A stretch of DNA of 64,000 nucleotides from Legionella gratiana (GTDB lineage Bacteria; Pseudomonadota; Gammaproteobacteria; Legionellales; Legionellaceae): the NCBI RefSeq assembly GCF_001467695.1, contig NZ_LNYE01000022.1, positions 318,058-382,057 on the forward strand. Direction: 5' to 3'. Of the stretch, positions 1 through 64,000 are shown piece after piece (position 1 is the stretch's first letter; the number at the start of each line of letters is the position of its first letter). The notes beneath the pieces are model-generated. The model had not been told where the DNA came from and did not search any database. It saw nothing but the letters and a program-made list of their open reading frames with translations. Both the position numbers and the translations under genes were made by a program.

Positions 1-169
1 ATTTGTAAAATTTGAGGAAAAATATAATTCTTTCTACTATAATTTGTTAGATGACATGTGTACTTTTTTATCAGTTTTAAATCTGTATTTTCTACGATTT
101 ATTTATGTAATAAAACTTCAAACAAATGGTTATAAAGGGATTTTATTATTTAAATATAAGGAGATAATC

Positions 170-727
170 ATGGATCATAAAGCTATTAATGAATTAATCG
201 AACGCGCAAAAAAGGACCCCAAATTTTTCCATTCTCTTGTCTTTGAACCCGAAAAGGTATTAGGTTCACTGGATAATTTGGATAGGCACAGTCGAGGAAG
301 CATCGTATCAGCAAATGTAGAATCGCTTTTCGCAAATATACTTGGACTTGATGGTTGTGGTAACACTTGTTCTAGTAGTTGCGATAATACGTGTGGCCAA
401 AGTTGCGGATATACAACAAACATTGCCTCAGTTGAAAAACTAAAAGGTGGCATTTATTTTTCTCATCTGAAAGATGCACTGGAAGGGTGTGGAAATACGT
501 GTTCCAGCAGTTGTGATAATACCTGTGGCGAAAGCTGCGGATACACAACCAACCTCACGCTTGAAAGAGAGAAAATGACACGGGCAGCTGGTTCCTGGGA
601 AGGCGGCTCCGCGTTAGAAGGTTGCGGTAATACGTGCAGCAGTAGCTGTGATAATACCTGTGGTCAAAGTTGCGGCTACACAACAAACTTCCAAGGAAAA
701 TTTGGCGGAGGTGGAGGCGTTCGTTAA
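170..727 (+). CDS. Multi-core lanthipeptide-type RiPP precursor (LanA-like)
   Basis: Substrate peptide of 185 residues for the lanthionine synthetase encoded downstream. Residues 1 to about 60 form a charged, Cys-free leader with the motif AKKDPKFFHSLVFEPE at 13-28, also found in the next gene. Three near-identical 23-residue core units follow at 62-84, 106-128 and 151-173. Each has five Cys spaced exactly four apart, almost every Cys preceded by Ser or Thr, and a GYTTN ending; only Gln/Glu at one position differs. The spacers (21-22 residues) are unrelated to each other, and the tail is Gly-rich. The start at 170 is chosen because AGGAG lies 5 to 9 bases upstream and the second precursor starts at the same leader position; the frame stays open 42 codons further upstream. 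Leader and core assignment is inferred from Cys distribution; ring topology is unknown. Confidence 0.85.
   Translation: MDHKAINELIERAKKDPKFFHSLVFEPEKVLGSLDNLDRHSRGSIVSANVESLFANILGLDGCGNTCSSSCDNTCGQSCGYTTNIASVEKLKGGIYFSHLKDALEGCGNTCSSSCDNTCGESCGYTTNLTLEREKMTRAAGSWEGGSALEGCGNTCSSSCDNTCGQSCGYTTNFQGKFGGGGGVR
353..688 (+). repeat. Three core-peptide repeats inside the first precursor gene
   Basis: The units lie at 353-421, 485-553 and 620-688, each 69 bp, 132-135 bp apart. They are almost identical as protein but differ at many third codon positions. The protein sequence therefore appears to be conserved by selection rather than by very recent copying. Confidence 0.85.
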
Positions 728-750
728 AATCGAACGATATTAAACCTCTC

Positions 751-776
751 TGGCAAGTCAAGGAATTGGCTTGCCA
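751..776 (+). terminator. Hairpin between the two precursor genes
   Basis: A perfect 7-bp stem (TGGCAAG at 751-757, CTTGCCA at 770-776) with a 12-base loop lies in the gap between the precursors. It is followed by AAAT, not a T-run, so it looks more like an mRNA-stabilising or partial-termination element than a full terminator. It could set precursor-to-enzyme ratio. Confidence 0.4.
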
Positions 777-814
777 AAATCCCTTCCTAAGTAATCGTAA
801 TCAAGGAAGATATC

Positions 815-1321
815 ATGGATAAAAAACAAATGACTCAATTGCTTGATCAGGCTAAAAAAGATCCTGAGTTTTTTCATAAACTGGTGTTTGAACCAGAACA
901 GGTAATTAAAGAATTAAGGAAAAAAGATCGATCAAGTAATAAGATAATGCTGAATACGAACCTTCACACTATTGTGCAAAGGTTAATAGGTACTATTCCG
1001 TTAACAAGAGAAGATAGTAACAAAACCCCTTATTTTGATTGTCCACAAACTTGCGGAGAAACTTGCGCAGAAAATACTTGTGGCCCCACCTGTGCGTTCA
1101 CGACAAATACTAAAGAAAGAATGCAAACTGCCGTGATGGAATCAGCGAGATTTAGTGGCGGCTATTTAATATGTGACGAAAATGTGACATGTTGTTGTAC
1201 TAGTGGAACTTGTGGCAGCACTTGTGGCGGCAGTACTTGTGATGTGACTTGTTCAGGTGATAGCTGTGGTTCTACCTGTGGAGACAGTTGTGGTTACACC
1301 TCGCATCTCCAAATGCGGTAA
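815..1321 (+). CDS. Second lanthipeptide-type RiPP precursor
   Basis: Precursor of 168 residues whose first 30 residues align with those of the preceding precursor (AKKDPEFFHKLVFEPE at 13-28), so both should be recognised by the same synthetase. Two Cys-rich blocks follow. Block one spans about 76-98 and ends in AFTTN. Block two spans about 120-164, has a CCC triplet at 126-128 and repeated (S/T)C pairs, and ends in GYTSH. The cores are more irregular than in the first precursor, so the products probably differ. The start is supported by AAGGAAGA about 6 bases upstream. The gene ends 31 bp before the synthetase, which suggests one operon. Confidence 0.82.
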   Translation: MDKKQMTQLLDQAKKDPEFFHKLVFEPEQVIKELRKKDRSSNKIMLNTNLHTIVQRLIGTIPLTREDSNKTPYFDCPQTCGETCAENTCGPTCAFTTNTKERMQTAVMESARFSGGYLICDENVTCCCTSGTCGSTCGGSTCDVTCSGDSCGSTCGDSCGYTSHLQMR

Positions 1322-1352
1322 ACAAAATTTACGAATCCGTTAGGGAACAATT

Positions 1353-4121
1353 ATGGCATATATTGAACACGTTAACGATCCTAATAATTTTTTAAATAAC
1401 AGTGTAAAAGATGTTGATTATGCAGATTATCTACGCTCTTTGGCACTGGAGCCCGAATTACGTGGCCCTTGGGCATCTGTTGGCAAAACTGATCGAATAC
1501 AAGGATGGAAATTACACATCTCCACAATACCCGGAGAGACAATTCAATTATTGAACTGCGTTATTCCTTGTCTTTTAAGGCATCAAGTGCCTTCTTTTAA
1601 AATTGCAAGAGATACGATGACTTTAGGCTACCTCAATGAAGGGGAGTTGGGCAGGACGCAAATAGGTAAATTTATGACGATTTACCCTCAGGATGACAAG
1701 CAGGCCGTACAATTAGCCCAAGAACTTGTTCCATTAACTCAAGGGATGCATGGCCCGCGCATTATCTCAGACATGCGATTGGGTGATATTGTTTATACGC
1801 GGTATGGCGGTTTTAATCCGATTATTAAACGAGATCGACTCGGATTAATACGACTTATGATCTATGCACCCGATCAATCACTACGAATCGATGAATACCA
1901 AGTTCCCTTCAAATGTCCTGAAGGTGTAGAAAACCCATTTAAAAATTGGCGACTTGAATTAACACAGAATGATGATTTATCTGAATCTTTGCACATTGTC
2001 GATGGAAAACCCACCAAATTATTTGGTCCTGGTTATTTAATTTTGGACATTCTGCGCGATCAACCCAAGGGGGGGGTTTATCAAGTATTGGATTTACGTT
2101 GCCAAAATTCTGTCGGATTAAAAATTCTTAAGCAAGGCAAACAATTCTGTATGACCGACCATTACAACAGAGATATGCGCACCCGGTTACAACGGCAGGC
2201 TGAACTGCACGCTAATCTTAGCCAATATCTTCCTATTCCTTCTGCAGATGCTTACTTTGAAGTCGAAGGAGATGGTTATTTACCACTAGAGTGGATTGAA
2301 GGAAAAAGCATTGAAACTTTCGCCGTGCAAACCTTAGATGGATCCAGCTTTGGCACTCTCCCACTTGATAAGAAAATGTTATTACTCAATTGGTGTCAAA
2401 AACTAATACGAGTTGTAAGTCAACTGCATAAGAAAGGCTATGTGCATCGGGACTTAACCGCATCCAATATTTGGCTTGCTGAGAATGGTGCACTTTATTT
2501 GCTTGATTTAGAGTTATGCCATGCTATAGATGACCCATCCCCTGCTTTTGGGCTCGGTACGGCTGGTTTTATGTCACCCCAACAAGCAAATCGAGAGGCT
2601 CCTGCCATAGCTGATGATTTATATGCTATTGGATGCCTGTTGTTGTTAGTATTAACAGGTATCGATCCCCGTCGTATTGTTCATCATAATGATGATCAAT
2701 TGTTTGCTAGTTTACAAGAAATAACTCAAGGCGCCCCATTGCCGTTGCTGAAAATTATAATAGCTTGTATTAGTAATGATCCAACGATACGTCCTTCACT
2801 TGAAGTTATTTCGTCTGTGCTTACTCAGTCCATTTCGGATTTAAAGCCAAAACGTGCACCAACAAAAAGTCAGAAAGAAGCATTACTCACTCAAGAAGAA
2901 CTCCAAGACCTATTAGTACAGGGTACTCGAGGTTTGTTGCAATCCGGCTCCATTCAATCTGAAACAGGGCTTTGGTTATCCATATCCCTAGAAAATGGAG
3001 CTCAACATCAGACAAAACACCGCTATACTCAGCAATATGAACACCGACGAAGTGCAAACCGCGGTGTGGCGGGTGTTGTTTATGCGTTGAGTCGTTTGGC
3101 TCAATTTGGATTTTTGCCTCAAGAAGGCCAGATACGAACTCAGCACGCTATAAAATGGTTAATTTCAAATCAATATACCGTCGATAGTGAATTACCTGGA
3201 TTACACTTTGGTACAGCTGGAGTTGGTGTTGCTTTGACTGAGGCGATATCTACTGGTATTCAAACTTCCGATGAGTTGCTGATTAAAGTAATTCATACGT
3301 GTTTGGATAAAACTGTGGACTGGCCTGACATCACTCATGGTGCTGCAGGTCAAGGAATAGCAGCAATGTATTGTTTCGATCGCTTAGGCATACCGTCCTT
3401 TCAAAAAAATGTAGCGCAGTGTGTTGATTATTTAATTACAAGTCAGCGAGCTGATGGTTCTTGGATTATGCCAGAAGGTGTGCCTGGAATGTCAGGAGAA
3501 ATTTTATCTGGTTTTGCTCATGGTGTTGCAGGCATCGCTTATTTTTTAGCTGAATTTTCTCGACGAGAAAATGACAATACCGGGTGGACAAGTACTTTAC
3601 GCGCGATAAATTGGCTACAGCAACAGGCAATTCATCAGAAAATAGATAGGGACTCCGTACTAACATGGACCTACAGCACAAAAAATCCTGCTAGATGGCG
3701 CTGGTGGTGCCATGGTGGTCCAGGCATTGCATTAACTTTTTTACGGTTATATGAATTAACAGGTGAAATAGAGTATGCGAATTTAGTTCGCCAAATATTA
3801 AAAGTTCATCCTGTCAATTTGCGCTATCCTAATCTGAGTCAGTGTCATGGTTTAAGTGGATTAGGAGATATTTATTTGGAAGCGTTTCGTGTATTAGGTG
3901 ATGAAGAATGGCTCGAAAGAGCAGCATTTTTAGCAAAATTTCTATTTGCAATGAAACAAACAACGGAAACCGGAGCATATTATTGGTTAACGGAAGACCC
4001 TCACGTGGCTACGGCGGATTTGATGGTAGGAAGTTCTGGCATTCTGCATTTTTTCTTACGATTACTCCATCAAGGCAAACAAATAGGAGTACCTTTATTG
4101 CTGAATCCAGCAAATAAATAA
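1353..4121 (+). CDS. Lanthionine synthetase (LanKC/LanL-like: lyase, kinase, cyclase)
   Basis: Trifunctional enzyme of 922 residues expected to phosphorylate Ser/Thr in the precursors, eliminate phosphate and cyclise Cys onto the dehydro residues. The N-terminal part (about 1-230) matches the LanKC lyase region (GWKLHISTIP, FKIARD, GKFMTIYP, YGGF). A protein-kinase-like domain (about 260-500) has HRDLTASN at 365-372 and DLE at 385-387 in place of DFG. The C-terminal LanC-like domain (about 530-910) has THG at 661-663, AHG at 722-724, WCHGG with Cys786, and QCHG with Cys831-His832. These correspond to the zinc ligands of LanC/LanL. Class III LanKC proteins usually lack them, so this is closer to class IV by that criterion. 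The stop overlaps the ribosome-binding site of the next gene. No transporter or leader protease is recognisable nearby. Confidence 0.88.
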   Translation: MAYIEHVNDPNNFLNNSVKDVDYADYLRSLALEPELRGPWASVGKTDRIQGWKLHISTIPGETIQLLNCVIPCLLRHQVPSFKIARDTMTLGYLNEGELGRTQIGKFMTIYPQDDKQAVQLAQELVPLTQGMHGPRIISDMRLGDIVYTRYGGFNPIIKRDRLGLIRLMIYAPDQSLRIDEYQVPFKCPEGVENPFKNWRLELTQNDDLSESLHIVDGKPTKLFGPGYLILDILRDQPKGGVYQVLDLRCQNSVGLKILKQGKQFCMTDHYNRDMRTRLQRQAELHANLSQYLPIPSADAYFEVEGDGYLPLEWIEGKSIETFAVQTLDGSSFGTLPLDKKMLLLNWCQKLIRVVSQLHKKGYVHRDLTASNIWLAENGALYLLDLELCHAIDDPSPAFGLGTAGFMSPQQANREAPAIADDLYAIGCLLLLVLTGIDPRRIVHHNDDQLFASLQEITQGAPLPLLKIIIACISNDPTIRPSLEVISSVLTQSISDLKPKRAPTKSQKEALLTQEELQDLLVQGTRGLLQSGSIQSETGLWLSISLENGAQHQTKHRYTQQYEHRRSANRGVAGVVYALSRLAQFGFLPQEGQIRTQHAIKWLISNQYTVDSELPGLHFGTAGVGVALTEAISTGIQTSDELLIKVIHTCLDKTVDWPDITHGAAGQGIAAMYCFDRLGIPSFQKNVAQCVDYLITSQRADGSWIMPEGVPGMSGEILSGFAHGVAGIAYFLAEFSRRENDNTGWTSTLRAINWLQQQAIHQKIDRDSVLTWTYSTKNPARWRWWCHGGPGIALTFLRLYELTGEIEYANLVRQILKVHPVNLRYPNLSQCHGLSGLGDIYLEAFRVLGDEEWLERAAFLAKFLFAMKQTTETGAYYWLTEDPHVATADLMVGSSGILHFFLRLLHQGKQIGVPLLLNPANK

Positions 4122-4129
4122 GGAGAACA

Positions 4130-4522
4130 ATGATGAATAAATTACAGTTTGGTGAGTTTTGTTGGAGTGAATTAGCTACCTCTAATATCATAGCCGCAAA
4201 AGAGTTTTATCGGCATGTATTAGGTTGGCAATATACTGAAGAAGCCGTAGGCGATATGATCTACACGTTATTTAGAACGAGTACAGGTGATCAGTCGATA
4301 GGAGGGATTTGGGAAATACCCAAAGATCAACAAGATGAAATTCCACCTCATTGGATGGGGTATATTTTGGTAGAAAATATAGAAGACACATTGGCCAAAG
4401 CAATCAAACATGGCGCAACGGTAAAAGTACCGGTTACTAAAGTCAATGATTTTGGTCTATTTACAGTTGTCGCCGATCCAACTGGTGCTCATATCGCTTT
4501 TTGGCAAACAATAAAAAGTTAA
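4130..4522 (+). CDS. VOC (glyoxalase/bleomycin resistance fold) protein
   Basis: Small metal-dependent-fold protein of 130 residues, a single two-module VOC unit. Residues near the start (GEFCWSELAT) and end (DPTGAHIAFW) match the glyoxalase-like family found with hydroxylases and antibiotic-binding proteins; the substrate is unknown. It starts immediately after the synthetase stop, with AGGAG at 4121-4125, so it is probably co-transcribed with the lanthipeptide genes. ATG at 4133 has better spacing and is an alternative start. It is clearly paralogous to the gene at 36476-36859 (shared IPKDQQ, IPPHWM and DPTGAH). It could be a self-protection or tailoring protein, but nothing in the sequence proves this. 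Confidence 0.75.
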   Translation: MMNKLQFGEFCWSELATSNIIAAKEFYRHVLGWQYTEEAVGDMIYTLFRTSTGDQSIGGIWEIPKDQQDEIPPHWMGYILVENIEDTLAKAIKHGATVKVPVTKVNDFGLFTVVADPTGAHIAFWQTIKS

Positions 4523-4599
4523 AAAATCTACCCAATTATGAAAATACTCAAAAAATAATCTATTATATAATTAAATGTTGTAACTTTGATGTGTGTTGT

Positions 4600-5559
4600 A
4601 TGTCTTTCAATATGTCTTTTAATAATAGATCTAATGAGTTCTATTCCCTTAATCAACTTGATGATAACACTAAAAAAATTATAATCGATATTATTAGTGG
4701 AGCTAAATCATCCCAATCTGATGCTTTAATTATTGCACAAAATGGTAAAATTTTAGGAGCGTATTTCTCAAGACCGCACGTAGGATCTATCGAGGCCATG
4801 TCTGTTACCAAGTCAATAGTTAGCCTGGGTATTGGGATATTATATGATGCAAAGTTGATTTCATTGGATGATCCGATTTTTCGGTTTTACCCGGAATGGA
4901 AGCAGGGAGAAAAGAAATTTATTACGGTTCAGCAATTACTGACGCATACTTCCGGTATTCAGGCTGATCCAACAACTAAAGAGATTTATGCTTCTCCAGA
5001 TTTTGTGCAACTCGCATTAGCCGCAGAGCTCAGTAACCATCCTGGAGAAATGTTTTTCTATAATAACAAAGCAATCAACTTATTAGCTGGTATATTTAAA
5101 AAAATATCCGGCTTGTCTATGGATCACTTTATCGAAACAACATTATTTAAGCCCATAGGAATTACTGATTTTACCTGGATGAAAGATTCTGCTGGCAATC
5201 CTCATGGTATGTCAGGACTGCAAATTAAAGCAGAAGATTTGCTTAAAATTGGTGAATTGATACTTAATAACGGCATTTGGAACGGCAAGCGTATTATTAG
5301 CAAAGAATGGATTCAATTATCAATGAACCCAGAACCACTCTCTAATCGCATAGCAAATGGAATCTATTATATGTGCGGTTTGCTTTGGTGGGTAAAGACG
5401 CAACCAACGATGTATTTTGCTGAAGGATATCTAGGTCAATACCTTGTTATTATCCCTGAAAAAAATATGGTAGTAGTACGCCAGATACATGCAACGCAAA
5501 ACATGCAAAAAAATACATTCCCTGATTTTTTTAACCTAGTGACACAATTAGCTGCTTAA
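4600..5559 (+). CDS. Serine hydrolase of the beta-lactamase / PBP-like family
   Basis: Predicted beta-lactamase-fold serine hydrolase or peptidase of 319 residues. It has the SxxK motif SVTK (Ser68, Lys71), the second motif YNN (Tyr154) and a GxxGQ segment near the C-terminus, as in class C/EstB/6-aminohexanoate-dimer-hydrolase-like proteins. No signal peptide is evident, which is unusual for a true beta-lactamase and suggests a cytoplasmic amidase, esterase or peptidase. The frame is open upstream into the VOC gene, but ATG 4600 (or 4612) is the first plausible start giving the conserved domain. Placed directly after the lanthipeptide genes, it might trim the peptide; that is inference only. 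Confidence 0.72.
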   Translation: MSFNMSFNNRSNEFYSLNQLDDNTKKIIIDIISGAKSSQSDALIIAQNGKILGAYFSRPHVGSIEAMSVTKSIVSLGIGILYDAKLISLDDPIFRFYPEWKQGEKKFITVQQLLTHTSGIQADPTTKEIYASPDFVQLALAAELSNHPGEMFFYNNKAINLLAGIFKKISGLSMDHFIETTLFKPIGITDFTWMKDSAGNPHGMSGLQIKAEDLLKIGELILNNGIWNGKRIISKEWIQLSMNPEPLSNRIANGIYYMCGLLWWVKTQPTMYFAEGYLGQYLVIIPEKNMVVVRQIHATQNMQKNTFPDFFNLVTQLAA

Positions 5560-5581
5560 TTGCACTACCCAGCAATTGGGT

Positions 5582-6337
5582 CTATATTGGATAATAGACC
5601 CAAACATTAGGTTCAATATAAGTTCCCAGGTTATTCATATAATCCATTTTTACTGGAGTCAATGCTTCTTTTATCACATAGTCGCCATCATTAGGGAACT
5701 TGACTCCAGTCCATTGCTCCCACTGCTCTATGGTCGCTGTAATACAGGCTGAGCGATGACAGATATTTATAAGATGGGCCCCGAGAGAACAATGAGTTCT
5801 TAGCCAAGGATCAAAGATTAAGCCCTCTTTTTTCCATGTTATATATTGCTCTATTGGAATTAAGGGATACATGCTTTTTAAATTAGGTCTAGCAGGAACA
5901 ATGAGCGACATTAAATCATGAGTAATCGCAACTCTTTTTAAATAGTGAAGAAGTATTTTGCTTATTCCTTGATTTCTATCAGCAGGGGCAACCGTAATTG
6001 AAAGAGCACCTAGGGTGTTTGCTGAGCGAATATTCTGTTCTCGCTTAAGTCCTGTATCCATTATCCAGTTTAATCCCTCATTGGGAAGTTCAGAAAATGA
6101 GTTAGTCCACGTTAAAGGTATGGAATTAGCTATACCAATAAGTTCTCTCTCTTCATTAAGCAAACTGATTTGAAAATCGGGATAGCGTTCATAAACTTTA
6201 AAAATAATCTCATCGGATAAGCGCAAAAAATCGGGCCAAACTTTTTTTCTCAACACACTTATTTTATCAAGTAAATTTAATTGCTCTTTGCCACTAATAA
6301 TATATGTTTTTTCTTGCAGCGATCTATTGCTATTCAT
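5582..6337 (-). CDS. GNAT-like acyltransferase
   Basis: Protein of about 251 residues with a GNAT-type acetyl-CoA-binding segment (SITVAPADRNQGISK, the RxxGxG/A-like loop) in the middle and a conserved C-terminal extension. The ATG at 6337 overlaps the stop of the upstream gene by four bases (ATGA), so it is translationally coupled to the heme-oxygenase-like gene. The frame extends 13 codons upstream, but the coupled ATG is the better start. The substrate is not known. Coupling implies that the pair acts together on a small molecule or amino-acyl substrate. Confidence 0.62.
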   Translation of the reverse strand: MNSNRSLQEKTYIISGKEQLNLLDKISVLRKKVWPDFLRLSDEIIFKVYERYPDFQISLLNEERELIGIANSIPLTWTNSFSELPNEGLNWIMDTGLKREQNIRSANTLGALSITVAPADRNQGISKILLHYLKRVAITHDLMSLIVPARPNLKSMYPLIPIEQYITWKKEGLIFDPWLRTHCSLGAHLINICHRSACITATIEQWEQWTGVKFPNDGDYVIKEALTPVKMDYMNNLGTYIEPNVWVYYPI

Positions 6338-7035
6338 AACATACGCTCTGCCTGTGTCAATAATGCATTCCACCATTCAACCATTGCCTCAATGGCTTGA
6401 TTTGCACCATGGGTTACTTTTATTTTTCGAATAACTTGCTTCTTACTTACTGTATTTGAGGAGTTATCTTCTGTTGCACAATTAACAAATTGGCCTAAGC
6501 CATCTTTATGTCCTTGCTCAACCCCATTTAAATGCATATCGTGAAACGCTTTTAATCGTGATTTCTCCCATTGCTTTGCTCTGCGATTTACTACTTCACG
6601 AGAAATATTAAGAAATACCTCATGTTCAAATATTGCTGCAGTTTCTGTTGCATACATTGCTCCTAAGGTACTGGAAGGACATGTAGAAATTAATTGCGCA
6701 ATCGTATCAAAGAATTTTGTAGTAGGAAGAAATTCAACACGTTTATCGATATCAGTTCCTATTTCTGCGAGTGATCGTTTATAAAGAGCAGCATGGTTTT
6801 TTTCCTCATCCAAATTTCGTTGCAGCTCTTCGTAAACCCCTTGTTCTTGCAATAGCTTTGTCGTATCTGCAGCTGTAGATAAAAAACCTGTATTACGCGA
6901 AGAAAATTGATAATGCTCCATCATCAGCCACTCTAAAGCAGGCTCGGAAAATTTCTTCAAATTCAGTAGTTGGCTTTTTACTGTAGCAGTAAACTGCTCG
7001 TTGATATGGTCGATGATTCGGGTTAGTTGAGTCAT
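6334..7035 (-). CDS. Heme-oxygenase-like di-iron oxidase (HDO) family protein
   Basis: All-helical protein of 233 residues resembling the TenA/PqqC/CADD-like iron-containing redox enzyme group. Candidate metal ligands are Glu40, Glu77 with His81 (EEKNH), Glu131 and Glu137 (ATETAAIFEHE), and the C-terminal HDMHLNGVEQGHKD segment (His165, His168, Glu173, His176). Known HDO enzymes use O2 to cleave or desaturate amino or fatty acids, or to form N-oxides; the substrate here cannot be read from sequence. It forms an operon with the GNAT-like gene and is divergent from a MarR gene that may control it. A long insertion around residues 185-205 is Asn/Ser-rich. Confidence 0.65.
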   Translation of the reverse strand: MTQLTRIIDHINEQFTATVKSQLLNLKKFSEPALEWLMMEHYQFSSRNTGFLSTAADTTKLLQEQGVYEELQRNLDEEKNHAALYKRSLAEIGTDIDKRVEFLPTTKFFDTIAQLISTCPSSTLGAMYATETAAIFEHEVFLNISREVVNRRAKQWEKSRLKAFHDMHLNGVEQGHKDGLGQFVNCATEDNSSNTVSKKQVIRKIKVTHGANQAIEAMVEWWNALLTQAERML

Positions 7036-7196
7036 AACAATGCATCCATAAAAGTTAACAACACGTTAAACCTTATTTGTTACTTCTGTTTGAAGCTTGA
7101 TAACTAGAGCTATAAGCGCGAGGACTGATATAATCCATCTTCATTTTTCCTTGCTCATTTTTGGATTGAGCTCAATTATTGTTAAAATAAATATAC

Positions 7197-7208
7197 ATAG
7201 CTAGCTAT
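7197..7208. promoter_or_regulatory. Candidate MarR operator palindrome
   Basis: The perfect 12-bp palindrome ATAGCTAGCTAT lies in the 208-bp divergent region, 36 bp before the MarR start and just downstream of a TTGTTA box. MarR-family proteins usually bind such palindromes in their own promoter. No binding data are available. Confidence 0.4.
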
Positions 7209-7243
7209 TTAATAGTCAAGCATTATTTTGGGATACATCTTAT

Positions 7244-7684
7244 ATGCCTTTTAAAATTGATGAACATACAGGGATCTTAATCAAAAAAGCCGCTAGGCTT
7301 TTTGAGCAAGTAGCCAATAAAAATCTTGATAAACTTGGCGTCACTTACGCCCAAACCGTTTTTCTTGTACGTCTTTGGGAAAAAGACGGGCAAAACCAAA
7401 TAGAACTCGCAAAAAGCGCAGGCTTAAAACAACCCAGTGTGGTTAGAATACTCGATCGTATGGAACGAGATAATTTGATTACTCGTGTTCGGAATAAAGA
7501 AGACAGGCGTGTATTCAATTTTTACCTTACCGAAAAAGCAAAAGACGCATGTAAGAAACTTGAAGATCACGCAAACGAGATGCATGGTATTGCCACTTTT
7601 GATGTTGCTCAAAAAGAAATAGAAGAATTAAATCAATTGATTACAAAAATTATTAGTAACTTACAAAATTTCTTGGAGAAATAA
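7244..7684 (+). CDS. MarR-family transcriptional regulator
   Basis: Winged-helix regulator of 146 residues. The recognition region (AKSAGLKQPSVVRILDRME) is followed by the wing signature with conserved Asp-Arg (NKEDRRVFNFYLT), as in MarR/SlyA proteins. It is divergent from the HDO-GNAT operon and shares a promoter region holding a palindrome, so it probably regulates itself and that operon. MarR proteins commonly respond to phenolic compounds, antibiotics or oxidants; the ligand here is unknown. Confidence 0.88.
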   Translation: MPFKIDEHTGILIKKAARLFEQVANKNLDKLGVTYAQTVFLVRLWEKDGQNQIELAKSAGLKQPSVVRILDRMERDNLITRVRNKEDRRVFNFYLTEKAKDACKKLEDHANEMHGIATFDVAQKEIEELNQLITKIISNLQNFLEK

Positions 7685-7808
7685 TAAAAACTGATTCGTG
7701 AGTATTAGCTAAAATTCCAGGCAATTCAACAACGATTTATTAAAGAGGTTGCTTTTATTTGCAATTTATTTGCATGACCTATAATTATACTTAATTAATA
7801 AACAATAA

Positions 7809-10800
7809 ATGGCCTGGAATTTAAAAATGGAAAACTTATGGGAAGAACAGTTATACAAACAGATGATAAATAAACTAGGTCCTAAGAAGGGAAAAAAATT
7901 TGCTGAAAAATACCTTCCTATTTTACCCATGAGTTATTGTGAGCAACACTCTGCTGATGAGGCATTAAGAGACCTCTTACAAATTGATACATTATCGTTA
8001 CAAAATCCATTAATGATTGATTTTTTAGAATCACCACGTACTGAATTCCCTTTACACATTATGGTCTATCGCTATGGCAGCCCTATACCGCTATCTGATA
8101 TTTTACCAATCATTGAAAACATGGGTCTGCGCACTTATACAGAACGACCTTATCGAATAGAAGTTGATCAAAATCAAGTGATTTGGATTAGTGATTTTAA
8201 TGTCACTTATACTCGATCTAATGTACTTACCCTCGATAAAGTGAAAATTATATTTAATGAAGCTTTGATAAAAATTAGTACCGGTATTTGTGAAAACGAT
8301 GGTTTCAATAAACTGATTTTAGCAGCAGAATTATCTTGGCGTGAGATTATTATCATTCGAGCATATGCAAAATACATGCAACAAACCGGGTTTCGCTTTA
8401 GCAAACAATATATCGAGAAAACCGTTGACACCTATGCGGTAATCGCCAAAAAGCTCATTCAACTTTTTTATTTAAAATTTAGTTTGAACCAAAATACTGC
8501 ACTTCAAGAAGAAAAGATTGCCCTGGAGCATGAAATTCAAACCGATATTGATGCAATCAACAGCTTAGACGAAGATCATATTATTCGCTATTTTTGGTCT
8601 TTAATAAAAGCGACTTTACGTACAAATTATTTTCAGCTTAATTCTAAAGGGCAATTCAAGGAATACTTATCATTTAAACTTGATTCAACAAAAGTCCCTG
8701 ATTTACCACCAGGGCAGCCTGTATATGAAATTTTTGTCTATTCTGCACGTTTTGAAGGGATTCATTTACGCAGCTCCAAAGTAGCACGTGGCGGTATTCG
8801 TTGGTCGGATCGTCCTGAAGACTTTCGTACGGAAGTTCTCGGACTTATGAAAGCTCAGAAAGTAAAAAATGCGGTAATTGTACCTTCTGGAGCTAAAGGA
8901 GGATTTGTCTTAAAAAAATCATTGCTTTTGCTTGATCGTGACCAGATAAAGCAAGAAGTAATTTATTGTTACCAATCTTTTATTAGAGGCTTACTTGACC
9001 TTACCGATAATCTTATTGATGATCGTATTGTTTCACCCCCAAATATCCTCTGCTATGATGATCCAGATCCTTATCTTGTAGTTGCTGCGGATAAAGGGAC
9101 AGCAACATTTTCTGATATTGCTAATGGAATTGCCAAAGAATACAACTTTTGGCTTGGAGACGCTTTTGCTTCCGGTGGCTCTGCGGGATATGATCATAAA
9201 AAAATAGGAATTACCGCTCGTGGTGCCTGGGAATCAATCAAACGGCATTTTCGCGAACTGGATATTAACATCGAACAACAGGACTTTACTGTTGTTGGCA
9301 TTGGCGATATGAGTGGTGATGTATTCGGAAATGGGCTAACGTATACCAATCATTGTCTCTTAATCGCGGCATTTGATCATCGCCATATTTTTCTTGATCC
9401 CACTCCAAATCCACTGCAATCTTTTACAGAGCGTATGCGCCTGTTTCAATTACCCACCTCCTCATGGGAAGACTACAATCCAAAACTTATTTCAAAAGGT
9501 GGTGGTATTTACAAACGAACAGTCAAATCGATCACCATTACTCCTGAAATAAAAAAAGCACTTGCGATTACCGATAATTCACTTACGCCCAATGAATTGA
9601 TTCGAGCCCTATTAAAAGCACCTGTTGATTTATTATTTAATGGGGGTATTGGGACCTACGTTAAGGCCTCAACCGAATCACATGCTGATGTAGGAGACAA
9701 AACCAATGAATTTTGTCGTGTTAATGGAAATGAATTACGTTGTAAAATTGTAGGAGAAGGAGGAAACCTTGGTTTTACTCAACTAGGAAGAGTGGAATAT
9801 GCGCTTAATGGCGGTCTGATCTATACAGATTCAATTGATAATTCAGCGGGCGTCAATTGTTCTGATCATGAGGTCAATATTAAAATTCTACTCAATCAGG
9901 AAATGAACCAAGGGAAACTTACTGAAAAAAAACGCAACCAACTACTCACTAAAATGACAGAAGAAGTCGCGAAACTCGTTTTGCACGATAATTATAATCA
10001 AGCACTGGTCTTAAGCTTTTCTGCGACGAATACCGCATCTTATAGTGGTTTATATCAAACATACATTAAAGAACTAGAAGCAGTAGTCCATTTAGACAGA
10101 AATGTTGAGTTTCTTCCTGATGATAAACGACTTTTGGAACGTAAAGCGTCTGGACAAGGGTTAACACGCCCTGAACTTTCCATTATTATGGCCTATACAA
10201 AAATTTATATTACCGGTGAATTATTAAAATCTAATTTACCTGATGATCCCTATTTTAACACCATACTTGAAACCGGTTTTCCTTCATTAATTAAAAAAAA
10301 TTATGTAAAAGCAATGGAGAAACATCGATTACGCCGTGAGATTATCGCAACACAACTAAGCAATCAGATTGTGAATGCTGTGGGAATCACATTTATATAT
10401 CGTTTACACATTGAAACCGGACAATCAATCGCAGATATTGCTCGTGCTTATACTATTGCTGCCAAAGCCTATCAAATAGAATCCCTACACCAATTGGTTG
10501 ATTCACTTAATTATAAGTTACCTGTACAAACTCAATATGAATTGCTTCACCATATCCGACAATTAATGAATTTAGCAACTCGATGGTTTTTACATCATAG
10601 GCGTCTTGAAGGTAAAATAGGTCAAAATATAGCTCATTACAGCAAATCAATTAGCAAACTTGAACTATTAATCCCTGATTTAATGGCCGGGATTACCCGA
10701 GAGTATCTTGATAAAATAGTGGTCCAATTTTTAGATATAGGGTTACCTGAGAATGCTGCTCGAAAAATTGCTACGACTCGTGCAATGTATACATTGCTCA

Positions 10801-11189
10801 ATATCATCGAAGTCGCTACCCAAAATAAATTCGATTTAAGAAGAACTGCAGAAGTTTATTTTAAAGTGGGCAGTAAATTTAGTTTAGTATGGTTTCGCGA
10901 TCAAATAGGGAATGATTCTCAAGAAGGTCATTGGAATAATCTTGCTCGTTTATCCTTGCGCGATGAATTAGATAACCTGCAACGTCGATTAACCATTGTC
11001 ATTTTAATTCATGATCAGAAAAATCTTGATGCTGAAGAACTGATTTCCTACTGGTTTACCAAAAACAAGTTTATTCAGCAACGCTGGGAACAATTGTTGG
11101 AAATGCTATTAGACAGCCCTAGCATTGACTATACTATATTCTTCATCGCCCTCCGCGAATTATCTACATTGATTAGCTCAGAAAAATAA
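7809..11189 (+). CDS. NAD-specific glutamate dehydrogenase, large type (short form)
   Basis: Oxidative deamination of glutamate to 2-oxoglutarate with NAD+, a main carbon-entry step in amino-acid-using bacteria. The catalytic region is clear: GGIRWSDRPEDFRTEV and the GAKGGF motif lie mid-protein, followed by the NAD-binding segment VVGIGDMSGDVFGNGL. The length of 1126 residues is shorter than the roughly 1600 of the GDH180 class. The ACT-like N-terminal part is reduced, so it resembles the GDH115 size class more than a broken gene; the upstream intergenic sequence carries no missing N-terminus. ATG 7827 is an alternative start. It is preceded by MarR but separated by 124 bp, so likely a separate unit. 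Confidence 0.85.
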   Translation: MAWNLKMENLWEEQLYKQMINKLGPKKGKKFAEKYLPILPMSYCEQHSADEALRDLLQIDTLSLQNPLMIDFLESPRTEFPLHIMVYRYGSPIPLSDILPIIENMGLRTYTERPYRIEVDQNQVIWISDFNVTYTRSNVLTLDKVKIIFNEALIKISTGICENDGFNKLILAAELSWREIIIIRAYAKYMQQTGFRFSKQYIEKTVDTYAVIAKKLIQLFYLKFSLNQNTALQEEKIALEHEIQTDIDAINSLDEDHIIRYFWSLIKATLRTNYFQLNSKGQFKEYLSFKLDSTKVPDLPPGQPVYEIFVYSARFEGIHLRSSKVARGGIRWSDRPEDFRTEVLGLMKAQKVKNAVIVPSGAKGGFVLKKSLLLLDRDQIKQEVIYCYQSFIRGLLDLTDNLIDDRIVSPPNILCYDDPDPYLVVAADKGTATFSDIANGIAKEYNFWLGDAFASGGSAGYDHKKIGITARGAWESIKRHFRELDINIEQQDFTVVGIGDMSGDVFGNGLTYTNHCLLIAAFDHRHIFLDPTPNPLQSFTERMRLFQLPTSSWEDYNPKLISKGGGIYKRTVKSITITPEIKKALAITDNSLTPNELIRALLKAPVDLLFNGGIGTYVKASTESHADVGDKTNEFCRVNGNELRCKIVGEGGNLGFTQLGRVEYALNGGLIYTDSIDNSAGVNCSDHEVNIKILLNQEMNQGKLTEKKRNQLLTKMTEEVAKLVLHDNYNQALVLSFSATNTASYSGLYQTYIKELEAVVHLDRNVEFLPDDKRLLERKASGQGLTRPELSIIMAYTKIYITGELLKSNLPDDPYFNTILETGFPSLIKKNYVKAMEKHRLRREIIATQLSNQIVNAVGITFIYRLHIETGQSIADIARAYTIAAKAYQIESLHQLVDSLNYKLPVQTQYELLHHIRQLMNLATRWFLHHRRLEGKIGQNIAHYSKSISKLELLIPDLMAGITREYLDKIVVQFLDIGLPENAARKIATTRAMYTLLNIIEVATQNKFDLRRTAEVYFKVGSKFSLVWFRDQIGNDSQEGHWNNLARLSLRDELDNLQRRLTIVILIHDQKNLDAEELISYWFTKNKFIQQRWEQLLEMLLDSPSIDYTIFFIALRELSTLISSEK

Positions 11190-11315
11190 GTGCCTATCTT
11201 TTGATATCAAATTATAAAAACAAAGCAATAGGACATTGTTTTTTTAGGCGTATTAATGTTACTTTGTCGTCTGAAATAAATAACATGAGTTAAATAATAG
11301 ATTGCCAAGGAGTTT

Positions 11316-12410
11316 ATGATGGACGAAGAAAAGAGAAAAAATGCCAAGAAGAAAATTGCCAATGCTAAGAATCTTCAACATTTTGCCTCAAAAGAAGCTA
11401 TTGAAGAGTATCAAAAAGGCATTAATTTATTGTTACAAATTTCCATTAAACATTTAGAAGATATTAAAGCGATTGTTAGTGCTTATTATGATCTAGCCAC
11501 CCTTTACTTTAATACAAAAAATTATGCAAATGCAGCTCGATGTTATGTAGAAGCGATAAACCAACTCCTATCAACTTCATTAGACGATGATGCTTATCGA
11601 AACTTAACTGAATTATACATTGATTTAGCAGATGCTTGTTATGAAATGATGAATCAAGTGGCCGGCGATGAGGCAATGACTAATGCAATAAAAGCATTTG
11701 GATTAATTCGACAGAAAACATTTGCAGAGCAACAAATTGGTGATCCAATCGCTCATTTCAATGAATTTCATGCTTATTATGAAAAAAAATTATCCACAAA
11801 ATCATATCTAAAGTCGGCTAAATTTATAAATCATGAACGTTTGCTGGGTGAACAACAAGTTGCAAGGCACCAAGAACAAGCGCTTTTCGATCAGTTTGAA
11901 AGCATATCCCTTAGTGAAATAGAGCACATTGATCGCAGTCTTGAACAGATGTTATCTCAATTGTCTTTATCAGCAACGCCACCGACTTTTAGTCCGATTT
12001 CTCTAAATGAAACACCTACTGATAATGCTTATCGCGGAATGGCAATGCAATTTTTAAATTTGGCTAAATCTTATATTCAAAATAAACAAATTCCAGATGC
12101 AATTACCACCTATCAGCAAACAATTAAAGCGCTTAATGCCATCAAATTACCCCAAGAGAGCGACTATCAAATTATTCAAAGCCTAACACAACAAATAGAA
12201 TACTTACAACGTAAGCCTAGTTCATCGCAATCTCATTCTTTTACACCCACACCTCAATCCCACCAAACACCTGCAACTACTACTGGAATAAACTTTTTTG
12301 ATCGTAGAGCATATGAACCCTCATATGGAGCTGCGACACAGTTTCATTCTTTTAATGAAACAAATGAGGAAAAGGAAGAAGAATATGATGAACATAGAAT
12401 GTGTCTATAA
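11316..12410 (+). CDS. TPR-like protein, candidate Dot/Icm effector
   Basis: Protein of 364 residues with no recognised enzyme domain. Helical, tetratricopeptide-like segments occur near residues 25-110 (Tyr/Ala-rich pairs such as YYDLATLYFN and AARCYVEAIN) and 240-285 (AMQFLNLAKSYIQNKQ). A low-complexity Ser/Pro/Gln stretch precedes the end. The last 20 residues contain EEKEEEYDE followed by a short hydrophobic end, matching the E-block type of C-terminal Dot/Icm signal known from Legionella. AGGAG at 11308-11312 fits the second ATG (11319) better than the first. Effector status is inference from the tail and repeat architecture. Confidence 0.6.
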   Translation: MMDEEKRKNAKKKIANAKNLQHFASKEAIEEYQKGINLLLQISIKHLEDIKAIVSAYYDLATLYFNTKNYANAARCYVEAINQLLSTSLDDDAYRNLTELYIDLADACYEMMNQVAGDEAMTNAIKAFGLIRQKTFAEQQIGDPIAHFNEFHAYYEKKLSTKSYLKSAKFINHERLLGEQQVARHQEQALFDQFESISLSEIEHIDRSLEQMLSQLSLSATPPTFSPISLNETPTDNAYRGMAMQFLNLAKSYIQNKQIPDAITTYQQTIKALNAIKLPQESDYQIIQSLTQQIEYLQRKPSSSQSHSFTPTPQSHQTPATTTGINFFDRRAYEPSYGAATQFHSFNETNEEKEEEYDEHRMCL

Positions 12411-12432
12411 GACGTAATTCATCAATTCTATG

Positions 12433-12463
12433 CCCCGGTACATTATCTTGAGAAATACCGGGG
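12433..12463. terminator. Bidirectional terminator-like hairpin
   Basis: An 8-bp perfect GC-rich stem (CCCCGGTA / TACCGGGG) with a 15-base loop sits between the convergent ends at 12410 and 12468 and is followed by AACTTTA. It could end transcription in both directions. Confidence 0.6.
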
Positions 12464-12467
12464 AACT

Positions 12468-12683
12468 TTAATATATTAACTTCGAAGCCTCTACCTCAAA
12501 TACTAAAGCGTTTATGAATTCACGCGCACTTGTCTTTCTGCATAATTGTGCGGATTGTCCCGACCACATAGACATAAAATCAATGTTTTGTTCTTCCTTT
12601 GCTTTTTTCCGCATTGCCGTTGTTAAGACATTTTGAATAGGATAGTTAAGAATATTCATGTTCTTCCTTAACCTGAAATCCAT
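12468..12683 (-). pseudogene. C-terminal remnant of a nitronate monooxygenase
   Basis: A 71-codon frame whose residues from about 13 on (NYPIQNVLTTAMR ... FMSMWSGQSAQL) match the C-terminal segment of nitronate monooxygenases (2-nitropropane dioxygenase family). The FMN-binding barrel, about 250 residues, is missing. Upstream sequence on this strand shows no further part of the family. It is most likely a decayed fragment left by deletion next to the repeat at 12728-12800. It could still be translated as a small protein but would not be catalytic. Confidence 0.6.
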
Positions 12684-12727
12684 AAAAATATTTTACTCCA
12701 TTAACATACAAGTGGTAACCTTTAACT

Positions 12728-12800
12728 TAGAAAAGCAGTTGGGTCTGTAGCGAGCATATTCCGTACCCATAGCTTGTACAGTAGGACTCAACTGCTTAAC
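12728..12800. repeat. Dispersed palindromic repeat (CAGTTGGGTCTGTAGCGAGC family)
   Basis: The ends form AAGCAGTTG (12733-12741) and CAACTGCTT (12789-12797). The left arm continues as GGGTCTGTAGCGAGC, which recurs exactly at 28838-28852; related left ends occur near 43593 and 44706. It is non-coding. Confidence 0.6.
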
Positions 12801-12854
12801 CTTACTGGAATTTATTTAATATACTGCAATGTCTACATGAGTTAGGAGAACACT

Positions 12855-13847
12855 ATGAAAGCACAAACAATATCCTCTTTTGGCGATTGTTCCGTTTTTG
12901 AAACGATTGAACTTCCCAAACCTACAATTAAACCAGGTTATGTTTTGATTCGTGTTGAAGCAACTAGTGTTAATCCTGTTGATTGCAAGGTACGCGCTGG
13001 AAAATACAGTCAAATTTCTCCTCCATTTCCTGCAATTCTGCACAGTGATGTAGCCGGAATTATTGAAGAAGTTGGGGCCAATGTTACCGAATTTTCAGTA
13101 GGTGATGAAGTTTATGGATGCGCCGGTGGATTTAAAGAGGAAAGTGGTGCATTAGCCGAGTATATGCTTGCTGATGCACGATTAATTGCTAAAAAGCCTA
13201 AGACATTGAGCATGGTAGAAGCAGCTGCCTTACCCTTAGTTACTATCACCGCTTGGGAAGCATTGTTTGAAAAAATAAAAATTAAACCAGGGCAAAAAGT
13301 ATTAATCCATGCTGGAGTTGGTGGAGTTGGACATATTGCCATTCAGTTAGCAAAATGGGCAGGTGCTGAAGTATATACCACTGTATCTTCTCTAGATAAA
13401 GCAGAAATTGCAAAATCGCTTGGAGCAAAAGAAGCCATTAATTATAGAGATGAATCGGTTCAAGATTATGTTGCTCGATTAACTCATGGTGTCGGATTTG
13501 ATGTGGTTTTTGACACCGTTGGCGGAGACAACCTTAACCAATCATTAGCTGCAGTTTCTCTATATGGGAATGTAATCAGTATTCAGGCCTCAGCCATATA
13601 CGATCTTTCACCCTTGCATGCAAAATCCGCCAGCTTACACGCTGTTTTTATGTTATTACCTTTGCTTCATAATCTACAGCGTGAACGTCATGGATCGATT
13701 TTAAAACAAATTGCAAGTCTTGTAGATGATGGTTATTTGAAACCACTTATCGATCCCCATCTTTTTTATTATGAGAATGTTGATAAAGCACATGCTTTAC
13801 TTGAGTCAGGAAAAGCAATGGGTAAAGTTGTTGTACAAGCGTACTAA
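12855..13847 (+). CDS. Quinone-oxidoreductase-like zinc-independent MDR protein
   Basis: NAD(P)H-dependent medium-chain dehydrogenase/reductase of 330 residues. It has an N-terminal GroES-like domain (NPVDCKVRAGKY, HSDVAG) and a Rossmann domain with the nucleotide-binding loop HAGVGGVGHIAIQLAKWAGA around 150-170. Catalytic and structural zinc Cys clusters of true alcohol dehydrogenases are absent, pointing to the quinone oxidoreductase/zeta-crystallin subgroup that reduces quinones or enones. The start is supported by TTAGGAG upstream. It seems monocistronic and is closed by a palindrome shared with the converging gene. Confidence 0.85.
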   Translation: MKAQTISSFGDCSVFETIELPKPTIKPGYVLIRVEATSVNPVDCKVRAGKYSQISPPFPAILHSDVAGIIEEVGANVTEFSVGDEVYGCAGGFKEESGALAEYMLADARLIAKKPKTLSMVEAAALPLVTITAWEALFEKIKIKPGQKVLIHAGVGGVGHIAIQLAKWAGAEVYTTVSSLDKAEIAKSLGAKEAINYRDESVQDYVARLTHGVGFDVVFDTVGGDNLNQSLAAVSLYGNVISIQASAIYDLSPLHAKSASLHAVFMLLPLLHNLQRERHGSILKQIASLVDDGYLKPLIDPHLFYYENVDKAHALLESGKAMGKVVVQAY

Positions 13848-13848
13848 A

Positions 13849-13903
13849 TAACGTGAGTTCGACATAAACGGCATAGAAATACCCTTTATGTCGCTACACG
13901 ACC
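13849..13903. repeat. TAACGTGAGTTCG palindromic repeat, B-type copy
   Basis: Stem CGACATAAA (13860-13868) with TTTATGTCG (13885-13893), preceded by ATAACGTGAGTT. It lies between two convergent genes and reaches into the 3' end of the cysZ-like gene, so it may act as a two-way terminator. Confidence 0.65.
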
Positions 13904-14647
13904 TTTAGACCCAATACGACGCATTTTAAGAGAGGGAGTTCGTGTTTCACAGTAAAGAATAGTACTTGCAACGACTGCAGCAGGCATGACTAAAATATTA
14001 ATGATCGGTATAAGGCTTGCGAGATTAATAGAGCATCCTAATCCTAATGATCGCATTTTATTATGGGTAACTTCCTGCCGCATTTCTTTAAAACCCACTA
14101 AATTATTATCCATAGCAAAATCTTGATATTGAATACTTAACATCCATGCATTAAAAATAAACCATAACAAAGGATAAATTGGTTGTAATAAAGGGACAAA
14201 AAATAAAATACCAACCCCAAAAAAACGAGGGAGGAAATAGCCAAGAAATTCCATTTGACGTTTCAAACTGCGAAGAATCATTTTATATAAGGGTATTATT
14301 GGAATAACACTTCCATAAAGTAGGTGTTGTGTTTTCTCAGCCAATATGCCGTTTAAAGGAGCTGCTATTACATTAAAGACTGCAGTAAACAGAGATAGAA
14401 ACATTAAGAAAAAACCAAGGATAAAAATAATAAAAAATAAGGTACTTAGAAAACTTAACCAAGATGGCAATTGATTCAGATAATGATATGAATAAGGAAG
14501 TAAATAATGATAGATTAAGTAAAAGAGCCCAGCGAACATTAAAAAATTCAGTACTAAGGGCAATATAATAAAACGCTTTAATCCTTGAGTAAAAAGGAGA
14601 CGAATTCCTCGTAACAAATAAAATGCACCCTGCCAAAAATGCTTCAT
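13886..14647 (-). CDS. CysZ/EI24-family inner-membrane protein
   Basis: Integral membrane protein of 253 residues of the EI24/CysZ type. Hydrophobic segments occur around 27-50, 64-100, 150-175 and 205-230. The region FNVIAAPLNGILAEKTQ in the middle is typical of the family, which in E. coli assists sulfate uptake. No cysteine-biosynthesis genes adjoin, so sulfate transport is a family-based guess. The 3' end overlaps a palindromic repeat. Confidence 0.75.
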   Translation of the reverse strand: MKHFWQGAFYLLRGIRLLFTQGLKRFIILPLVLNFLMFAGLFYLIYHYLLPYSYHYLNQLPSWLSFLSTLFFIIFILGFFLMFLSLFTAVFNVIAAPLNGILAEKTQHLLYGSVIPIIPLYKMILRSLKRQMEFLGYFLPRFFGVGILFFVPLLQPIYPLLWFIFNAWMLSIQYQDFAMDNNLVGFKEMRQEVTHNKMRSLGLGCSINLASLIPIINILVMPAAVVASTILYCETRTPSLKMRRIGSKGRVAT

Positions 14648-14808
14648 TCTTACCCTTAATATTTGTAAATTTTAGAGCAACCCACGTTAAATAGAACTAC
14701 AAACTCTCTTTGTAACATCCTTGTTACAATTCAAAAACATCTTGTTATATTCCTGTTACATTCATTATTTAGACTGGGCATCGGATAATAATTGAAGAGG
14801 TATAAGAA

Positions 14809-15042
14809 ATGATTATAAAAAAAATAGTGCTGTTGGGGGTCATAAGCGTAGCCACATTTCTTTCCACTTCAGCATTTGCTGATCATCATTTTCATCGCCA
14901 TCATCCACGATTTAAATTTTTTCCTCACCACCATCGCCATCATCAAAAATCATGGAGAAACATTCACCGATGGACGCCACCTGGAAATTATATTGTAGTA
15001 CCAAACAGAACTCCATATTCATACTATCATCATCATTACTAA
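14809..15042 (+). CDS. Small exported histidine-rich protein
   Basis: 77-residue protein with a signal peptide (hydrophobic core about 5-20, cleavage likely after SAFA at 24). The mature part holds about 17 His in HHxHRHH-like runs and ends YYHHHY, with several aromatic residues and no Cys. Such proteins bind Ni, Zn or Cu in the periplasm. The start has GAGG upstream. No metal-related neighbours are seen, so metal storage or protection is inferred only from composition. Confidence 0.65.
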   Translation: MIIKKIVLLGVISVATFLSTSAFADHHFHRHHPRFKFFPHHHRHHQKSWRNIHRWTPPGNYIVVPNRTPYSYYHHHY

Positions 15043-15082
15043 AACTTGTTGACAATTTCATGCTACACCCCAAATTCTCGCG

Positions 15083-15132
15083 CGTTATATGCGCGGGAAT
15101 CCAGTTTCAAATAAAAACAACTCGATATAAAT
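15083..15132. repeat. Partial A-type palindromic repeat
   Basis: GGAATCCAGTTTCAAATAAAAACAACTCGATATAAA resembles the left flank and first arm of the full copy at 17470-17556, but the second stem arm is missing. A short GCGCG inverted repeat precedes it. Confidence 0.5.
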
Positions 15133-15295
15133 CAACGCATTTCTTTGAAAAAATCTAAATATTTTTTGTGAATAAGCTATTTGTAATTCATAAAAAATAA
15201 TAAAATTTCTTTTATTAGGGAGTGTCATAAAGCGCCGTACGTAGTTCAGGTATGCAAAAGTCAACCACCCCATTGTAAAAATTATTAGGATTTTG

Positions 15296-15889
15296 ATGAA
15301 AATTTTTATACAAGTATGTATTTTTTTCCTGATCTTATCTGCTGGTATTTATTCTTTTCTAGCTCTATATATTATACGAAATGCCGAAAAAGATGAAAAA
15401 AAGCATGCCGATGTCATTTTAGTTCTTAGTACTAAAGCGTACCATGGCAATAAATACAATCCTTGCCTTGTAGCTCGTGTACAACATGCAGTTAATTTAT
15501 ATAAAACAGACTATGCACCTAAACTTCTTTTTTCAGGGGGAGGAAATATAATCAATGGAAAAAATGAAGCACAAGTAATGAAAGAAATTGCCTTACTATT
15601 AGGAGTTGCAGAAGAAGACATTCTGCTTGAATCTGCATCGATCTCTACATACGAAAATCTTTTATTCTCTGAAAAGATAGTAACAGCAAAACAGTTTAAT
15701 TCCATTATTTTAGTGACTGAACCGTTTCACTCCCCAAGAGCCATTCTTGTAGCACAAAAAATTGGACTGCCAGTTTCTAGTTCTCCAGCAATACAAAGCA
15801 TTTGTTGGCAAAATAGCAAGTATTTCTCCTCATACTTTCTTAGAGAGCCTCTTGCAATTATTTATTATAAAATGAAAAATCAATTATGA
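15296..15889 (+). CDS. DUF218 (YdcF/SanA-like) membrane-anchored protein
   Basis: 197 residues with one N-terminal membrane segment (about 5-27) and a DUF218 domain. Diagnostic motifs are ADVILVL, LLFSGGG, LESASISTYENL and the VTEPFHSPRA segment near the end. Family members such as SanA and ElyC affect the envelope barrier and lipid-carrier metabolism. ATG 15296 is taken as start because TAGGA lies about 8 bases upstream; an in-frame TTG precedes it. It seems to stand alone. Confidence 0.72.
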   Translation: MKIFIQVCIFFLILSAGIYSFLALYIIRNAEKDEKKHADVILVLSTKAYHGNKYNPCLVARVQHAVNLYKTDYAPKLLFSGGGNIINGKNEAQVMKEIALLLGVAEEDILLESASISTYENLLFSEKIVTAKQFNSIILVTEPFHSPRAILVAQKIGLPVSSSPAIQSICWQNSKYFSSYFLREPLAIIYYKMKNQL

Positions 15890-16339
15890 TATAACAGAAT
15901 CATAAACAATAAACCAATAAACCTAGAAAAAGCAAACTGAACTTTTCATTGACCTTAAATTAGTGCATAGGTATAGTTCCGTACCATTTAGGCAACCTTA
16001 TTGGTTATTGTGTCTTCCTATTCTGCTCCTAAAAAAACTATAAATAAGTCGCATAAATGGACGTACCTTTTATCATTCGTCAGAAAATTACCGTTTAACG
16101 ATCCGAAATAAAGCAAACACATCATGTCAAAATTCAAATAGATTTTTCTCATTCAAGATTACAAGAACCAGGTCACTTCACTTCTGAGGTATGCAGAATA
16201 AACTACTCAATTAACGTGAGTTCGATATAAAAGATCCAATAGAATAGCGCTACACGAACGTTACTTCAAATAAAGCAAGAGTCCCAAATTACGAGACCCT
16301 TGCCTCCCTAAGTTAAAAAATAAGTAGCTCTTAAGTCAC
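15890..16339. other. 450-bp intergenic region with one repeat copy
   Basis: No convincing gene on either strand. It holds a CCTAGAAAAAGCA fragment near 15924 resembling the C-type repeat, and a B-type palindromic copy at 16211-16266. The rest is AT-rich sequence without recognised features. Confidence 0.5.
16211..16266. repeat. TAACGTGAGTTCG palindromic repeat, B-type copy
   Basis: Starts TTAACGTGAGTTCGATATAAAAGATCC and ends CTACACGAACGTTA, so the outer ends form a terminal inverted repeat. The inner stem is degenerate compared with the copy at 17372. Confidence 0.6.
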
Positions 16340-16807
16340 TTATTTGCTCTTAGTACACGTTTCAGAACCAAGCTTGTTGTCTGATTGTAACGTCCAATTG
16401 GCTTGTAATGAGCCATCTGACTTCAACTCAAACAATTCAATTCCAATTGCATCAGGTTTTTTAGGATCCCAAAATGAAACTGAAATAGCATTAGGTAAAC
16501 TTCCTACCATAACCCCAGTACCATAAAGAATAGGGTCCCCATTACTATCATTCCACTCAAAAGTATAAGTATCATTTCCCTTGGTTACTGAAAGAGAAGG
16601 GGCAGTTGTATTATTAGAAGAGTCTACTCGTTGGCATTGATAATCACCTTCAGCATTAGGAGTCGCTGTAGTACTTGAATTCGTTGCGGGAGTACTACTA
16701 CTGGTTGATGTATTAAGATTATCCGAAGTGCTTGTAGTATCTGCGTAGGTTGTTAGGGTAGATAGAGATAATGCAGTAACTAAAACACTTTTCATTACAA
16801 TTTTCAT
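16340..16807 (-). CDS. Small exported protein, paralog of the next gene
   Basis: 155-residue protein with a signal peptide (cleavage likely after TTYA at about 22). A Ser/Thr/Asn-rich linker of about 30 residues is followed by a compact domain that begins GDYQCQRVDS and ends with ETCTKSK. The two Cys may form a disulfide. It is homologous to the gene at 16921-17328 over this domain (shared GxYxC start, ISVSFW/IGYIFW strand, DGSL and ETCTK end). No known function; export to periplasm or outside is likely. Confidence 0.7.
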   Translation of the reverse strand: MKIVMKSVLVTALSLSTLTTYADTTSTSDNLNTSTSSSTPATNSSTTATPNAEGDYQCQRVDSSNNTTAPSLSVTKGNDTYTFEWNDSNGDPILYGTGVMVGSLPNAISVSFWDPKKPDAIGIELFELKSDGSLQANWTLQSDNKLGSETCTKSK

Positions 16808-16851
16808 AATAAATTCCTTTTTTTCATATCTTATCTAGGAGCATCTTCGTT

Positions 16852-16927
16852 ATTTAACGTCAGTTCGATATAAAAAATAAAGTGATTTTTATATCGAACC
16901 GCTTTTATTGAGAACTCACGTTATTTA
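16852..16927. repeat. Full A-type palindromic repeat (MITE-like), reverse orientation
   Basis: Perfect inner stem TTCGATATAAAAA (16864-16876) / TTTTTATATCGAA (16886-16898). The outer ends are TTAACGTCAG and CTCACGTTA, nearly inverted copies. It overlaps the stop region of the gene at 16921. It is the inverted counterpart of 17470-17556. Confidence 0.7.
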
Positions 16928-17328
16928 GCTTTAGTGCACGTCTCGGTGCCCCCTTTATCTTTATTGCTTTCTGAAAAATAGCCATCTAAAGAGCCATCCG
17001 GTTTAATATTAAAAATTTGAACTGTAGTCACTGTTGGAGATTTGGGCTGCCAAAATATATAGCCAATAGCATTATCCATATTTTTATTCATTACGCCCTT
17101 GCCAATATAATATGGAAATACATTACCTGTAGGAATTCCTGAAATTTTGTATACATCTCCATTTTTTTTAAAAACGATAGTCTCTGTTCCATCATTAGGA
17201 GTAGAAGAAGGATCATGATAGGAACATTTATACGATCCAGAAATGTCAGGTACATCTGAATATACACTCGTTGAGGCAGCAAAAATACCAACCATGGTTG
17301 CTAACGAAATCTTACTTATAACTCTCAT
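16921..17328 (-). CDS. Small exported protein, paralog of the previous gene
   Basis: 135 residues with a signal peptide (cleavage near VYS at about 24) followed directly by the shared domain (SGSYKCSYHD ... GGTETCTKAK). It lacks the Ser/Thr linker of its paralog. Two Cys flank the domain in both proteins. The start has an AAGGAG upstream (reverse strand). The gene is bracketed by two inverted copies of the same palindromic element, which suggests that local duplication or mobilisation created the pair. Confidence 0.7.
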   Translation of the reverse strand: MRVISKISLATMVGIFAASTSVYSDVPDISGSYKCSYHDPSSTPNDGTETIVFKKNGDVYKISGIPTGNVFPYYIGKGVMNKNMDNAIGYIFWQPKSPTVTTVQIFNIKPDGSLDGYFSESNKDKGGTETCTKAK

Positions 17329-17371
17329 AAGAACTCCTTTTTCTTATCATTATTCAAATCCATACGCTGTA

Positions 17372-17433
17372 GTAAATAACGTGAGCTCGACATAAAAGGT
17401 TAGAAATGCCTTTTCTGTCGCTAAACGAACGTT
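17372..17433. repeat. TAACGTGAGTTCG palindromic repeat, B-type copy
   Basis: Stem CGACATAAAAGG (17388-17399) / CCTTTTCTGTCG (17409-17420) with one mismatch. The ends are AATAACGTGAG and GAACGTTAT. Confidence 0.65.
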
Positions 17434-17469
17434 ATCCCGTAAAGCTTGTCCTCAGCGAAAGCGGGGATG

Positions 17470-17556
17470 CGCAGCATTTATATGGGATCTAGGTTCTAAA
17501 TAAAAACAGTTCGATATAAAAAATCACTTTATTTTTTATATCGAACTCACGTTAAA
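17470..17556. repeat. Full A-type palindromic repeat (MITE-like), forward orientation
   Basis: Perfect 17-bp stem at 17508-17524 and 17531-17547 (AGTTCGATATAAAAAAT and its complement) with loop CACTTT. Left flank GCGCAGCATTTATATGGGAT is repeated at 43524-43543; the right end is CTCACGTTAAAT. Confidence 0.75.
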
Positions 17557-17605
17557 TATATGTTACGCCATATAGAAAAGCAAATTTCTCTACTTTCTTA
17601 GCTCA

Positions 17606-18871
17606 CTAAAATGTTGATGAAACACTGAATTTCTTCTCTTGTTCTTCTAGTGACTCAATCAACTCCTTCAAGCGTCCTTGGTTTAAAGCCATCTTTTCAA
17701 AAAAACCTACATGCACAGGCCGACCACGAATAGAGTTTTTCCATTTTTCCGCTGCCTGACATTTTGTCTCCCCAGAAAGGGATAAAAAAGAATGTTTGGG
17801 ACGAGGATCCTCGTGGCGTTGTTTAATATAGTTCTCTAAAGAAAATAGAGCGATTGCATTATGAACCAGCTTTGCTTCTTTGCTGGTCAGAGTCCGTATC
17901 TGTTTTTGAGCTGCAGCTGTAAAATCTAAAGCTGCGGTGTACGATTTATCTTTTTGAGTATCAAAATCAAGTTCTAATAGCTGCAGCGTTTCATCTAATA
18001 AAGTATCATTGTCTTTAGTCGGTTCCACTCTACTTTTCTGAATAAAAGGATAAATCCATCGACACTCGTTAGTCATATGAAGAAAATCCCCTCGTCGATT
18101 GGGAATTAAATGAGCAACAAGAGATAATGCATCAATCACTTTTAGAGATCGAGTATCTATATAATCTTCCTTATCATGAAAAAACGTAAGGCAATCTGCT
18201 GTTTTTTGAGTAAGTGTTTTGAAAAGTGCGAGTTCAGAACGTCGCTCTTCATCAGTGGTATGGTGACGAAAATAAATCAGATAAGGGATTAAATGAAGTT
18301 GCGCAACGGTACAATGTTTATAAATTAAATAAAAACTGGCTTGCAGTAAAAAAAGTATTTCTTTTAACTTCTGAGTTTCTTGTGGTCGTTTTGCAGAAAA
18401 ACACTCATTCAAACGTAAAAGTGGATAGTTATTATCAAGCTCATCCATCCGTGCATAACCCGACATACGACTTGCACAAATCAATAAAGAGATAAGTTCG
18501 GTACTATTTAATACATTATCAGGAACGTTGTCATAGCGATTTTTTAATTCTCGAAATAAAATAGGATGATGAACGTCTCTCTCTAACAAACCTGCTTTAA
18601 CCAATTGTTTTTGAAATGCAAGCAACGGAAGAACAAGAGTATCATTCTGCCAGTGCTCATGAGGTAAAAATTGAATGCTCCGGCTCCAAAATTCATTGAT
18701 TGTTTTTTGAACATCAGACATCATCTCAGATGGAACATCATTTTCTTTATCATATATTTGCGCTATTTCTTTTAAACGTGTGACGAATCTCATGACTTTA
18801 TTGGAATTTTTTTCCAAGGCAATTTTGTCTTCTAATTCATCAACCAGCCTTTTAAATTCGCTGACCTTCAT
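17606..18871 (-). CDS. Orphan helical protein, candidate secreted effector
   Basis: 421 residues, mostly alpha-helical by pattern, with no recognised domain, signal peptide or membrane segment. The N-terminus (about 1-45) is heptad-like and charged. The C-terminus reads ELIESLEEQEKKF followed by a short Ser/Thr-rich end, which resembles the glutamate-rich C-terminal Dot/Icm signal. It stands alone between repeat-rich intergenic regions, as Legionella effector genes often do. Function unknown. Confidence 0.55.
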   Translation of the reverse strand: MKVSEFKRLVDELEDKIALEKNSNKVMRFVTRLKEIAQIYDKENDVPSEMMSDVQKTINEFWSRSIQFLPHEHWQNDTLVLPLLAFQKQLVKAGLLERDVHHPILFRELKNRYDNVPDNVLNSTELISLLICASRMSGYARMDELDNNYPLLRLNECFSAKRPQETQKLKEILFLLQASFYLIYKHCTVAQLHLIPYLIYFRHHTTDEERRSELALFKTLTQKTADCLTFFHDKEDYIDTRSLKVIDALSLVAHLIPNRRGDFLHMTNECRWIYPFIQKSRVEPTKDNDTLLDETLQLLELDFDTQKDKSYTAALDFTAAAQKQIRTLTSKEAKLVHNAIALFSLENYIKQRHEDPRPKHSFLSLSGETKCQAAEKWKNSIRGRPVHVGFFEKMALNQGRLKELIESLEEQEKKFSVSSTF

Positions 18872-19249
18872 CCTTTCACTCCATGTCAGATATGATAGTT
18901 AAGAGAAAAATATATGAGCTAAAACCTATGTATCCAGTAGGATTTATTTAACAAAAAAATCAATTAATTAACATTTTATCCAAACATATAACAGAATATT
19001 TATTTTAAATCTATAGCTGTGGGTGTCGAAAACTACAGAATTAACCTCAGCTCGATATAAAAAAATTATTTCTTATATCGAGCTGCTTTTATTTAGAAAT
19101 AGATTCAGATCCTAAAAGCGAGCAGAAAAAACCATCGCTCTAGACGAAGTGTATTTCAACAATTATTATGGCTATACCCTTCTCTTTTTATAAATGATTA
19201 GGATCTGTTTACAATTCGCCCCTATTTCGTTTAAAGGACATGTACACCA
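18872..19249. other. 378-bp intergenic region upstream of pncB
   Basis: No gene seen. Contains a full A-type palindrome (19036-19098) and, close to pncB, TGTTTACAATTCG (19206-19218), the same 13 bases as the left arm of the inverted repeat at 46663-46729. The pncB promoter must lie here, but no clear box is assigned. Confidence 0.5.
19036..19098. repeat. Full A-type palindromic repeat, reverse orientation
   Basis: Perfect 13-bp stem CAGCTCGATATAA (19048-19060) / TTATATCGAGCTG (19073-19085), followed by CTTTTATTTAGAAAT, the reverse of the left flank of the copy at 17470. Confidence 0.7.
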
Positions 19250-20650
19250 ATGTTTGATTTCACTGGAAGTTATACAGACCAATATCAACTCACTATGGCC
19301 CAAGTTTATTTTTTAAAAGGTCATGAAAACGCTACTGCAATTTTTGATTATTTTTTCAGAAAACTTCCACTCGGATCGGGATATGCAATTTTTGCCGGAC
19401 TTACCGACTTTCTTAAAATACTAGAAAATTATCATTTTAATGAACGAGACATTTATTTTTTAAAAAGCAACGGAATGCATCCTAAGTTTCTTGATTATTT
19501 AAAGAATTTTCGTTTTCAAGGAACCATCTATGCTTCTTATGAAGGGGATTTAGTTTTTCCTACTCGTCCTGTAGTTTCTATAGAAGCCAATATTATTGAA
19601 GCTCAATTGATTGAAACCATTCTTTTAAATTTATTAAATTTTCAAACTCTTATCGCAACAAAAGCAAGTCGGATTCGACAAGTTGCAGGACAATGTCAGT
19701 TAATTGATTTTGGTTTGCGGCGAGCTCAAGGTCCCGGTGGCTATTATGCGAGCCGGGCTGCTATCCTTGGTGGCTTCGATTCTACGAGTAATGTACGTGT
19801 GGGACGTGATTATAATATTCCTATTTCAGGAACCATGGCTCATTCATTTATACAAAGTTATGACTGTGAACTATCCGCATTTCGTGATTTTGCTGAGATC
19901 TGGCCTGATAATTGTACACTACTCGTTGATACTTACAGCACTTTAGAAAGTGGTATTCCTAATGCAATTCGTGTAGGTAAAGAAATGGAACAACGTGGAC
20001 AGCGTTTACAAGGGATACGATTAGATAGTGGTGACTTAGAAGACTTGGCTAAAAAATCTCGTCAAATGCTTAATGATGCAGGATTACATTATGTAAAAAT
20101 TATCGCATCCAACCAGCTTGATGAAGAAAGAATAAAAAATCTTCGGGAACAAAATGCTCCTATCGACGCTTTTGGTGTAGGAACAAGTTTGGTTATAGGG
20201 GCACCAGATGCTGCTTTAGATGGGGTATACAAATTAGCTTTTATGGATGAAAAGCCACGAATTAAATTGTCAGAATCGATAAGTAAAATCACTTTACCTT
20301 ACAAAAAACAAGTGTACAGACTATTGAATGACGATACTTTTTTAGGGGGAGACGTTGTTGCTCTAATGAATGAAACGGATTTAGGAAGCATTCACTCTCC
20401 TTTTAAACGCGAAACATTATTCGCTTTTAAACAGTATCAGCAAGAGCCATTACTTCATAAAGTCATGGAAAAGGGTAAATGCTTATTGCCCTTAAAAACG
20501 CTTCAAGAAATTGCGGAATACAGCAGTAAACGGTTACAAAAACTCCCTGAAGAATTCAAACGATTTGAAAACCCAAGCAATTATCAAGTGGGCTTAAGCA
20601 ATCAATTGAATAAAAAGCGGAATCAATTAATTAAAGAATATAAAAAATAA
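19250..20650 (+). CDS. pncB: Nicotinate phosphoribosyltransferase
   Basis: Converts nicotinate and PRPP to nicotinate mononucleotide in the Preiss-Handler NAD salvage pathway. The 466 residues begin DFTGSYTDQYQLTMAQ, the typical family start. They contain the phosphoribosyl-binding core GLRRAQGPGGYYASR around 155-170, SGTMAHSF near 192, and GIRLDSGDL near 255. It uses AAAGGA about 12 bases upstream. It is followed by pncA after 3 bases, so the two steps that turn nicotinamide into NaMN are encoded together. Confidence 0.92.
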   Translation: MFDFTGSYTDQYQLTMAQVYFLKGHENATAIFDYFFRKLPLGSGYAIFAGLTDFLKILENYHFNERDIYFLKSNGMHPKFLDYLKNFRFQGTIYASYEGDLVFPTRPVVSIEANIIEAQLIETILLNLLNFQTLIATKASRIRQVAGQCQLIDFGLRRAQGPGGYYASRAAILGGFDSTSNVRVGRDYNIPISGTMAHSFIQSYDCELSAFRDFAEIWPDNCTLLVDTYSTLESGIPNAIRVGKEMEQRGQRLQGIRLDSGDLEDLAKKSRQMLNDAGLHYVKIIASNQLDEERIKNLREQNAPIDAFGVGTSLVIGAPDAALDGVYKLAFMDEKPRIKLSESISKITLPYKKQVYRLLNDDTFLGGDVVALMNETDLGSIHSPFKRETLFAFKQYQQEPLLHKVMEKGKCLLPLKTLQEIAEYSSKRLQKLPEEFKRFENPSNYQVGLSNQLNKKRNQLIKEYKK

Positions 20651-20653
20651 TCT

Positions 20654-21277
20654 ATGAAAAAAATAAATAAGACTTTAATTATTACTGATGTGCAAAATGA
20701 TTTTATGCCTGGTGGCCCACTTGCAGTATTACATGGAGACTCCATTATTCCTATCATTAATCAAGTACTTCCTAAATTTGACTTAATTGTTGCTACTCAA
20801 GACTGGCATCCTCAAAATCATAAAAGCTTTGCCTCCAATCATCCCGGTAAAAAACCTTTTGATAACATCATGTTGCATGGAGTAGAACAAATACTATGGC
20901 CTAACCACTGTATCCAAGGAACTTTTGGTGCAGAATTGCATCCTATGCTTGAAATAAAACCTATAGAAGCGATTTTTCGTAAAGGTATGAATCCTGAAGT
21001 AGATAGTTATAGTGTTTTTTACGACAACCAACATCAAATAAATACAGGATTAGTAGATTATCTTCATGGAAAAGGTGCCAAAGAACTTTATTTTTGTGGT
21101 TTATGTGCAGATATTTGTGTTTATTTTTCAATAAAAGATGCGCTTCATGAGGGTTTTAAATGCTATTTAATTGACGATGCTACTATGCCTCTTAACCAAA
21201 ATAGCTTTAAAAAAATTAAAGCAGAACTTATTCATAGTGGTGTTACACTATTAAAGAGCAATGACATTTTACCTTGA
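20654..21277 (+). CDS. pncA: Nicotinamidase
   Basis: Hydrolyses nicotinamide to nicotinate, the substrate of the preceding gene product. 207 residues with the isochorismatase-like fold. The catalytic Asp12 lies in TDVQNDFMPGG, the metal-binding motif in TQDWHPQNH, Lys113 in FRKGM, and the nucleophilic Cys in GLCADICVYFS at about 158. WPNHCIQG is also conserved. Located 3 bp after pncB and followed by an intrinsic terminator, so the operon is pncB-pncA. Confidence 0.92.
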   Translation: MKKINKTLIITDVQNDFMPGGPLAVLHGDSIIPIINQVLPKFDLIVATQDWHPQNHKSFASNHPGKKPFDNIMLHGVEQILWPNHCIQGTFGAELHPMLEIKPIEAIFRKGMNPEVDSYSVFYDNQHQINTGLVDYLHGKGAKELYFCGLCADICVYFSIKDALHEGFKCYLIDDATMPLNQNSFKKIKAELIHSGVTLLKSNDILP

Positions 21278-21289
21278 ATAATCCCCAAG

Positions 21290-21330
21290 AAAGCAGTTGA
21301 CCTCTATTACGAAATCCAACTGCTTTTTTT
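21290..21330 (+). terminator. Intrinsic terminator of pncB-pncA
   Basis: 10-bp stem AAAGCAGTTG (21290-21299) / CAACTGCTTT (21317-21326), then four more T. The stem sequence is of the same CAGTTG type as the dispersed C-type repeat. Confidence 0.8.
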
Positions 21331-21336
21331 AGGATA
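21317..21336 (+). repeat. 20-bp direct repeat, left copy, flanking the ACP gene
   Basis: CAACTGCTTTTTTTAGGATA, identical to 21641-21660. It includes the terminator's right arm and T-run. Confidence 0.8.
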
Positions 21337-21369
21337 ATAAGATGGCTCATAGTAAAACAGGAAAATCTG

Positions 21370-21609
21370 ATGGAAATTCAGCACATTAAAAATGAAGTAA
21401 AACTCTTTTTACTCAAATCTTTTAGAATTAAGGATATTGGTTATTCAGATAATATTTTTGATACAGGCGCAATGCACTCTTTATTTTTTATTCAATTGTT
21501 AGTTTTTATAGAGAAGAAATATAAAATTGATCTTGAGGTCGGTGAATTTGATCCAAATCAGTTAACGAGTATTGATGCTATCGCGGGCTTTATTTCCAGT
21601 AAGCTATAA
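21370..21609 (+). CDS. Stand-alone acyl/peptidyl carrier protein
   Basis: 79-residue carrier protein. The attachment Ser for phosphopantetheine is in the motif MHSLFFIQLL (Ser37); the usual Asp before the Ser is His here, a divergent but known pattern in discrete carriers. The C-terminal helix (SIDAIAGFISSK) is typical. It is the first gene of a locus with a dehydrogenase, an acyl-CoA dehydrogenase-like protein and an adenylation enzyme, so it is the likely carrier for seryl to aminomalonyl conversion (ZmaH-like). The gene sits exactly between two 20-bp direct repeats. Confidence 0.82.
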   Translation: MEIQHIKNEVKLFLLKSFRIKDIGYSDNIFDTGAMHSLFFIQLLVFIEKKYKIDLEVGEFDPNQLTSIDAIAGFISSKL

Positions 21610-21640
21610 TACTGTGATAAAGTTTGGCTCTATGAATAGT

Positions 21641-21660
21641 CAACTGCTTTTTTTAGGATA
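21641..21660 (+). repeat. 20-bp direct repeat, right copy
   Basis: Identical to 21317-21336, 324 bp away. Its AGGATA end serves as the probable ribosome-binding site for the next gene (GTG at 21669, 8 bases away). Confidence 0.8.
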
Positions 21661-21668
21661 CAGAGTGG

Positions 21669-22532
21669 GTGCAGGACATGAAACAAAAAAAACTTACTAT
21701 TCTTGGTTCGGGTACAATGGGTTCAGGTATCGCACAACTTTTCGCGCAATGCGGATTTTTTGTCACCTTGATTGATAATCGCCAATCTCAATTAGATAAG
21801 GCAAAAACCACCATAGAAAAAAATTTACACTATCTCGTATTAATTCAAAATTTACCATCGAAACATTCTATTGAACCAATATTGGCATCAATTTCTTTTA
21901 CAACAAAACTAGATGCACTCAAGCAATCCGAATACATCATTGAAAATATCCCTGAAAATTGGGAACAAAAAAAAACCTTATATCAGGAATTAAATGAACA
22001 ATGCAGCTCAACCTGTATTTTTGGAGTAAACACATCCTCCATATCCATTACTAAAATAGCATCGCTCGTTGAGCACCCTCAACGCGTTATAGGTGTTCAC
22101 TTTATGAACCCAGCACCAATAATGCCTATGGTAGAGGTAATTAAAGGATATCACACTGACGAATCAACAATAGAAAAAACCAGATCGTTACTTGATCAAG
22201 TACATAAAAAAATGATCGTAGTTAAAGATTCTGTTGGTTTTGTGAGCAATCGTGCAATGATGATTTTTATTAATGAAGCCATTTTTATGATCCAAGAAAA
22301 CATTGCATCAATCGAAGACATCGATATTCTATTTAAGCAATGTTTTGGGCATAAAATGGGACCGCTGCATACTGCAGATTTAATTGGTTTAGATACGGTT
22401 CTCTATTCTTTAGAAACAATATATTCAGAGCTAAACGATCCGAAGTATAGGCCATGCTGGTTATTAAAAAATATGGTAGATGCAGGGCTTCTTGGACAAA
22501 AAACTAAAAAAGGATTTTATCAATATGAATAA
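21669..22532 (+). CDS. 3-hydroxyacyl-CoA dehydrogenase-like enzyme acting on carrier-bound substrate
   Basis: 287 residues with an N-terminal NAD-binding Rossmann loop GSGTMGSGIAQLFA and the 3-hydroxybutyryl-CoA dehydrogenase pattern (VNTSSISI, GVHFMNPAPIMPMVEV, KDSVGFVSNR). In zwittermicin-type clusters the homolog (ZmaG) oxidises the hydroxymethyl of seryl-ACP. A start at GTG 21669 is favoured by AGGATA; ATG 21678 is the alternative. It follows the ACP gene and is 11 bp before the acyl-CoA dehydrogenase-like gene, so it is co-transcribed. Confidence 0.82.
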   Translation: MQDMKQKKLTILGSGTMGSGIAQLFAQCGFFVTLIDNRQSQLDKAKTTIEKNLHYLVLIQNLPSKHSIEPILASISFTTKLDALKQSEYIIENIPENWEQKKTLYQELNEQCSSTCIFGVNTSSISITKIASLVEHPQRVIGVHFMNPAPIMPMVEVIKGYHTDESTIEKTRSLLDQVHKKMIVVKDSVGFVSNRAMMIFINEAIFMIQENIASIEDIDILFKQCFGHKMGPLHTADLIGLDTVLYSLETIYSELNDPKYRPCWLLKNMVDAGLLGQKTKKGFYQYE

Positions 22533-22543
22533 GGAGAAGAATT

Positions 22544-23668
22544 TTGCCCAATTACCAACCTCGATATCTGAAACAACAACGATTCTTTAATCGATTCATA
22601 GAACATAATCTTCACCCCCATGCGAAAACTTTTGATAAAGAACAAAACATTCCGCGTCATTTTTTTTATACATTAGCCCAAAATGGTTTTTTAGGTGCTT
22701 GCATTCCTAAACGATTTGGTGGACAACAATGGGATGAATTGACTATTGGCATCATGCATGAATCATTTGCAAAAGAGCTTTGTTCCATGGCAAATATTTT
22801 AACAGTATTGGGCATGGTCAGTAAGTCACTCGTACAATTTGGTTCGGAAGTACAGAAACAAACCTGGTTACCCCGGATTGCATCAGGAGTAACCTTAGCT
22901 GCATTAGCTTTAACCGAACCTAATATTGGTAGTGATTTGGAACATGTTGAAACTCAGTTGTTGGATACAAATGGTGAATTTATTCTAACAGGAAGTAAAA
23001 AATACATTACCCTAGGACAAATTGCTGATTTGTTTTTAGTTTTAGCAAACTGCCAAGGACAACCAACTGCGATTTTAGTTGAAAAAAACACTCCAGGCTT
23101 AATTATTTCACCGATACCTAATTTTTTAGGTCTACGCTCTAATATGCTGGCAGAAATTTTTTTTGATAATTGCCGCATCCCTAAAACAAATCTATTAGGT
23201 AGTATTGGTATGGGTTTATCCTATGTTATTCAAGCGGCTTTAGACGAAGGACGCTATACAACAGCGTATGGATGTGTTGGTTTAGGACAAGCTTGCTTGG
23301 ATGCAGTCCGCGATTACGCTCAAGAAAGAAAACAATTCGATCGTACCTTAGATGAGCATCAGTTAATTCAAAAAATGATAACTGAAATGGTTGTTCAGGT
23401 TAAAGCGGCCCGAGAATTGTGTTTTTATGCGGGAGAGCTTAGACAGCAAAAAAATCCAGCCTACATTGCTGAAACATTAGTGGCGAAATACGTTGCTTCA
23501 AAAATGGTTGTTTTTGTCTCTAATCATGCATTGCAAATATTTGGTGCAGCTGGCTTTAATGACACTTATCCTGTTGAACGATATTATAGAGATGCTAAAG
23601 TAATGGAGATCATCGAAGGAACCTCACAAATACACGAAATTCTCATTTCAAAGCTTTGCATCAATTAA
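22544..23668 (+). CDS. Acyl-CoA dehydrogenase-like flavoenzyme
   Basis: 374-residue FAD enzyme of the acyl-CoA dehydrogenase fold. ALTEPNIGSDLEH near residue 125 and YTTAYGCVGLGQA near 240 match flavin and substrate segments. The C-terminal ERYYRDAKVMEIIEGTSQIHEI is typical, with the glutamate at the catalytic-base position. Homologs ZmaI and FkbI oxidise carrier-bound hydroxyacyl groups to the carboxylate level when building aminomalonyl- or methoxymalonyl-ACP. The start is TTG with a strong AAGGAG 8 bases before it; no ATG fits the conserved N-terminus. Confidence 0.82.
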   Translation: MPNYQPRYLKQQRFFNRFIEHNLHPHAKTFDKEQNIPRHFFYTLAQNGFLGACIPKRFGGQQWDELTIGIMHESFAKELCSMANILTVLGMVSKSLVQFGSEVQKQTWLPRIASGVTLAALALTEPNIGSDLEHVETQLLDTNGEFILTGSKKYITLGQIADLFLVLANCQGQPTAILVEKNTPGLIISPIPNFLGLRSNMLAEIFFDNCRIPKTNLLGSIGMGLSYVIQAALDEGRYTTAYGCVGLGQACLDAVRDYAQERKQFDRTLDEHQLIQKMITEMVVQVKAARELCFYAGELRQQKNPAYIAETLVAKYVASKMVVFVSNHALQIFGAAGFNDTYPVERYYRDAKVMEIIEGTSQIHEILISKLCIN

Positions 23669-23687
23669 TAGAGAGTGTTTTTACAAA

Positions 23688-25229
23688 ATGAAGTCATCTG
23701 ATCAGTTCACAACAATTTGCTCCTTATTCGAAGAACAGGTAAAGCAATATCCAGAAAATACTGCTATTTATCTGGAGGATCGTCAAATTTCATATGATGC
23801 TTTTAATAAAAAAGCCAATCAATATGCAAGATATCTGCGCAGAAAAGGTCTGCCATTAAATGGAATTGTCGGCATTCAACTCATGCGTTCTTTTGAAATG
23901 CTTATGGCAATCTTTGCGGTCTTAAAGGCAGGAGGTGCCTATTTACCGTTGGATCCTCTAGCCCCTGCAATTAGAAATCAAACTATCCTCGAAGAGAGTC
24001 AAATAAAATTTCTAATTGTTGAAGATAATACATTATTGACAGCAAAATCGGGGTTAAATGATAAAGATAATCTTCAAATATTAAGCATCTGTGAAAATGT
24101 AAGCCATGAAAAATGCCATAATTTAAATGTGATCCGAGAAAAACAAGATTTAGCCTATGTGATGTATACATCAGGTACTACAGGAACACCTAAAGGGGTC
24201 ATGATTTCACACCAGGCCCTAGTGAATCGAATTCTATGGATGCAAAACACTTTTCCATTACAAAGACACGACGTTGTATTTCATAAAACACACCCTTGTT
24301 TTGACATTTCTGTTTGGGAAACCTGTTGGTGGTCTGTTGTGGGAGCCGGGGTAGCTCTGTTACCACCTAGAAAAGAACATGATATTAAATTATTTATTCG
24401 TATGATTGAACAATATCAGTTGAACGTTATTCATTTTGTACCTTCTGTATTACGTATATTTTTAAATTATATCGAACAAGATTTTTCGTTGAGTCGCTTA
24501 AGATCTTTAAAGTATGTGTTTGCCAGTGGAGAGGCACTAGACGCGAGAAGCGTGAATTTATTTAATAAGCTATTTCAAGATCAAGAAGCATTATTGGTCA
24601 ATTTATACGGTCCCACAGAAGCCACAATAGATGTTTCTTATTTTATTTGTGAAAAACACAAGCATTATCGCACTATTCCAATTGGAAAGCCCATCCAGAA
24701 TATTCAACTTTTCGTGTTAGATGAACAGCTTCATTCAACCGGCTTTGAACCCGGAGAACTATTCATTTCTGGAGTTGGATTAGCTCAAGGTTATTTAAAT
24801 AATTCAGCGCTTACTCAGACATCGTTTATAGACAATCCTTATCTTCCAGGAGAAAAAATGTATCGTACTGGAGATATAGTCTGTTGGAATAAGAAGAATG
24901 AATTAGTATTTTTAGGTCGCAAAGATGATCAGATAAAACTGCATGGTATACGTATTGAATTAGGAGAAATACACTATCATTTATTAGAACATCCCAATAT
25001 TCAAGATGCAGTCGTTATCTGTGAAAAGGTGGATTTTCTTGATCATAGGATAGTCGCATTCTTAATTGCTAATGACCAACAAGTAGCGCTTAGCAGTGCT
25101 GAACTTAAATCATTTTTAAAAACTAGGATTCCAGATTATATGATTCCGGAGCATTACATATGGTTAAGTGCATTGCCTATAAAAGAAAATGGAAAAATAG
25201 ATAAAGAGAAACTATTGAGTTTCATTTAG
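23688..25229 (+). CDS. Stand-alone NRPS-type adenylation enzyme, predicted serine-specific
   Basis: 513-residue amino-acid adenylation domain without condensation or carrier domains. Core motifs run in order: YTSGTTGTPKG at 159-169, FDISVWE, NLYGPTEATID, YRTGD, GRKDDQIKLHGIRIELGE, and NGKIDK near the end. By alignment with GrsA/EntF positions the pocket reads Asp206, Ile207, Trp210, His249, Phe278, Ser280, Leu306, Ile314, Asp315, Lys503. This is the serine code of EntF except for two conservative Val/Ile changes. The predicted reaction is Ser plus ATP to seryl-AMP, then loading on the discrete ACP two genes upstream (ZmaJ-like). Ends the four-gene same-strand run. Confidence 0.86.
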   Translation: MKSSDQFTTICSLFEEQVKQYPENTAIYLEDRQISYDAFNKKANQYARYLRRKGLPLNGIVGIQLMRSFEMLMAIFAVLKAGGAYLPLDPLAPAIRNQTILEESQIKFLIVEDNTLLTAKSGLNDKDNLQILSICENVSHEKCHNLNVIREKQDLAYVMYTSGTTGTPKGVMISHQALVNRILWMQNTFPLQRHDVVFHKTHPCFDISVWETCWWSVVGAGVALLPPRKEHDIKLFIRMIEQYQLNVIHFVPSVLRIFLNYIEQDFSLSRLRSLKYVFASGEALDARSVNLFNKLFQDQEALLVNLYGPTEATIDVSYFICEKHKHYRTIPIGKPIQNIQLFVLDEQLHSTGFEPGELFISGVGLAQGYLNNSALTQTSFIDNPYLPGEKMYRTGDIVCWNKKNELVFLGRKDDQIKLHGIRIELGEIHYHLLEHPNIQDAVVICEKVDFLDHRIVAFLIANDQQVALSSAELKSFLKTRIPDYMIPEHYIWLSALPIKENGKIDKEKLLSFI

Positions 25230-25480
25230 TCTAAGTAACCTCTAAGAAATGAGCGGGGTTGAATTAAATTAAAGAAAATGGCTTATACTTAAAATTAAAA
25301 GAGAGTTGCTGCAATAGAACATGTTCTCTGCATGAAATTGACAGAGAATGAGTATGCAACAAACACATCTTATGGCAATTGTTTTCAAATGGGTAAATTC
25401 AGACTGTTACTCACTTATATGCCATCTAGTTAGTGTCCATTAAATTGTTAGCACGATCAAAGAAATGGAGCCTTGAAATA

Positions 25481-26797
25481 ATGAATGTAAATAACCACGC
25501 ACACAAAGTTGCTATTGTAGGTATGGCTGTAAAATTTCCTGGAGCCAATGATCTTGATGAGTATTGGGATCTATTGAGGTCTGGAAAAGAAGCTGTAAGT
25601 AAATTTTCCGCAGAACAATTACAACGATCAGGTATTTCAGAACAATTAATCGCTGATCCCAATTACAAACCATACAGAGGAATATTAGATGACTTAGAAT
25701 CATTTGATAGTCCTCCGTTTAAAAGTACCACCAAAAATTTTGAATTGTTAGGCGTTCAAGGCAAGGTTATGTCACATTTAACTTATCGTGCTTTGAGTAC
25801 CATGAGAAGCCAGGTAAATAATGCAAATAACTTCATTAAAAATACGGCTGTGTATATTGGCGCAAATAATCAACCCGCTTCTCATTTCTTTGGAGCAGCG
25901 TACTACCAAGCTATTGATACTCAAAAAGCGATAGAAAGATATTATTCAAAAGTAATCGCACCTTATATTTCTTATCAATTTGGATTTCAAGGAAGTTCTA
26001 TTGATTTATATACGGCGTGTTCCTCTTCTTTGACAGCGGTGATACAAAGTTGTCGAGAGTTAAATAGTTATCAATGTGATATGGCAATTGCAGGTGCGTG
26101 CTTAATCGATTTGCCTCAAGAAGTAGGATATGTGTATGAAGAGAACGGATTATTTTCTTCTGACGGCCATTGCCATTCTTTTGATGCTTCAGCATGCGGC
26201 ACTTTATACTCAAATGGTGCTGGGGTGGTTGTTTTAAAACGACTTGAAGATGCAATTGCAGATAATGACCTAATCCACGCTGTTATTATCGGGGCTGCTA
26301 TGAATAACGATGGTAATTCTTCAAAAGAAGGATTTATGGCCCCCGGGATTCATGGCCAATATAGTTGCTTGCAATCCGCCTGGAAAAATGCAGCTATTGA
26401 GCCAGGTGATCTTGATTATATTGCAGCCCATGGCGCCTCAACCAAATTAGGTGATGCAACCGAAATATATGCACTAAAAAAAGCATTCAAAGACGTTACC
26501 AAAACAAATCGTTGTCCAATAAGCTCCGTAATAAGTAATTTAGGTCATACGGGTATTGTATCCGGGATGGCCTCAATCATCAAAACCGTACTTATGCTCA
26601 AAAATAAAGCTATTGTCCCTTCAATTAACTTTGAAACTCCGAACCCAGATTTTATGTTGGACGACTCGCCTCTATATATTGCCACTCAATTTCAAGATTT
26701 TCCTGAACTAAAAAAACACTATTTAGCTGGTGTTTCTAGCTATGGTGCAGGTGGAAGTAACACCCATCTTGTTTTGCGCAGCTATGATGAAAACTAA
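25481..26797 (+). CDS. Stand-alone ketosynthase (type I PKS-like KS)
   Basis: Condensing enzyme of 438 residues with the complete triad: Cys180 in TACSSS, His317 in AAHGASTKLGD and His356 in NLGHTG. The N-terminus KVAIVGMAVKFPGA is typical of modular-PKS KS domains. No acyltransferase, carrier or reductive domain is attached, so it needs separate partners. The aminomalonyl-ACP machinery just upstream is the obvious extender source. It is separated by 250 bp and probably has its own promoter; that gap has a GAACATGTTC palindrome at 25318-25327. The frame is open upstream to 25433, but ATG 25481 fits the conserved start. Confidence 0.84.
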   Translation: MNVNNHAHKVAIVGMAVKFPGANDLDEYWDLLRSGKEAVSKFSAEQLQRSGISEQLIADPNYKPYRGILDDLESFDSPPFKSTTKNFELLGVQGKVMSHLTYRALSTMRSQVNNANNFIKNTAVYIGANNQPASHFFGAAYYQAIDTQKAIERYYSKVIAPYISYQFGFQGSSIDLYTACSSSLTAVIQSCRELNSYQCDMAIAGACLIDLPQEVGYVYEENGLFSSDGHCHSFDASACGTLYSNGAGVVVLKRLEDAIADNDLIHAVIIGAAMNNDGNSSKEGFMAPGIHGQYSCLQSAWKNAAIEPGDLDYIAAHGASTKLGDATEIYALKKAFKDVTKTNRCPISSVISNLGHTGIVSGMASIIKTVLMLKNKAIVPSINFETPNPDFMLDDSPLYIATQFQDFPELKKHYLAGVSSYGAGGSNTHLVLRSYDEN

Positions 26798-27265
26798 CGT
26801 CTGACAAACGTTCACAGAGTTTGTATATTCGGTCATTGCAAGCCTGGAAAATTTGAACTGTCATTATTTTACTAATCGATAAACAGCAGTTTGGCCTGCG
26901 AATAAAGAGTCTAGAGGGTGATGGACTTCTCAATACCGTCGCCTTCCGCAAAAGCAGAAGGTCTAAAAGTAACAAAGCTTGCTCTAACTTCACCTTGCAG
27001 TCATACCCTATTAGACCCCCTGCTTGCGCAGAGGGTGACGGACTTCTCAATACCGTCGCCTTCCACAAAAGCAGAAGGTCTAAAAGTAACAAAATTTTGC
27101 TCTAAACTTCACCTTGCAGCCATACGCTATTAGACAACCTCTTGATCATATCTCATCAAGAGACAGTTGCGAGCAACCAGGCTTGATTTTCTTTTTGTTT
27201 TTCAACAAAAACATTTTGGCTCATCTAATAGCCGTTTAAAAGGGAGGATGAATCCATATCATTGC
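26798..27265. other. 468-bp convergent intergenic region filled by repeats
   Basis: Between the convergent KS and PaaK-like genes. Contains the 117-bp tandem repeat (26913 onward) and AT-rich flanks. Reading frames in it run through the repeat and show no protein family. Confidence 0.6.
26913..27140. repeat. Tandem duplication of a 117-bp intergenic element
   Basis: Unit one starts at 26913 (AGAGGGTGATGGACTTCTCA), unit two at 27030 (AGAGGGTGACGGACTTCTCA). Both contain GTCGCCTTCC, a CAAAAGCAGAAGGTCTAAAA hairpin and a TTCACCTTGCAG segment, with few differences. A reverse-orientation relative lies at 58286-58412. Confidence 0.75.
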
Positions 27266-28741
27266 TTACGAATTCGACTTCAAGGGTATAAAACGATTGA
27301 GTTTACCCGAATACAAATATTTAATTTCAGGTACTTCAATGATCGTCACTGTGGCATTATGAAAACCTACTTTGCTTAATCGTAAACGTATATTCTCTTG
27401 CAATTGGAGCTTATTTATAAAACCAGTGGTTACAACCCTAATATTAACCCCATCTATTGTTTGTTCGACCTGATATTCTTGAATATTTTTTTCGGTCAAA
27501 AGCGCTCCTAAGAAAAGTGAATGATGTACAAAAATATTGCCAGGATAATTAAAGTCACATCCAGGTCGACCTTTAGGTGCTTTTATAAGCTGGTGTTGGA
27601 TGCCACAATCACAGGTTTTATTTAAAAATAAAATCTCATCTGAATTTTCATAGCGAATTAGTGGCAAAGTATAATTATACAAATTAGTTATATATACTTT
27701 GGAAGCCATAATTCCTTTCCCAACAGGGCGATTTTGTTCATCCAGAGGTTCAACAATGCATTGATCATCATTCAAATGCATCTCATCTGTATTTGCGCGA
27801 CAATTTAACCCCACCATTCCCTCAGTACAGCCGAATACATTAAAAATATCCACGTTAGGCCAAGTTTCTTTAATTAAATCCAGGGTTTGTTCAAAAAGGG
27901 GTTCCCCACCAACAAAAATAAACTTAGGTTCAATTTTTATTTGCCCTTTTTGAATGAGTTGACATACTTTGTGAATATAGGAAGGAGAAGCGGTTAAGAT
28001 ATCAGGCATAATTTGATTGAGACGAGTAATGACTACATTTAATGGTGTTATAGCCATAGGCAGAAAATACATATTTTCATTGTATCGCTCAAAGGTTTTT
28101 GCTAAAGAATAAGCTGCAATTGCTGTGTTTGTTACAAACAAGCTAACAATTTTTGAATTGGCATTTAGTTTTGTAGTTACCATTTGCGTGCGTTCATAAT
28201 TGTAGAGTGGATAGCGGATAAATGCAGTGCGAAATGTAATCCACTCATCCCAATCATAAATAAATACACCTCGTTTCCCACTACTTCCTCCAGTGGACAC
28301 GACCTGATAATGGGAGAACAGATACAATGTGTCGATCTTATCATTTTTTTTACTCAGATGTTTTTCAATCAAAGCTAATGAAAGCTTAGGATTGGTGACA
28401 ATTGCATCCCAATTTTCCATTAAAATGGTTTTATTTATAGTAGGAAGCTCCTCTAGTCGTTCTTTGGTAAAGTTCTCTATGTTGATTTTTGCTAGCGTTT
28501 TTTTATACCAAGGAGATTTTGATTTTGCATGCAGTAATAATGCTCTTAGTCTTTGATTGATTAGGTCTTCTAGTATTTCTTTGGAATAGTAGACGGCTTC
28601 TTGATGCTTTTGAAACTGTTTCTCGTAATCGTGAATGTGGTGCGCTATTAATTCAACTGGGGATATTGACCTATTATTCCTCTCATTGATTTGAGGAACC
28701 AAATGATTGAGTCTATTTATTAAAAAGCGTAAAAAAGACAT
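27266..28741 (-). CDS. PaaK-like adenylate-forming enzyme
   Basis: 491 residues of the phenylacetate-CoA-ligase-like branch of adenylating enzymes. The P-loop-like motif STGGSSGKRGVF lies near 148-160. FVGGEPL and FNVFGCTEGMVG follow, and YENSDEI is the A7-like aspartate region. The N-terminus (RLRALLLHAKSKSPWYKKTL) is the usual family start. It activates a carboxylic acid as acyl-AMP; whether transfer is to CoA or a carrier is unknown. The start has AAGGTGATT. It probably forms the end of a minus-strand group with the oxygenase and methyltransferase and converges on the KS gene, so likely part of the same natural-product locus. Confidence 0.72.
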   Translation of the reverse strand: MSFLRFLINRLNHLVPQINERNNRSISPVELIAHHIHDYEKQFQKHQEAVYYSKEILEDLINQRLRALLLHAKSKSPWYKKTLAKINIENFTKERLEELPTINKTILMENWDAIVTNPKLSLALIEKHLSKKNDKIDTLYLFSHYQVVSTGGSSGKRGVFIYDWDEWITFRTAFIRYPLYNYERTQMVTTKLNANSKIVSLFVTNTAIAAYSLAKTFERYNENMYFLPMAITPLNVVITRLNQIMPDILTASPSYIHKVCQLIQKGQIKIEPKFIFVGGEPLFEQTLDLIKETWPNVDIFNVFGCTEGMVGLNCRANTDEMHLNDDQCIVEPLDEQNRPVGKGIMASKVYITNLYNYTLPLIRYENSDEILFLNKTCDCGIQHQLIKAPKGRPGCDFNYPGNIFVHHSLFLGALLTEKNIQEYQVEQTIDGVNIRVVTTGFINKLQLQENIRLRLSKVGFHNATVTIIEVPEIKYLYSGKLNRFIPLKSNS

Positions 28742-28772
28742 ATAATCACCTTTTGAGGTATATGATCCTAGT

Positions 28773-28866
28773 ATAACGTGAATTCGATATAACTGTTTAA
28801 AAATTAATCTAAAAAAGATAATTCTAGAAAAATCAGTTGGGTCTGTAGCGAGCGAGTAACGTTCTG
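28773..28866. repeat. B-type palindrome fragment next to a C-type repeat fragment
   Basis: ATAACGTGAATTCGATATAA at 28776-28795 is a half copy of the B-type repeat. CAGTTGGGTCTGTAGCGAGC from about 28833 is the left arm of the C-type repeat, ending abruptly near 28856. Confidence 0.6.
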
Positions 28867-28887
28867 AAGATGCCTATTCGTTTATTC

Positions 28888-29733
28888 CTATATCCTTTTT
28901 GCATAGATCATATGATGATTAAAACCCAGATCCGCTAAAATTGGATTTCTATCGACTAAAGTGAGATAACCTTGTTTTTGTAAGTACAAATTAAGTTTTT
29001 CAACTCGATGTTCAATATCATGAATTTCAATACTTAACTGTTTAATTATAGAAAATTGCTCGGGTTTAATACTCTCTATAACCTCTACTTCAGCCCCCTC
29101 AACATCCACTTTTAAAAAATCAATATGATCTATATGATGTTGTTCGATAAAACGTCCTAACGAAGTCAACCTACATTTAACTTTAGTTTCTACTGTTTGC
29201 TTTCTATAGTTTCTTTTAATTAGGTAATTCCGTAAAAAGGGAAAAAACTTTAACTGATAATAGAGAAATTTATTTTGCCAAGGGAGTAGCTTTAATAAAG
29301 TATTATAATCCAATAAAGGTTGAAAATTTGAAATAATCTTATCTTGGGGTCTGTAAGTTGCGGTACCTACACTTTTTCCAAATAGAGTAAACTCAACGTC
29401 ACAATCATAATCAACATGACTGATCCCTGTATTGTATAGGTGTATCTTATGCTTAAAACGCTCTAAATTTTTTTGCAAGCAAGAAAAAGTCATCGGAATA
29501 GGCTCAAAACAGTAGATCTCAGCATCATAATTACAATGTTGCAGGGCAAATAATGAAAAAATACCAATATTTGCCCCTACATCAACAATGATTGACCCAG
29601 GGTTTAAACTAAGAAAATCAAGCAAATAAGTATTTTGTGAAAAAACTTCATAGATTAATCCCTGAGTTTCCAGTTCATTTAAAAAATACAGATCTCCGAT
29701 CACAAATTTTTTATGCGATATCTCAGGAAACAT
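28888..29733 (-). CDS. FkbM-family methyltransferase
   Basis: 281-residue SAM-dependent O-methyltransferase-like protein. The SAM-binding motif VDVGANIGIFSLFAL lies near 52-66, the acidic residue of motif II in CFEPIP, and the FkbM-specific DFLKVDVEGAEVEVI near 208. ATG 29733 is chosen over 29751 because AAGGAGG lies 6 bases before it. It overlaps the oxygenase gene end by 11 bp, so the two are translationally linked. FkbM proteins methylate hydroxyls on polyketides, peptides or glycans. Confidence 0.8.
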   Translation of the reverse strand: MFPEISHKKFVIGDLYFLNELETQGLIYEVFSQNTYLLDFLSLNPGSIIVDVGANIGIFSLFALQHCNYDAEIYCFEPIPMTFSCLQKNLERFKHKIHLYNTGISHVDYDCDVEFTLFGKSVGTATYRPQDKIISNFQPLLDYNTLLKLLPWQNKFLYYQLKFFPFLRNYLIKRNYRKQTVETKVKCRLTSLGRFIEQHHIDHIDFLKVDVEGAEVEVIESIKPEQFSIIKQLSIEIHDIEHRVEKLNLYLQKQGYLTLVDRNPILADLGFNHHMIYAKRI

Positions 29734-30787
29734 CACTATCCTCCTTATCATAAGGATACTTGGTCATTCCAGCTAAAATTAATCGCTCTCCAACATGAGG
29801 TGTTTTTCCATGCAGACAGGAATAATTATCGATAACCATAAGATCTCCTGGTTGCCAGGAAATTAAATGCGTATTTTTTTGAATGGCTTCAGCAATTAAC
29901 AAAGATTCTTGTTTTGAAAAAGACGTACCATCTCCATAAAAAATCAAATAAGGATGGAAGTTATTTCGCAATAAAATAAAAGAAACAATCGGGTTTTTAA
30001 TGATTGAATTAACATAATCACTAATACCATTACAATAATGAGTAAGCTGATTGGATTGATTGAACCATACTAATTCACCTGTTAGAGGATGCTTTCTACT
30101 GGCAGGAAGAAATACCTCTGTTACTAAATCATTTCCTTTCCATTTAAATTGTTGTTTCGTTTGCTGAAGTATCGTTTCAACCTTATTTTTTTCATGGGTA
30201 TTAAATTCTTCCATCCATGTCTTAAATACAGGCGCTACGCCCAGTGATTGAATGATTTTATATTTTATTCCATAACTGTAAAAATGTCGGCGATATAAAA
30301 CACCTTTTGACTGTAGTTTTTGTTGTAAAAATTCTGGAAGAGAAAGCCAAATTTGATGTCCATCAGCAAGCGAAGTACATCCTCCTTGTTCAGCCGCTTT
30401 AATGCAGTTAAAAAAAATATGAGTGGGAAACTCAGCGCTATAGGACTTTTCATTATGTAATGCAATAGGATAACTTGCAGGATAATTTGATGAAGTAGAT
30501 ATACCCTCTTGAATTTTTGTTCTTGGAACAGGACAAAAGTCATAATTATAATTTGCTCCTAAATCACAGGCTTGAATAGCCTTACTAAAGTGATCAGGGG
30601 TATTAATATTAAATCCACGAAAAATAATGGCATGATAATGAAGCAAATGCTCTTTGAATAAAGTATTTTCTTCTTTAAGAAACTGCACTAAACAGTTAAT
30701 GTCTGCTGGTTTATCAGTTGTAGGTTGTATCATTAATGGTAATTTTTGCTTATTTAAAAAAGTATAACGGGGCTGATTATGCATCAT
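29723..30787 (-). CDS. Fe(II)/2-oxoglutarate oxygenase, clavaminate-synthase/SyrP-like
   Basis: 354 residues of the TauD-like double-stranded beta-helix superfamily. The iron facial triad is His111-Asn-Glu113 in ALHNEKSYS, plus His in CLHGKTPHVGERLILAG near the end, where the Arg binds 2-oxoglutarate. HxE rather than HxD is the clavaminate synthase/SyrP-type pattern. Such enzymes hydroxylate amino-acid side chains, often on carriers. GGGAG lies 5 bases before ATG 30787 (30784 also possible). First gene of the minus-strand oxygenase-methyltransferase pair. Confidence 0.8.
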   Translation of the reverse strand: MMHNQPRYTFLNKQKLPLMIQPTTDKPADINCLVQFLKEENTLFKEHLLHYHAIIFRGFNINTPDHFSKAIQACDLGANYNYDFCPVPRTKIQEGISTSSNYPASYPIALHNEKSYSAEFPTHIFFNCIKAAEQGGCTSLADGHQIWLSLPEFLQQKLQSKGVLYRRHFYSYGIKYKIIQSLGVAPVFKTWMEEFNTHEKNKVETILQQTKQQFKWKGNDLVTEVFLPASRKHPLTGELVWFNQSNQLTHYCNGISDYVNSIIKNPIVSFILLRNNFHPYLIFYGDGTSFSKQESLLIAEAIQKNTHLISWQPGDLMVIDNYSCLHGKTPHVGERLILAGMTKYPYDKEDSDVS

Positions 30788-30818
30788 AAAATCTCCCAAT
30801 TACTTCTAGGTTAACCTT

Positions 30819-33800
30819 TTATGGAGTCAAAACGTTACCTGCAACTAACCTAATCTCCGATTTTGATGTTGCGGATAGACGTTCACCAGGTAAAATAATT
30901 CCAATTAAATTTAACGGATCCACCGCTGAAATAATTTGCGGTATTTCATTTATTTCTTCATTCCGTATAGCCCGTAGAGAGTCTACTGCATAAGGTAGTG
31001 CAAATTGTTCCCCTAAAAAGCCATCGACAAATCGTCCTCCACGTACCTCACCACGTAATTCAAGACGTCGCAAAAAAATTAATAAATCTCGCCAGCGCGG
31101 ACTATTTTTTTCACGTACGAGCAAATCACGAAAGAGTACTCCGTAACGTTTTAATAACATCCAACATGCAGCCTCTACACGTTTTTCATAATCTTCTTGT
31201 GCATGAATATGCAATAAAGACCAGCGCCCCGTACTGAGTGGAAACAGAGATCTGCGTCGATGCCGACTACTGGATTTGCGTTTTGTACTCATCAAAGTCC
31301 GCACATTATCAAAACTATCTGCAGTTACCATTCCTGCTGCAACTAATTCCCATAAACCATTTTCCACTTCAATTTTCAAATTCCCTGTACCACGTACAAT
31401 GTCCACATAAAATGAAGCTCCATATTTTTGCAAAAATCGATAAATATTGCGGGCTGGATAACTAAGACTCGTTATTTCCTCAATATTATCTATAGGTGTA
31501 TGAGGTGGAATCCAATCAGCCTCTTCTCGAACAAAAAAAGTAATTGGTGCATTTCGGGTTGGTGCTAGGCGTCGAGATTTTTTGGTTTCTTCATCTGCAA
31601 GCACTACAGAAGGATGTTGTGATATTCGCCCCCACCCTACTAGGCCACTCATGCATAACTTATCGAGCATCAGCATGTCATAATCATGGACGCGCACAGG
31701 GAAAACATCGCTTTCCCAGGAACACGCAGCAAGTTCAAAGCCTTGTAGCTGCTTGATTACTGCCAGCAATCCTTGCTCACCTTTCATCTGATGACCTGGG
31801 CCTATGTGATGCCATTTCAGCAACCATGCCATAAATTGAGCTGGGCTAACGGGTTTGATTTGTTTGCGTAAAGAGTCAGTAGTAGCGCGATGAATACGCG
31901 CAAGTAATCGCCTTTCACACCATTCTCTTTCGCCCGCACACTCAGTACGAAAATGTCCACGTAACACATATCCACTTGCTTCTAATTTCAATAAAGCATG
32001 CGCGATATCTACTGGAGTGAGATGGAAACAATCGCTCAACTTCTTTTGAGTAATTGGACCTGTATGTAACAACCAACCCCGCAACGTTTTCAGTATGGCC
32101 TCCTCAAAGGAGCAGGGTTCTTCGCTGACATTTGCTACCTCATGAGCAAATGAGGCATCTGGAAAAATACAATGAAAAATCTTTCTTTTTTCTGTAGACA
32201 CATAATAATTTTTACCAGCAACAGTAGCTAATACAGCTCGTCCTTCCTGTTGTAACTCACTAAAATATATTTTCCACTGTGGCAAAGTAGCTTGAAATTC
32301 AGTCACTTGAATGAGTTCTGGAAAAACAATAACTGTTTGCAACACATCCTGTAATTCATCTGCAGAACGAATATCAGGCCAAGCTTGTTCCTGAACCTCG
32401 GATACTGCTTTAGGATCGAGTTGTCCTACCTCTTCTAACAGGGACTCGGGTAATACGCGACGCATTTCAACTGCGCGTGAGCGCCGCTCCTCTAAAGGAG
32501 CATCATCCAAGAATGCATAAGGATTTGTATTTAAAATTTCATGAGAAAACACTGAGGGAACTGGTGTATCTACAGCGAGACAAGTAATATGCTGCGTTTC
32601 AATATCATGGATTACTTTTGTTACTCCATCAATATCCAAAGCATCCATTAAGATATCTTTCATGGTTTCTTCGATAAGCGGATGATCAGGCAACACTACA
32701 TCGCGACCACCTAAATTATCCTGACAGGCCGCGGCATCTGGAAATACAGCAGCTAATAAATCATCAGCAAGCATACGTTGGATGTTAGGAGGAATTTTTT
32801 TGCCGCCTCGAAAACGTAATAATGATAATGAGCGCGTAGCCACTGCGCGAAAGCGTACACCGAGTAAAGGGGATTGCAATACTGCTTGGGTCACAACCTC
32901 TTTTAAAGTGTTTGTATGCAAAAAATGAAAGACATCCGATAAAGGAAAGCTATGTTGCTCCGTTAGGGAAATATTTACACCATTATCTGTGGCAGCCGCT
33001 TGTAGCTCAAAATTAAACGATCGGCAAAATTTCTTTCGTAAAGCCAATCCCCAAGCTTTGTTAATTCGCGCACCAAATGGCGCATGGATAATGAGTTGCA
33101 TGCCGCCACTTTCATCAAAAAAACGTTCTGCTATTATTGTTTTCTGCGTGGGAACCGCGCCTAAAATTTGCCGACCTAAACGAACATACTCAAGCAACTG
33201 CTCCGCGGCAGAAACATCAAGGCCACAATAGTTCATTAACCATTGAATCGCTTTTTGTATTTGAGGAACATGTCTTGCATCAACAATTTGAGGTGTTTTT
33301 TCGGGTAACAGAGAACTAATTTTTTCTCGAAGTTGTGATACTTGCAGTGACAGTTCGATACTGCGCGCAGGGGCTTCTCCTAACCAAAAAGGAACACTGG
33401 GTGGTGCACCATGTGCATCTTCTACTAGCACGCGCCCCTTTTCAATACGCAGTACTTTCCAAGAATTTGTCCCTAGCAAAAAAATGTCCCCACGATTACT
33501 CTCTACTGCAAAATCTTCATCTAAAGTACCAACCATGACATTATCCGGCATCGCAATCACTGAAAACAAACCATTATCGGGAATTGCACCACCACTGGTG
33601 ATTGCAGCCAAACGACTCCCTCGCCGTCCTTTAATAATATGATTCACCCGATCTCTATGAATATAGGCACCATAACGCCCACGTGATCCGGTAGTGCCTT
33701 CTGAGAGCATAGTGAGAATTTCATCAAATTTTTCTTGCGTCAAATGATGGTAAGGATAAGCATTTTTAAAATAGCGAAAAAGCAAATCCTCCACCCAATC

Positions 33801-35078
33801 CTGGGTGGCACAGGCAGCCACAATTTGTTGCGCTAAAATATCTAAGGGCTCTTCTGGAATAATTAACTGATCTAAATCTCCATGACGGATGGCATAAACT
33901 AGAGCCGCACATTCTAATAACTCATCACGTGTGGTGGCAAAAATACGCCCTGTTGAAATCGCTGCATGCCAATGTCCTGCTCTACCAATACGTTGTAATG
34001 CAGTAGCAATAGCTCGTGGAGATCCGATTTGGCATACTAAGTCAATATGACCAATATCAATTCCTAATTCTAATGAAGCTGTAGCAACCAGAACTTTTAA
34101 CATACCATTCTTCAGTTGAGCTTCTGCATCAAGACGTAATTTCCGTGATAAACTACCGTGATGAGCTAATACCTTATTTTCACCTAAACGTTGTTCCAAA
34201 TGATGGGCAACACGTTCCGCTAGTTTTCGTGTATTGACAAATACTAATGTAGCGCGATTTTCTTGGGCTAAAGCCGCAATTTTTTCATAAATCTCATCCC
34301 ACATTTCATTGGAGGCAACGGCAGCTAATTCACTTTCGGGTAGAACAACTTGCAAATCTAATTGCCGTGTATGGCCAATGTTGACCAATTTCACTTGAGT
34401 CTTTTTAGAACCTACTAGAAAGTTTGCCACTTTTTCCAAAGGTTTTTGAGTAGCAGACAGGCCTATGCGGATAAATGATCTTGGGGTAAGTGCCTCTAAA
34501 CGTTCTAAAGATAATGCGAGATGCGCACCTCGTTTGTTATTCGCTAAAGCATGAATTTCATCGACAATAACGGTATGAATGGCTGACATGTTCACCCGGC
34601 TTTTTTCAGCGGTTAACAGAATGTAAAAAGACTCTGGTGTAGTAATCAAAATATGTGGCGGTTTTTTGATCATTTTTTGTCGTTCGTTTGTTGTTGTATC
34701 CCCAGTTCTCACAGCCACGCGAATTTCAGGTAAAACAACGCCTCGCTCTTTGGCTAACTCACTAATTTCTTGTAAAGGTAACAGCAAATTCTTTTGTACG
34801 TCATTACTTAATGCCTTAAGTGGTGAAACATATAATACTTCAGTGATATCGTGTAAATTTCCTGCTACAGCTTTACGTATTAGACCGTCTAAGCAAGCTA
34901 AAAATGCAGCCAAAGTTTTACCCGAACCAGTCGGTGAAGAAATGAGTGTATCATGACCCGCTAAAATAAATGGCCATCCTTGTTCTTGTGGTTCAGTAGG
35001 TTTACCTACTTTTTGTACAAACCAATCTCGCACCAACCGATGAGCCCAAGAAAGGCTTTGATAATTTGATAAGTTCAT
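30819..35078 (-). CDS. Lhr-family ATP-dependent helicase
   Basis: Large superfamily 2 helicase of 1419 residues, the length of full Lhr proteins. The N-terminal RecA domains show SPTGSGKTLAAFLA (Walker A, about 50), VDEIHALANNKRG (Walker B DEIH, about 172), SATQKP, and the C-terminal motif VI QRIGRAGH near 367. Winged-helix and Lhr-specific DNA-binding regions follow. Acts on nucleic acids in repair. It stands 32 bp downstream of nothing on its strand, so transcribed from its own start at 35078; its end is 32 bp from the oxygenase start but read-through there is uncertain. Confidence 0.88.
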   Translation of the reverse strand: MNLSNYQSLSWAHRLVRDWFVQKVGKPTEPQEQGWPFILAGHDTLISSPTGSGKTLAAFLACLDGLIRKAVAGNLHDITEVLYVSPLKALSNDVQKNLLLPLQEISELAKERGVVLPEIRVAVRTGDTTTNERQKMIKKPPHILITTPESFYILLTAEKSRVNMSAIHTVIVDEIHALANNKRGAHLALSLERLEALTPRSFIRIGLSATQKPLEKVANFLVGSKKTQVKLVNIGHTRQLDLQVVLPESELAAVASNEMWDEIYEKIAALAQENRATLVFVNTRKLAERVAHHLEQRLGENKVLAHHGSLSRKLRLDAEAQLKNGMLKVLVATASLELGIDIGHIDLVCQIGSPRAIATALQRIGRAGHWHAAISTGRIFATTRDELLECAALVYAIRHGDLDQLIIPEEPLDILAQQIVAACATQDWVEDLLFRYFKNAYPYHHLTQEKFDEILTMLSEGTTGSRGRYGAYIHRDRVNHIIKGRRGSRLAAITSGGAIPDNGLFSVIAMPDNVMVGTLDEDFAVESNRGDIFLLGTNSWKVLRIEKGRVLVEDAHGAPPSVPFWLGEAPARSIELSLQVSQLREKISSLLPEKTPQIVDARHVPQIQKAIQWLMNYCGLDVSAAEQLLEYVRLGRQILGAVPTQKTIIAERFFDESGGMQLIIHAPFGARINKAWGLALRKKFCRSFNFELQAAATDNGVNISLTEQHSFPLSDVFHFLHTNTLKEVVTQAVLQSPLLGVRFRAVATRSLSLLRFRGGKKIPPNIQRMLADDLLAAVFPDAAACQDNLGGRDVVLPDHPLIEETMKDILMDALDIDGVTKVIHDIETQHITCLAVDTPVPSVFSHEILNTNPYAFLDDAPLEERRSRAVEMRRVLPESLLEEVGQLDPKAVSEVQEQAWPDIRSADELQDVLQTVIVFPELIQVTEFQATLPQWKIYFSELQQEGRAVLATVAGKNYYVSTEKRKIFHCIFPDASFAHEVANVSEEPCSFEEAILKTLRGWLLHTGPITQKKLSDCFHLTPVDIAHALLKLEASGYVLRGHFRTECAGEREWCERRLLARIHRATTDSLRKQIKPVSPAQFMAWLLKWHHIGPGHQMKGEQGLLAVIKQLQGFELAACSWESDVFPVRVHDYDMLMLDKLCMSGLVGWGRISQHPSVVLADEETKKSRRLAPTRNAPITFFVREEADWIPPHTPIDNIEEITSLSYPARNIYRFLQKYGASFYVDIVRGTGNLKIEVENGLWELVAAGMVTADSFDNVRTLMSTKRKSSSRHRRRSLFPLSTGRWSLLHIHAQEDYEKRVEAACWMLLKRYGVLFRDLLVREKNSPRWRDLLIFLRRLELRGEVRGGRFVDGFLGEQFALPYAVDSLRAIRNEEINEIPQIISAVDPLNLIGIILPGERLSATSKSEIRLVAGNVLTP

Positions 35079-35282
35079 GGGGTTTCATTATACCTAAGTA
35101 ACTACACTAATAGTATAGGCAAGCTTACTTAGGGAAGCAGTGCATTATACCTATTTTTCTAGGTTTAAGTGTCTACTTATTTCTCTACGTCATGAGAATA
35201 AAGTTATTTTTAAATTTTTATCCTGGATAATCAATGCTAATATTTAGCAATAAAAATAAATAAAATCAAAAGGAACTATCTT

Positions 35283-36374
35283 ATGAGTCGCATGCTTCTC
35301 TTTACTTCAGGACTCATTGTAATATGGATTATTGGTTATTTTCTCATTGTAGGAAGCCATGTATTAATTCCTTTTGTCATTGCCATTTTTATTTGGCATC
35401 TTCTTAATACCATTAGTAGTACAATTCAACGAATACCAATGGTAGGTACTCGGCTTCCTAGTTGGTTAAGTATGATTTTTGCTTTGGTAATTCTTGCTGT
35501 TTTTATTTTTATTTTTATGAACATCATTACGCATAACGTCAATAACGTCATTGCCGCATCCAATCGCTATCAAGAAAATTTATTAGCCATTTTTAGCAAT
35601 ATTGATAAAAAGCTCCATATTGAAATTTTATCGAGTCTGAATCAAATGATAAAATCACTTAATTTACAAACGGTTTTAATCAATGCTTATGGAGTATTCT
35701 CAACTCTTGCAAGTTCTACCGTACTCATCTTGTTGTACGTTGCATTTTTATTTGCGGAGCAATATTTTTTTCTCAAAAAAATCGATGCACTTTTTCCTTC
35801 TTTAGAAAATCGCATACTCGTCAACAACATCTTGAATCATATTGTAGTTAATACCCAAACTTATCTAGGATTAAAATCAATTTTGAGTATTATCACCGCC
35901 ATTGCAAGTTGGATTATTATGAAATGGGTAGGACTTGATTTTGCAGAGTTTTGGGCACTTCTGATTTTCTTTCTCAACTTTATACCAAACATTGGCGCGA
36001 TCATTGCAATTGCTTTTCCTGCTTCTTTAGCAATAGTACAATTCACTGGCTGGATTCCTTTCACAAAAATCATCTTTGGTTTAGGAACAGTACAATTTAT
36101 TGTAGGAAATATAATTGAACCTCGTTACTTAAGTAATTCATTGAATTTAAGCCCGCTAGTAATCCTATTTGCCTTGGCCGTCTGGGGTGATATATGGGGA
36201 CTACTAGGCATGTTTCTAGCGGTACCAATCACCGTAATGATGATGATTATCTTTGCTCATTTTGAAAAGACAAGGCCGATTGCTATTCTTTTATCTCGCG
36301 ATGGCAATGTCTTTAGAACTTATGAATTATTGCCTGTAGAAAATCTACCTGACCAAAACTGGTCTCAATATTAA
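35283..36374 (+). CDS. AI-2E family transporter-like membrane protein
   Basis: 363-residue polytopic membrane protein with about eight hydrophobic segments. The C-terminal half contains the family segment WALLIFFLNFIPNIGAIIA and GNIIEPRYLSNSLNLSPLVI. Family members (TqsA, PerM-like) export signals, ions or small molecules; specificity cannot be predicted. An AAAGGAACT lies 5 to 10 bases upstream. Monocistronic, with a GC-rich hairpin after the stop. Confidence 0.85.
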   Translation: MSRMLLFTSGLIVIWIIGYFLIVGSHVLIPFVIAIFIWHLLNTISSTIQRIPMVGTRLPSWLSMIFALVILAVFIFIFMNIITHNVNNVIAASNRYQENLLAIFSNIDKKLHIEILSSLNQMIKSLNLQTVLINAYGVFSTLASSTVLILLYVAFLFAEQYFFLKKIDALFPSLENRILVNNILNHIVVNTQTYLGLKSILSIITAIASWIIMKWVGLDFAEFWALLIFFLNFIPNIGAIIAIAFPASLAIVQFTGWIPFTKIIFGLGTVQFIVGNIIEPRYLSNSLNLSPLVILFALAVWGDIWGLLGMFLAVPITVMMMIIFAHFEKTRPIAILLSRDGNVFRTYELLPVENLPDQNWSQY

Positions 36375-36385
36375 GCGCATCAGCA

Positions 36386-36407
36386 CGCGCTCACATCAAT
36401 GAGCGCG
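36386..36407 (+). terminator. Hairpin after the AI-2E-type gene
   Basis: Perfect 8-bp stem CGCGCTCA / TGAGCGCG with loop CATCAA, 11 bp after the stop. There is no T-run, so termination strength is uncertain. Confidence 0.5.
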
Positions 36408-36429
36408 CTGCCACACGCAAGTTGGAAGG

Positions 36430-36480
36430 TAACAGGCCGTTTAACGACATAAAAGGCAATTCTATCCCTTTTACGTTATT
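36430..36480. repeat. B-type palindromic repeat between convergent genes
   Basis: TTAACGACATAAAAGGCAATTCTATCCCTTTTACGTTATTTA carries both arms of the B-type stem in degenerate form. It overlaps the stop of the VOC gene at 36476. Confidence 0.55.
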
Positions 36481-36859
36481 TATTTTTTGATTCCCAAAAT
36501 GCAACGTGCGCACCCGTCGGGTCTTTAATAATTGCAAAAAGCCCCATATCCCCTACATGAGTAACCCCTTTTATTTCTTGAGCACCATGCTGTTTTGCTT
36601 TTTCCAAAGTTTCTGCAACATTATTTACCAAAATATAAGCCATCCAATGTGGGGGAATCCTATTTTGTTGATCTTTAGGGATTTGCCATATACCTGCAAT
36701 TTCTTGATCCCCTGATTGAACAAGAGTATACGTCATTTCTTCAGAATGAATTTCTTTATAGTGCCAACCTAATAATTGACTGTAAAATTCTTTGGATCTT
36801 TTTACATCAGCAGTAGCTAATTCGTTCCAACAAAATTGACCTATTGCATGTTGCGACAT
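36476..36859 (-). CDS. VOC (glyoxalase-like) protein, paralog of the lanthipeptide-linked VOC
   Basis: 127 residues, a single VOC unit aligned end to end with the protein at 4130-4522: both share FCWNELAT/FCWSELAT, KEFY, IPKDQQ, IPPHWM and DPTGAH-AFW. Most of the chain is identical or conservative, so the two arose by duplication. Substrate unknown. It stands alone between an AI-2E-type gene and the YbjQ protein. Confidence 0.75.
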   Translation of the reverse strand: MSQHAIGQFCWNELATADVKRSKEFYSQLLGWHYKEIHSEEMTYTLVQSGDQEIAGIWQIPKDQQNRIPPHWMAYILVNNVAETLEKAKQHGAQEIKGVTHVGDMGLFAIIKDPTGAHVAFWESKNK

Positions 36860-36909
36860 AATTATTTCCTTATATTATTTTTTAGAACCTTTGAATAATA
36901 GCTCAAATT

Positions 36910-38148
36910 TTAAGAGTGGAAAATCGAATTAAAATAATGAAGAAATAATTGGAACATAATAAGAACAAAGATAACTAAAGGAATCACTAAAGAATATGTA
37001 CCCTTATTTATAGGTTTGGCTCCAGTGTTGACGTTTACATTCATACTGTTGAAATTTGTTGAATCATAAAAAGTATCTTTATCAACAATTATTGCTTGGG
37101 GCGGTAATTGTTCTGATTCAGTTTTTATACGATTATTTTTCTTTACTGCTGTGCCTATAGCTAAAAATTCGATTAAGCCATTACCCAATTGATAGACATA
37201 CGTTTTAACTCCTACTACATCATCAGCACCTAGGGCTTGAGCTTCCTCATTGATTATTGCCAATGCATTTTCACGTGCATGATAAATCATACGCGTTAAT
37301 TCATTAATTTCCCCACGAACAAATGCTTTAATTGTTGAAGTAATCCCACCAATTAATCCCAAAGAATAAACCGAAGTACCCAACAATAACTTCATGGGAG
37401 TATACCCCATATGCGCCATATTCCACATTTCAATATTAGTCATATCACTTGTTACTATATCGTTACCCGGTTCTCCTGTTAATTGAGGATTATGAGAAGC
37501 AGTTCCTATCATGAGCATTTCATTAACGCCTCCAAAAGGTAAAACCGTTGTTTTAATGCCAAGAACAGCATTAGCTTTATACTGTCTGGCATGTGTCATG
37601 ATACGTGTTAAAGCTAAGTGCCTGGTTTTATTAAAAATATCAGAATATTCCTTAATTTCACCACGTCCTAATGTTTTCAAACCTCCAATAATACCGCGCC
37701 CCAACCCCATAGAATAAGCAACATTACCAAAAGAAAAACAAATCGGTTTGAAGCCAGCATCAAGTTGTGCATACAACTCCTGACCATCGGCCGAAGTTGA
37801 AAATTTCTCCTTATTTGCACCTTCATCGCCATAGATCACTGATCCTATCGACAAAAATTCTACATTTGCTCCATGAAAAATCAGCTGACTTGTAACACCA
37901 GTAATTCCAGTCGCATTCTTGCTGACTGCTTCTTCTAGCATACGTTTATATGCTGTTTCTCTGCCTTCTTCGATGAGAGAGGTAATTTGCGTTAACTCAC
38001 CGCCTAATATCACTTTAAAACTTGAGCCTACGCTTCCAATAATGCCTAAAGAGCGGACACTATTTCCAACTACTATAGGACCAGGGGAGTAATTTTTAAG
38101 CTGTAAACAAAAGAGTTCATTACCTGATAATCCTGTAGTAACTGCCAT
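36910..38148 (-). CDS. Triple YbjQ (UPF0145/DUF74) protein with C-terminal membrane anchor
   Basis: 412 residues made of three YbjQ-like modules of roughly 110 residues (about 18-120, 138-235, 255-345). Each has the pattern S-x-G-[IL] ... G-E-[IL] ... R ... A ... A-x-[AG] ... G. Most YbjQ proteins are single modules of about 105 residues forming pentamers. A linker and a final hydrophobic segment (about 385-405) would anchor it in the membrane with the modules on one side. Function unknown; the old metal-binding label is weak. Monocistronic. Confidence 0.75.
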   Translation of the reverse strand: MAVTTGLSGNELFCLQLKNYSPGPIVVGNSVRSLGIIGSVGSSFKVILGGELTQITSLIEEGRETAYKRMLEEAVSKNATGITGVTSQLIFHGANVEFLSIGSVIYGDEGANKEKFSTSADGQELYAQLDAGFKPICFSFGNVAYSMGLGRGIIGGLKTLGRGEIKEYSDIFNKTRHLALTRIMTHARQYKANAVLGIKTTVLPFGGVNEMLMIGTASHNPQLTGEPGNDIVTSDMTNIEMWNMAHMGYTPMKLLLGTSVYSLGLIGGITSTIKAFVRGEINELTRMIYHARENALAIINEEAQALGADDVVGVKTYVYQLGNGLIEFLAIGTAVKKNNRIKTESEQLPPQAIIVDKDTFYDSTNFNSMNVNVNTGAKPINKGTYSLVIPLVIFVLIMFQLFLHYFNSIFHS

Positions 38149-38260
38149 TATTTATTTCTCTAAAAAATATTCTTATATACATAGTGTAGTTGCTCTTTGT
38201 AATATAAAGAGTGAAAAATCCTTAATGTGAGAAAAAATCTTCCTATTTGGAATCAAAAAT

Positions 38261-39046
38261 ATGAAGCGAAAGTTGCTTAAACTTTTTATTGGTACTTTTT
38301 ATGCCCATACTCTTTATGCAGACTCTGATAATCCTTGTAGCGACATGTTGAATGTCGTAAACAGCCCAAGTTATCTCAGCAGTCCATGTTCCATACCCTT
38401 TAAAAAAGTCTTAATTGAATTAAACTATATTGATCAGCAACTCAATGGTCATCAAGGTGTCCAGCAAAGCGTTCCCAATGCAGAAATTCGTTTTGGTTTG
38501 CCATATAACAATGAATTCGATATCAATCCTCCTACGTACATTCAGCAAAAAAGTTTCCCTGGCTCAGGAAATACCACCACCTTTTTTACCTTCAAACACT
38601 CTATCTATTACAATCAACAATGGATATTTGCTGTAGAAGAAATTGTCAATACACCGGGGGGAAGTGCTGCTTATGGAAGTCATGGCTGGGGATCGACGTT
38701 TAATGGTGTTGCCAACTATACGATTAATGACTACTTAAGTTTCGCTGGGATGCTTGGTATAAGCAGGATTAGCGATCCCTCGCTTAATGGGGGGCATTAT
38801 TTTAATAGTATTAACCCGGATGTCGTTTTAAGTTATTCAATAAGCGACAAACTCCTCCTTTACGGTGAAGTATATGGGCAAAGTAAAATTAGCGCAGAAG
38901 AGGGTGCGGGTTTTAACTTTGATAGCGGAATTTTATTTCATATTTATCCCAATACAGTGGTAAGTATCAGTGGAGGACAACAACTTTATAATTATTTAGG
39001 TGGATTTACACATTACATTAATTTTGCAATGTGTGTGATGATGTAA
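38261..39046 (+). CDS. Exported beta-rich protein, probably outer membrane
   Basis: 261 residues with an N-terminal signal peptide (cleavage near YA at about 20). Alternating strands with aromatic ends (ADNLLLYGEVYGQSK-like hairpins; IDQQLNGHQGVQQ near 50; FTHYINF at the C-terminus) indicate an outer-membrane barrel similar to MetA-type transporter proteins. Two Cys near 26 and 42 may pair. Its last 29 bp overlap the end of the convergent gene at 39018. Confidence 0.6.
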   Translation: MKRKLLKLFIGTFYAHTLYADSDNPCSDMLNVVNSPSYLSSPCSIPFKKVLIELNYIDQQLNGHQGVQQSVPNAEIRFGLPYNNEFDINPPTYIQQKSFPGSGNTTTFFTFKHSIYYNQQWIFAVEEIVNTPGGSAAYGSHGWGSTFNGVANYTINDYLSFAGMLGISRISDPSLNGGHYFNSINPDVVLSYSISDKLLLYGEVYGQSKISAEEGAGFNFDSGILFHIYPNTVVSISGGQQLYNYLGGFTHYINFAMCVMM

Positions 39047-40559
39047 CCTCCTCAAATGGATCAGAACATAGTGAAATTGTATCTTCTGAATTTAAGAGTC
39101 GATAAACATCGTGAGGAGTTTTTTCGTTATTTAATCGTTGTTTTTGATAAGCACCATTGATGCAATAAGTCATATAAGCAAGTGTTAGACCAATAGCAAT
39201 GGGCCATGAAGCCGCAGCTGCAGTGATAATAAATGCCATTCCACCAACATTAAATGCTACTGTTTTCCAGAACTGTTGATAGCTTTGAGCGCATTCTTTA
39301 TTAAGAACACTGATTAGTTGTTGATGGTGTTCATCGTTTAAGAGTGCTCCATTCACTAATTCACGTTGTACGGTTCGTTTCGCTTTTTGATAGTTCTTAT
39401 ATTCCTCTGAGGCGTTATACAAAGCATTGCCAAGCAGACTAAAGAACGCAAGCCCCGCTAGAGCGAGTGGTCCAGTGCATAACATACTGATTGCAAAACT
39501 GGTAGCAATGATATTTGCTGCGAGGATGTTTATCGCAAAATAGGAGCATTGCGCCTCCCACTCATCATTTAACACGTCAATCTGGCGCTGAATTACTGCA
39601 TACTCAAAAGATGTTGCATCTTTTTGCTGAGCTTGCAATTCTTGTAAGCGTTCACTGTGTTGGTTTGCTTCAAAAACCCACTGTGTCAAAAGCAGCAGAC
39701 TGTCGAAAATCAGAAAAGTAACAACGATTGGGGAAACAAATGATTGGGCAATATGAAAAAAGTTAGTGTACGTAGTCAATAAACCCACTGTAGCCCACAC
39801 CAAGTCACTGGCCATGACAAAACCACGTTTCGCCATTTCTTGCTGGAGAACTTTATTGACCAATAATTCTTCCCTTAATGCTGCCTGTATCACATGCTTG
39901 ATCATCAGTATCAGATTAAGAATAAAACGAAACGCATAAAGCGCGATACCCAAATTAGTTATTACTTCACTTGATTTATTTAAAAAATCCATTCCTTCAT
40001 TAAAACTATAGGGATTACCAAGTATTTGATTTACTTCTTGGACGAGGTCAGCAACAGAACTCTTTTGCAAATAAATAATAAGATATTTGGCTAAACCACG
40101 ACCATAAGTAAATCGAGATCGGTTAGTATTCAGATTGCCAACACATTTGCGCAGTTCAGAAATGCTCATAAAAATAGACAAAAAATTCTGAACATTAATT
40201 CTTAATTCGTTTAATAAAAAGTCAGGAAATTGATCCCTTATTTTTTCTTTCTTTACGAGATCTTCAGCAAAAAGCGCTTCTATTTCTTTGCGGAGTTGTT
40301 TTAATTTTTGCAGATCAGAACTTACATAATCATTTTGGTAATATAAAATCAATACATCACATAAGAACAACAAATAAAATACCGCTTCATTATCTTTTAA
40401 CCAATAAGACTTATTCGATAAAACAACTTGATATAATAAAAAAAACTCCTTTCGTAATTGTTCCAAACTAAATTCATCTTCTTTAAATGAAAAATTGCTT
40501 TTTTTATATGAATTATTAAAAAAAGCATGCTTTATGAGGCTTATTTGGGATTTTCTCAT
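39018..40559 (-). CDS. Orphan membrane-associated protein, candidate secreted effector
   Basis: 513 residues with no recognised domain. Helical charged region to about 190, hydrophobic segments at about 205-220, 260-295, 345-385 and 445-470, and coiled-coil-like stretches between. There is no signal peptide. The C-terminus is acidic then Ser/Thr-rich (DPFEEVTSSHTLQN), compatible with a Dot/Icm signal but not diagnostic. Paired hydrophobic helices are common in Legionella effectors that insert in host membranes. Convergent overlap of 29 bp with the previous gene. Confidence 0.5.
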   Translation of the reverse strand: MRKSQISLIKHAFFNNSYKKSNFSFKEDEFSLEQLRKEFFLLYQVVLSNKSYWLKDNEAVFYLLFLCDVLILYYQNDYVSSDLQKLKQLRKEIEALFAEDLVKKEKIRDQFPDFLLNELRINVQNFLSIFMSISELRKCVGNLNTNRSRFTYGRGLAKYLIIYLQKSSVADLVQEVNQILGNPYSFNEGMDFLNKSSEVITNLGIALYAFRFILNLILMIKHVIQAALREELLVNKVLQQEMAKRGFVMASDLVWATVGLLTTYTNFFHIAQSFVSPIVVTFLIFDSLLLLTQWVFEANQHSERLQELQAQQKDATSFEYAVIQRQIDVLNDEWEAQCSYFAINILAANIIATSFAISMLCTGPLALAGLAFFSLLGNALYNASEEYKNYQKAKRTVQRELVNGALLNDEHHQQLISVLNKECAQSYQQFWKTVAFNVGGMAFIITAAAASWPIAIGLTLAYMTYCINGAYQKQRLNNEKTPHDVYRLLNSEDTISLCSDPFEEVTSSHTLQN

Positions 40560-40697
40560 AAAAGAACCATAGAAAAGAGTTGATAAATTGTACTATGGCT
40601 GCTTAAAAAATGATTAAAACAATAGTGTTAATTTTTTGCAAAAAAACAGTTAAGCCTAGAAAAAGCTCCAAAAATAGAATGAATAAAAATAGATTTA

Positions 40698-41972
40698 ATG
40701 AGAGCACTCCACAAAAACCCTCTTTTTTTTATAAAAACTAATTGGTACACTCATGCAAAAACACTCCTAAATTCGAGATATAAGTTGACTCTTGATGCAG
40801 ATAATCCTTTAAATTCTAATGAAAAAAATCCATCAGGAGAGAAGGTTGTTATTATCATACCGACATATAATGAAGCTTCAGTCATTCAAGCAACAATAGA
40901 ACAAATATTTGCATCAGTTCAATTAGTGGATCAATACGATATTCATATTTTAATTTTTGACAGTGCCTCTACAGATGACACCCAACAAATAGTTACTTCC
41001 CTGCAAAAAAAGTACCTTACATTGCATTTAAAACAAGAGCTAACCAAATCAGGCCTTGGTTCTGCTTATTTGCAAGCAATGAATTATGCATTAACGTATC
41101 TTAATGCAGATATTGTTTTTGAGTTTGATGCTGATCTTTCGCATCAGCCCAAATATATTCTTCCTATGTTGGACAAGCTTAAAACTTATGATTGTGTCGT
41201 AGGAAGCCGTTATGTTAAGGGAGGAAGAATTCCCAAAAACTGGGAATTACACCGTAAGCTGTTTTCTATATTAGGTAATTATGTTGCACGAGCTGTTCTG
41301 ACGCCTAAATATAAAGATTTCACCAGTGGATTTCGAGCGACACGTCGGCAACAATTGATGAAAGTTCTTCCTCAGCAATTTCTTACCAATCATTATGCGT
41401 ATAAAATTCAGCTACTGTGGCTATTGCATAAGAACAACGCAAAAATTTGTGAGTATCCAATTAACTTTATTGATCGGAATATGGGTTATAGTAAACTACC
41501 CAAAAATAGTATTATTGACTCATTGCGCGTCGTTTTTATGTTGCGTTATTATGAAATTAAGCGTTATATAGCTATGTGTCTAGTTGGCTCTTTGGGAGTT
41601 ATCGTACAATTTACTACATACAATATTTTGCGCAGCCACCTCTCTTTTCCTCCTTTTGAAGCATCAAGAATCGCAATTGCTGCCGCCATTATCAATAATT
41701 TTATTTTGAATAATAAATTTACATTTAGAGTTAAAAGCAAAATACCTCGATCAATGAAAATAAAGCGCTTAATTATTTTTGTTCTTTATTCTGTATTTAT
41801 AATCTACTTGCAAAGCTATTGGTTACATTTTGGCGTTCTCTTCTTTGGTAAAGGACCTATTCAAGAAAATATAATTATGGGTTTTGGCATAGGTTTAATA
41901 TCGCTTTTAAATTATTACATTTATTCTCGCCATGTATGGCCAGATAAGCACATCTCGCTGGAAAAACACTGA
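40698..41972 (+). CDS. GT2 polyprenyl-phosphate glycosyltransferase with GtrA-like domain
   Basis: 424 residues. An N-terminal family-2 domain (about 50-285) has VIIIPTYNEASVI, FDSASTDDT and FEFDADLSHQP (DxD-type metal site), as in dolichol-phosphate mannosyltransferase-like enzymes. The C-terminal GtrA-like domain has four membrane helices (about 290-410). It moves a sugar from a nucleotide donor to undecaprenyl phosphate and may help flip it. The stop overlaps the next gene's start by one base (TGATG), so the two are coupled; the partner is the transferase that would use the lipid-linked sugar. Confidence 0.82.
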   Translation: MRALHKNPLFFIKTNWYTHAKTLLNSRYKLTLDADNPLNSNEKNPSGEKVVIIIPTYNEASVIQATIEQIFASVQLVDQYDIHILIFDSASTDDTQQIVTSLQKKYLTLHLKQELTKSGLGSAYLQAMNYALTYLNADIVFEFDADLSHQPKYILPMLDKLKTYDCVVGSRYVKGGRIPKNWELHRKLFSILGNYVARAVLTPKYKDFTSGFRATRRQQLMKVLPQQFLTNHYAYKIQLLWLLHKNNAKICEYPINFIDRNMGYSKLPKNSIIDSLRVVFMLRYYEIKRYIAMCLVGSLGVIVQFTTYNILRSHLSFPPFEASRIAIAAAIINNFILNNKFTFRVKSKIPRSMKIKRLIIFVLYSVFIIYLQSYWLHFGVLFFGKGPIQENIIMGFGIGLISLLNYYIYSRHVWPDKHISLEKH

Positions 41973-43378
41973 TGATAAGCACACCACGTAGCATTTATCT
42001 ATGCCTTTTTCTTTATTTTGCGCTGATGTTAGGGATAGCCCCTATTAATATTTTATCTTTTGATACTTATTATTATTGGGATTGGAGTCGCCATCTTGCG
42101 TTATCCTATTATGATGGCTCCCCCATGATTGCCTACTTTATTAAGTGCGCAACCTTATTATTTGGCGATAATCTTTTTGCCTTAAATTTTGTAGGCATTA
42201 TTGTAACCGTAATTTGTTGTGGTGTTATCTACAAAACCGCTCGATTTTTTTTACCCTACGAAGCAAGCTGGATTGCTGCGTTGTCGTGGTTATTCTCGCC
42301 ACTTGTCACGATGGACATCCTAAAACAAACTACCTATGACACTCCTCTTACTTTATTTTGGGCATTAACCTTGTATTACACAGTAAAATGGATACAAACG
42401 AACCAAATAAAAGAATTATATTTTATTGGTATTAGTGCAGGTTTGATGATGCTATCGAAATATACAGGCATTGTCTTAATTCTATCCTTACTCATTTTTT
42501 TAATGTTCAGTACTTACCGTTCTATTTTTAAAACAAAGCATTTTTATTTTGCCACCATTCTTGCGATCATTATTTTTAGCCCAGTAATCCTATGGAATTA
42601 CCAAAATCATTGGCAATCTTTTATCTATCAATTGACCACTCATCGATTAAATCATGCCGTTACGCCCTTTTATAATGCAATTCAAACTTTTTTTACATCG
42701 TTTCTTCCTGCACTCAATATCATGCTTCTGCCTCCTTTTTTGGTACGTAGCAAAAATTTGGATAAAAAAAATGCTTTAATTGTACGATTATGTCGTATCA
42801 TCTGTTTTACTTTTTTATGTTTTTACCTCTATACAGCAAGTAAAGCCGAAATTAGAACATTTTGGCTCACACCGTATCTAATCAGTAGTACGATTTTATT
42901 TGGATATTGCTATATCATTCTACCTTATCGTAAATTAGCTATTTCCTTAATTGTCACCTATAGTGTGGTTAGCCTTTGTATTCTTATTGATAACACTTCT
43001 AAATTTCATCTCATTAATTCTAAAAAACTTGTCTTTTATCATTTAATGCAACAATTTAACTCTACCTATCCTCAACTGCCTCATACAATTCTTACCTCGG
43101 GTTGGTTTCAAGCACGAATGATGTTTTTTCTTAAAAATAAGCCAACCATCTATACTTTAGGTTGTGGCACAGCGCAAAATCAATACGGATTGTGGAGTAC
43201 AGCGATTCATAAAGAAATTGCAGATAAGACATTAAAAGAAGCACTCTACATTGATAGATATGATAGAAAAAGTTGTTTGAAAAAATACTTTGATCACTGT
43301 GAGAAAATACCTACTCAGAAATATCCTTTTAGGCATAAAGAATATGCCTTGAACGTTTATCGATGCCAAAATTTATAA
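41972..43378 (+). CDS. ArnT/PMT-like membrane glycosyltransferase
   Basis: 468-residue polytopic membrane protein with about 11-12 hydrophobic segments. The first loop contains DTYYYWDWSRHLALSYYDGSPM, with the acidic/aromatic pattern of the GT-C fold active site. Family members transfer a sugar from polyprenyl phosphate to lipid A, protein or polysaccharide on the periplasmic side. It is translationally coupled to the GT2-GtrA gene, which would supply the lipid-linked sugar. Confidence 0.78.
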   Translation: MISTPRSIYLCLFLYFALMLGIAPINILSFDTYYYWDWSRHLALSYYDGSPMIAYFIKCATLLFGDNLFALNFVGIIVTVICCGVIYKTARFFLPYEASWIAALSWLFSPLVTMDILKQTTYDTPLTLFWALTLYYTVKWIQTNQIKELYFIGISAGLMMLSKYTGIVLILSLLIFLMFSTYRSIFKTKHFYFATILAIIIFSPVILWNYQNHWQSFIYQLTTHRLNHAVTPFYNAIQTFFTSFLPALNIMLLPPFLVRSKNLDKKNALIVRLCRIICFTFLCFYLYTASKAEIRTFWLTPYLISSTILFGYCYIILPYRKLAISLIVTYSVVSLCILIDNTSKFHLINSKKLVFYHLMQQFNSTYPQLPHTILTSGWFQARMMFFLKNKPTIYTLGCGTAQNQYGLWSTAIHKEIADKTLKEALYIDRYDRKSCLKKYFDHCEKIPTQKYPFRHKEYALNVYRCQNL

Positions 43379-43814
43379 GTATTCCTATCATATTCTTTGC
43401 CTCAACAATGAATATGATCCGGTTACCGAACTGGATCCGCCATAGTAATCATTTCAGAATAGATTCAATTGCTTTTTTGTAACTCTCCATTAAATTTAAA
43501 TTAACGTGAGTTATTCCGTAAAATGCGCAGCATTTATATGGGATCCAGTTCTAAATAAGAGTTTACAGTTCCCTAATCTTCTTTTAACCTAGAAAAAGCA
43601 GTTGGGACCGTAAGGTAATCTAGAGTAATATCTTATGTATTCGTTCAGGGGTATGCTTGCCTCTTGGTGAAGGTGGAGTTTGAGCGCAGGTTGCACCAAA
43701 TACCGCCTTTCGGTACATGAGGCGTGAACGCTTACTGTCTTATGGATGTCGCTGACCAGCAACATTGCATAAAAATAGGTTATAAAATCACCAAGAATTT
43801 AATAAGGACTATTG
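43379..43814. other. 436-bp intergenic region with A/B/C-type repeat fragments
   Basis: No gene seen. TTAACGTGAGTTATTCCG at about 43502 and GCGCAGCATTTATATGGGAT at 43524-43543 are the outer parts of the A-type element without its stem. A C-type left arm (AAGCAGTTGGGACCGTA) starts near 43597. A GC-richer stretch at 43660-43745 has internal complementarity (TACCGCC / GGTACATGAGGCG) and may be an RNA or a further repeat. Confidence 0.5.
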
Positions 43815-44690
43815 ATGCTCAAAATATTCTTTCTTTTCATCGCATTATTTTCTTCAATTTGTTTTGCAGAGGAACGAGAAATCGCCATTACAATAGATGA
43901 TTTACCTCTTGTTGCTTCAAGAATGAATACGCCAGGAAATAAGCAACGATCCACTGAGCGTTTTACTCAAATTGTACAAGCATTTCAAAAATATAAAGTC
44001 CCAGTTATCGGTTTTGTCATTGCCGGAGCAATAGAAAAGGGGCAATGGGATTTTCTTGAACAATTTCGTCAAGCAGGATTCATGTTAGGTAATCACACCT
44101 ATTCTCATTATAACTTAAATCAGATGAGTGCTGAAAAATACATCGCAGATCTTGACCGTGCCGATAAAATTCTTGAGCCAATCATGACTCACCCTAAATA
44201 TTTTCGTTATCCCTATCTTGCCGAGGGTACTAATGGAAAAAAACAAAAAGTGTATGATTATCTTAAAGAACACAATTACACTATTGCCCCTGTAACGATT
44301 GATAGTAAAGATTTTGAATTTAATGAAATGCTTTATAAGGTTCCCTATCGCTCAAGAGTAAATTACATCCAAAAGCTCAAACCACGCTATCTCGCTTATA
44401 TATGGAAACAAACATTAAAAGCAGAAAAAAAATCAGGTAAAAATGGCAAACAAATATTATTGATTCATGCCAATCTTCTTAATAGTTATGTATTAGGTGA
44501 TATTCTGGAAATGTACCAAAAGAATGGCTATAAATTTATCAGTCTCACTGAAGCATTGAGAAATCCGGCTCCAGTCATTAATTTTTCAACAACTCCTAAG
44601 GGTGTCAGTAAGACCTTAGAAGAAGAACTATTGGGTATCTCCCTGGATGTGCCTAAACAAAATTACGTGACACCCAGTAAAATGGAATAA
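43815..44690 (+). CDS. Exported polysaccharide deacetylase (NodB-like)
   Basis: 291 residues with a signal peptide (cleavage likely after CFA at about 19). The NodB fold is shown by ITIDDLPL (catalytic Asp pair), the metal-binding GNHTYSHYNL (His-x3-His) and RYPYL, with LIHANLL near 225 holding the last His. It would deacetylate an envelope or external glycan in the periplasm. AAGGA precedes ATG 43815 by 6 bases. Confidence 0.85.
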   Translation: MLKIFFLFIALFSSICFAEEREIAITIDDLPLVASRMNTPGNKQRSTERFTQIVQAFQKYKVPVIGFVIAGAIEKGQWDFLEQFRQAGFMLGNHTYSHYNLNQMSAEKYIADLDRADKILEPIMTHPKYFRYPYLAEGTNGKKQKVYDYLKEHNYTIAPVTIDSKDFEFNEMLYKVPYRSRVNYIQKLKPRYLAYIWKQTLKAEKKSGKNGKQILLIHANLLNSYVLGDILEMYQKNGYKFISLTEALRNPAPVINFSTTPKGVSKTLEEELLGISLDVPKQNYVTPSKME

Positions 44691-44700
44691 TAGAGCATTT

Positions 44701-44740
44701 ATCCTAGAAAAGCAGTTGTGTCCTACTGCATTTCTAGGAT
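44701..44740. terminator. Long perfect-ended hairpin, C-type repeat relative
   Basis: ATCCTAGAAA (44701-44710) / TTTCTAGGAT (44731-44740), with an inner CAGT/ACTG pair extending the stem. It lies 11 bp after the deacetylase stop. The AGAAAAGCAGTTG arm links it to the C-type repeat family. It can act as a two-way terminator. Confidence 0.6.
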
Positions 44741-44874
44741 TAGAGTCTGGTTGTACGCTGAAACTATCCCTCAGATCCAGAGTTTAGCTTTAGGGTGTGT
44801 TGAGCAATTGTCAATACACCGTAGTTCCTCAGACTATAATATTATATAGGTGATTAACTAAAACAGGAGGTTCT

Positions 44875-45222
44875 ATGTTAATACTCGCTATAGGTTTATT
44901 TATTGCCGCTGCTGTCTGCGGTTTGATTCTATTAACTGCGATCTTACAGGATAAACCTGTAAATAAAACTGCTAAAAATCTACATGGAATTTTTGCAGCA
45001 ACAGGAATCATCCTGGTTTTAGTCTACGTATTTATATTTATGCCAAGCGGGTCTCCTCTTCTTATCACAAGCTCAATTCTGCTCGTTTTGGCTGCATTAG
45101 GTGGTCTGTTCTTATTTATACTCGGCATGAAAAAGAAAGGAATTCCTAAACTCGTAGCGGTAATACATCCGCTCATTGCCTTTGCCGGTTTGCTTGCCTT
45201 GATTATCTATGTTTTACCCTGA
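44875..45222 (+). CDS. Small four-helix membrane protein
   Basis: 115 residues with hydrophobic segments at about 2-24, 38-58, 62-82 and 92-114, and short charged loops. No family recognised. A strong CAGGAGG lies 6 bases before the ATG, and codon use is like its neighbours. It is followed directly by a B-type palindrome. Confidence 0.65.
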   Translation: MLILAIGLFIAAAVCGLILLTAILQDKPVNKTAKNLHGIFAATGIILVLVYVFIFMPSGSPLLITSSILLVLAALGGLFLFILGMKKKGIPKLVAVIHPLIAFAGLLALIIYVLP

Positions 45223-45270
45223 TTAACGTTCGATATAAAGGGATAAAATGCCTTTTATGTCGACAACAAC
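45223..45270. repeat. B-type palindromic repeat
   Basis: TTAACGTTCGATATAAAGGGATAAAATGCCTTTTATGTCGACAAC; stem CGATATAAAGG / CCTTTTATGTCG with a short loop, immediately after the stop at 45222. Confidence 0.6.
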
Positions 45271-45403
45271 AATCAAAACAGATTTGAATTAGTGTTTGGT
45301 GAAATAGGTGAACGCTTAATCTCCATCTTATTTCTTAAAAATCGAGTTAATAGAGAAGGGATTTAATGATAAAATAAAGTATTATCCTTAATGAGCCTTA
45401 GCT

Positions 45404-46657
45404 ATGAATAATGTTCCTTCTTATCTTTTTCAACCAACCGGAGAATATGCGGTTGGTATGAAAAAGATTCAACTCATGAATCAAAGTATTTGTCCGGATC
45501 CTTTTTATCGCGAGTCGGACAAAGAGTTTTATAAGCATAGTGGAAATTTGAAGCATTGTCATATGCTTAATTTATATATATTTTTCCCTGTACAATCTCA
45601 TTCTCAGAATTTTTTACCTTACGACACGGATATAGCCTTACAAATAAAAGAAGATATAAAAAATAACAAAATTACATCAGATGCACATGAAGCAGCAAAT
45701 AATTACTTGCATAAGTTACAAGAGATTAAAAGTTATGTTTCATCAGAAAAGGAGATTGCTCATGGGAGATTTCCTTTAGTTGTATTCCAGCCCGGATGGA
45801 GTTTTAATTCTAACAATTATCAAAATTTTATCGTGAATTTGGCAAGCCATGGTTATATTGTCGCTGCTATTGATTCTGCCTATTCAGCAACATTAACAGA
45901 ATCGTTTGGTTATTTATACAGAAATGAAATTCAATTCACTGAGGGTCGTCCCTCAATGAAATTTATGCAGTCTCTTTTTGATCCAAAAAATTCCAGCTTG
46001 TCTGCGATGGAAAGTGATTTGAATTTAGTTCTCGATTATCTCTTAAATGGTTCTATTTCTTTTTTACAAGATCATATAGATGTAAAAAAAATCGGCGGCA
46101 TGGGGCATTCTCTTGGTGCTACTTCTATTTATCGTGTTTCATTCGATAAAAACAAACTGATTAAAGCATTTGTGAGCTTGGACTTTGGACAGTCGAATAA
46201 TATTCCTAAACACATTTATAACCCTATGATTCCCAGCTTAATTTTTAGATCTGCATATGACACAAAATATGGAAAAGAAAGAAAGGCATCTAATGAGTTT
46301 ATTTTGGAAAAAGGAAGTTATTTAGTTTGGATGACGCCCAATGTGCACAATGAGGAATACAGCAAACACAGTGCATTTACTGATTTTATCACCCTCATTT
46401 CTGACCGGAGATTATGGGAATTAAGAGAAAAAACTTATGGCGATCTGCATTCTCCTTGGTACGATTCCGGTCCTTCTTTTGATACTGCAAAGGACTCACT
46501 TGGAACTGCGAACGGTTTCGAATTTACAGCAGCTGTGAATCGGTATGTCCTAGAATTTTTTGATTATGAATTAAAAAATAAACGTAATACACTTAAAGAG
46601 TGTAACTCCTTAACCCCAAATTCACAATTATATTGCGGGCCGCATGTTATCAATTAG
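45404..46657 (+). CDS. Alpha/beta hydrolase, PAF-acetylhydrolase/dienelactone-like
   Basis: 417 residues. The nucleophile elbow is GMGHSLGAT near 245, preceded by the oxyanion segment VVFQPGWSFNSNNY near 125. The Asp is probably in LIFRSAYDTKYG and the His in a later segment such as YSKHSAF. Layout and length match the plasma PAF-acetylhydrolase-like group of lipases and esterases. No signal peptide. Could hydrolyse short-chain phospholipid esters. Confidence 0.7.
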   Translation: MNNVPSYLFQPTGEYAVGMKKIQLMNQSICPDPFYRESDKEFYKHSGNLKHCHMLNLYIFFPVQSHSQNFLPYDTDIALQIKEDIKNNKITSDAHEAANNYLHKLQEIKSYVSSEKEIAHGRFPLVVFQPGWSFNSNNYQNFIVNLASHGYIVAAIDSAYSATLTESFGYLYRNEIQFTEGRPSMKFMQSLFDPKNSSLSAMESDLNLVLDYLLNGSISFLQDHIDVKKIGGMGHSLGATSIYRVSFDKNKLIKAFVSLDFGQSNNIPKHIYNPMIPSLIFRSAYDTKYGKERKASNEFILEKGSYLVWMTPNVHNEEYSKHSAFTDFITLISDRRLWELREKTYGDLHSPWYDSGPSFDTAKDSLGTANGFEFTAAVNRYVLEFFDYELKNKRNTLKECNSLTPNSQLYCGPHVIN

Positions 46658-46662
46658 GGTGT

Positions 46663-46729
46663 GTTTACAATTCGTAGAGTAAACGCGGACGCTTACGGCT
46701 GTATTTGGCGCTGCGAACGAATTGTAAAC
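46663..46729. repeat. 13-bp perfect inverted repeat flanking a 41-bp core
   Basis: GTTTACAATTCGT (46663-46675) and ACGAATTGTAAAC (46717-46729), in the gap between convergent genes. The core is GC-richer than the surroundings. The arm TGTTTACAATTCG also occurs near 19206. Confidence 0.7.
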
Positions 46730-46763
46730 GTCCTATTTTATCTCAAATTTACTTTAACTTTAT

Positions 46764-47402
46764 TTATTCTGGCTCAAATCGGTCTTTCAAACGCTCACGA
46801 ACCAACTGAACCATATCTTGAGGCGCTTTATCCGGTGAGCCTGTATTAAAGGGAGGTTCTGGATCATACTCCAAACCAAGTTGTAGGCATTGAGCGATAA
46901 TGTCATTGGTCAGTTTTGCTGCAAGATAAAAGGCCATATCAATACCAGCAGAAACCCCTGCCGCAGTAATAATCTTACCATCAACGACAAATCGTTTTGA
47001 AGTAGGTAGAGCACCCCAATGTGCCAATCGGTTCATCACTGCCCAGTGTGTCGTAGCCTTAACACCTGACAAGAGACCTGCTGCTCCTAAAATTAAACTT
47101 CCAGTACACACCGAGGTGGTCCACAACGTCTGTTCGTGAATTTTTCTAATCCACTCAAGAATTTCAGGATATTCGCGTAATGCAGTCGCAGTGCCACCAC
47201 CAGGAATTAATAAAATATCTGTTTTTGAGATATCAGCTAACGCGTGCTCAGCCATTAAAGTAAGCCCTGATCCAGCACGTACTGGTCCAGAATTTAAACT
47301 AGCTCTTTGTACTGTAATACCAGGAAGTCGACTTAGTACTTCATAAGGTCCTATAGCATCCAGAGCGGTCATGCCCTCATAAAATAAAAATGTAATTTGC
47401 AT
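46764..47402 (-). CDS. DJ-1/PfpI-family protein (isonitrile hydratase-like)
   Basis: 212 residues. The nucleophile Cys lies in TSVCTGSLILGAAGLL near 99 and the upstream Glu/Gly segment in LLIPGGG near 66; KATTHW follows at 114-119. This pattern is closest to the isonitrile hydratase and ThiJ/PfpI subgroup. The substrate is not established. It has no close co-directional partner. Confidence 0.78.
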   Translation of the reverse strand: MQITFLFYEGMTALDAIGPYEVLSRLPGITVQRASLNSGPVRAGSGLTLMAEHALADISKTDILLIPGGGTATALREYPEILEWIRKIHEQTLWTTSVCTGSLILGAAGLLSGVKATTHWAVMNRLAHWGALPTSKRFVVDGKIITAAGVSAGIDMAFYLAAKLTNDIIAQCLQLGLEYDPEPPFNTGSPDKAPQDMVQLVRERLKDRFEPE

Positions 47403-47481
47403 GAATACTTTTCTCCTATCTTAGCATTTCTTGAATTTTTTATGACATCAATGCCTACGCTTTAACAATTAAATTGGTCAT

Positions 47482-47757
47482 TTAAAACAAAGCTTTAGGA
47501 TCGACTGAAGTACCGATAACCCAAAGTGTTTTGTGCCTAGACTTAGCGCCACGTTTTAATGTAACTTGGCTTGGTGATACCTTAAACATTTGAGCAACGT
47601 ACTTTAATAATTCTTTATTAGCACGACCTTCAATTGGTGGGGTATTTAAGCGGATTTTAAGTTCATTTTCATGTACCCCAACAATTTCTGTTTTTTTGGC
47701 TCCTGGCTGAACATATAAATGCAGAATTAAACTTTCAGCTTCTCGTTTATACCACAC
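47482..47757 (-). CDS. yggU: DUF167 (YggU) family protein
   Basis: 91 residues: LHVQPGAKKTEIVGVHE, IRLNTPPIEGRANKELL and GAKSRHKTLWV are the family signatures. Function unknown, conserved in most bacteria. The start appears to be GTG (47757) with no ATG in the right place. It lies 80 bp downstream of the DJ-1 start on the same strand, so it is probably a separate unit. Confidence 0.85.
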   Translation of the reverse strand: MWYKREAESLILHLYVQPGAKKTEIVGVHENELKIRLNTPPIEGRANKELLKYVAQMFKVSPSQVTLKRGAKSRHKTLWVIGTSVDPKALF

Positions 47758-47834
47758 AAATCAATGCCCTTAGACGTTTTTTAACACATTAAATGATTTA
47801 TAGCAGAGTTACAAGATAAACAGCTCAATCAATA

Positions 47835-47977
47835 GACTTTCGTTCCAAACTCGCTCTAGTGAGGAAAGTGCGGGGAGAAACGGAGCATAAAACCGGAGTG
47901 CACTCGCCAGTACATGAGGATTCGAGCACCGTATCGACGTAGCAATTCTCCACTACAGTAGCGTTTGGAACAAAGTC
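47835..47977. repeat. 143-bp palindromic element
   Basis: Ends GACTTTCGTTCCAAAC (47835-47850) and GTTTGGAACAAAGTC (47963-47977) pair over 15 bp with one bulge. The interior is GC-richer and contains several short complementary blocks (for example CGGGGAGAA / TTCTCC). No reading frame of note. Confidence 0.6.
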
Positions 47978-47995
47978 TGATGTCGAGCATTCTTA

Positions 47996-48043
47996 GGTAA
48001 CGTCAATAAAGTGATTTTGTTATCGAACTGATTGTATTTAGAA
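47996..48043. repeat. Partial A-type palindromic repeat
   Basis: GTAACGTCAATAAAGTGATTTTGTTATCGAACTGATTGTATTTAGAACC matches the copy at 16852 in reverse orientation but lacks the left stem arm. Confidence 0.55.
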
Positions 48044-48110
48044 CCAGCACAAAAGTCAGATTTGTGCAGACAAGTTATATAGAAAATTCCACTACTTTGT
48101 GAATTTTTTT

Positions 48111-48131
48111 AAGGCCAGCATAGGTGGCCTT
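48111..48131. terminator. Hairpin downstream of the outer-membrane protein gene
   Basis: AAGGCCA (48111-48117) / TGGCCTT (48125-48131) with a 7-base loop, 11 bp after the stop of the minus-strand gene. A T-run lies on the + strand before it, so its direction is uncertain. Confidence 0.4.
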
Positions 48132-48142
48132 ATCTTCTGTTT

Positions 48143-48886
48143 TTATGCCAAATAAGTGAGATTAAATAAAACGCCATTAGTGTAAAAATGATCAAGAGTT
48201 AAGCCTGAGTTTAAAGTTTGGCCTTCAGCACGACCTAATCTACTTTTACCCCAGTCAGCAAATTCATAGCCAACTCCTACTTGCCAGTGCTCATTTAGCG
48301 CTTTTTGCAAGCCCGCTCCAACTGTATAGGTGAAGCTAGTCTCTGTATGTGATGCAAAATTAGGAGTGGGAAGCGCTTCAAAAATGATGGGTGTACTATT
48401 AAATTCATGGGCATCATTAAATCCTACCCCTATGCTACCACTTATCCAGGGCATAGCTACAAGGCCCATTTCTGCCAATAATTTAGCCTTTACAGCAACA
48501 TGAGTATGTTGCAACTTATAACTATAGATATAATTATTAAATTCTGGATCAGCATCATCCCAAATAGTGCCCTCCAATGAGGTGTTACCAGTGAAACCAA
48601 CAGCAAGACCCAGTTGACCTTGCAACGTTTGAGACAATGTCTTTTGGATGCCTAAAAAGACCTCGCCATCAAAAATAGCATCATTCGACTCTTCCATCGT
48701 ATAGGTCTTAACAATATCTGGTACTAACTCAATAGTTTGTGTCTCAGCACTTGCTCCCCATACAGGACCAGCACTAAACGCACCTACCCAAGTCCAATCG
48801 GGTTTTGTTGGTCCCATTGCTCCCGCATGAGCACTGCCTATTAAAAAGCTCATTGACAAAGACAATAAGCCCACCATTGTTTTCAT
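48143..48886 (-). CDS. Outer-membrane beta-barrel protein
   Basis: 247 residues with a signal peptide (cleavage after AHA at about 21) and alternating beta-strand pattern. GAGLQKALNEHWQVGVGYEFADWGKS near 205 is typical of Opa/OmpA-like eight-strand barrels, and the last strand ends LFNLTYLA. AAAGGAG precedes the ATG. Porin or adhesin role cannot be told from sequence. Confidence 0.72.
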   Translation of the reverse strand: MKTMVGLLSLSMSFLIGSAHAGAMGPTKPDWTWVGAFSAGPVWGASAETQTIELVPDIVKTYTMEESNDAIFDGEVFLGIQKTLSQTLQGQLGLAVGFTGNTSLEGTIWDDADPEFNNYIYSYKLQHTHVAVKAKLLAEMGLVAMPWISGSIGVGFNDAHEFNSTPIIFEALPTPNFASHTETSFTYTVGAGLQKALNEHWQVGVGYEFADWGKSRLGRAEGQTLNSGLTLDHFYTNGVLFNLTYLA

Positions 48887-49068
48887 GAAAAACTCCTTTT
48901 AAAATTGTTACAAACCCATCTTAACAGACTCTCCTGGAAAAACCCCAATAAAATTTAAGGCCAGATTTAAAAATTTTGAAGGTCTAATCGTATTCTTATT
49001 CTTTACGTTTTCACTTCTGCTCCGTAGCAATAAAAAAAGCTTCTAAATTTACCAACTGGCTTTTACGT

Positions 49069-50883
49069 TCAAAAATCATCCAAAATGGCATTTAAAAGTT
49101 GTCGTGTATATGCCTCTTTAGGCTCTTGCAAAATAGTTTCACAAGTACCGAACTCGATTCCTATTCCATCTTTCATAACCAATACTTCATCGGCAATATA
49201 AGAAACAACACTCATATTATGGGTAATGAACAAATAAGAGATGCCTGTTTCTTGCTGCAATTCTTTTAATAAATTAAGGATTTGAGCCTGAACTGAAACA
49301 TCTAAAGCACTAGTGGGTTCATCACAGATTAAGATATCCGGCTCGGTAGCCAAAGCCCTAGCAATGCAAATTCTTTGTCTTTGCCCACCAGAAAACTGAT
49401 GTGGGTAACGCTGCAAACTAGTACTTGGCAAGTTAACATGATTTAATAATTCCTTTTGTCTTTCACGAATGAATGAATGAGGCATCCCTTGTGCATACAT
49501 TCCTTCAGCAATAATCTCACCAACTGTCATACGCGGATTCATCGAAGAAAAAGGATCTTGGAAAATAATTTGAACTTTTTTTCTATACTCTCTTAGTGCT
49601 CGCCCTCTTAACATCAATACATCCTGATCTCGATAATGTATTTCTCCACCAACAGCAGGTAATAAACGTAATAAAGCGCGGCTAGTTGTCGTTTTACCAC
49701 AACCTGACTCACCCACTAAAGCTAAAGTTTTTCCTTGTTGTAAACGAAATGAAAGACCATCCACAGCTTTAAATAAAACCTTATGCCTACTAAATATCCT
49801 TTTTTTCTGAACAAAAGCAATCGATAAATCAGTTACAGTCAATACAGTATTTGTTTCACCAGTTGCACGATTCCAGGCTATTTTATTTTTTTCTAAAGAA
49901 GGTAATTCACTAAGCTCTGGATATAAATGGCAACGCACCAGTTGTCCCTTGAGATCTTGCAATTGCGGTTCTTCCAGTTGACATCGTGAAAAAGCATAAA
50001 TACAACGAGGGTGAAAGCGACAACCTGAAGGCATGTCATCCAAAGCAGGAACACCTCCATAAATGACCGAAAGACGCTCTTGTCGTTTTGCAAATGAAGG
50101 TACAGAATCTAATAACTGCTGAACATAAGGGTGTTGCTTTTGTCGTGAAAAAAAATCCTCTATGGAAGATTGCGCCACAATTTGTCCTGCATACATCACA
50201 CTTACATGAGTGGCCATAGCTTTCACTACACCTAAATCATGAGTAATAAGTAGCATGCTCATCTTGTGAGTACTTTGTATTTTTCTTAATAAGTTTAGTA
50301 TTTGGGCTTGCACCGTTACGTCTAAAGCCGTTGTTGGCTCATCTGCAATTAAAATATCAGGCTTACATGCTAATGCCATTGCAATAACCACGCGTTGCTT
50401 CTGCCCTCCTGATAATTGATGCGGATATTGATGAATTTTGACCTGAGGTTGCGGCATTTCTACTTCATCAAGCAAAGATAATAGGGCTTTTGCTAATTCT
50501 TGGGGAGCAAGTGAATGATATTTTACTAAAACTTCTGTTAACTGCTCCCCTACAGTCATTACTGGATTAAGTGCCGTCATTGGCTCCTGAAAAATCATTG
50601 CAATCTTGCGACCTCTTAATTGCCTCATCATTTGTTCCGACAAATCAAGAATATCTTGCCCATCTACTTGAATTTGACTGTCAACACTATAAACACCTGA
50701 TTTAGGTAACAAACGCATTAATGCTAAAGAAGTCAAAGACTTACCACAACCCGATTCGCCCAATAAAACTAAGGTTTCACCGGGATGTAAATTAAAATTG
50801 ATTTGATCTAAAGCCGGCACTATCTTATGGTGATCTTGAAATGCTACCGATAATTGATGAATTTCAGCACTATTTTTTTGCAT
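49069..50883 (-). CDS. Peptide/nickel-type ABC transporter, fused double ATPase (YejF-like)
   Basis: 604 residues with two full ATPase domains. The first has GESGCGKS (Walker A), LSGGQKQR and ILIADEPTT; the second has GESGCGKT, FSGGQRQR and ILICDEPTSALD. Between and after are oligopeptide C-terminal motifs (SGCRFHPRC). This is the DppD-DppF/YejF layout, energising uptake of peptides (in YejF, also microcin C). No permease or binding-protein gene adjoins. ATG 50883 is chosen because upstream in-frame residues have no family match and run towards the divergent parE. Confidence 0.86.
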   Translation of the reverse strand: MQKNSAEIHQLSVAFQDHHKIVPALDQINFNLHPGETLVLLGESGCGKSLTSLALMRLLPKSGVYSVDSQIQVDGQDILDLSEQMMRQLRGRKIAMIFQEPMTALNPVMTVGEQLTEVLVKYHSLAPQELAKALLSLLDEVEMPQPQVKIHQYPHQLSGGQKQRVVIAMALACKPDILIADEPTTALDVTVQAQILNLLRKIQSTHKMSMLLITHDLGVVKAMATHVSVMYAGQIVAQSSIEDFFSRQKQHPYVQQLLDSVPSFAKRQERLSVIYGGVPALDDMPSGCRFHPRCIYAFSRCQLEEPQLQDLKGQLVRCHLYPELSELPSLEKNKIAWNRATGETNTVLTVTDLSIAFVQKKRIFSRHKVLFKAVDGLSFRLQQGKTLALVGESGCGKTTTSRALLRLLPAVGGEIHYRDQDVLMLRGRALREYRKKVQIIFQDPFSSMNPRMTVGEIIAEGMYAQGMPHSFIRERQKELLNHVNLPSTSLQRYPHQFSGGQRQRICIARALATEPDILICDEPTSALDVSVQAQILNLLKELQQETGISYLFITHNMSVVSYIADEVLVMKDGIGIEFGTCETILQEPKEAYTRQLLNAILDDF

Positions 50884-51014
50884 ATATTTTTCTGATGCTG
50901 CCTCTTTCCCAATTTGCGAAAAAAGCTTCTTTAATAGAGATTTACAAAGGAATATACCTCTACTGTACCATAATATATGGTAAAATAAAGTTAACTTATA
51001 TTTGAGATACGCCC

Positions 51015-52898
51015 ATGTCAGAAAACTACACTGCCCAAGCAATTGAAGTCTTAAGTGGACTTGAGCCTGTTCAACGGCGTCCCGGCATGTATACCGATAC
51101 GACTCGCCCAAACCATTTGGCTCAAGAGGTTATTGATAACAGTGTCGATGAAGTGCTAGCCGGTTTTGCGAGCCATATTTGCGTCACACTTTATGAAGAT
51201 GGCTCTATTGAAGTTGAAGATGACGGCCGCGGTATGCCCGTAGATTTGCATCCCCAATTAGGCTTAAGTGGTGTTGAAGTTATTATGACTCGCCTTCATG
51301 CTGGAGGTAAATTTTCCGATAAAAATTACAGCTTTTCTGGCGGACTGCATGGAGTCGGAGTTTCTGTTGTTAATGCACTTTCCGAGCGTCTTGATGTCAC
51401 CATTAAACGCAATGGACTTATTTATCAAATGTCCTTTGCCAATGGCGATAAATTATGTGAATTAAGTGAGGCAGGCCTAACTAAAAAAAGAGATACAGGA
51501 ACTATTATTCGTTTTTGGCCTAATTCTAAGTATTTTGATACGACCCGTATTTCAGTCAAACATTTAATGCATGTACTTAGAGCAAAAGCGGTACTCTGTA
51601 CTGGTTTGTCCATGACCTTTATCAATAAAGTAAGTAATGAAGAAATGCATTGGTGCTATGAACAAGGACTTATTGATTATTTAAATCAATCATTACCTGA
51701 CGGAGATTACTTACCTGAAGAACCATTTACCGGGGAGTTTAAAAGTGATGAAGCCACTGTTGACTGGGCTCTAGTTTGGTCAAATACCTCAAATACTAGC
51801 TTTAATGAAAGTTATGTAAACTTAATTCCAACGGTCCAAGGTGGTACCCATGTAAATGGTTTACGTTCTGGTTTATTTGATGCCATGGCTGAATTTTGTG
51901 AATTAAGAAATCTACTCCCTCGTGGCGTCAAACTCACTGCGGATGATCTCTGGGAGCCCTGTCAATATGTGTTATCTGTTAAAATGAAAGAACCACAATT
52001 TGCGGGGCAAACCAAGGAACGTTTGAGTTCGCGTCAAATTTCAGCTTTTGTCAGTAATGTGGTTAAAGACGCTTTTGCACTTTGGTTGAATCAACATCGT
52101 AATCAAGGTGAAGCAATTGCTGTATTAGCAATAGAGAGAGCTCAAAAACGTTTAAAGCAAGCGAAGCAAGTAGCTCGAAAACGAGTAAGTCAAGGACCTG
52201 CCCTTCCTGGCAAATTGGCCGACTGCTTGCAGACCGATCTGAGTCAAGCAGAGCTCTTTTTAGTCGAAGGAGATTCAGCAGGTGGCTCTGCGAAACAAGC
52301 ACGTAATAAAGACTTTCAAGCAATTTTACCTTTGCGGGGAAAAATTCTTAACTCTTGGGAAGTAGATTCATCTCACGTTTTAGCCTCTCAAGAAATCCAT
52401 GATATCTCTGTAGCCATAGGCGTAGATCCCGGCTCCTCTGATCTCAGCGGGCTTCGTTATGGTAAATTATGTATTCTAGCCGATGCAGATTCAGATGGAG
52501 CCCATATCGCAACATTGATTTGCGCCCTATTTTTACGCCATTTTAAACCCCTTGTTCAAGCAGGACATATTTTTGTTGCTATGCCCCCACTTTATCGAAT
52601 TGACGCAGGAAAAGAAGTTTATTATGCCCTAGATGATGAAGAAAAAAATCGTATTCTCAGCCACTTAACCCAAACAACTCGTGCTAAAGCCAATGTACAA
52701 CGGTTTAAAGGATTGGGAGAGATGAACCCCATACAATTACGTGAAACAACTATGGATCCCAATACTCGACGATTAGTCCAGCTCACTTTAGATGATGAAG
52801 GGGCAGCTGAGGCAATTATGGATATGATGCTGAACAAAAAAAGAGCAGGGGATCGCAAAGTCTGGTTAGAGACCAAAGGTAACTTAGCTGAAATTTAG
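51015..52898 (+). CDS. parE: DNA topoisomerase IV subunit B
   Basis: ATPase subunit of topoisomerase IV, which unlinks daughter chromosomes. 627 residues, the usual ParE length. ATP-binding GHKL motifs: DNSVDEVLAGFA, DDGRGMPV and GGLHGVGVSVVNALS. The TOPRIM domain shows LVEGDSAGGSAKQARNKDFQ and DADSDGAHI, and the C-terminal QRFKGLGEMNP ends the domain. parC is not adjacent. Divergent from the ABC ATPase gene with a short shared promoter gap. Confidence 0.93.
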   Translation: MSENYTAQAIEVLSGLEPVQRRPGMYTDTTRPNHLAQEVIDNSVDEVLAGFASHICVTLYEDGSIEVEDDGRGMPVDLHPQLGLSGVEVIMTRLHAGGKFSDKNYSFSGGLHGVGVSVVNALSERLDVTIKRNGLIYQMSFANGDKLCELSEAGLTKKRDTGTIIRFWPNSKYFDTTRISVKHLMHVLRAKAVLCTGLSMTFINKVSNEEMHWCYEQGLIDYLNQSLPDGDYLPEEPFTGEFKSDEATVDWALVWSNTSNTSFNESYVNLIPTVQGGTHVNGLRSGLFDAMAEFCELRNLLPRGVKLTADDLWEPCQYVLSVKMKEPQFAGQTKERLSSRQISAFVSNVVKDAFALWLNQHRNQGEAIAVLAIERAQKRLKQAKQVARKRVSQGPALPGKLADCLQTDLSQAELFLVEGDSAGGSAKQARNKDFQAILPLRGKILNSWEVDSSHVLASQEIHDISVAIGVDPGSSDLSGLRYGKLCILADADSDGAHIATLICALFLRHFKPLVQAGHIFVAMPPLYRIDAGKEVYYALDDEEKNRILSHLTQTTRAKANVQRFKGLGEMNPIQLRETTMDPNTRRLVQLTLDDEGAAEAIMDMMLNKKRAGDRKVWLETKGNLAEI

Positions 52899-53137
52899 TC
52901 AACTACACCTTAATTACAACTCCAATGCCAATTACTTATCTAACGCATATTATCAAAGAGTTGACAGTATAGAAAAGAGGTTCAATTAAAGCGATAGTTA
53001 ATGCAACGTTTGTTCGTTTAGATATTCCTTCCTGCCAACCCATTTTAAAAGGATTTAAAAATTGGCGATTAGGGAATTGGAAGATTTCCAACTGGACGGA
53101 AGTTTTTCCTCATTCTCAATTTTAAAGGATTCTATCT

Positions 53138-54214
53138 ATGCTGAAAAATTCTTTTAAAATCTTTCGCTTTATTTTATTTGCTTATGCCAGCCACTCCTTC
53201 GCTGCTTTATATCTAGAAGCACCTATTCAAAAAAATTTATTGACCGATAACAAGATGCACCTTTACCTCTGTGGAACTGGTGATCCCGAAGTAACCATGC
53301 AAAATGTCCGCAAACCTGCCTGTCTTGCGATGATTGCCGATAAACAATTTATGCTATTTGATGCAGGTGAAGGAACGATACAAACCTTAGCATCGATGGG
53401 ATTACCTTACGCAGCAATTCATAATGTATTTATCACACATTGGCATTCTGATCATTTCAGTGGTTTAGGCCAAGTTATTAATGCCTCTTGGAATAATGGA
53501 CGTAATCAACCCATCAATATTCACGGGCCTTATGGAGTCGAGCAAGTAGTAAAAGGATTAGCAAAAGCCTATCAACTGGATGTAATTTTCCGTTCCTCTA
53601 ATAGTAAAGGAAGATTAGATCCGCAATTGGGATTTGGGACTCCCAAATTAGTGGATGCAGTGAAACATGATCAACTCATTTATGATACACCAAACATGAG
53701 AATTACTGCGTTCCCTGTTTCTCATGAACCTGTATACCCGGCGTTGGGATATGTTATATACTATAAAGGTTGTAAAATAGTCATCAGTGGTGATACCAAA
53801 GTTATTCCTGCATTAGCAGCTCATGCTAAAAACGCTGATCTTTTAATTAATGAAGTGCTTAGCAATCCGTTAAATCAAGAAACATACCAGCACGCAATAG
53901 CAACAGGTAATAAACTAGATGCTGAATTCTCGTTGGAAACCAAGAATTACCATGCTGATTCGTTAGAACTTGCAAAAATGGCGCAACAAGCTAAAGTAAA
54001 ACATTTAATATTGACTCATTTTGTTCCCGCAATTCCAACAATATCTGATGTGAAGCAAGCCTTTGTTAAAGGAATGAATAAGTATTACACAGGGCCAATG
54101 ACCATTAGTGCAGATAAAGATGAAATTATTATTGAATCAAGTGGGGCTGGCAATTGCCAAATTCAATATAAATCAGCACCACAAACAGTGATTCCAGTAC
54201 ATAAAATTAATTAA
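53138..54214 (+). CDS. Exported metallo-beta-lactamase-fold hydrolase
   Basis: 358 residues with a signal peptide (cleavage near FA at about 23). The metal site THWHSDHFSGL lies near 108. FPVSHEPVYPALGY, ISGDTK and LILTHFVPA supply the remaining His/Asp ligands. The overall layout is that of RNase Z/arylsulfatase-like MBL proteins, here periplasmic, so tRNA processing is excluded. The substrate is unknown. A GGATTC stretch precedes the ATG. Confidence 0.8.
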   Translation: MLKNSFKIFRFILFAYASHSFAALYLEAPIQKNLLTDNKMHLYLCGTGDPEVTMQNVRKPACLAMIADKQFMLFDAGEGTIQTLASMGLPYAAIHNVFITHWHSDHFSGLGQVINASWNNGRNQPINIHGPYGVEQVVKGLAKAYQLDVIFRSSNSKGRLDPQLGFGTPKLVDAVKHDQLIYDTPNMRITAFPVSHEPVYPALGYVIYYKGCKIVISGDTKVIPALAAHAKNADLLINEVLSNPLNQETYQHAIATGNKLDAEFSLETKNYHADSLELAKMAQQAKVKHLILTHFVPAIPTISDVKQAFVKGMNKYYTGPMTISADKDEIIIESSGAGNCQIQYKSAPQTVIPVHKIN

Positions 54215-54237
54215 CGTGATATTGGTATCCATACTTC

Positions 54238-56340
54238 TTACCACTTCAATAAAGGTACTAAATTGGAATAATCATCAGTCCACAAAAACTGTTTATCACT
54301 TTCATTAAGACGCCAATTTGTATTTTTCATTAATTTAAGTACGATATCTTCATTCTTAGTCAAAAAAGCCCATTCTGAATCAAATTCCCCTAATGTGGGT
54401 TTACCTCGATAATTTACATATAATACCTTCAGTTTCAAAGAACGACCCATAGCATTAATTACAGGTAATAATTGCAAATTTCTATTACTTAAATGAATCA
54501 GTATTCCACCATCTTCTGTAGTTTTTTGCTGATACAAAGTAAATGCTTCAAGCGTTAATAAATGTACTGGAATTGCATCAGAGCTAAAAGCATCCACAAT
54601 CAGCAATTTTTGTGAATGCTTCGGTAATTGTTCCACAGCTAATCTTCCGTCATTTTTTATAATGGTTACAGAACTAGAACAATCACGTAGATAAGTAAAT
54701 AATTGAGGATTTTTTGCCAGTTCAATAACTTGATCATCAATTTCAATCACTTTTATTGGATCTTCGTGACGAAATTGACAAACCAATGTTCCAACACCTA
54801 AGCCAATAATAGTTGTGGGTAATTTGCTCCATTTTTGTTGCATCACTTCAATTACTGGTTTTATCGCTCCATAATAAGAACCCGCTCCTTCGGGTTTTTT
54901 CTCTCCTTTAGCTTGCAATCCATGTACTGTGGATTGACTGAATAAAACATTTACCTCTTTTTTATTTATCACTTTTTTTACACCATAAAAATTGCGAACC
55001 TGAAGCAAAATAGTTTCATCTTGTAACCAAGGTGTAAAAATAAATCCAAACAAGATCAATAACGATAAAAATAGACTGGTCCTAGTTTCTTGCCATAGCG
55101 CTATTGACGTTAAGGCCAAAATAGCGCAAATCTGAAAAGATGAAAAACCACCAGGCCAGTGGATCGTAGGAAGAATGTAATGAAGGAGCAAAAGTCCTAG
55201 AACAACAAAAGGGAGCCACCAATCATTTTTTTGGGATAATTGGGGTAAAGCAAGTAAACTCAATAAAATAGCCAAGGGATATTCATAAATTTGATTGAAC
55301 CAATTTGGTGCTAAAACACCATTAAATATCCCTGCCAATACACCACCAAGCGCTAAGCAAAAATAAAATAAAGGGAGTAACTGGGGTTTGGGTCTACTTA
55401 AAAATAATCTGCCATGACAAAGTAATGCTAAAATAAAAAAACTTAGCAAATTAAATAAAATGTGCCAGACTCTTACCTGGCTTACATCCAAAATAAAACC
55501 AAGAACTGGAAAAACTAGAAAGACAATACTGTTTCGAGCTACCCATGAAAAAGAAATCAATGGTTTATGGGTAAATATGAGTACGAAAGTAAGTAAATAT
55601 AAAGCCAGTGGTAAAACCCAAAATAAAGGTATCGCTGCTATATCTGTAGTAATATATAATGTCACTCCAAGCATCAAACTACATGGAGTAAAACTTAAAA
55701 AAATCCAATACAAAATCTTTTTCCAAAGCATCACTTCGATGGACTCATTTTGAGTTTCCACAGCTCGATAACGATTCGCGTAGAGAACAAAAATCAGGAG
55801 AATAATGAAGAGAACATACCCTATATTCCATAAGTAAAACTGGTTCTTTAAGCCAATAAAACGCTCAACACCCCAAGGATAGAGTAATAAAGAACAAAGA
55901 CTCCCCGCGTTTGAGGCCGCATATAAAAAATAAGGATCCGTAGCGCCTTTTTCCCGAGTTTGACTGTAAGCAAATTGAAGTAAAGGGGCTGAAGTACCAA
56001 TCACAAATAAAGGTAACCCTAACTGTGTTAATAAATTATATAAAATATCCGATACCGGAGATTCATAAAGCATCACAGGCTGAAATAACAGAGGCAAAGC
56101 AATGAAACTCAAAATAACTAGTACGCTATGAATAAGTCGCCATAAGGTAGGTTTTAAAAAACTTAACAGTGTTGTATATCCATACGCAAAAAGCAATATT
56201 AACTGAAAAAATAACATGCATATGGTCCAAACCGCAGGAGTCCCTCCATAAATAGGCAATAAAACTTTAGCAACCATGGGTTGGATACTAAATAAAAGTA
56301 CTGCGCTTAAGAATAGGTTTATGGGAAATAAAAAACGCAC
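54238..56340 (-). CDS. Membrane-fused spermidine-synthase-like protein
   Basis: 700 residues. The N-terminal two-thirds hold about 14 hydrophobic segments (MFS-like); the C-terminal domain (about 480-690) is a spermidine-synthase Rossmann fold with GLGVGTLVCQF, KVIEIDDQVIELA and LLIVDAFSSDAIPVHLLT. In such fused proteins the catalytic acid region is kept but the polyamine substrate is not proven. Monocistronic, ending just after the convergent MBL gene. Confidence 0.82.
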   Translation of the reverse strand: MRFLFPINLFLSAVLLFSIQPMVAKVLLPIYGGTPAVWTICMLFFQLILLFAYGYTTLLSFLKPTLWRLIHSVLVILSFIALPLLFQPVMLYESPVSDILYNLLTQLGLPLFVIGTSAPLLQFAYSQTREKGATDPYFLYAASNAGSLCSLLLYPWGVERFIGLKNQFYLWNIGYVLFIILLIFVLYANRYRAVETQNESIEVMLWKKILYWIFLSFTPCSLMLGVTLYITTDIAAIPLFWVLPLALYLLTFVLIFTHKPLISFSWVARNSIVFLVFPVLGFILDVSQVRVWHILFNLLSFFILALLCHGRLFLSRPKPQLLPLFYFCLALGGVLAGIFNGVLAPNWFNQIYEYPLAILLSLLALPQLSQKNDWWLPFVVLGLLLLHYILPTIHWPGGFSSFQICAILALTSIALWQETRTSLFLSLLILFGFIFTPWLQDETILLQVRNFYGVKKVINKKEVNVLFSQSTVHGLQAKGEKKPEGAGSYYGAIKPVIEVMQQKWSKLPTTIIGLGVGTLVCQFRHEDPIKVIEIDDQVIELAKNPQLFTYLRDCSSSVTIIKNDGRLAVEQLPKHSQKLLIVDAFSSDAIPVHLLTLEAFTLYQQKTTEDGGILIHLSNRNLQLLPVINAMGRSLKLKVLYVNYRGKPTLGEFDSEWAFLTKNEDIVLKLMKNTNWRLNESDKQFLWTDDYSNLVPLLKW

Positions 56341-56499
56341 GAAGCATCCTAGTAAAAATAAACGTCCATTAAAAAGTAATTGTAAGAGTATAAAAGCCTT
56401 TGTTCAATCTGAATTAGAAGTGATTTTTTCTTTATCGTTTTTATTATATTCAATAAGTTAGGTGGCGTATTAGCAAATTTACATCTACTAGACTGTAAA

Positions 56500-56552
56500 T
56501 TAACGTGAGTTTCGTATAAGGAGATCGGCTCATTATCCGAAATTCACGTTAA
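56500..56552. repeat. TAACGTGAGTT terminal inverted repeat element
   Basis: TTAACGTGAGTTTCGTATAA (56500-56519) and TTATCCGAAATTCACGTTAA (56533-56552) pair with two mismatches over 20 bp around a 13-base loop. Confidence 0.65.
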
Positions 56553-56600
56553 ATTAAAGCGATGGTAAGTCAATCATAGAACATGTAAGGATGACTTGAG

Positions 56601-57041
56601 TTAATTTTTTTTATTCGGAGATTCCCCAATTTTTTTATAATCTTGTTCACCAAAAATGGCGGAGGTAAATTCATAATATTTAAACTCGAGCAAATTGTTG
56701 CTGGGATCTTTTAAAAAAAAAGATTGGTGTTCTATTCGAGTCTCTTTGAATCGTGTTTTAGGAGGAATTTCAAAAGAAATGCTCTGTATTTTAATTTTTG
56801 TCAAAAAAGAATCAAACTGATCTCGTTCCAAAAAAATTAAACCAAAGTGTCTTGGATAGATGCCTTCTTGAGAAGGGGGGATCATATCTACTTTATGCGC
56901 CACAATTTGATGGTTACCAAATTTTAAAATCAATGCATTTTCAGATTCGCGTCCTAAAGAAAAACCCAATTTATGGTGATAAAACTCTTTAGCCAATGCT
57001 AAATCATGTACTGGAAATGCAAGATGAAATAATGTATTCAT
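56601..57041 (-). CDS. VOC (glyoxalase-like) protein
   Basis: 146 residues, a single VOC unit: LAFPVHDLALAKEFYHHKLGF at the start, the metal-site-like segment FGNHQIVAHKVD at about 46, and PSNNLLEFKYYEF near the end. Unlike the other two VOC proteins of the window, it lacks the IPPHWM motif. Its ATG overlaps the stop of a 53-codon small ORF by four bases (ATGA), so both are translated together. Substrate unknown. Confidence 0.8.
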   Translation of the reverse strand: MNTLFHLAFPVHDLALAKEFYHHKLGFSLGRESENALILKFGNHQIVAHKVDMIPPSQEGIYPRHFGLIFLERDQFDSFLTKIKIQSISFEIPPKTRFKETRIEHQSFFLKDPSNNLLEFKYYEFTSAIFGEQDYKKIGESPNKKN

Positions 57042-57199
57042 GAATTTGGTTTCTTAGTTACTTTTTTAACTTTAGCACCTTTTTCCATTTCTTTAGGTAG
57101 ACGATTCCTTTTAATATACAAATTTCCTGGATTTCCCGAGTCACTTTGTCTATGTTTAGGATTAACGGAACTATGAGATGAATGGTGATTCCTTGTCAT
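57038..57199 (-). CDS. Small basic 53-residue protein coupled to the VOC gene
   Basis: Begins MTRNHHSSHSSV and ends KVTKKPNS; about one third basic residues, His/Ser-rich start, Lys-rich end, no Cys. GGGAG lies 8 bases before the ATG, and the stop shares ATGA with the start of the VOC gene downstream. Good start context and coupling support a real gene; no family recognised. The charge suggests nucleic-acid or ribosome binding, but that is a guess. Confidence 0.6.
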   Translation of the reverse strand: MTRNHHSSHSSVNPKHRQSDSGNPGNLYIKRNRLPKEMEKGAKVKKVTKKPNS

Positions 57200-57325
57200 T
57201 TCATATTCTCCCTGTAGTAGCTATTCTATAAGGATAGCAAAGGAAGAGCAAACCCGTGTAAAAATTATGTTTTAAATTAACAAATAAGTATGTAAGAATA
57301 CTTATTTCCATTCAATTTATATAAA

Positions 57326-57958
57326 ATGCATTTAAATATTCTAGACTATATAATTCACATTGATGTTTACCTAAACACTCTTGTTTCAAGTTATGGGTTT
57401 TGGACTTATTTGGCTTTATTCGCTGTTATTTTCTGCGAGACAGGTTTAGTAGTAACCCCTTTTTTACCTGGTGACTCCTTACTTTTTGCTGCTGGAAGCA
57501 TTGCTGCCCAACCTGGAAATCCATTAAATATTTTTATTTTGTTTTTATTACTTTTCTGTGCTTCAATTTTCGGAAATCAAATTAATTTCTTAGTAGGACG
57601 TTTGCTGGGACCTCGCATTTTTTCGGCTGAAAAATCTTGGCTACTCAATAAAAAGCATCTACAGGAAACACATACATTTTATGAAAAGCATGGTGGAAAA
57701 ACGATTATTTTTGCGCGTTTCCTACCTATTATACGCACTTTTGCACCATTTGTTGCAGGAATTGGAACCATGCGTATCGTACACTTTACTCTATATAATT
57801 TAATTAGCGCATTTATATGGATTGCTAGTCTCCTAAGCCTTGGTTATTTCTTAGGATCTATTCCTTTAGTTAAAGAAAATTTCTCATTGGTTATTTATGG
57901 GATTATCTTCATTTCTATAGTGCCACCTATTTTTACATTACTGAATCGAAACAAATGA
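57326..57958 (+). CDS. DedA-family membrane protein
   Basis: 210 residues with five or so hydrophobic segments and the DedA signatures FCETGLVVTPFLPGDSLLF near 30-50 and FARFLPIIRTFAPFVAGIG near 130-150, which form the re-entrant transport core. DedA proteins act in undecaprenyl-phosphate or phospholipid flipping and envelope homeostasis. Promoter likely in the 126-bp gap upstream. Confidence 0.9.
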   Translation: MHLNILDYIIHIDVYLNTLVSSYGFWTYLALFAVIFCETGLVVTPFLPGDSLLFAAGSIAAQPGNPLNIFILFLLLFCASIFGNQINFLVGRLLGPRIFSAEKSWLLNKKHLQETHTFYEKHGGKTIIFARFLPIIRTFAPFVAGIGTMRIVHFTLYNLISAFIWIASLLSLGYFLGSIPLVKENFSLVIYGIIFISIVPPIFTLLNRNK

Positions 57959-58477
57959 AAGTCTGTTACAATAAATTGCTATAATGAGTCAAAAATAACA
58001 CATTGATTTTCTTGTAAAATATGCCAAACATGACCGTTTTCTGAATGGGGTTGATCTATTACCCCCTAAGGAAAAGATGAGGTTTCGATGAACTCTCAAT
58101 TTCGAAAGCACGTCACCCTCCGCAAAAGCGGAGGGTCTAAATACTTTGCTAAGCATTAAGCGCCTTGTTAAAACAATTGTACTTTTATATTAAGACTTTG
58201 ATTGAGGCCCCCGCTTTCGCCTGAATCTTCTACACATCTTGTCTATCGCAAATAAAACAGGATCCAATTATTTCTTTTGCAGAAGGAGACGGTATTGAGA
58301 GCATCGTCACCCTCTGCGTAAGCAGGGGGTCTCGTAAGCGTATGACTGCAAGGTGAAGTTTAGAACAAAGATTTGTTACTTTTAGACCTTCCGCTTTCGC
58401 GGAGGTTGACGATGTGCCTAGAGGCAAAGATTGGTCAAGTTGACGCCATTACCTGAACGGGATACGGAAAATAAAAA
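57959..58477. other. 519-bp intergenic region of hairpin repeats
   Basis: Contains a perfect hairpin ACCCTCCGC (58115-58123) / GCGGAGGGT (58128-58136), a CCCTCTGCG/GCAGGGGG hairpin near 58310, a CCTTCCGC/GCGGAGG hairpin near 58388, and a reverse-orientation relative of the 117-bp element of 26913-27140 (58286-58412). No gene seen. Confidence 0.65.
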
Positions 58478-59260
58478 TTAATCCATAAGCAATAGTTGAG
58501 ATAACATACCGTTTTGAATCCAGCCTTTCAAATAGGAAGCTGCACGCATTCCTACTTCTTCAGGATCTATCCACTGACATAACCCTTCACACAAAGAACC
58601 AAAGGACATACCTTGTAGCAAGTTATCCAAAGCCCAAGCCTCTTCACAAGATAAACTATAAAATTGAAGGATGTATTCAGGTTTTCGCCACAGAACCCAA
58701 GCAGTAGGCTCTGAACTTTGTTGTAGTTCAGGCAATTTTTGATCATGAGTCAACGCTTGCCAAAGAGGAATTGTATTACACATATAATTGATTCGATGCA
58801 AAGAAGGGTGAAGAATAAATTGTAATCCTGCCCATGCATCTGGAGGAACTGCAGCCATATCTTCTACCCGCACAACTTGAGCATCCGCAGCATCAAAAGC
58901 CAAGCTCATTTTCCATTCAAAATCAGCAAGCTCCGCCAAATGGGGGTATTGAGGATATTGACTTTTAATGAAATCAGGAAGTAAATCACCAAACCAACGA
59001 ATAGAGCGATAAGATGAAGGATATGCATTGACGTAATGAAGAGCAACCTCATCAAATTGCTCTGAACCTAGATAAGTATGTAACGAAGGAAAATTAGACG
59101 ACAAGCATTCGATCAAGCGAAGTTTATAAGCATCACGATAAATACCTAAGCGCGTATCCACTGACACCAATTCGGTTTGAATAATTGAATCATAAATATC
59201 TGATTGGCCTGATAATAAAAACTGTTGAAATTGCTTTTGCAAATGCAGAAGATCGGTCAT
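58478..59260 (-). CDS. bufC: Bufferin maturation partner, DUF2063 (BufC-like)
   Basis: 260-residue DUF2063 protein. The N-terminus (LQKQFQQFLLSG ... LGIYRDAYKLRLIECLSSNFP) is the family pattern and the C-terminal winged-helix-like part is variable. Known BufC-like proteins bind the precursor and deliver it to the DUF692 enzyme. Its ATG overlaps the bufB stop by four bases, so the two are translationally coupled and form one functional unit. Ends at 58478 with no clear terminator. Confidence 0.82.
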   Translation of the reverse strand: MTDLLHLQKQFQQFLLSGQSDIYDSIIQTELVSVDTRLGIYRDAYKLRLIECLSSNFPSLHTYLGSEQFDEVALHYVNAYPSSYRSIRWFGDLLPDFIKSQYPQYPHLAELADFEWKMSLAFDAADAQVVRVEDMAAVPPDAWAGLQFILHPSLHRINYMCNTIPLWQALTHDQKLPELQQSSEPTAWVLWRKPEYILQFYSLSCEEAWALDNLLQGMSFGSLCEGLCQWIDPEEVGMRAASYLKGWIQNGMLSQLLLMD

Positions 59261-60120
59261 ATAAACACCTCCTCAATGAATACAGATTCGGCAATTTCCT
59301 CAGCGTGCTTTATTTCCGCAAGTAAATCAGCCAAAGGCGGCATATTGTCATCTCGTTCTATCATAGTTGAAACAGGACCCAATCGTTGTAAAGTTGCTGC
59401 ATAAAGATCCCAAACAGGCTGGATTACTGGTGCATCATGTGTATCAATAATGTAATGACCATGATTGGAATGACCCGCCAAATGAATTTGGGCCACACGA
59501 TCAGCAGGCATAGCAAAAATATAGTCCATAGGATTGAACTGATGGTTTACAGAACTTACATAGATATTATTTACATCGAGTAAAATATAACAATCTGCTT
59601 TTTTTACAATTTCAAGAATAAATTCCCATTCCGTCATTTCAGATTGCTTATAAGTAAGATAGCTGGATACATTTTCAATTAAAATAGGCCTACCTAAAAA
59701 TTCCTGGACCTGATGAATACGAGAAACAATATGATTTACTGCCTGACGCGTATAAGGAATAGGCAATAAATCATGGGCATTAATCCCATTGATTCCAGTC
59801 CAACATAAATGGTCAGAAATCCAAACTGGCTCAACTCGAGTAGCTAAATTCTTTACTTGCTGTAGATAATCATGATCCAAAGGATCAGAACTGCCCAATG
59901 AAAGAGAAACACCATGCATCACTATAGGATAGTGGGCTCGAATTTGATCAAGATAATAAAGTGGCTTTCCTCCGGGAACAAGATAATTTTCAGTTAATGC
60001 CTCAAACCAACCTAAATTAGGTTTTTGAGTTAAAATTTCTTCATAATAATTAGGTCGTAATCCCAGACCAAAACCAAGAAAAGGCATTTGTTGCACAATT
60101 TTATTTTGTGGGGTACTCAT
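59257..60120 (-). CDS. bufB: Bufferin maturation oxidase, DUF692/MNIO (BufB-like)
   Basis: 287-residue DUF692 multinuclear non-heme iron-dependent oxidase. The barrel shows GFGLGLRPNYYEEIL, HGVSLSLGS, ISDHLCWTG, PILIENVSSYL and HLAGHSNHG ... DTHDAPV; these supply His, Glu and Asp metal ligands. It modifies Cys in the BufA precursor, with thiooxazole formation reported for bufferins. Sits downstream of the precursor gene behind an intrinsic terminator and is coupled to bufC. Confidence 0.88.
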   Translation of the reverse strand: MSTPQNKIVQQMPFLGFGLGLRPNYYEEILTQKPNLGWFEALTENYLVPGGKPLYYLDQIRAHYPIVMHGVSLSLGSSDPLDHDYLQQVKNLATRVEPVWISDHLCWTGINGINAHDLLPIPYTRQAVNHIVSRIHQVQEFLGRPILIENVSSYLTYKQSEMTEWEFILEIVKKADCYILLDVNNIYVSSVNHQFNPMDYIFAMPADRVAQIHLAGHSNHGHYIIDTHDAPVIQPVWDLYAATLQRLGPVSTMIERDDNMPPLADLLAEIKHAEEIAESVFIEEVFI

Positions 60121-60137
60121 AATTCAGCCTAATAGAC

Positions 60138-60166
60138 AAAAAAATCCAGGCATGTAACATGCCTGG
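60138..60166 (-). terminator. Intrinsic terminator between bufA and bufBC
   Basis: On the minus strand: CCAGGCATG, TTA loop, CATGCCTGG, then A and seven T. Strong stem with U-run, located after the bufA stop and before the bufB start. Partial read-through would give abundant precursor and little enzyme. Confidence 0.85.
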
Positions 60167-60189
60167 GTCATGCGATAACTTATCTATAA

Positions 60190-60444
60190 TTATTGAACAA
60201 CAGTACCGCCTGCTTTTTGACAATCTTCTTTGTTCATTTCTGCTACGCCTTTTCCTTTACACGAATTTTGTCCTTTACACGCATTATCAGCTGTTTTGCA
60301 AACACTTTGTCCTTTGCATGCATTACCGCCTTGGCACTTAACCATGCCAGCAGAAGCGTCGTCCGCAGCAAAAGCAGGAGCTACAGCAAACATAGAAGCA
60401 GCACCAATAGCTAGAGCAACGCCTGTTAATTTTATCTTGTTCAT
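60190..60444 (-). CDS. bufA: Bufferin-type RiPP precursor (BufA2-like)
   Basis: 84-residue precursor with a signal peptide (cleavage after PAFA at 26). The mature part has six Cys (37, 43, 49, 56, 62, 75) and two near-repeats, NACKGQSVCK (41-50) and NACKGQNSCK (54-63), as in BufA2 proteins. It is matured by the DUF692/DUF2063 pair and exported to the periplasm to bind copper or other metals. AAGGAA precedes the ATG. An intrinsic terminator follows the stop. Confidence 0.88.
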   Translation of the reverse strand: MNKIKLTGVALAIGAASMFAVAPAFAADDASAGMVKCQGGNACKGQSVCKTADNACKGQNSCKGKGVAEMNKEDCQKAGGTVVQ

Positions 60445-60761
60445 TATAATTAATTCCTTTTAGAGTTAGTTAATAAGCATAAAGGTAAAATATGATTTAC
60501 CCGATAGCATTTTAGGAAGTAAAATTTATTTTTGTCAAGTTTGCTTCATTGAAAAATAAAGAATAAACGTCACCACTCTTCCAATAAAATATGCTGCTTC
60601 ATTTTAAGTGAACTCGATCTACAAGGCATAGAAAACAAGGAGGGAATAAGCTCGATTTCTTATGTGTTCCATGGTCTTGTTTTTTGATAACCCACCTTAA
60701 TCTTGGCTTAATACTGGTTAAATAGAATTTTATATATACCTTAACTTAAGGAGATAAAATT
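60445..60761. other. 317-bp divergent promoter region of bufA and the repeat protein
   Basis: Must hold the bufA promoter (reverse) and that of the gene at 60762 (forward). AT-rich, with an AGTGAACTCGATCTACAAGG fragment near 60606 that resembles the arm of the B-type repeat. No gene seen and no operator assigned. Confidence 0.5.
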
Positions 60762-61358
60762 ATGATTGATAAGAAAGCCAGTTCATTCTATTCCACTGGG
60801 GGCGCTAGTGTGGGTGCGGCCATTGGTGGATTCATAGGTTCCGCCGTACCAGGATTAGGCACAGTTGCTGGGACAAATGTTGGAGCTGCTCTCGGGGCAA
60901 GCGTTGGATTAGGTTTCTATAAGTTGGCTGAAATGAGGGGGTTTACTGGAGTAACTGGCGTTCCTCGTATGATTGTAAGTGACGCGATGGCAGTTAAAGA
61001 CTTCCTTACTCAAAATCAAAACCAGCCTGGTAATCAAAATACTACTGTCAATAAAGCGAGTAATGCTGAGCAAAGCTCTTTAACAAAGGCTGCTGAAACA
61101 ATTTTCTCTGAAGTAGTGGAACCTGTTCTTTCTCAAAAATTAAATCAGGAACAGCCGATTATAGAGTCAACAAATAATATGCTCCGATTAATGCCCGCCA
61201 ATCAAGATAGTAATGCGAAGCAAAGCTCTTTAACAAAGGCTGCTGAAACAATTTTCGAAGCAGTGAAACCTGTTCTTTCTCAAAAATTAAATCAGGAACA
61301 GGTTAAACAGGCTGAACAGGTTGAATCGCAACAATATGAATCCACATATAGATTTTAG
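60762..61358 (+). CDS. Glycine-zipper protein with internal 150-bp duplication
   Basis: 198 residues. Residues 10-55 form a glycine-zipper pair (GGASVGAAIGGFIG, GTNVGAALGASVGLG) that can insert in membranes. A Gln/Asn-rich linker precedes two near-identical units at about 101-130 and 151-180 (QSSLTKAAETIF ... PVLSQKLNQEQ). No signal peptide. A strong AAGGAGATAAAATT precedes the ATG. No family recognised; the layout suits a membrane-targeting secreted protein, but that is inference. Confidence 0.6.
   Translation: MIDKKASSFYSTGGASVGAAIGGFIGSAVPGLGTVAGTNVGAALGASVGLGFYKLAEMRGFTGVTGVPRMIVSDAMAVKDFLTQNQNQPGNQNTTVNKASNAEQSSLTKAAETIFSEVVEPVLSQKLNQEQPIIESTNNMLRLMPANQDSNAKQSSLTKAAETIFEAVKPVLSQKLNQEQVKQAEQVESQQYESTYRF
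61056..61305 (+). repeat. 150-bp direct repeat within the glycine-zipper gene
   Basis: The stretch AGCAAAGCTCTTTAACAAAG, the following GCTGCTGAAACAATTTTC, and CCTGTTCTTTCTCAAAAATT recur 150 bp apart with almost no base changes. A recent duplication. Confidence 0.75.
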
Positions 61359-61614
61359 CTAGGAATCTCCTTCAATGACTGCAAGTTAAACATAAACATC
61401 CATTAGGACTATGCCTGAGTAACGTTTTACCCAGGCTAGGAAGGCAATTAAATGAATTTGGCGCATCTTGAACAAAATAATCCTTATCGGGCCTCACATA
61501 CTAATGTATGCAATGGCACTAGTTAAGGCATTATCTAATAGTCATTACGATACGCTTACTTCAAAAACAAAGTCTATACTAAATAATAAATTAAGATGAG
61601 TAGTAACTATAAAA

Positions 61615-63438
61615 ATGAACACTCCCTTATTCACACACAAAGAAATTTATGACTTTATCAAAATGTTTGAACCTTTTAGTGCCTTGAGTGACGCTTGTCT
61701 GAAAAAACTCTCCTATACGCTAGAAATTGAGTCTCATGTTGGTAATTCCTTACTCGTAAAAAAAGGAGAGAACTCAAATGAGCTCTACATTCTAATTCAA
61801 GGTAGACTTTTCTATCAAGTAACAGACACAGAAGATAATGTGACTTACCAGGGCGAAATGAATGAGGGTTCAATCATAGGTGAAATGTCCCTTTTATCTG
61901 ATTTGCCTCGCTCTGCTAATGTGTATACGCTACGCGATAGTATCATCTTAAAATTATCAAAAAATAATTTCTTGAGATTATGCAAAACATACCCTGAACT
62001 ACTGAATAAAATCACCGAATTTACCATTAAGCGGTTAACGAATTCGCTACAAGGAGTTCCTCCTACTCCATCCCGCAATAAATCAATAGCCATAATTCCT
62101 ATAAAACCCATACCTGATTTTGAATTTCAATTACAAGAAATAATTTTTCGCCACTCCTATGGAGAGAAAATTCTTTTGTTAACCAGTCATTGCTTGGATA
62201 TACAAGAAAATTTCTTAGATGAAAATGGGAATATGAGTAATAAAGGAATTTTATGGATTAACCAACAAGAAAAAGAATTCTCTTTTATATTTTATCTGGC
62301 GGATGAAACGCTCACAAGTTGGACTAAATTTTGTATTCGCCAAGCGGATTCACTTGCCTTTTTAACCGTTGCAGAAGCACGTGATTTTAGTTTATCCGCA
62401 GTAGAGCGTTATACCATGGAGACCCAGCATAATTTTGTAAAACGAAATGTTTTAATACTTTTGCATAATACTGCAAATCGCCCAAGCGACACCCAATATT
62501 GGCTCCAAGAACGTTCAGTGAATGCACATTATCATGTTCGCAGAAATACAGCAGCAGGAATTTCACGCATGATGCGAATTTTTACGGACAATACAATTTC
62601 ATTGGTTCTAAGTGGCGGAGGAGCACGAGGCCTTGCTCACATTGGTGTCTACCGCCTCCTAGAAGAACGCGGGATTCCTGTAGATTATATTGCTGGAACA
62701 AGCATGGGGGCTATGCTCGCTGCTACATTTGCCATGGGATATACTTCTAATGAAATTGTTGATTTAGTTGAAGAGTATTTAATTAAGGGAGCAAAAATTG
62801 ATTTCACTTTTCCTTATATTGCAATTGCAGCCGGTAAGAGAGCTGAAGACAATCTCATACGGCTTTACGGTGAAAAGAATCAAATAGAAGATTTATGGCT
62901 TAACTATTTTTGCGTATCAACCGATTTAATTAGCCAAAACTCTTATGTCCATGACAGAGGATTATTATGGGAGTCAATTCGGTCAAGCATCTCATTACCC
63001 TTTATTTATCCACCTGTATCTTTTAATGATAAACTACTTATCGACGGTGGAGTACTCAATAATATACCTATCGACGTCATGAGACGCTATTCAAACAGCA
63101 GTAAAATTATTGCTTCCAATATTAATAGTAAACACTCCTTCAAATCGACTCCATTACCCTATTCACTCTCCGGCTGGAAATTGCTTTATAATAAGTTCCT
63201 GGGTAAAAAAATGTCATTACCTATAAGCTTAGGCGAATTAGTCCTGCAATTATTAACAATTAGCTCGCAACAAAATACTGAACGAGTCATGTCTATGGCA
63301 GATTTTGGTATTTCTTTAAAAGTAGAACAGTTCGGTATATTAGATTTCAAAAAATATAAAGAAATTACAGAAGCGGGCTACCAGCAGGCAAAAGCTCAGT
63401 TTACTATCCAAAACGTAGCTGAATTATTAAAAAAGTAA
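61615..63438 (+). CDS. Cyclic-nucleotide-binding-domain patatin-like phospholipase
   Basis: 607 residues of the NTE/RssA-like group. The N-terminal cNMP-binding-type domain (about 18-140) has GSIIGEMSLLSDLPRSANVYT. The C-terminal patatin domain (about 328-500) has the oxyanion loop SGGGARGLAHIGV, the nucleophile GTSMG and the catalytic Asp in DGGVLNN. It should hydrolyse phospholipid or lysophospholipid acyl esters at the membrane. No signal peptide or obvious operon partner. Confidence 0.85.
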   Translation: MNTPLFTHKEIYDFIKMFEPFSALSDACLKKLSYTLEIESHVGNSLLVKKGENSNELYILIQGRLFYQVTDTEDNVTYQGEMNEGSIIGEMSLLSDLPRSANVYTLRDSIILKLSKNNFLRLCKTYPELLNKITEFTIKRLTNSLQGVPPTPSRNKSIAIIPIKPIPDFEFQLQEIIFRHSYGEKILLLTSHCLDIQENFLDENGNMSNKGILWINQQEKEFSFIFYLADETLTSWTKFCIRQADSLAFLTVAEARDFSLSAVERYTMETQHNFVKRNVLILLHNTANRPSDTQYWLQERSVNAHYHVRRNTAAGISRMMRIFTDNTISLVLSGGGARGLAHIGVYRLLEERGIPVDYIAGTSMGAMLAATFAMGYTSNEIVDLVEEYLIKGAKIDFTFPYIAIAAGKRAEDNLIRLYGEKNQIEDLWLNYFCVSTDLISQNSYVHDRGLLWESIRSSISLPFIYPPVSFNDKLLIDGGVLNNIPIDVMRRYSNSSKIIASNINSKHSFKSTPLPYSLSGWKLLYNKFLGKKMSLPISLGELVLQLLTISSQQNTERVMSMADFGISLKVEQFGILDFKKYKEITEAGYQQAKAQFTIQNVAELLKK

Positions 63439-63472
63439 TTCCCCCATAACACCAATAAAAGTAGGATTTGAA

Positions 63473-64000
63473 CTATTTTTTCATTTTTCTCGCCATAATC
63501 TGATCGAAAAGAGCTTTTTTTTCTGGTGACAATGAAGCGCGTCGCAAAGTCATCATTTCCTCTATTGATCCCTGCACACAATCAGGCGTTAAACGATCAA
63601 GAATTAAAAAACCGTTTAAATGATCCACTTCATGTTGTACAACCCGGGCATAAAATCCTTCTTCTATTTGCTGATAAAAATGACCCGATTCATCATAATA
63701 ACTCACTTCAATTTGTTCGTAACGCGGCACTTTTCCAGACTTACTGGAGACTGAATAACACCCTTCAAAGTCAGGTTGAATAGCAGAGCCCACCACCGGT
63801 GTATAACTTGGGTTAATCATAATATGCATGGGGTAAAACTTTGTAACATTATCACGCAATAGAGTAGCTTCTTCTGGAATATAAATAGCAATAATCCGCT
63901 TAGAAACATTAACTTGAGGAGCTGCAAGACCAACTCCACCCAGCTCTTGTAATTTGCTTTTCATTGCATCAATTAAGTCTTTATCAGCTTGGCTTAAGGG
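63473..64000 (-). CDS. def: Peptide deformylase, 5' end outside the window
   Basis: Removes the N-formyl group from nascent proteins. The visible 3' part covers most of the enzyme: GGVGLAAPQVN (motif 1), EGCYS (motif 2, with the metal-binding Cys; Tyr replaces the usual Leu) and HEVDHLNG (motif 3, two His and Glu). The reading frame continues to the window end with no start, so the gene runs beyond 64000. ATG 63964 would cut into the conserved N-terminus and is not the start. The variant motif 2 suggests an accessory or type-III-like form. Confidence 0.85.
   Translation of the reverse strand, partial: PLSQADKDLIDAMKSKLQELGGVGLAAPQVNVSKRIIAIYIPEEATLLRDNVTKFYPMHIMINPSYTPVVGSAIQPDFEGCYSVSSKSGKVPRYEQIEVSYYDESGHFYQQIEEGFYARVVQHEVDHLNGFLILDRLTPDCVQGSIEEMMTLRRASLSPEKKALFDQIMARKMKK

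What the first reader, a model, noticed from the sequence alone, without database searches (positions are those of the whole stretch)
21370..25229. Complete aminomalonyl-ACP cassette with a predicted serine-loading adenylation enzyme
Seen: ACP, 3-hydroxyacyl-CoA dehydrogenase-like, acyl-CoA dehydrogenase-like and adenylation genes in one run; the adenylation pocket reads D-I-W-H-F-S-L-I-D-K. Known: EntF serine code is D-V-W-H-F-S-L-V-D-K, and zwittermicin ZmaG-ZmaH-ZmaI-ZmaJ make aminomalonyl-ACP from serine with exactly these four activities. Inference: this locus makes the rare aminomalonyl extender.
Basis: partly seen in the sequence, partly recalled or inferred. Interest (0 to 1): 0.9.

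Follow-up and report, generated by a model that had tools for sequence, protein, structure and literature searches.

The report
Legionella serine-to-aminomalonyl gene cassette with ketosynthase
A conserved six-gene set in Legionella looks able to turn serine into a rare amino-bearing building block and to hand it to its own single condensing enzyme instead of a large assembly line, which points to an unknown small nitrogen-containing molecule.

Summary
The four genes at 21370-25229 are real and intact: a discrete ACP, a 3-hydroxyacyl-CoA-dehydrogenase-like enzyme, an acyl-CoA-dehydrogenase-like enzyme (ACAD) and a stand-alone adenylation enzyme with pocket DIWHFSLIDK. The genome is a Legionella. 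Twelve other loci (11 Legionellaceae, one from another family at 48%) keep the serine pocket (I/V at one site) and the four enzymes' catalytic motifs. Of 18 further ACAD cassettes examined, 17 carry FkbH, the hydroxymalonyl/methoxymalonyl marker; serine-linked ones form their own clade. Aminomalonyl-ACP formation is the best reading, biochemically unshown.

A stand-alone ketosynthase (25481-26797) and a PaaK-like adenylating enzyme (27266-28741, minus) belong to the unit: ACAD and ketosynthase orthologs occur in the same 12 of 140 Legionellaceae genomes. No acyltransferase or modular PKS was found in the locus; the genome's three acyltransferases have the CoA-type motif, unlike zwittermicin's ZmaF. 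I infer direct use by the ketosynthase. In the Legionella clade it has lost an otherwise conserved active-site lysine (Ile in 20 of 20 readable relatives; Lys in 87 of 87 readable others). A distant AT-less PKS, present in all 12 genomes, is the main rival user. Product unknown. New variant of a known kind.

The parts
21370..21609 (+). Discrete acyl carrier protein, 79 aa (ZmaH-like role); phosphopantetheine serine in FDTGAMHSLFF
   Evidence: PF00550 over cut-off; Ser kept in 12 of 12 other loci; A6 alignment of 11 rows
21678..22532 (+). 3-hydroxyacyl-CoA-dehydrogenase-like seryl-ACP dehydrogenase (ZmaG-like role); mechanical ORF starts at GTG 21669
   Evidence: PF02737/PF00725; NTS, H..E and N motifs kept in 12 of 12 (their catalytic meaning recalled); clade with other serine-linked copies
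22544..23668 (+). Acyl-CoA-dehydrogenase-like enzyme for the aldehyde-to-acid step (ZmaI-like role); TTG start behind AAGGAG
   Evidence: PF02771/02770/00441; Glu motif (I/V)IEGT kept in 12 of 12; tree
23688..25229 (+). Stand-alone serine adenylation enzyme (ZmaJ-like role), code DIWHFSLIDK
   Evidence: TIGR01733 over cut-off; code kept in 12 of 12 but for I/V at one site
25481..26797 (+). Stand-alone ketosynthase; Cys and both His kept, active-site Lys replaced by Ile (SVISNLGH); mechanical ORF starts at GTG 25433
   Evidence: PF00109/PF02801; same 12 of 140 genomes as the ACAD; K/I census; AlphaFold pLDDT 86.9 and fold matches to PKS ketosynthases
27266..28741 (-). PaaK/F390-synthetase-like adenylate-forming enzyme, convergent with the KS
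   Evidence: TIGR02304 100 bits, below its cut-off 252; PDB profile and fold matches to phenylacetate-CoA ligases; next to the cassette in 10 of 11 fetched Legionellaceae loci (in L044 it appears as two pieces)
28888..29751 (-). FkbM-family methyltransferase, optional neighbour
   Evidence: PF05050/TIGR01444; beside the PaaK-like gene also in L045 and L171 (in two pieces)
29723..30799 (-). TauD-family 2OG-Fe(II) dioxygenase, optional neighbour
   Evidence: PF02668; beside the PaaK-like gene also in L045 and L171; elsewhere in the genome in several relatives
21278..21338 (.). Terminator-like inverted repeat that separates the nicotinamidase gene from the cassette
   Evidence: 82% complementary arms of 22 nt, T run read; not among the 6 sites of the consensus scan

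Best explanation
A small trans-acting biosynthetic unit. The stand-alone adenylation enzyme activates L-serine and loads the discrete ACP; the HAD-like enzyme oxidises seryl-ACP to the aldehyde and the ACAD-like enzyme oxidises that to aminomalonyl-ACP. The adjacent stand-alone ketosynthase then takes an acyl starter, probably one activated by the PaaK-like adenylating enzyme, and condenses it with aminomalonyl directly on the ACP with loss of CO2, giving an alpha-amino-beta-ketoacyl-ACP; no acyltransferase is needed. Seen directly: gene content, pocket, motifs, co-occurrence. Inferred from known families: serine loading and two-step oxidation. Inference only: direct KS use, the starter, and the released product.
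For: Families; serine code and catalytic motifs of the four enzymes kept in 12 of 12 other loci; serine-linked ACAD and HAD each on one side of one branch against FkbH-linked ones, support 100/100 (13 vs 17 rows) and 98/100 (13 vs 15 rows); no FkbH or AT hit at E 1e-4, one query each, in the window, the 11 Legionellaceae loci or L147; ACAD and KS orthologs in the same 12 of 140 genomes, hypergeometric 1.4e-17 before allowing for kinship; L147, another family, has KS-ACP-HAD-ACAD-A in one run at 45-60%; own genome's 3 AT domains, none in the window, all read GHSxG while ZmaF, the aminomalonyl AT, reads GYSLG (PMC4207774, passages); low dN/dS on all six genes.
Against: No enzyme activity is shown. 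The KS lacks the active-site Lys in the Legionella clade, so it may not be an ordinary decarboxylative condenser. The PaaK-like gene is absent beside the broken G081 cassette, only 53-55% identical in G053, in two pieces in L044, and has homologs (33-52%) in 17 genomes without the cassette. All 12 cassette genomes also hold a homolog of an AT-less PKS that could be the real user. I saw no dedicated release enzyme among the genes scanned.
Confidence: 0.6

Rival explanations
1. The cassette makes aminomalonyl-ACP for a distant AT-less modular PKS (own genome C22:408-419 kb, 3783 aa, 3 KS, no AT, C-terminal condensation domain); the stand-alone KS is an acyl shuttle or a helper.
For: A homolog of that PKS is in 12 of 12 cassette genomes and in 36 of 128 others (Fisher 1e-6 over the family, 0.07 within the genus); it lies about 60-70 kb from the cassette on the same contig in the own genome and in G136, whose PKS is 87% identical; in G081 and G015 it lies beside a PaaK-like homolog.
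Against: Three of the four closest PKS homologs (87-88%; G125, G080, G105; the fourth is G136) are in genomes without the cassette; the genome's ATs are of the CoA type by motif; no modular PKS was hit in the 19 kb held around the L147 unit.
Confidence: 0.2
2. The KS is not an elongating enzyme: with its lysine gone it catalyses cyclisation, acyl transfer or chain release, as reported for the SalC and TAS1 ketosynthases (function recalled, partly from the PDB titles).
For: Ile replaces Lys in 20 of 20 readable clade members, against Lys in 87 of 87 readable others; SalC and TAS1 are among the fold matches.
Against: Cys and both His are kept; the L147 ortholog with the same partner genes keeps Lys; the best fold matches are PKS ketosynthases of modular systems; the SalC and TAS1 residues were not compared.
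Confidence: 0.15
3. Only seryl-ACP, or a dehydrogenated or aldehyde form of it, is made and used; full aminomalonyl is never formed.
For: No activity data; the ACP profile's only PDB match is the D-alanyl carrier protein, a plain amino-acid carrier.
Against: Both dehydrogenases keep their motifs and have low dN/dS and match the set that zwittermicin uses (PMC6395733, passages).
Confidence: 0.1

Closest known systems
Zwittermicin A aminomalonyl-ACP genes ZmaG/H/I/J (Bacillus cereus)
   Same: Serine-loading stand-alone A enzyme, discrete ACP, dehydrogenase pair with an ACAD (passages of PMC6395733)
   Different: Zwittermicin has the AT ZmaF (GYSLG; PMC4207774, passages) and modular PKS/NRPS; here neither was found in the locus and a stand-alone KS is fixed in the unit. 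Sequences not compared
Colibactin ClbD/E/F with the ClbH A domain and trans-AT ClbG (roles recalled)
   Same: Same four activities; the Peptide synthetase chain of 8xjz, probably ClbH, is the sixth-best PDB match of the A enzyme, and ClbC/ClbI are among KS fold matches
   Different: There a trans-AT feeds large PKS modules; here no AT was found and there is one KS. Colibactin genes were not fetched
FkbG-K type hydroxymalonyl/methoxymalonyl-ACP cassettes
   Same: ACP, 3HCDH and ACAD genes together; dehydrogenases 36-52% identical in the loci examined
   Different: They carry FkbH (HAD-IIIC) for glyceryl loading; here a serine A enzyme replaces it; separate clade
PaaK / F390-synthetase-like adenylate-forming enzymes
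   Same: Fold and C-terminal GK motif
   Different: 15-20% identical to the solved PaaKs listed; substrate unknown; fails the TIGR02304 cut-off

Membership tests
Aminomalonyl-ACP biosynthesis cassette (ZmaG/H/I/J type) | Stand-alone adenylation enzyme with serine pocket | tested here: met
   DIWHFSLIDK; 12 of 12 other loci the same but for I/V; GrsA positions and the EntF serine code recalled
Aminomalonyl-ACP biosynthesis cassette (ZmaG/H/I/J type) | Discrete ACP with phosphopantetheine serine | tested here: met
   PF00550 over cut-off; Ser kept in 12 of 12 and invariant in A6
Aminomalonyl-ACP biosynthesis cassette (ZmaG/H/I/J type) | 3HCDH-type plus ACAD-type dehydrogenases with intact catalytic motifs | tested here: met
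Aminomalonyl-ACP biosynthesis cassette (ZmaG/H/I/J type) | No glyceryl-loading FkbH in its place | tested here: met
   no FkbH hit in window, L044-L054, L147 with one FkbH query; the rest of the own genome was not searched for FkbH
Aminomalonyl-ACP biosynthesis cassette (ZmaG/H/I/J type) | Dehydrogenases group with Zma/guadinomine/Clb homologs | not tested
Aminomalonyl-ACP biosynthesis cassette (ZmaG/H/I/J type) | Serine activation and oxidation on the ACP | not testable with these tools
   biochemistry needed
Zwittermicin/colibactin-type use: an AT specific for aminomalonyl-ACP feeding a PKS module | ACP-type AT (GYSxG) in the locus or genome | tested here: not met
   0 AT hits in the window and 12 other loci with one AT query; PF00698 finds 3 ATs in the own genome, none in the window, and 3 of 3 read GHSxG
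Hydroxymalonyl/methoxymalonyl-ACP cassette | FkbH (HAD-IIIC) enzyme | tested here: not met
   present in 17 of 19 loci examined, the two without being L147 (serine-linked) and L070 (stretch ends early)
Ordinary Cys-His-His-Lys decarboxylating ketosynthase | Conserved Lys before x-N-x-GH | tested here: not met
   Ile in window and in 20 of 20 readable of 21 homologs at 72% or more; Lys in 87 of 87 readable of the 99 others listed

The most novel reading that the evidence does not exclude
An acyltransferase-free aminomalonyl pathway: a single stand-alone ketosynthase with a Lys-free active site condenses a PaaK-activated acid with aminomalonyl-ACP to an alpha-amino-beta-keto product, which on release loses CO2 to an alpha-aminoketone (a possible pyrazine or pyrrole precursor and signal molecule), spread among Legionella species including L. 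pneumophila strains.
Probability: 0.3. Interest if true: 0.75.

Novelty: new variant of a known kind. Interest (0 to 1): 0.55.

Why it matters
Aminomalonyl-ACP is one of the rarer polyketide building blocks, known to me mainly from large assembly lines with a dedicated acyltransferase. A compact set that keeps the whole route plus one ketosynthase, conserved in a dozen Legionellaceae genomes and found once outside the family, would be a minimal way of making amino-bearing ketides and a source of unknown small molecules in a genus with few characterised metabolites. The Lys-to-Ile ketosynthase also gives a natural test of which residues that chemistry needs.

Tried and rejected
Beta-oxidation operon: rejected; neither dehydrogenase passes the cut-off of any NCBIfam model listed, an ACP and an amino-acid A enzyme sit among them, and the ACAD is far from the other Legionellaceae ACADs listed (28-36%).

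Dlt-like D-alanine system: rejected; serine pocket and two dehydrogenases, though the ACP's only PDB match is a D-alanyl carrier.

Hydroxymalonyl cassette: rejected; no FkbH hit.

TauD and FkbM as core parts: not accepted; beside the PaaK-like gene only in the window, L045 and L171 of the loci looked at; TauD at 80-85% is elsewhere in G080, G105, G125, G136.

Against my reading and kept in view: three of the four closest homologs of the AT-less PKS lack the cassette but one (G136) has it; within the genus the PKS-cassette association is only p 0.07.
Full report
WHAT IS THERE. The dehydrogenases score below the cut-off of every NCBIfam model listed for them, so they are not named beta-oxidation enzymes. 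The pocket reads DIWHFSLIDK (positions by recall of GrsA). A terminator-like repeat at 21278-21338 separates the set from the NAD-salvage genes upstream. Downstream lie a ketosynthase (KS; 25481-26797, +) and, convergent, a PaaK/F390-synthetase-like adenylating enzyme (27266-28741, -).

WHOSE IT IS. The genome is a Legionella: the best named KS matches are L. bozemanae (92%) and L. pneumophila (91%) proteins. The species itself is not named by any search. Species named on KS clusters are L. bozemanae, pneumophila, oakridgensis, nagasakiensis, parisiensis, antarctica, sainthelensi and waltersii (120 of 973 matches listed). G128 is L. steigerwaltii (equal contig length). By equal contig length with proteins, G131 is probably L. 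norrlandica, G129 L. maioricensis, G123 L. steelei and G103 L. antarctica.

A CONSERVED SIX-GENE UNIT. ACAD orthologs (74% or more) are in 12 of 140 Legionellaceae genomes: 11 of 42 of the same genus, own included, and G081 of another genus (one search gives the same 12 among 143 of the order, plus G104's 36% match, which is a different, FkbH-type cassette). KS orthologs are in exactly the same 12. In the 11 fetched loci (L044-L054) ACP, HAD, ACAD, A and KS are together in 11 of 11 and the PaaK-like gene in 10 of 11. It is absent in L053 (G081), where ACAD and KS are each matched in two pieces, and in two pieces in L044. L054 has the same six genes in another arrangement. The NAD-salvage neighbours of the window have no hit in the stretches held for the 11 loci, so the window's site differs from theirs. 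Median dN/dS against 10 loci (L053 left out) is 0.074-0.155 for the six genes.

BEYOND THE FAMILY. Among 369 genomes of the class, 6 incl. own have an ACAD at E 1e-70. Of the five others, G172 (L147) has KS-ACP-HAD-ACAD-A in one run at 45, 46, 60, 55 and 48% identity, with a PPTase, an MFS exporter, a 2OG oxygenase and a second AMP-binding enzyme nearby. The other four are FkbH-type. Of 16 genomes of G172's order only G172 has such an ACAD.

AMINOMALONYL, NOT HYDROXYMALONYL. One search looked at 19 loci with such dehydrogenases: 17 carry FkbH, L147 does not, and L070's stretch ends too early to tell. These loci came from best ACAD matches and from the KS scan, not from an even sample. FkbH has no hit in the window, L044-L054 or L147. 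In trees the 13 serine-linked rows are one side of one branch against FkbH-linked rows: ACAD 13 vs 17 (100/100), HAD 13 vs 15 (98/100) (8 of 17 generic ACAD loci used as outgroup; L070 left out; long rows such as L055 are unsure; no Zma or Clb sequence was included). The zwittermicin scheme in print (passages of PMC6395733) uses the same activities.

HOW IT MAY BE USED. Zwittermicin uses a dedicated AT, ZmaF, with GYSLG instead of GHSxG (passages of PMC4207774). Here genome-wide family searches place no AT in the window, one KS, and no AMP-binding enzyme other than the two described, and BLAST with one AT, one PKS and one NRPS query finds in the stretches of the 11 Legionellaceae loci only the KS and A enzyme themselves, in L147 also a second AMP-binding enzyme and a partial KS. 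The genome's three AT domains read GHSIG, GHSLG and GHSLG. The simplest reading is that the KS takes aminomalonyl straight from the ACP, as fatty-acid ketosynthases take malonyl-ACP. The PaaK-like enzyme models well (pLDDT 88) and matches phenylacetate-CoA ligases; it could supply the starter. Its homologs elsewhere in Legionellaceae sit by a shared pair of genes in 7 of 12 loci fetched, in L164 a PvcA-like isonitrile-synthase-domain protein and an FMN dehydrogenase, and by an AT-less PKS in two, so it looks like a reusable activation module and its role here is inference.

AN ODD ACTIVE SITE. Cys and both His of the KS are kept, but the Lys before x-N-x-GH is Ile in the window, in 11 of 11 Legionellaceae loci and in 20 of 20 readable homologs at 72% or more (P0016 unreadable), against Lys in 87 of 87 readable others (12 unreadable). 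L147, with the same partners, keeps Lys. From recall, that Lys in E. coli FabB aids acyl transfer and decarboxylation, so the change may mean altered chemistry; I cannot say which.

MAIN RIVAL. A 3783-aa AT-less PKS (three KS, two KR, one DH, C-terminal condensation domain) has homologs in 48 of 140 genomes, among them all 12 with the cassette. Within the genus this is 11 of 11 against 23 of 31 (p 0.07). Of its four nearest homologs three lack the cassette and one, G136, has it at a like distance. It stays possible.

IN PRINT. Searches for aminomalonyl + Legionella (0 papers) and Legionella + F390 synthetase (0) found nothing; Legionella + biosynthetic gene cluster + polyketide gave 82 papers, 25 listed, none of whose titles or abstract starts names such a locus. 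In PMC5126622, the Legionella metabolite survey, the terms 'aminomalon' and 'ketosynthase' have 0 occurrences in the main text (sections 13 and 17 read); its supplementary cluster list was not readable here. Only open-licence papers are held.

Noticed in passing
window 26913-27093: A 64-nt near-perfect direct repeat (97%) with a second 36-nt repeat (89%) between the KS and the PaaK-like gene, spacing 117-119.
   Followed up: no
window 21317-21336 and 21641-21660: An identical 20-nt stretch, part of one arm of the terminator-like repeat, stands before the ACP and again before the HAD-like gene.
   Followed up: no
L163-L167, L169, L173: PaaK-like homologs (43-52%) lie by a shared pair of genes; in L164 these are a PvcA/DIT1-like isonitrile-synthase-domain protein and an FMN-dependent hydroxyacid dehydrogenase.
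   Followed up: partly
L152:3102-14453: AT-less PKS with C-terminal condensation domain, homologs in 48 of 140 Legionellaceae; in several genomes a TauD-like gene lies close to it.
   Followed up: partly
L171: In G081 a TauD gene, an FkbM gene in two pieces and a PaaK-like gene lie next to the AT-less PKS, far from that genome's broken aminomalonyl cassette.
   Followed up: partly
L055:7753-11042: One other Legionellaceae genome (G104) has an FkbH-type ACP/HAD/ACAD cassette next to a PKS, 29-41% identical: a separate extender-unit route in the family.
   Followed up: no
L147:1901-14300: Beside the five-gene unit of G172: a second AMP-binding enzyme, a 2OG-Fe(II) oxygenase, an MFS exporter, a PPTase, and a partial second KS at 13734-14300.
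   Followed up: partly
proteins P0016, P0022, P0024, P0029, P0030 with P0160, P0162, P0163, P0176, P0182: KS and ACAD (and in two cases PaaK-like P0256, P0262) hits share the same longest-contig lengths (6098, 16875, 12651, 24053, 24920), which suggests the unit also lies in uncultured lineages; contigs not seen.
   Followed up: no
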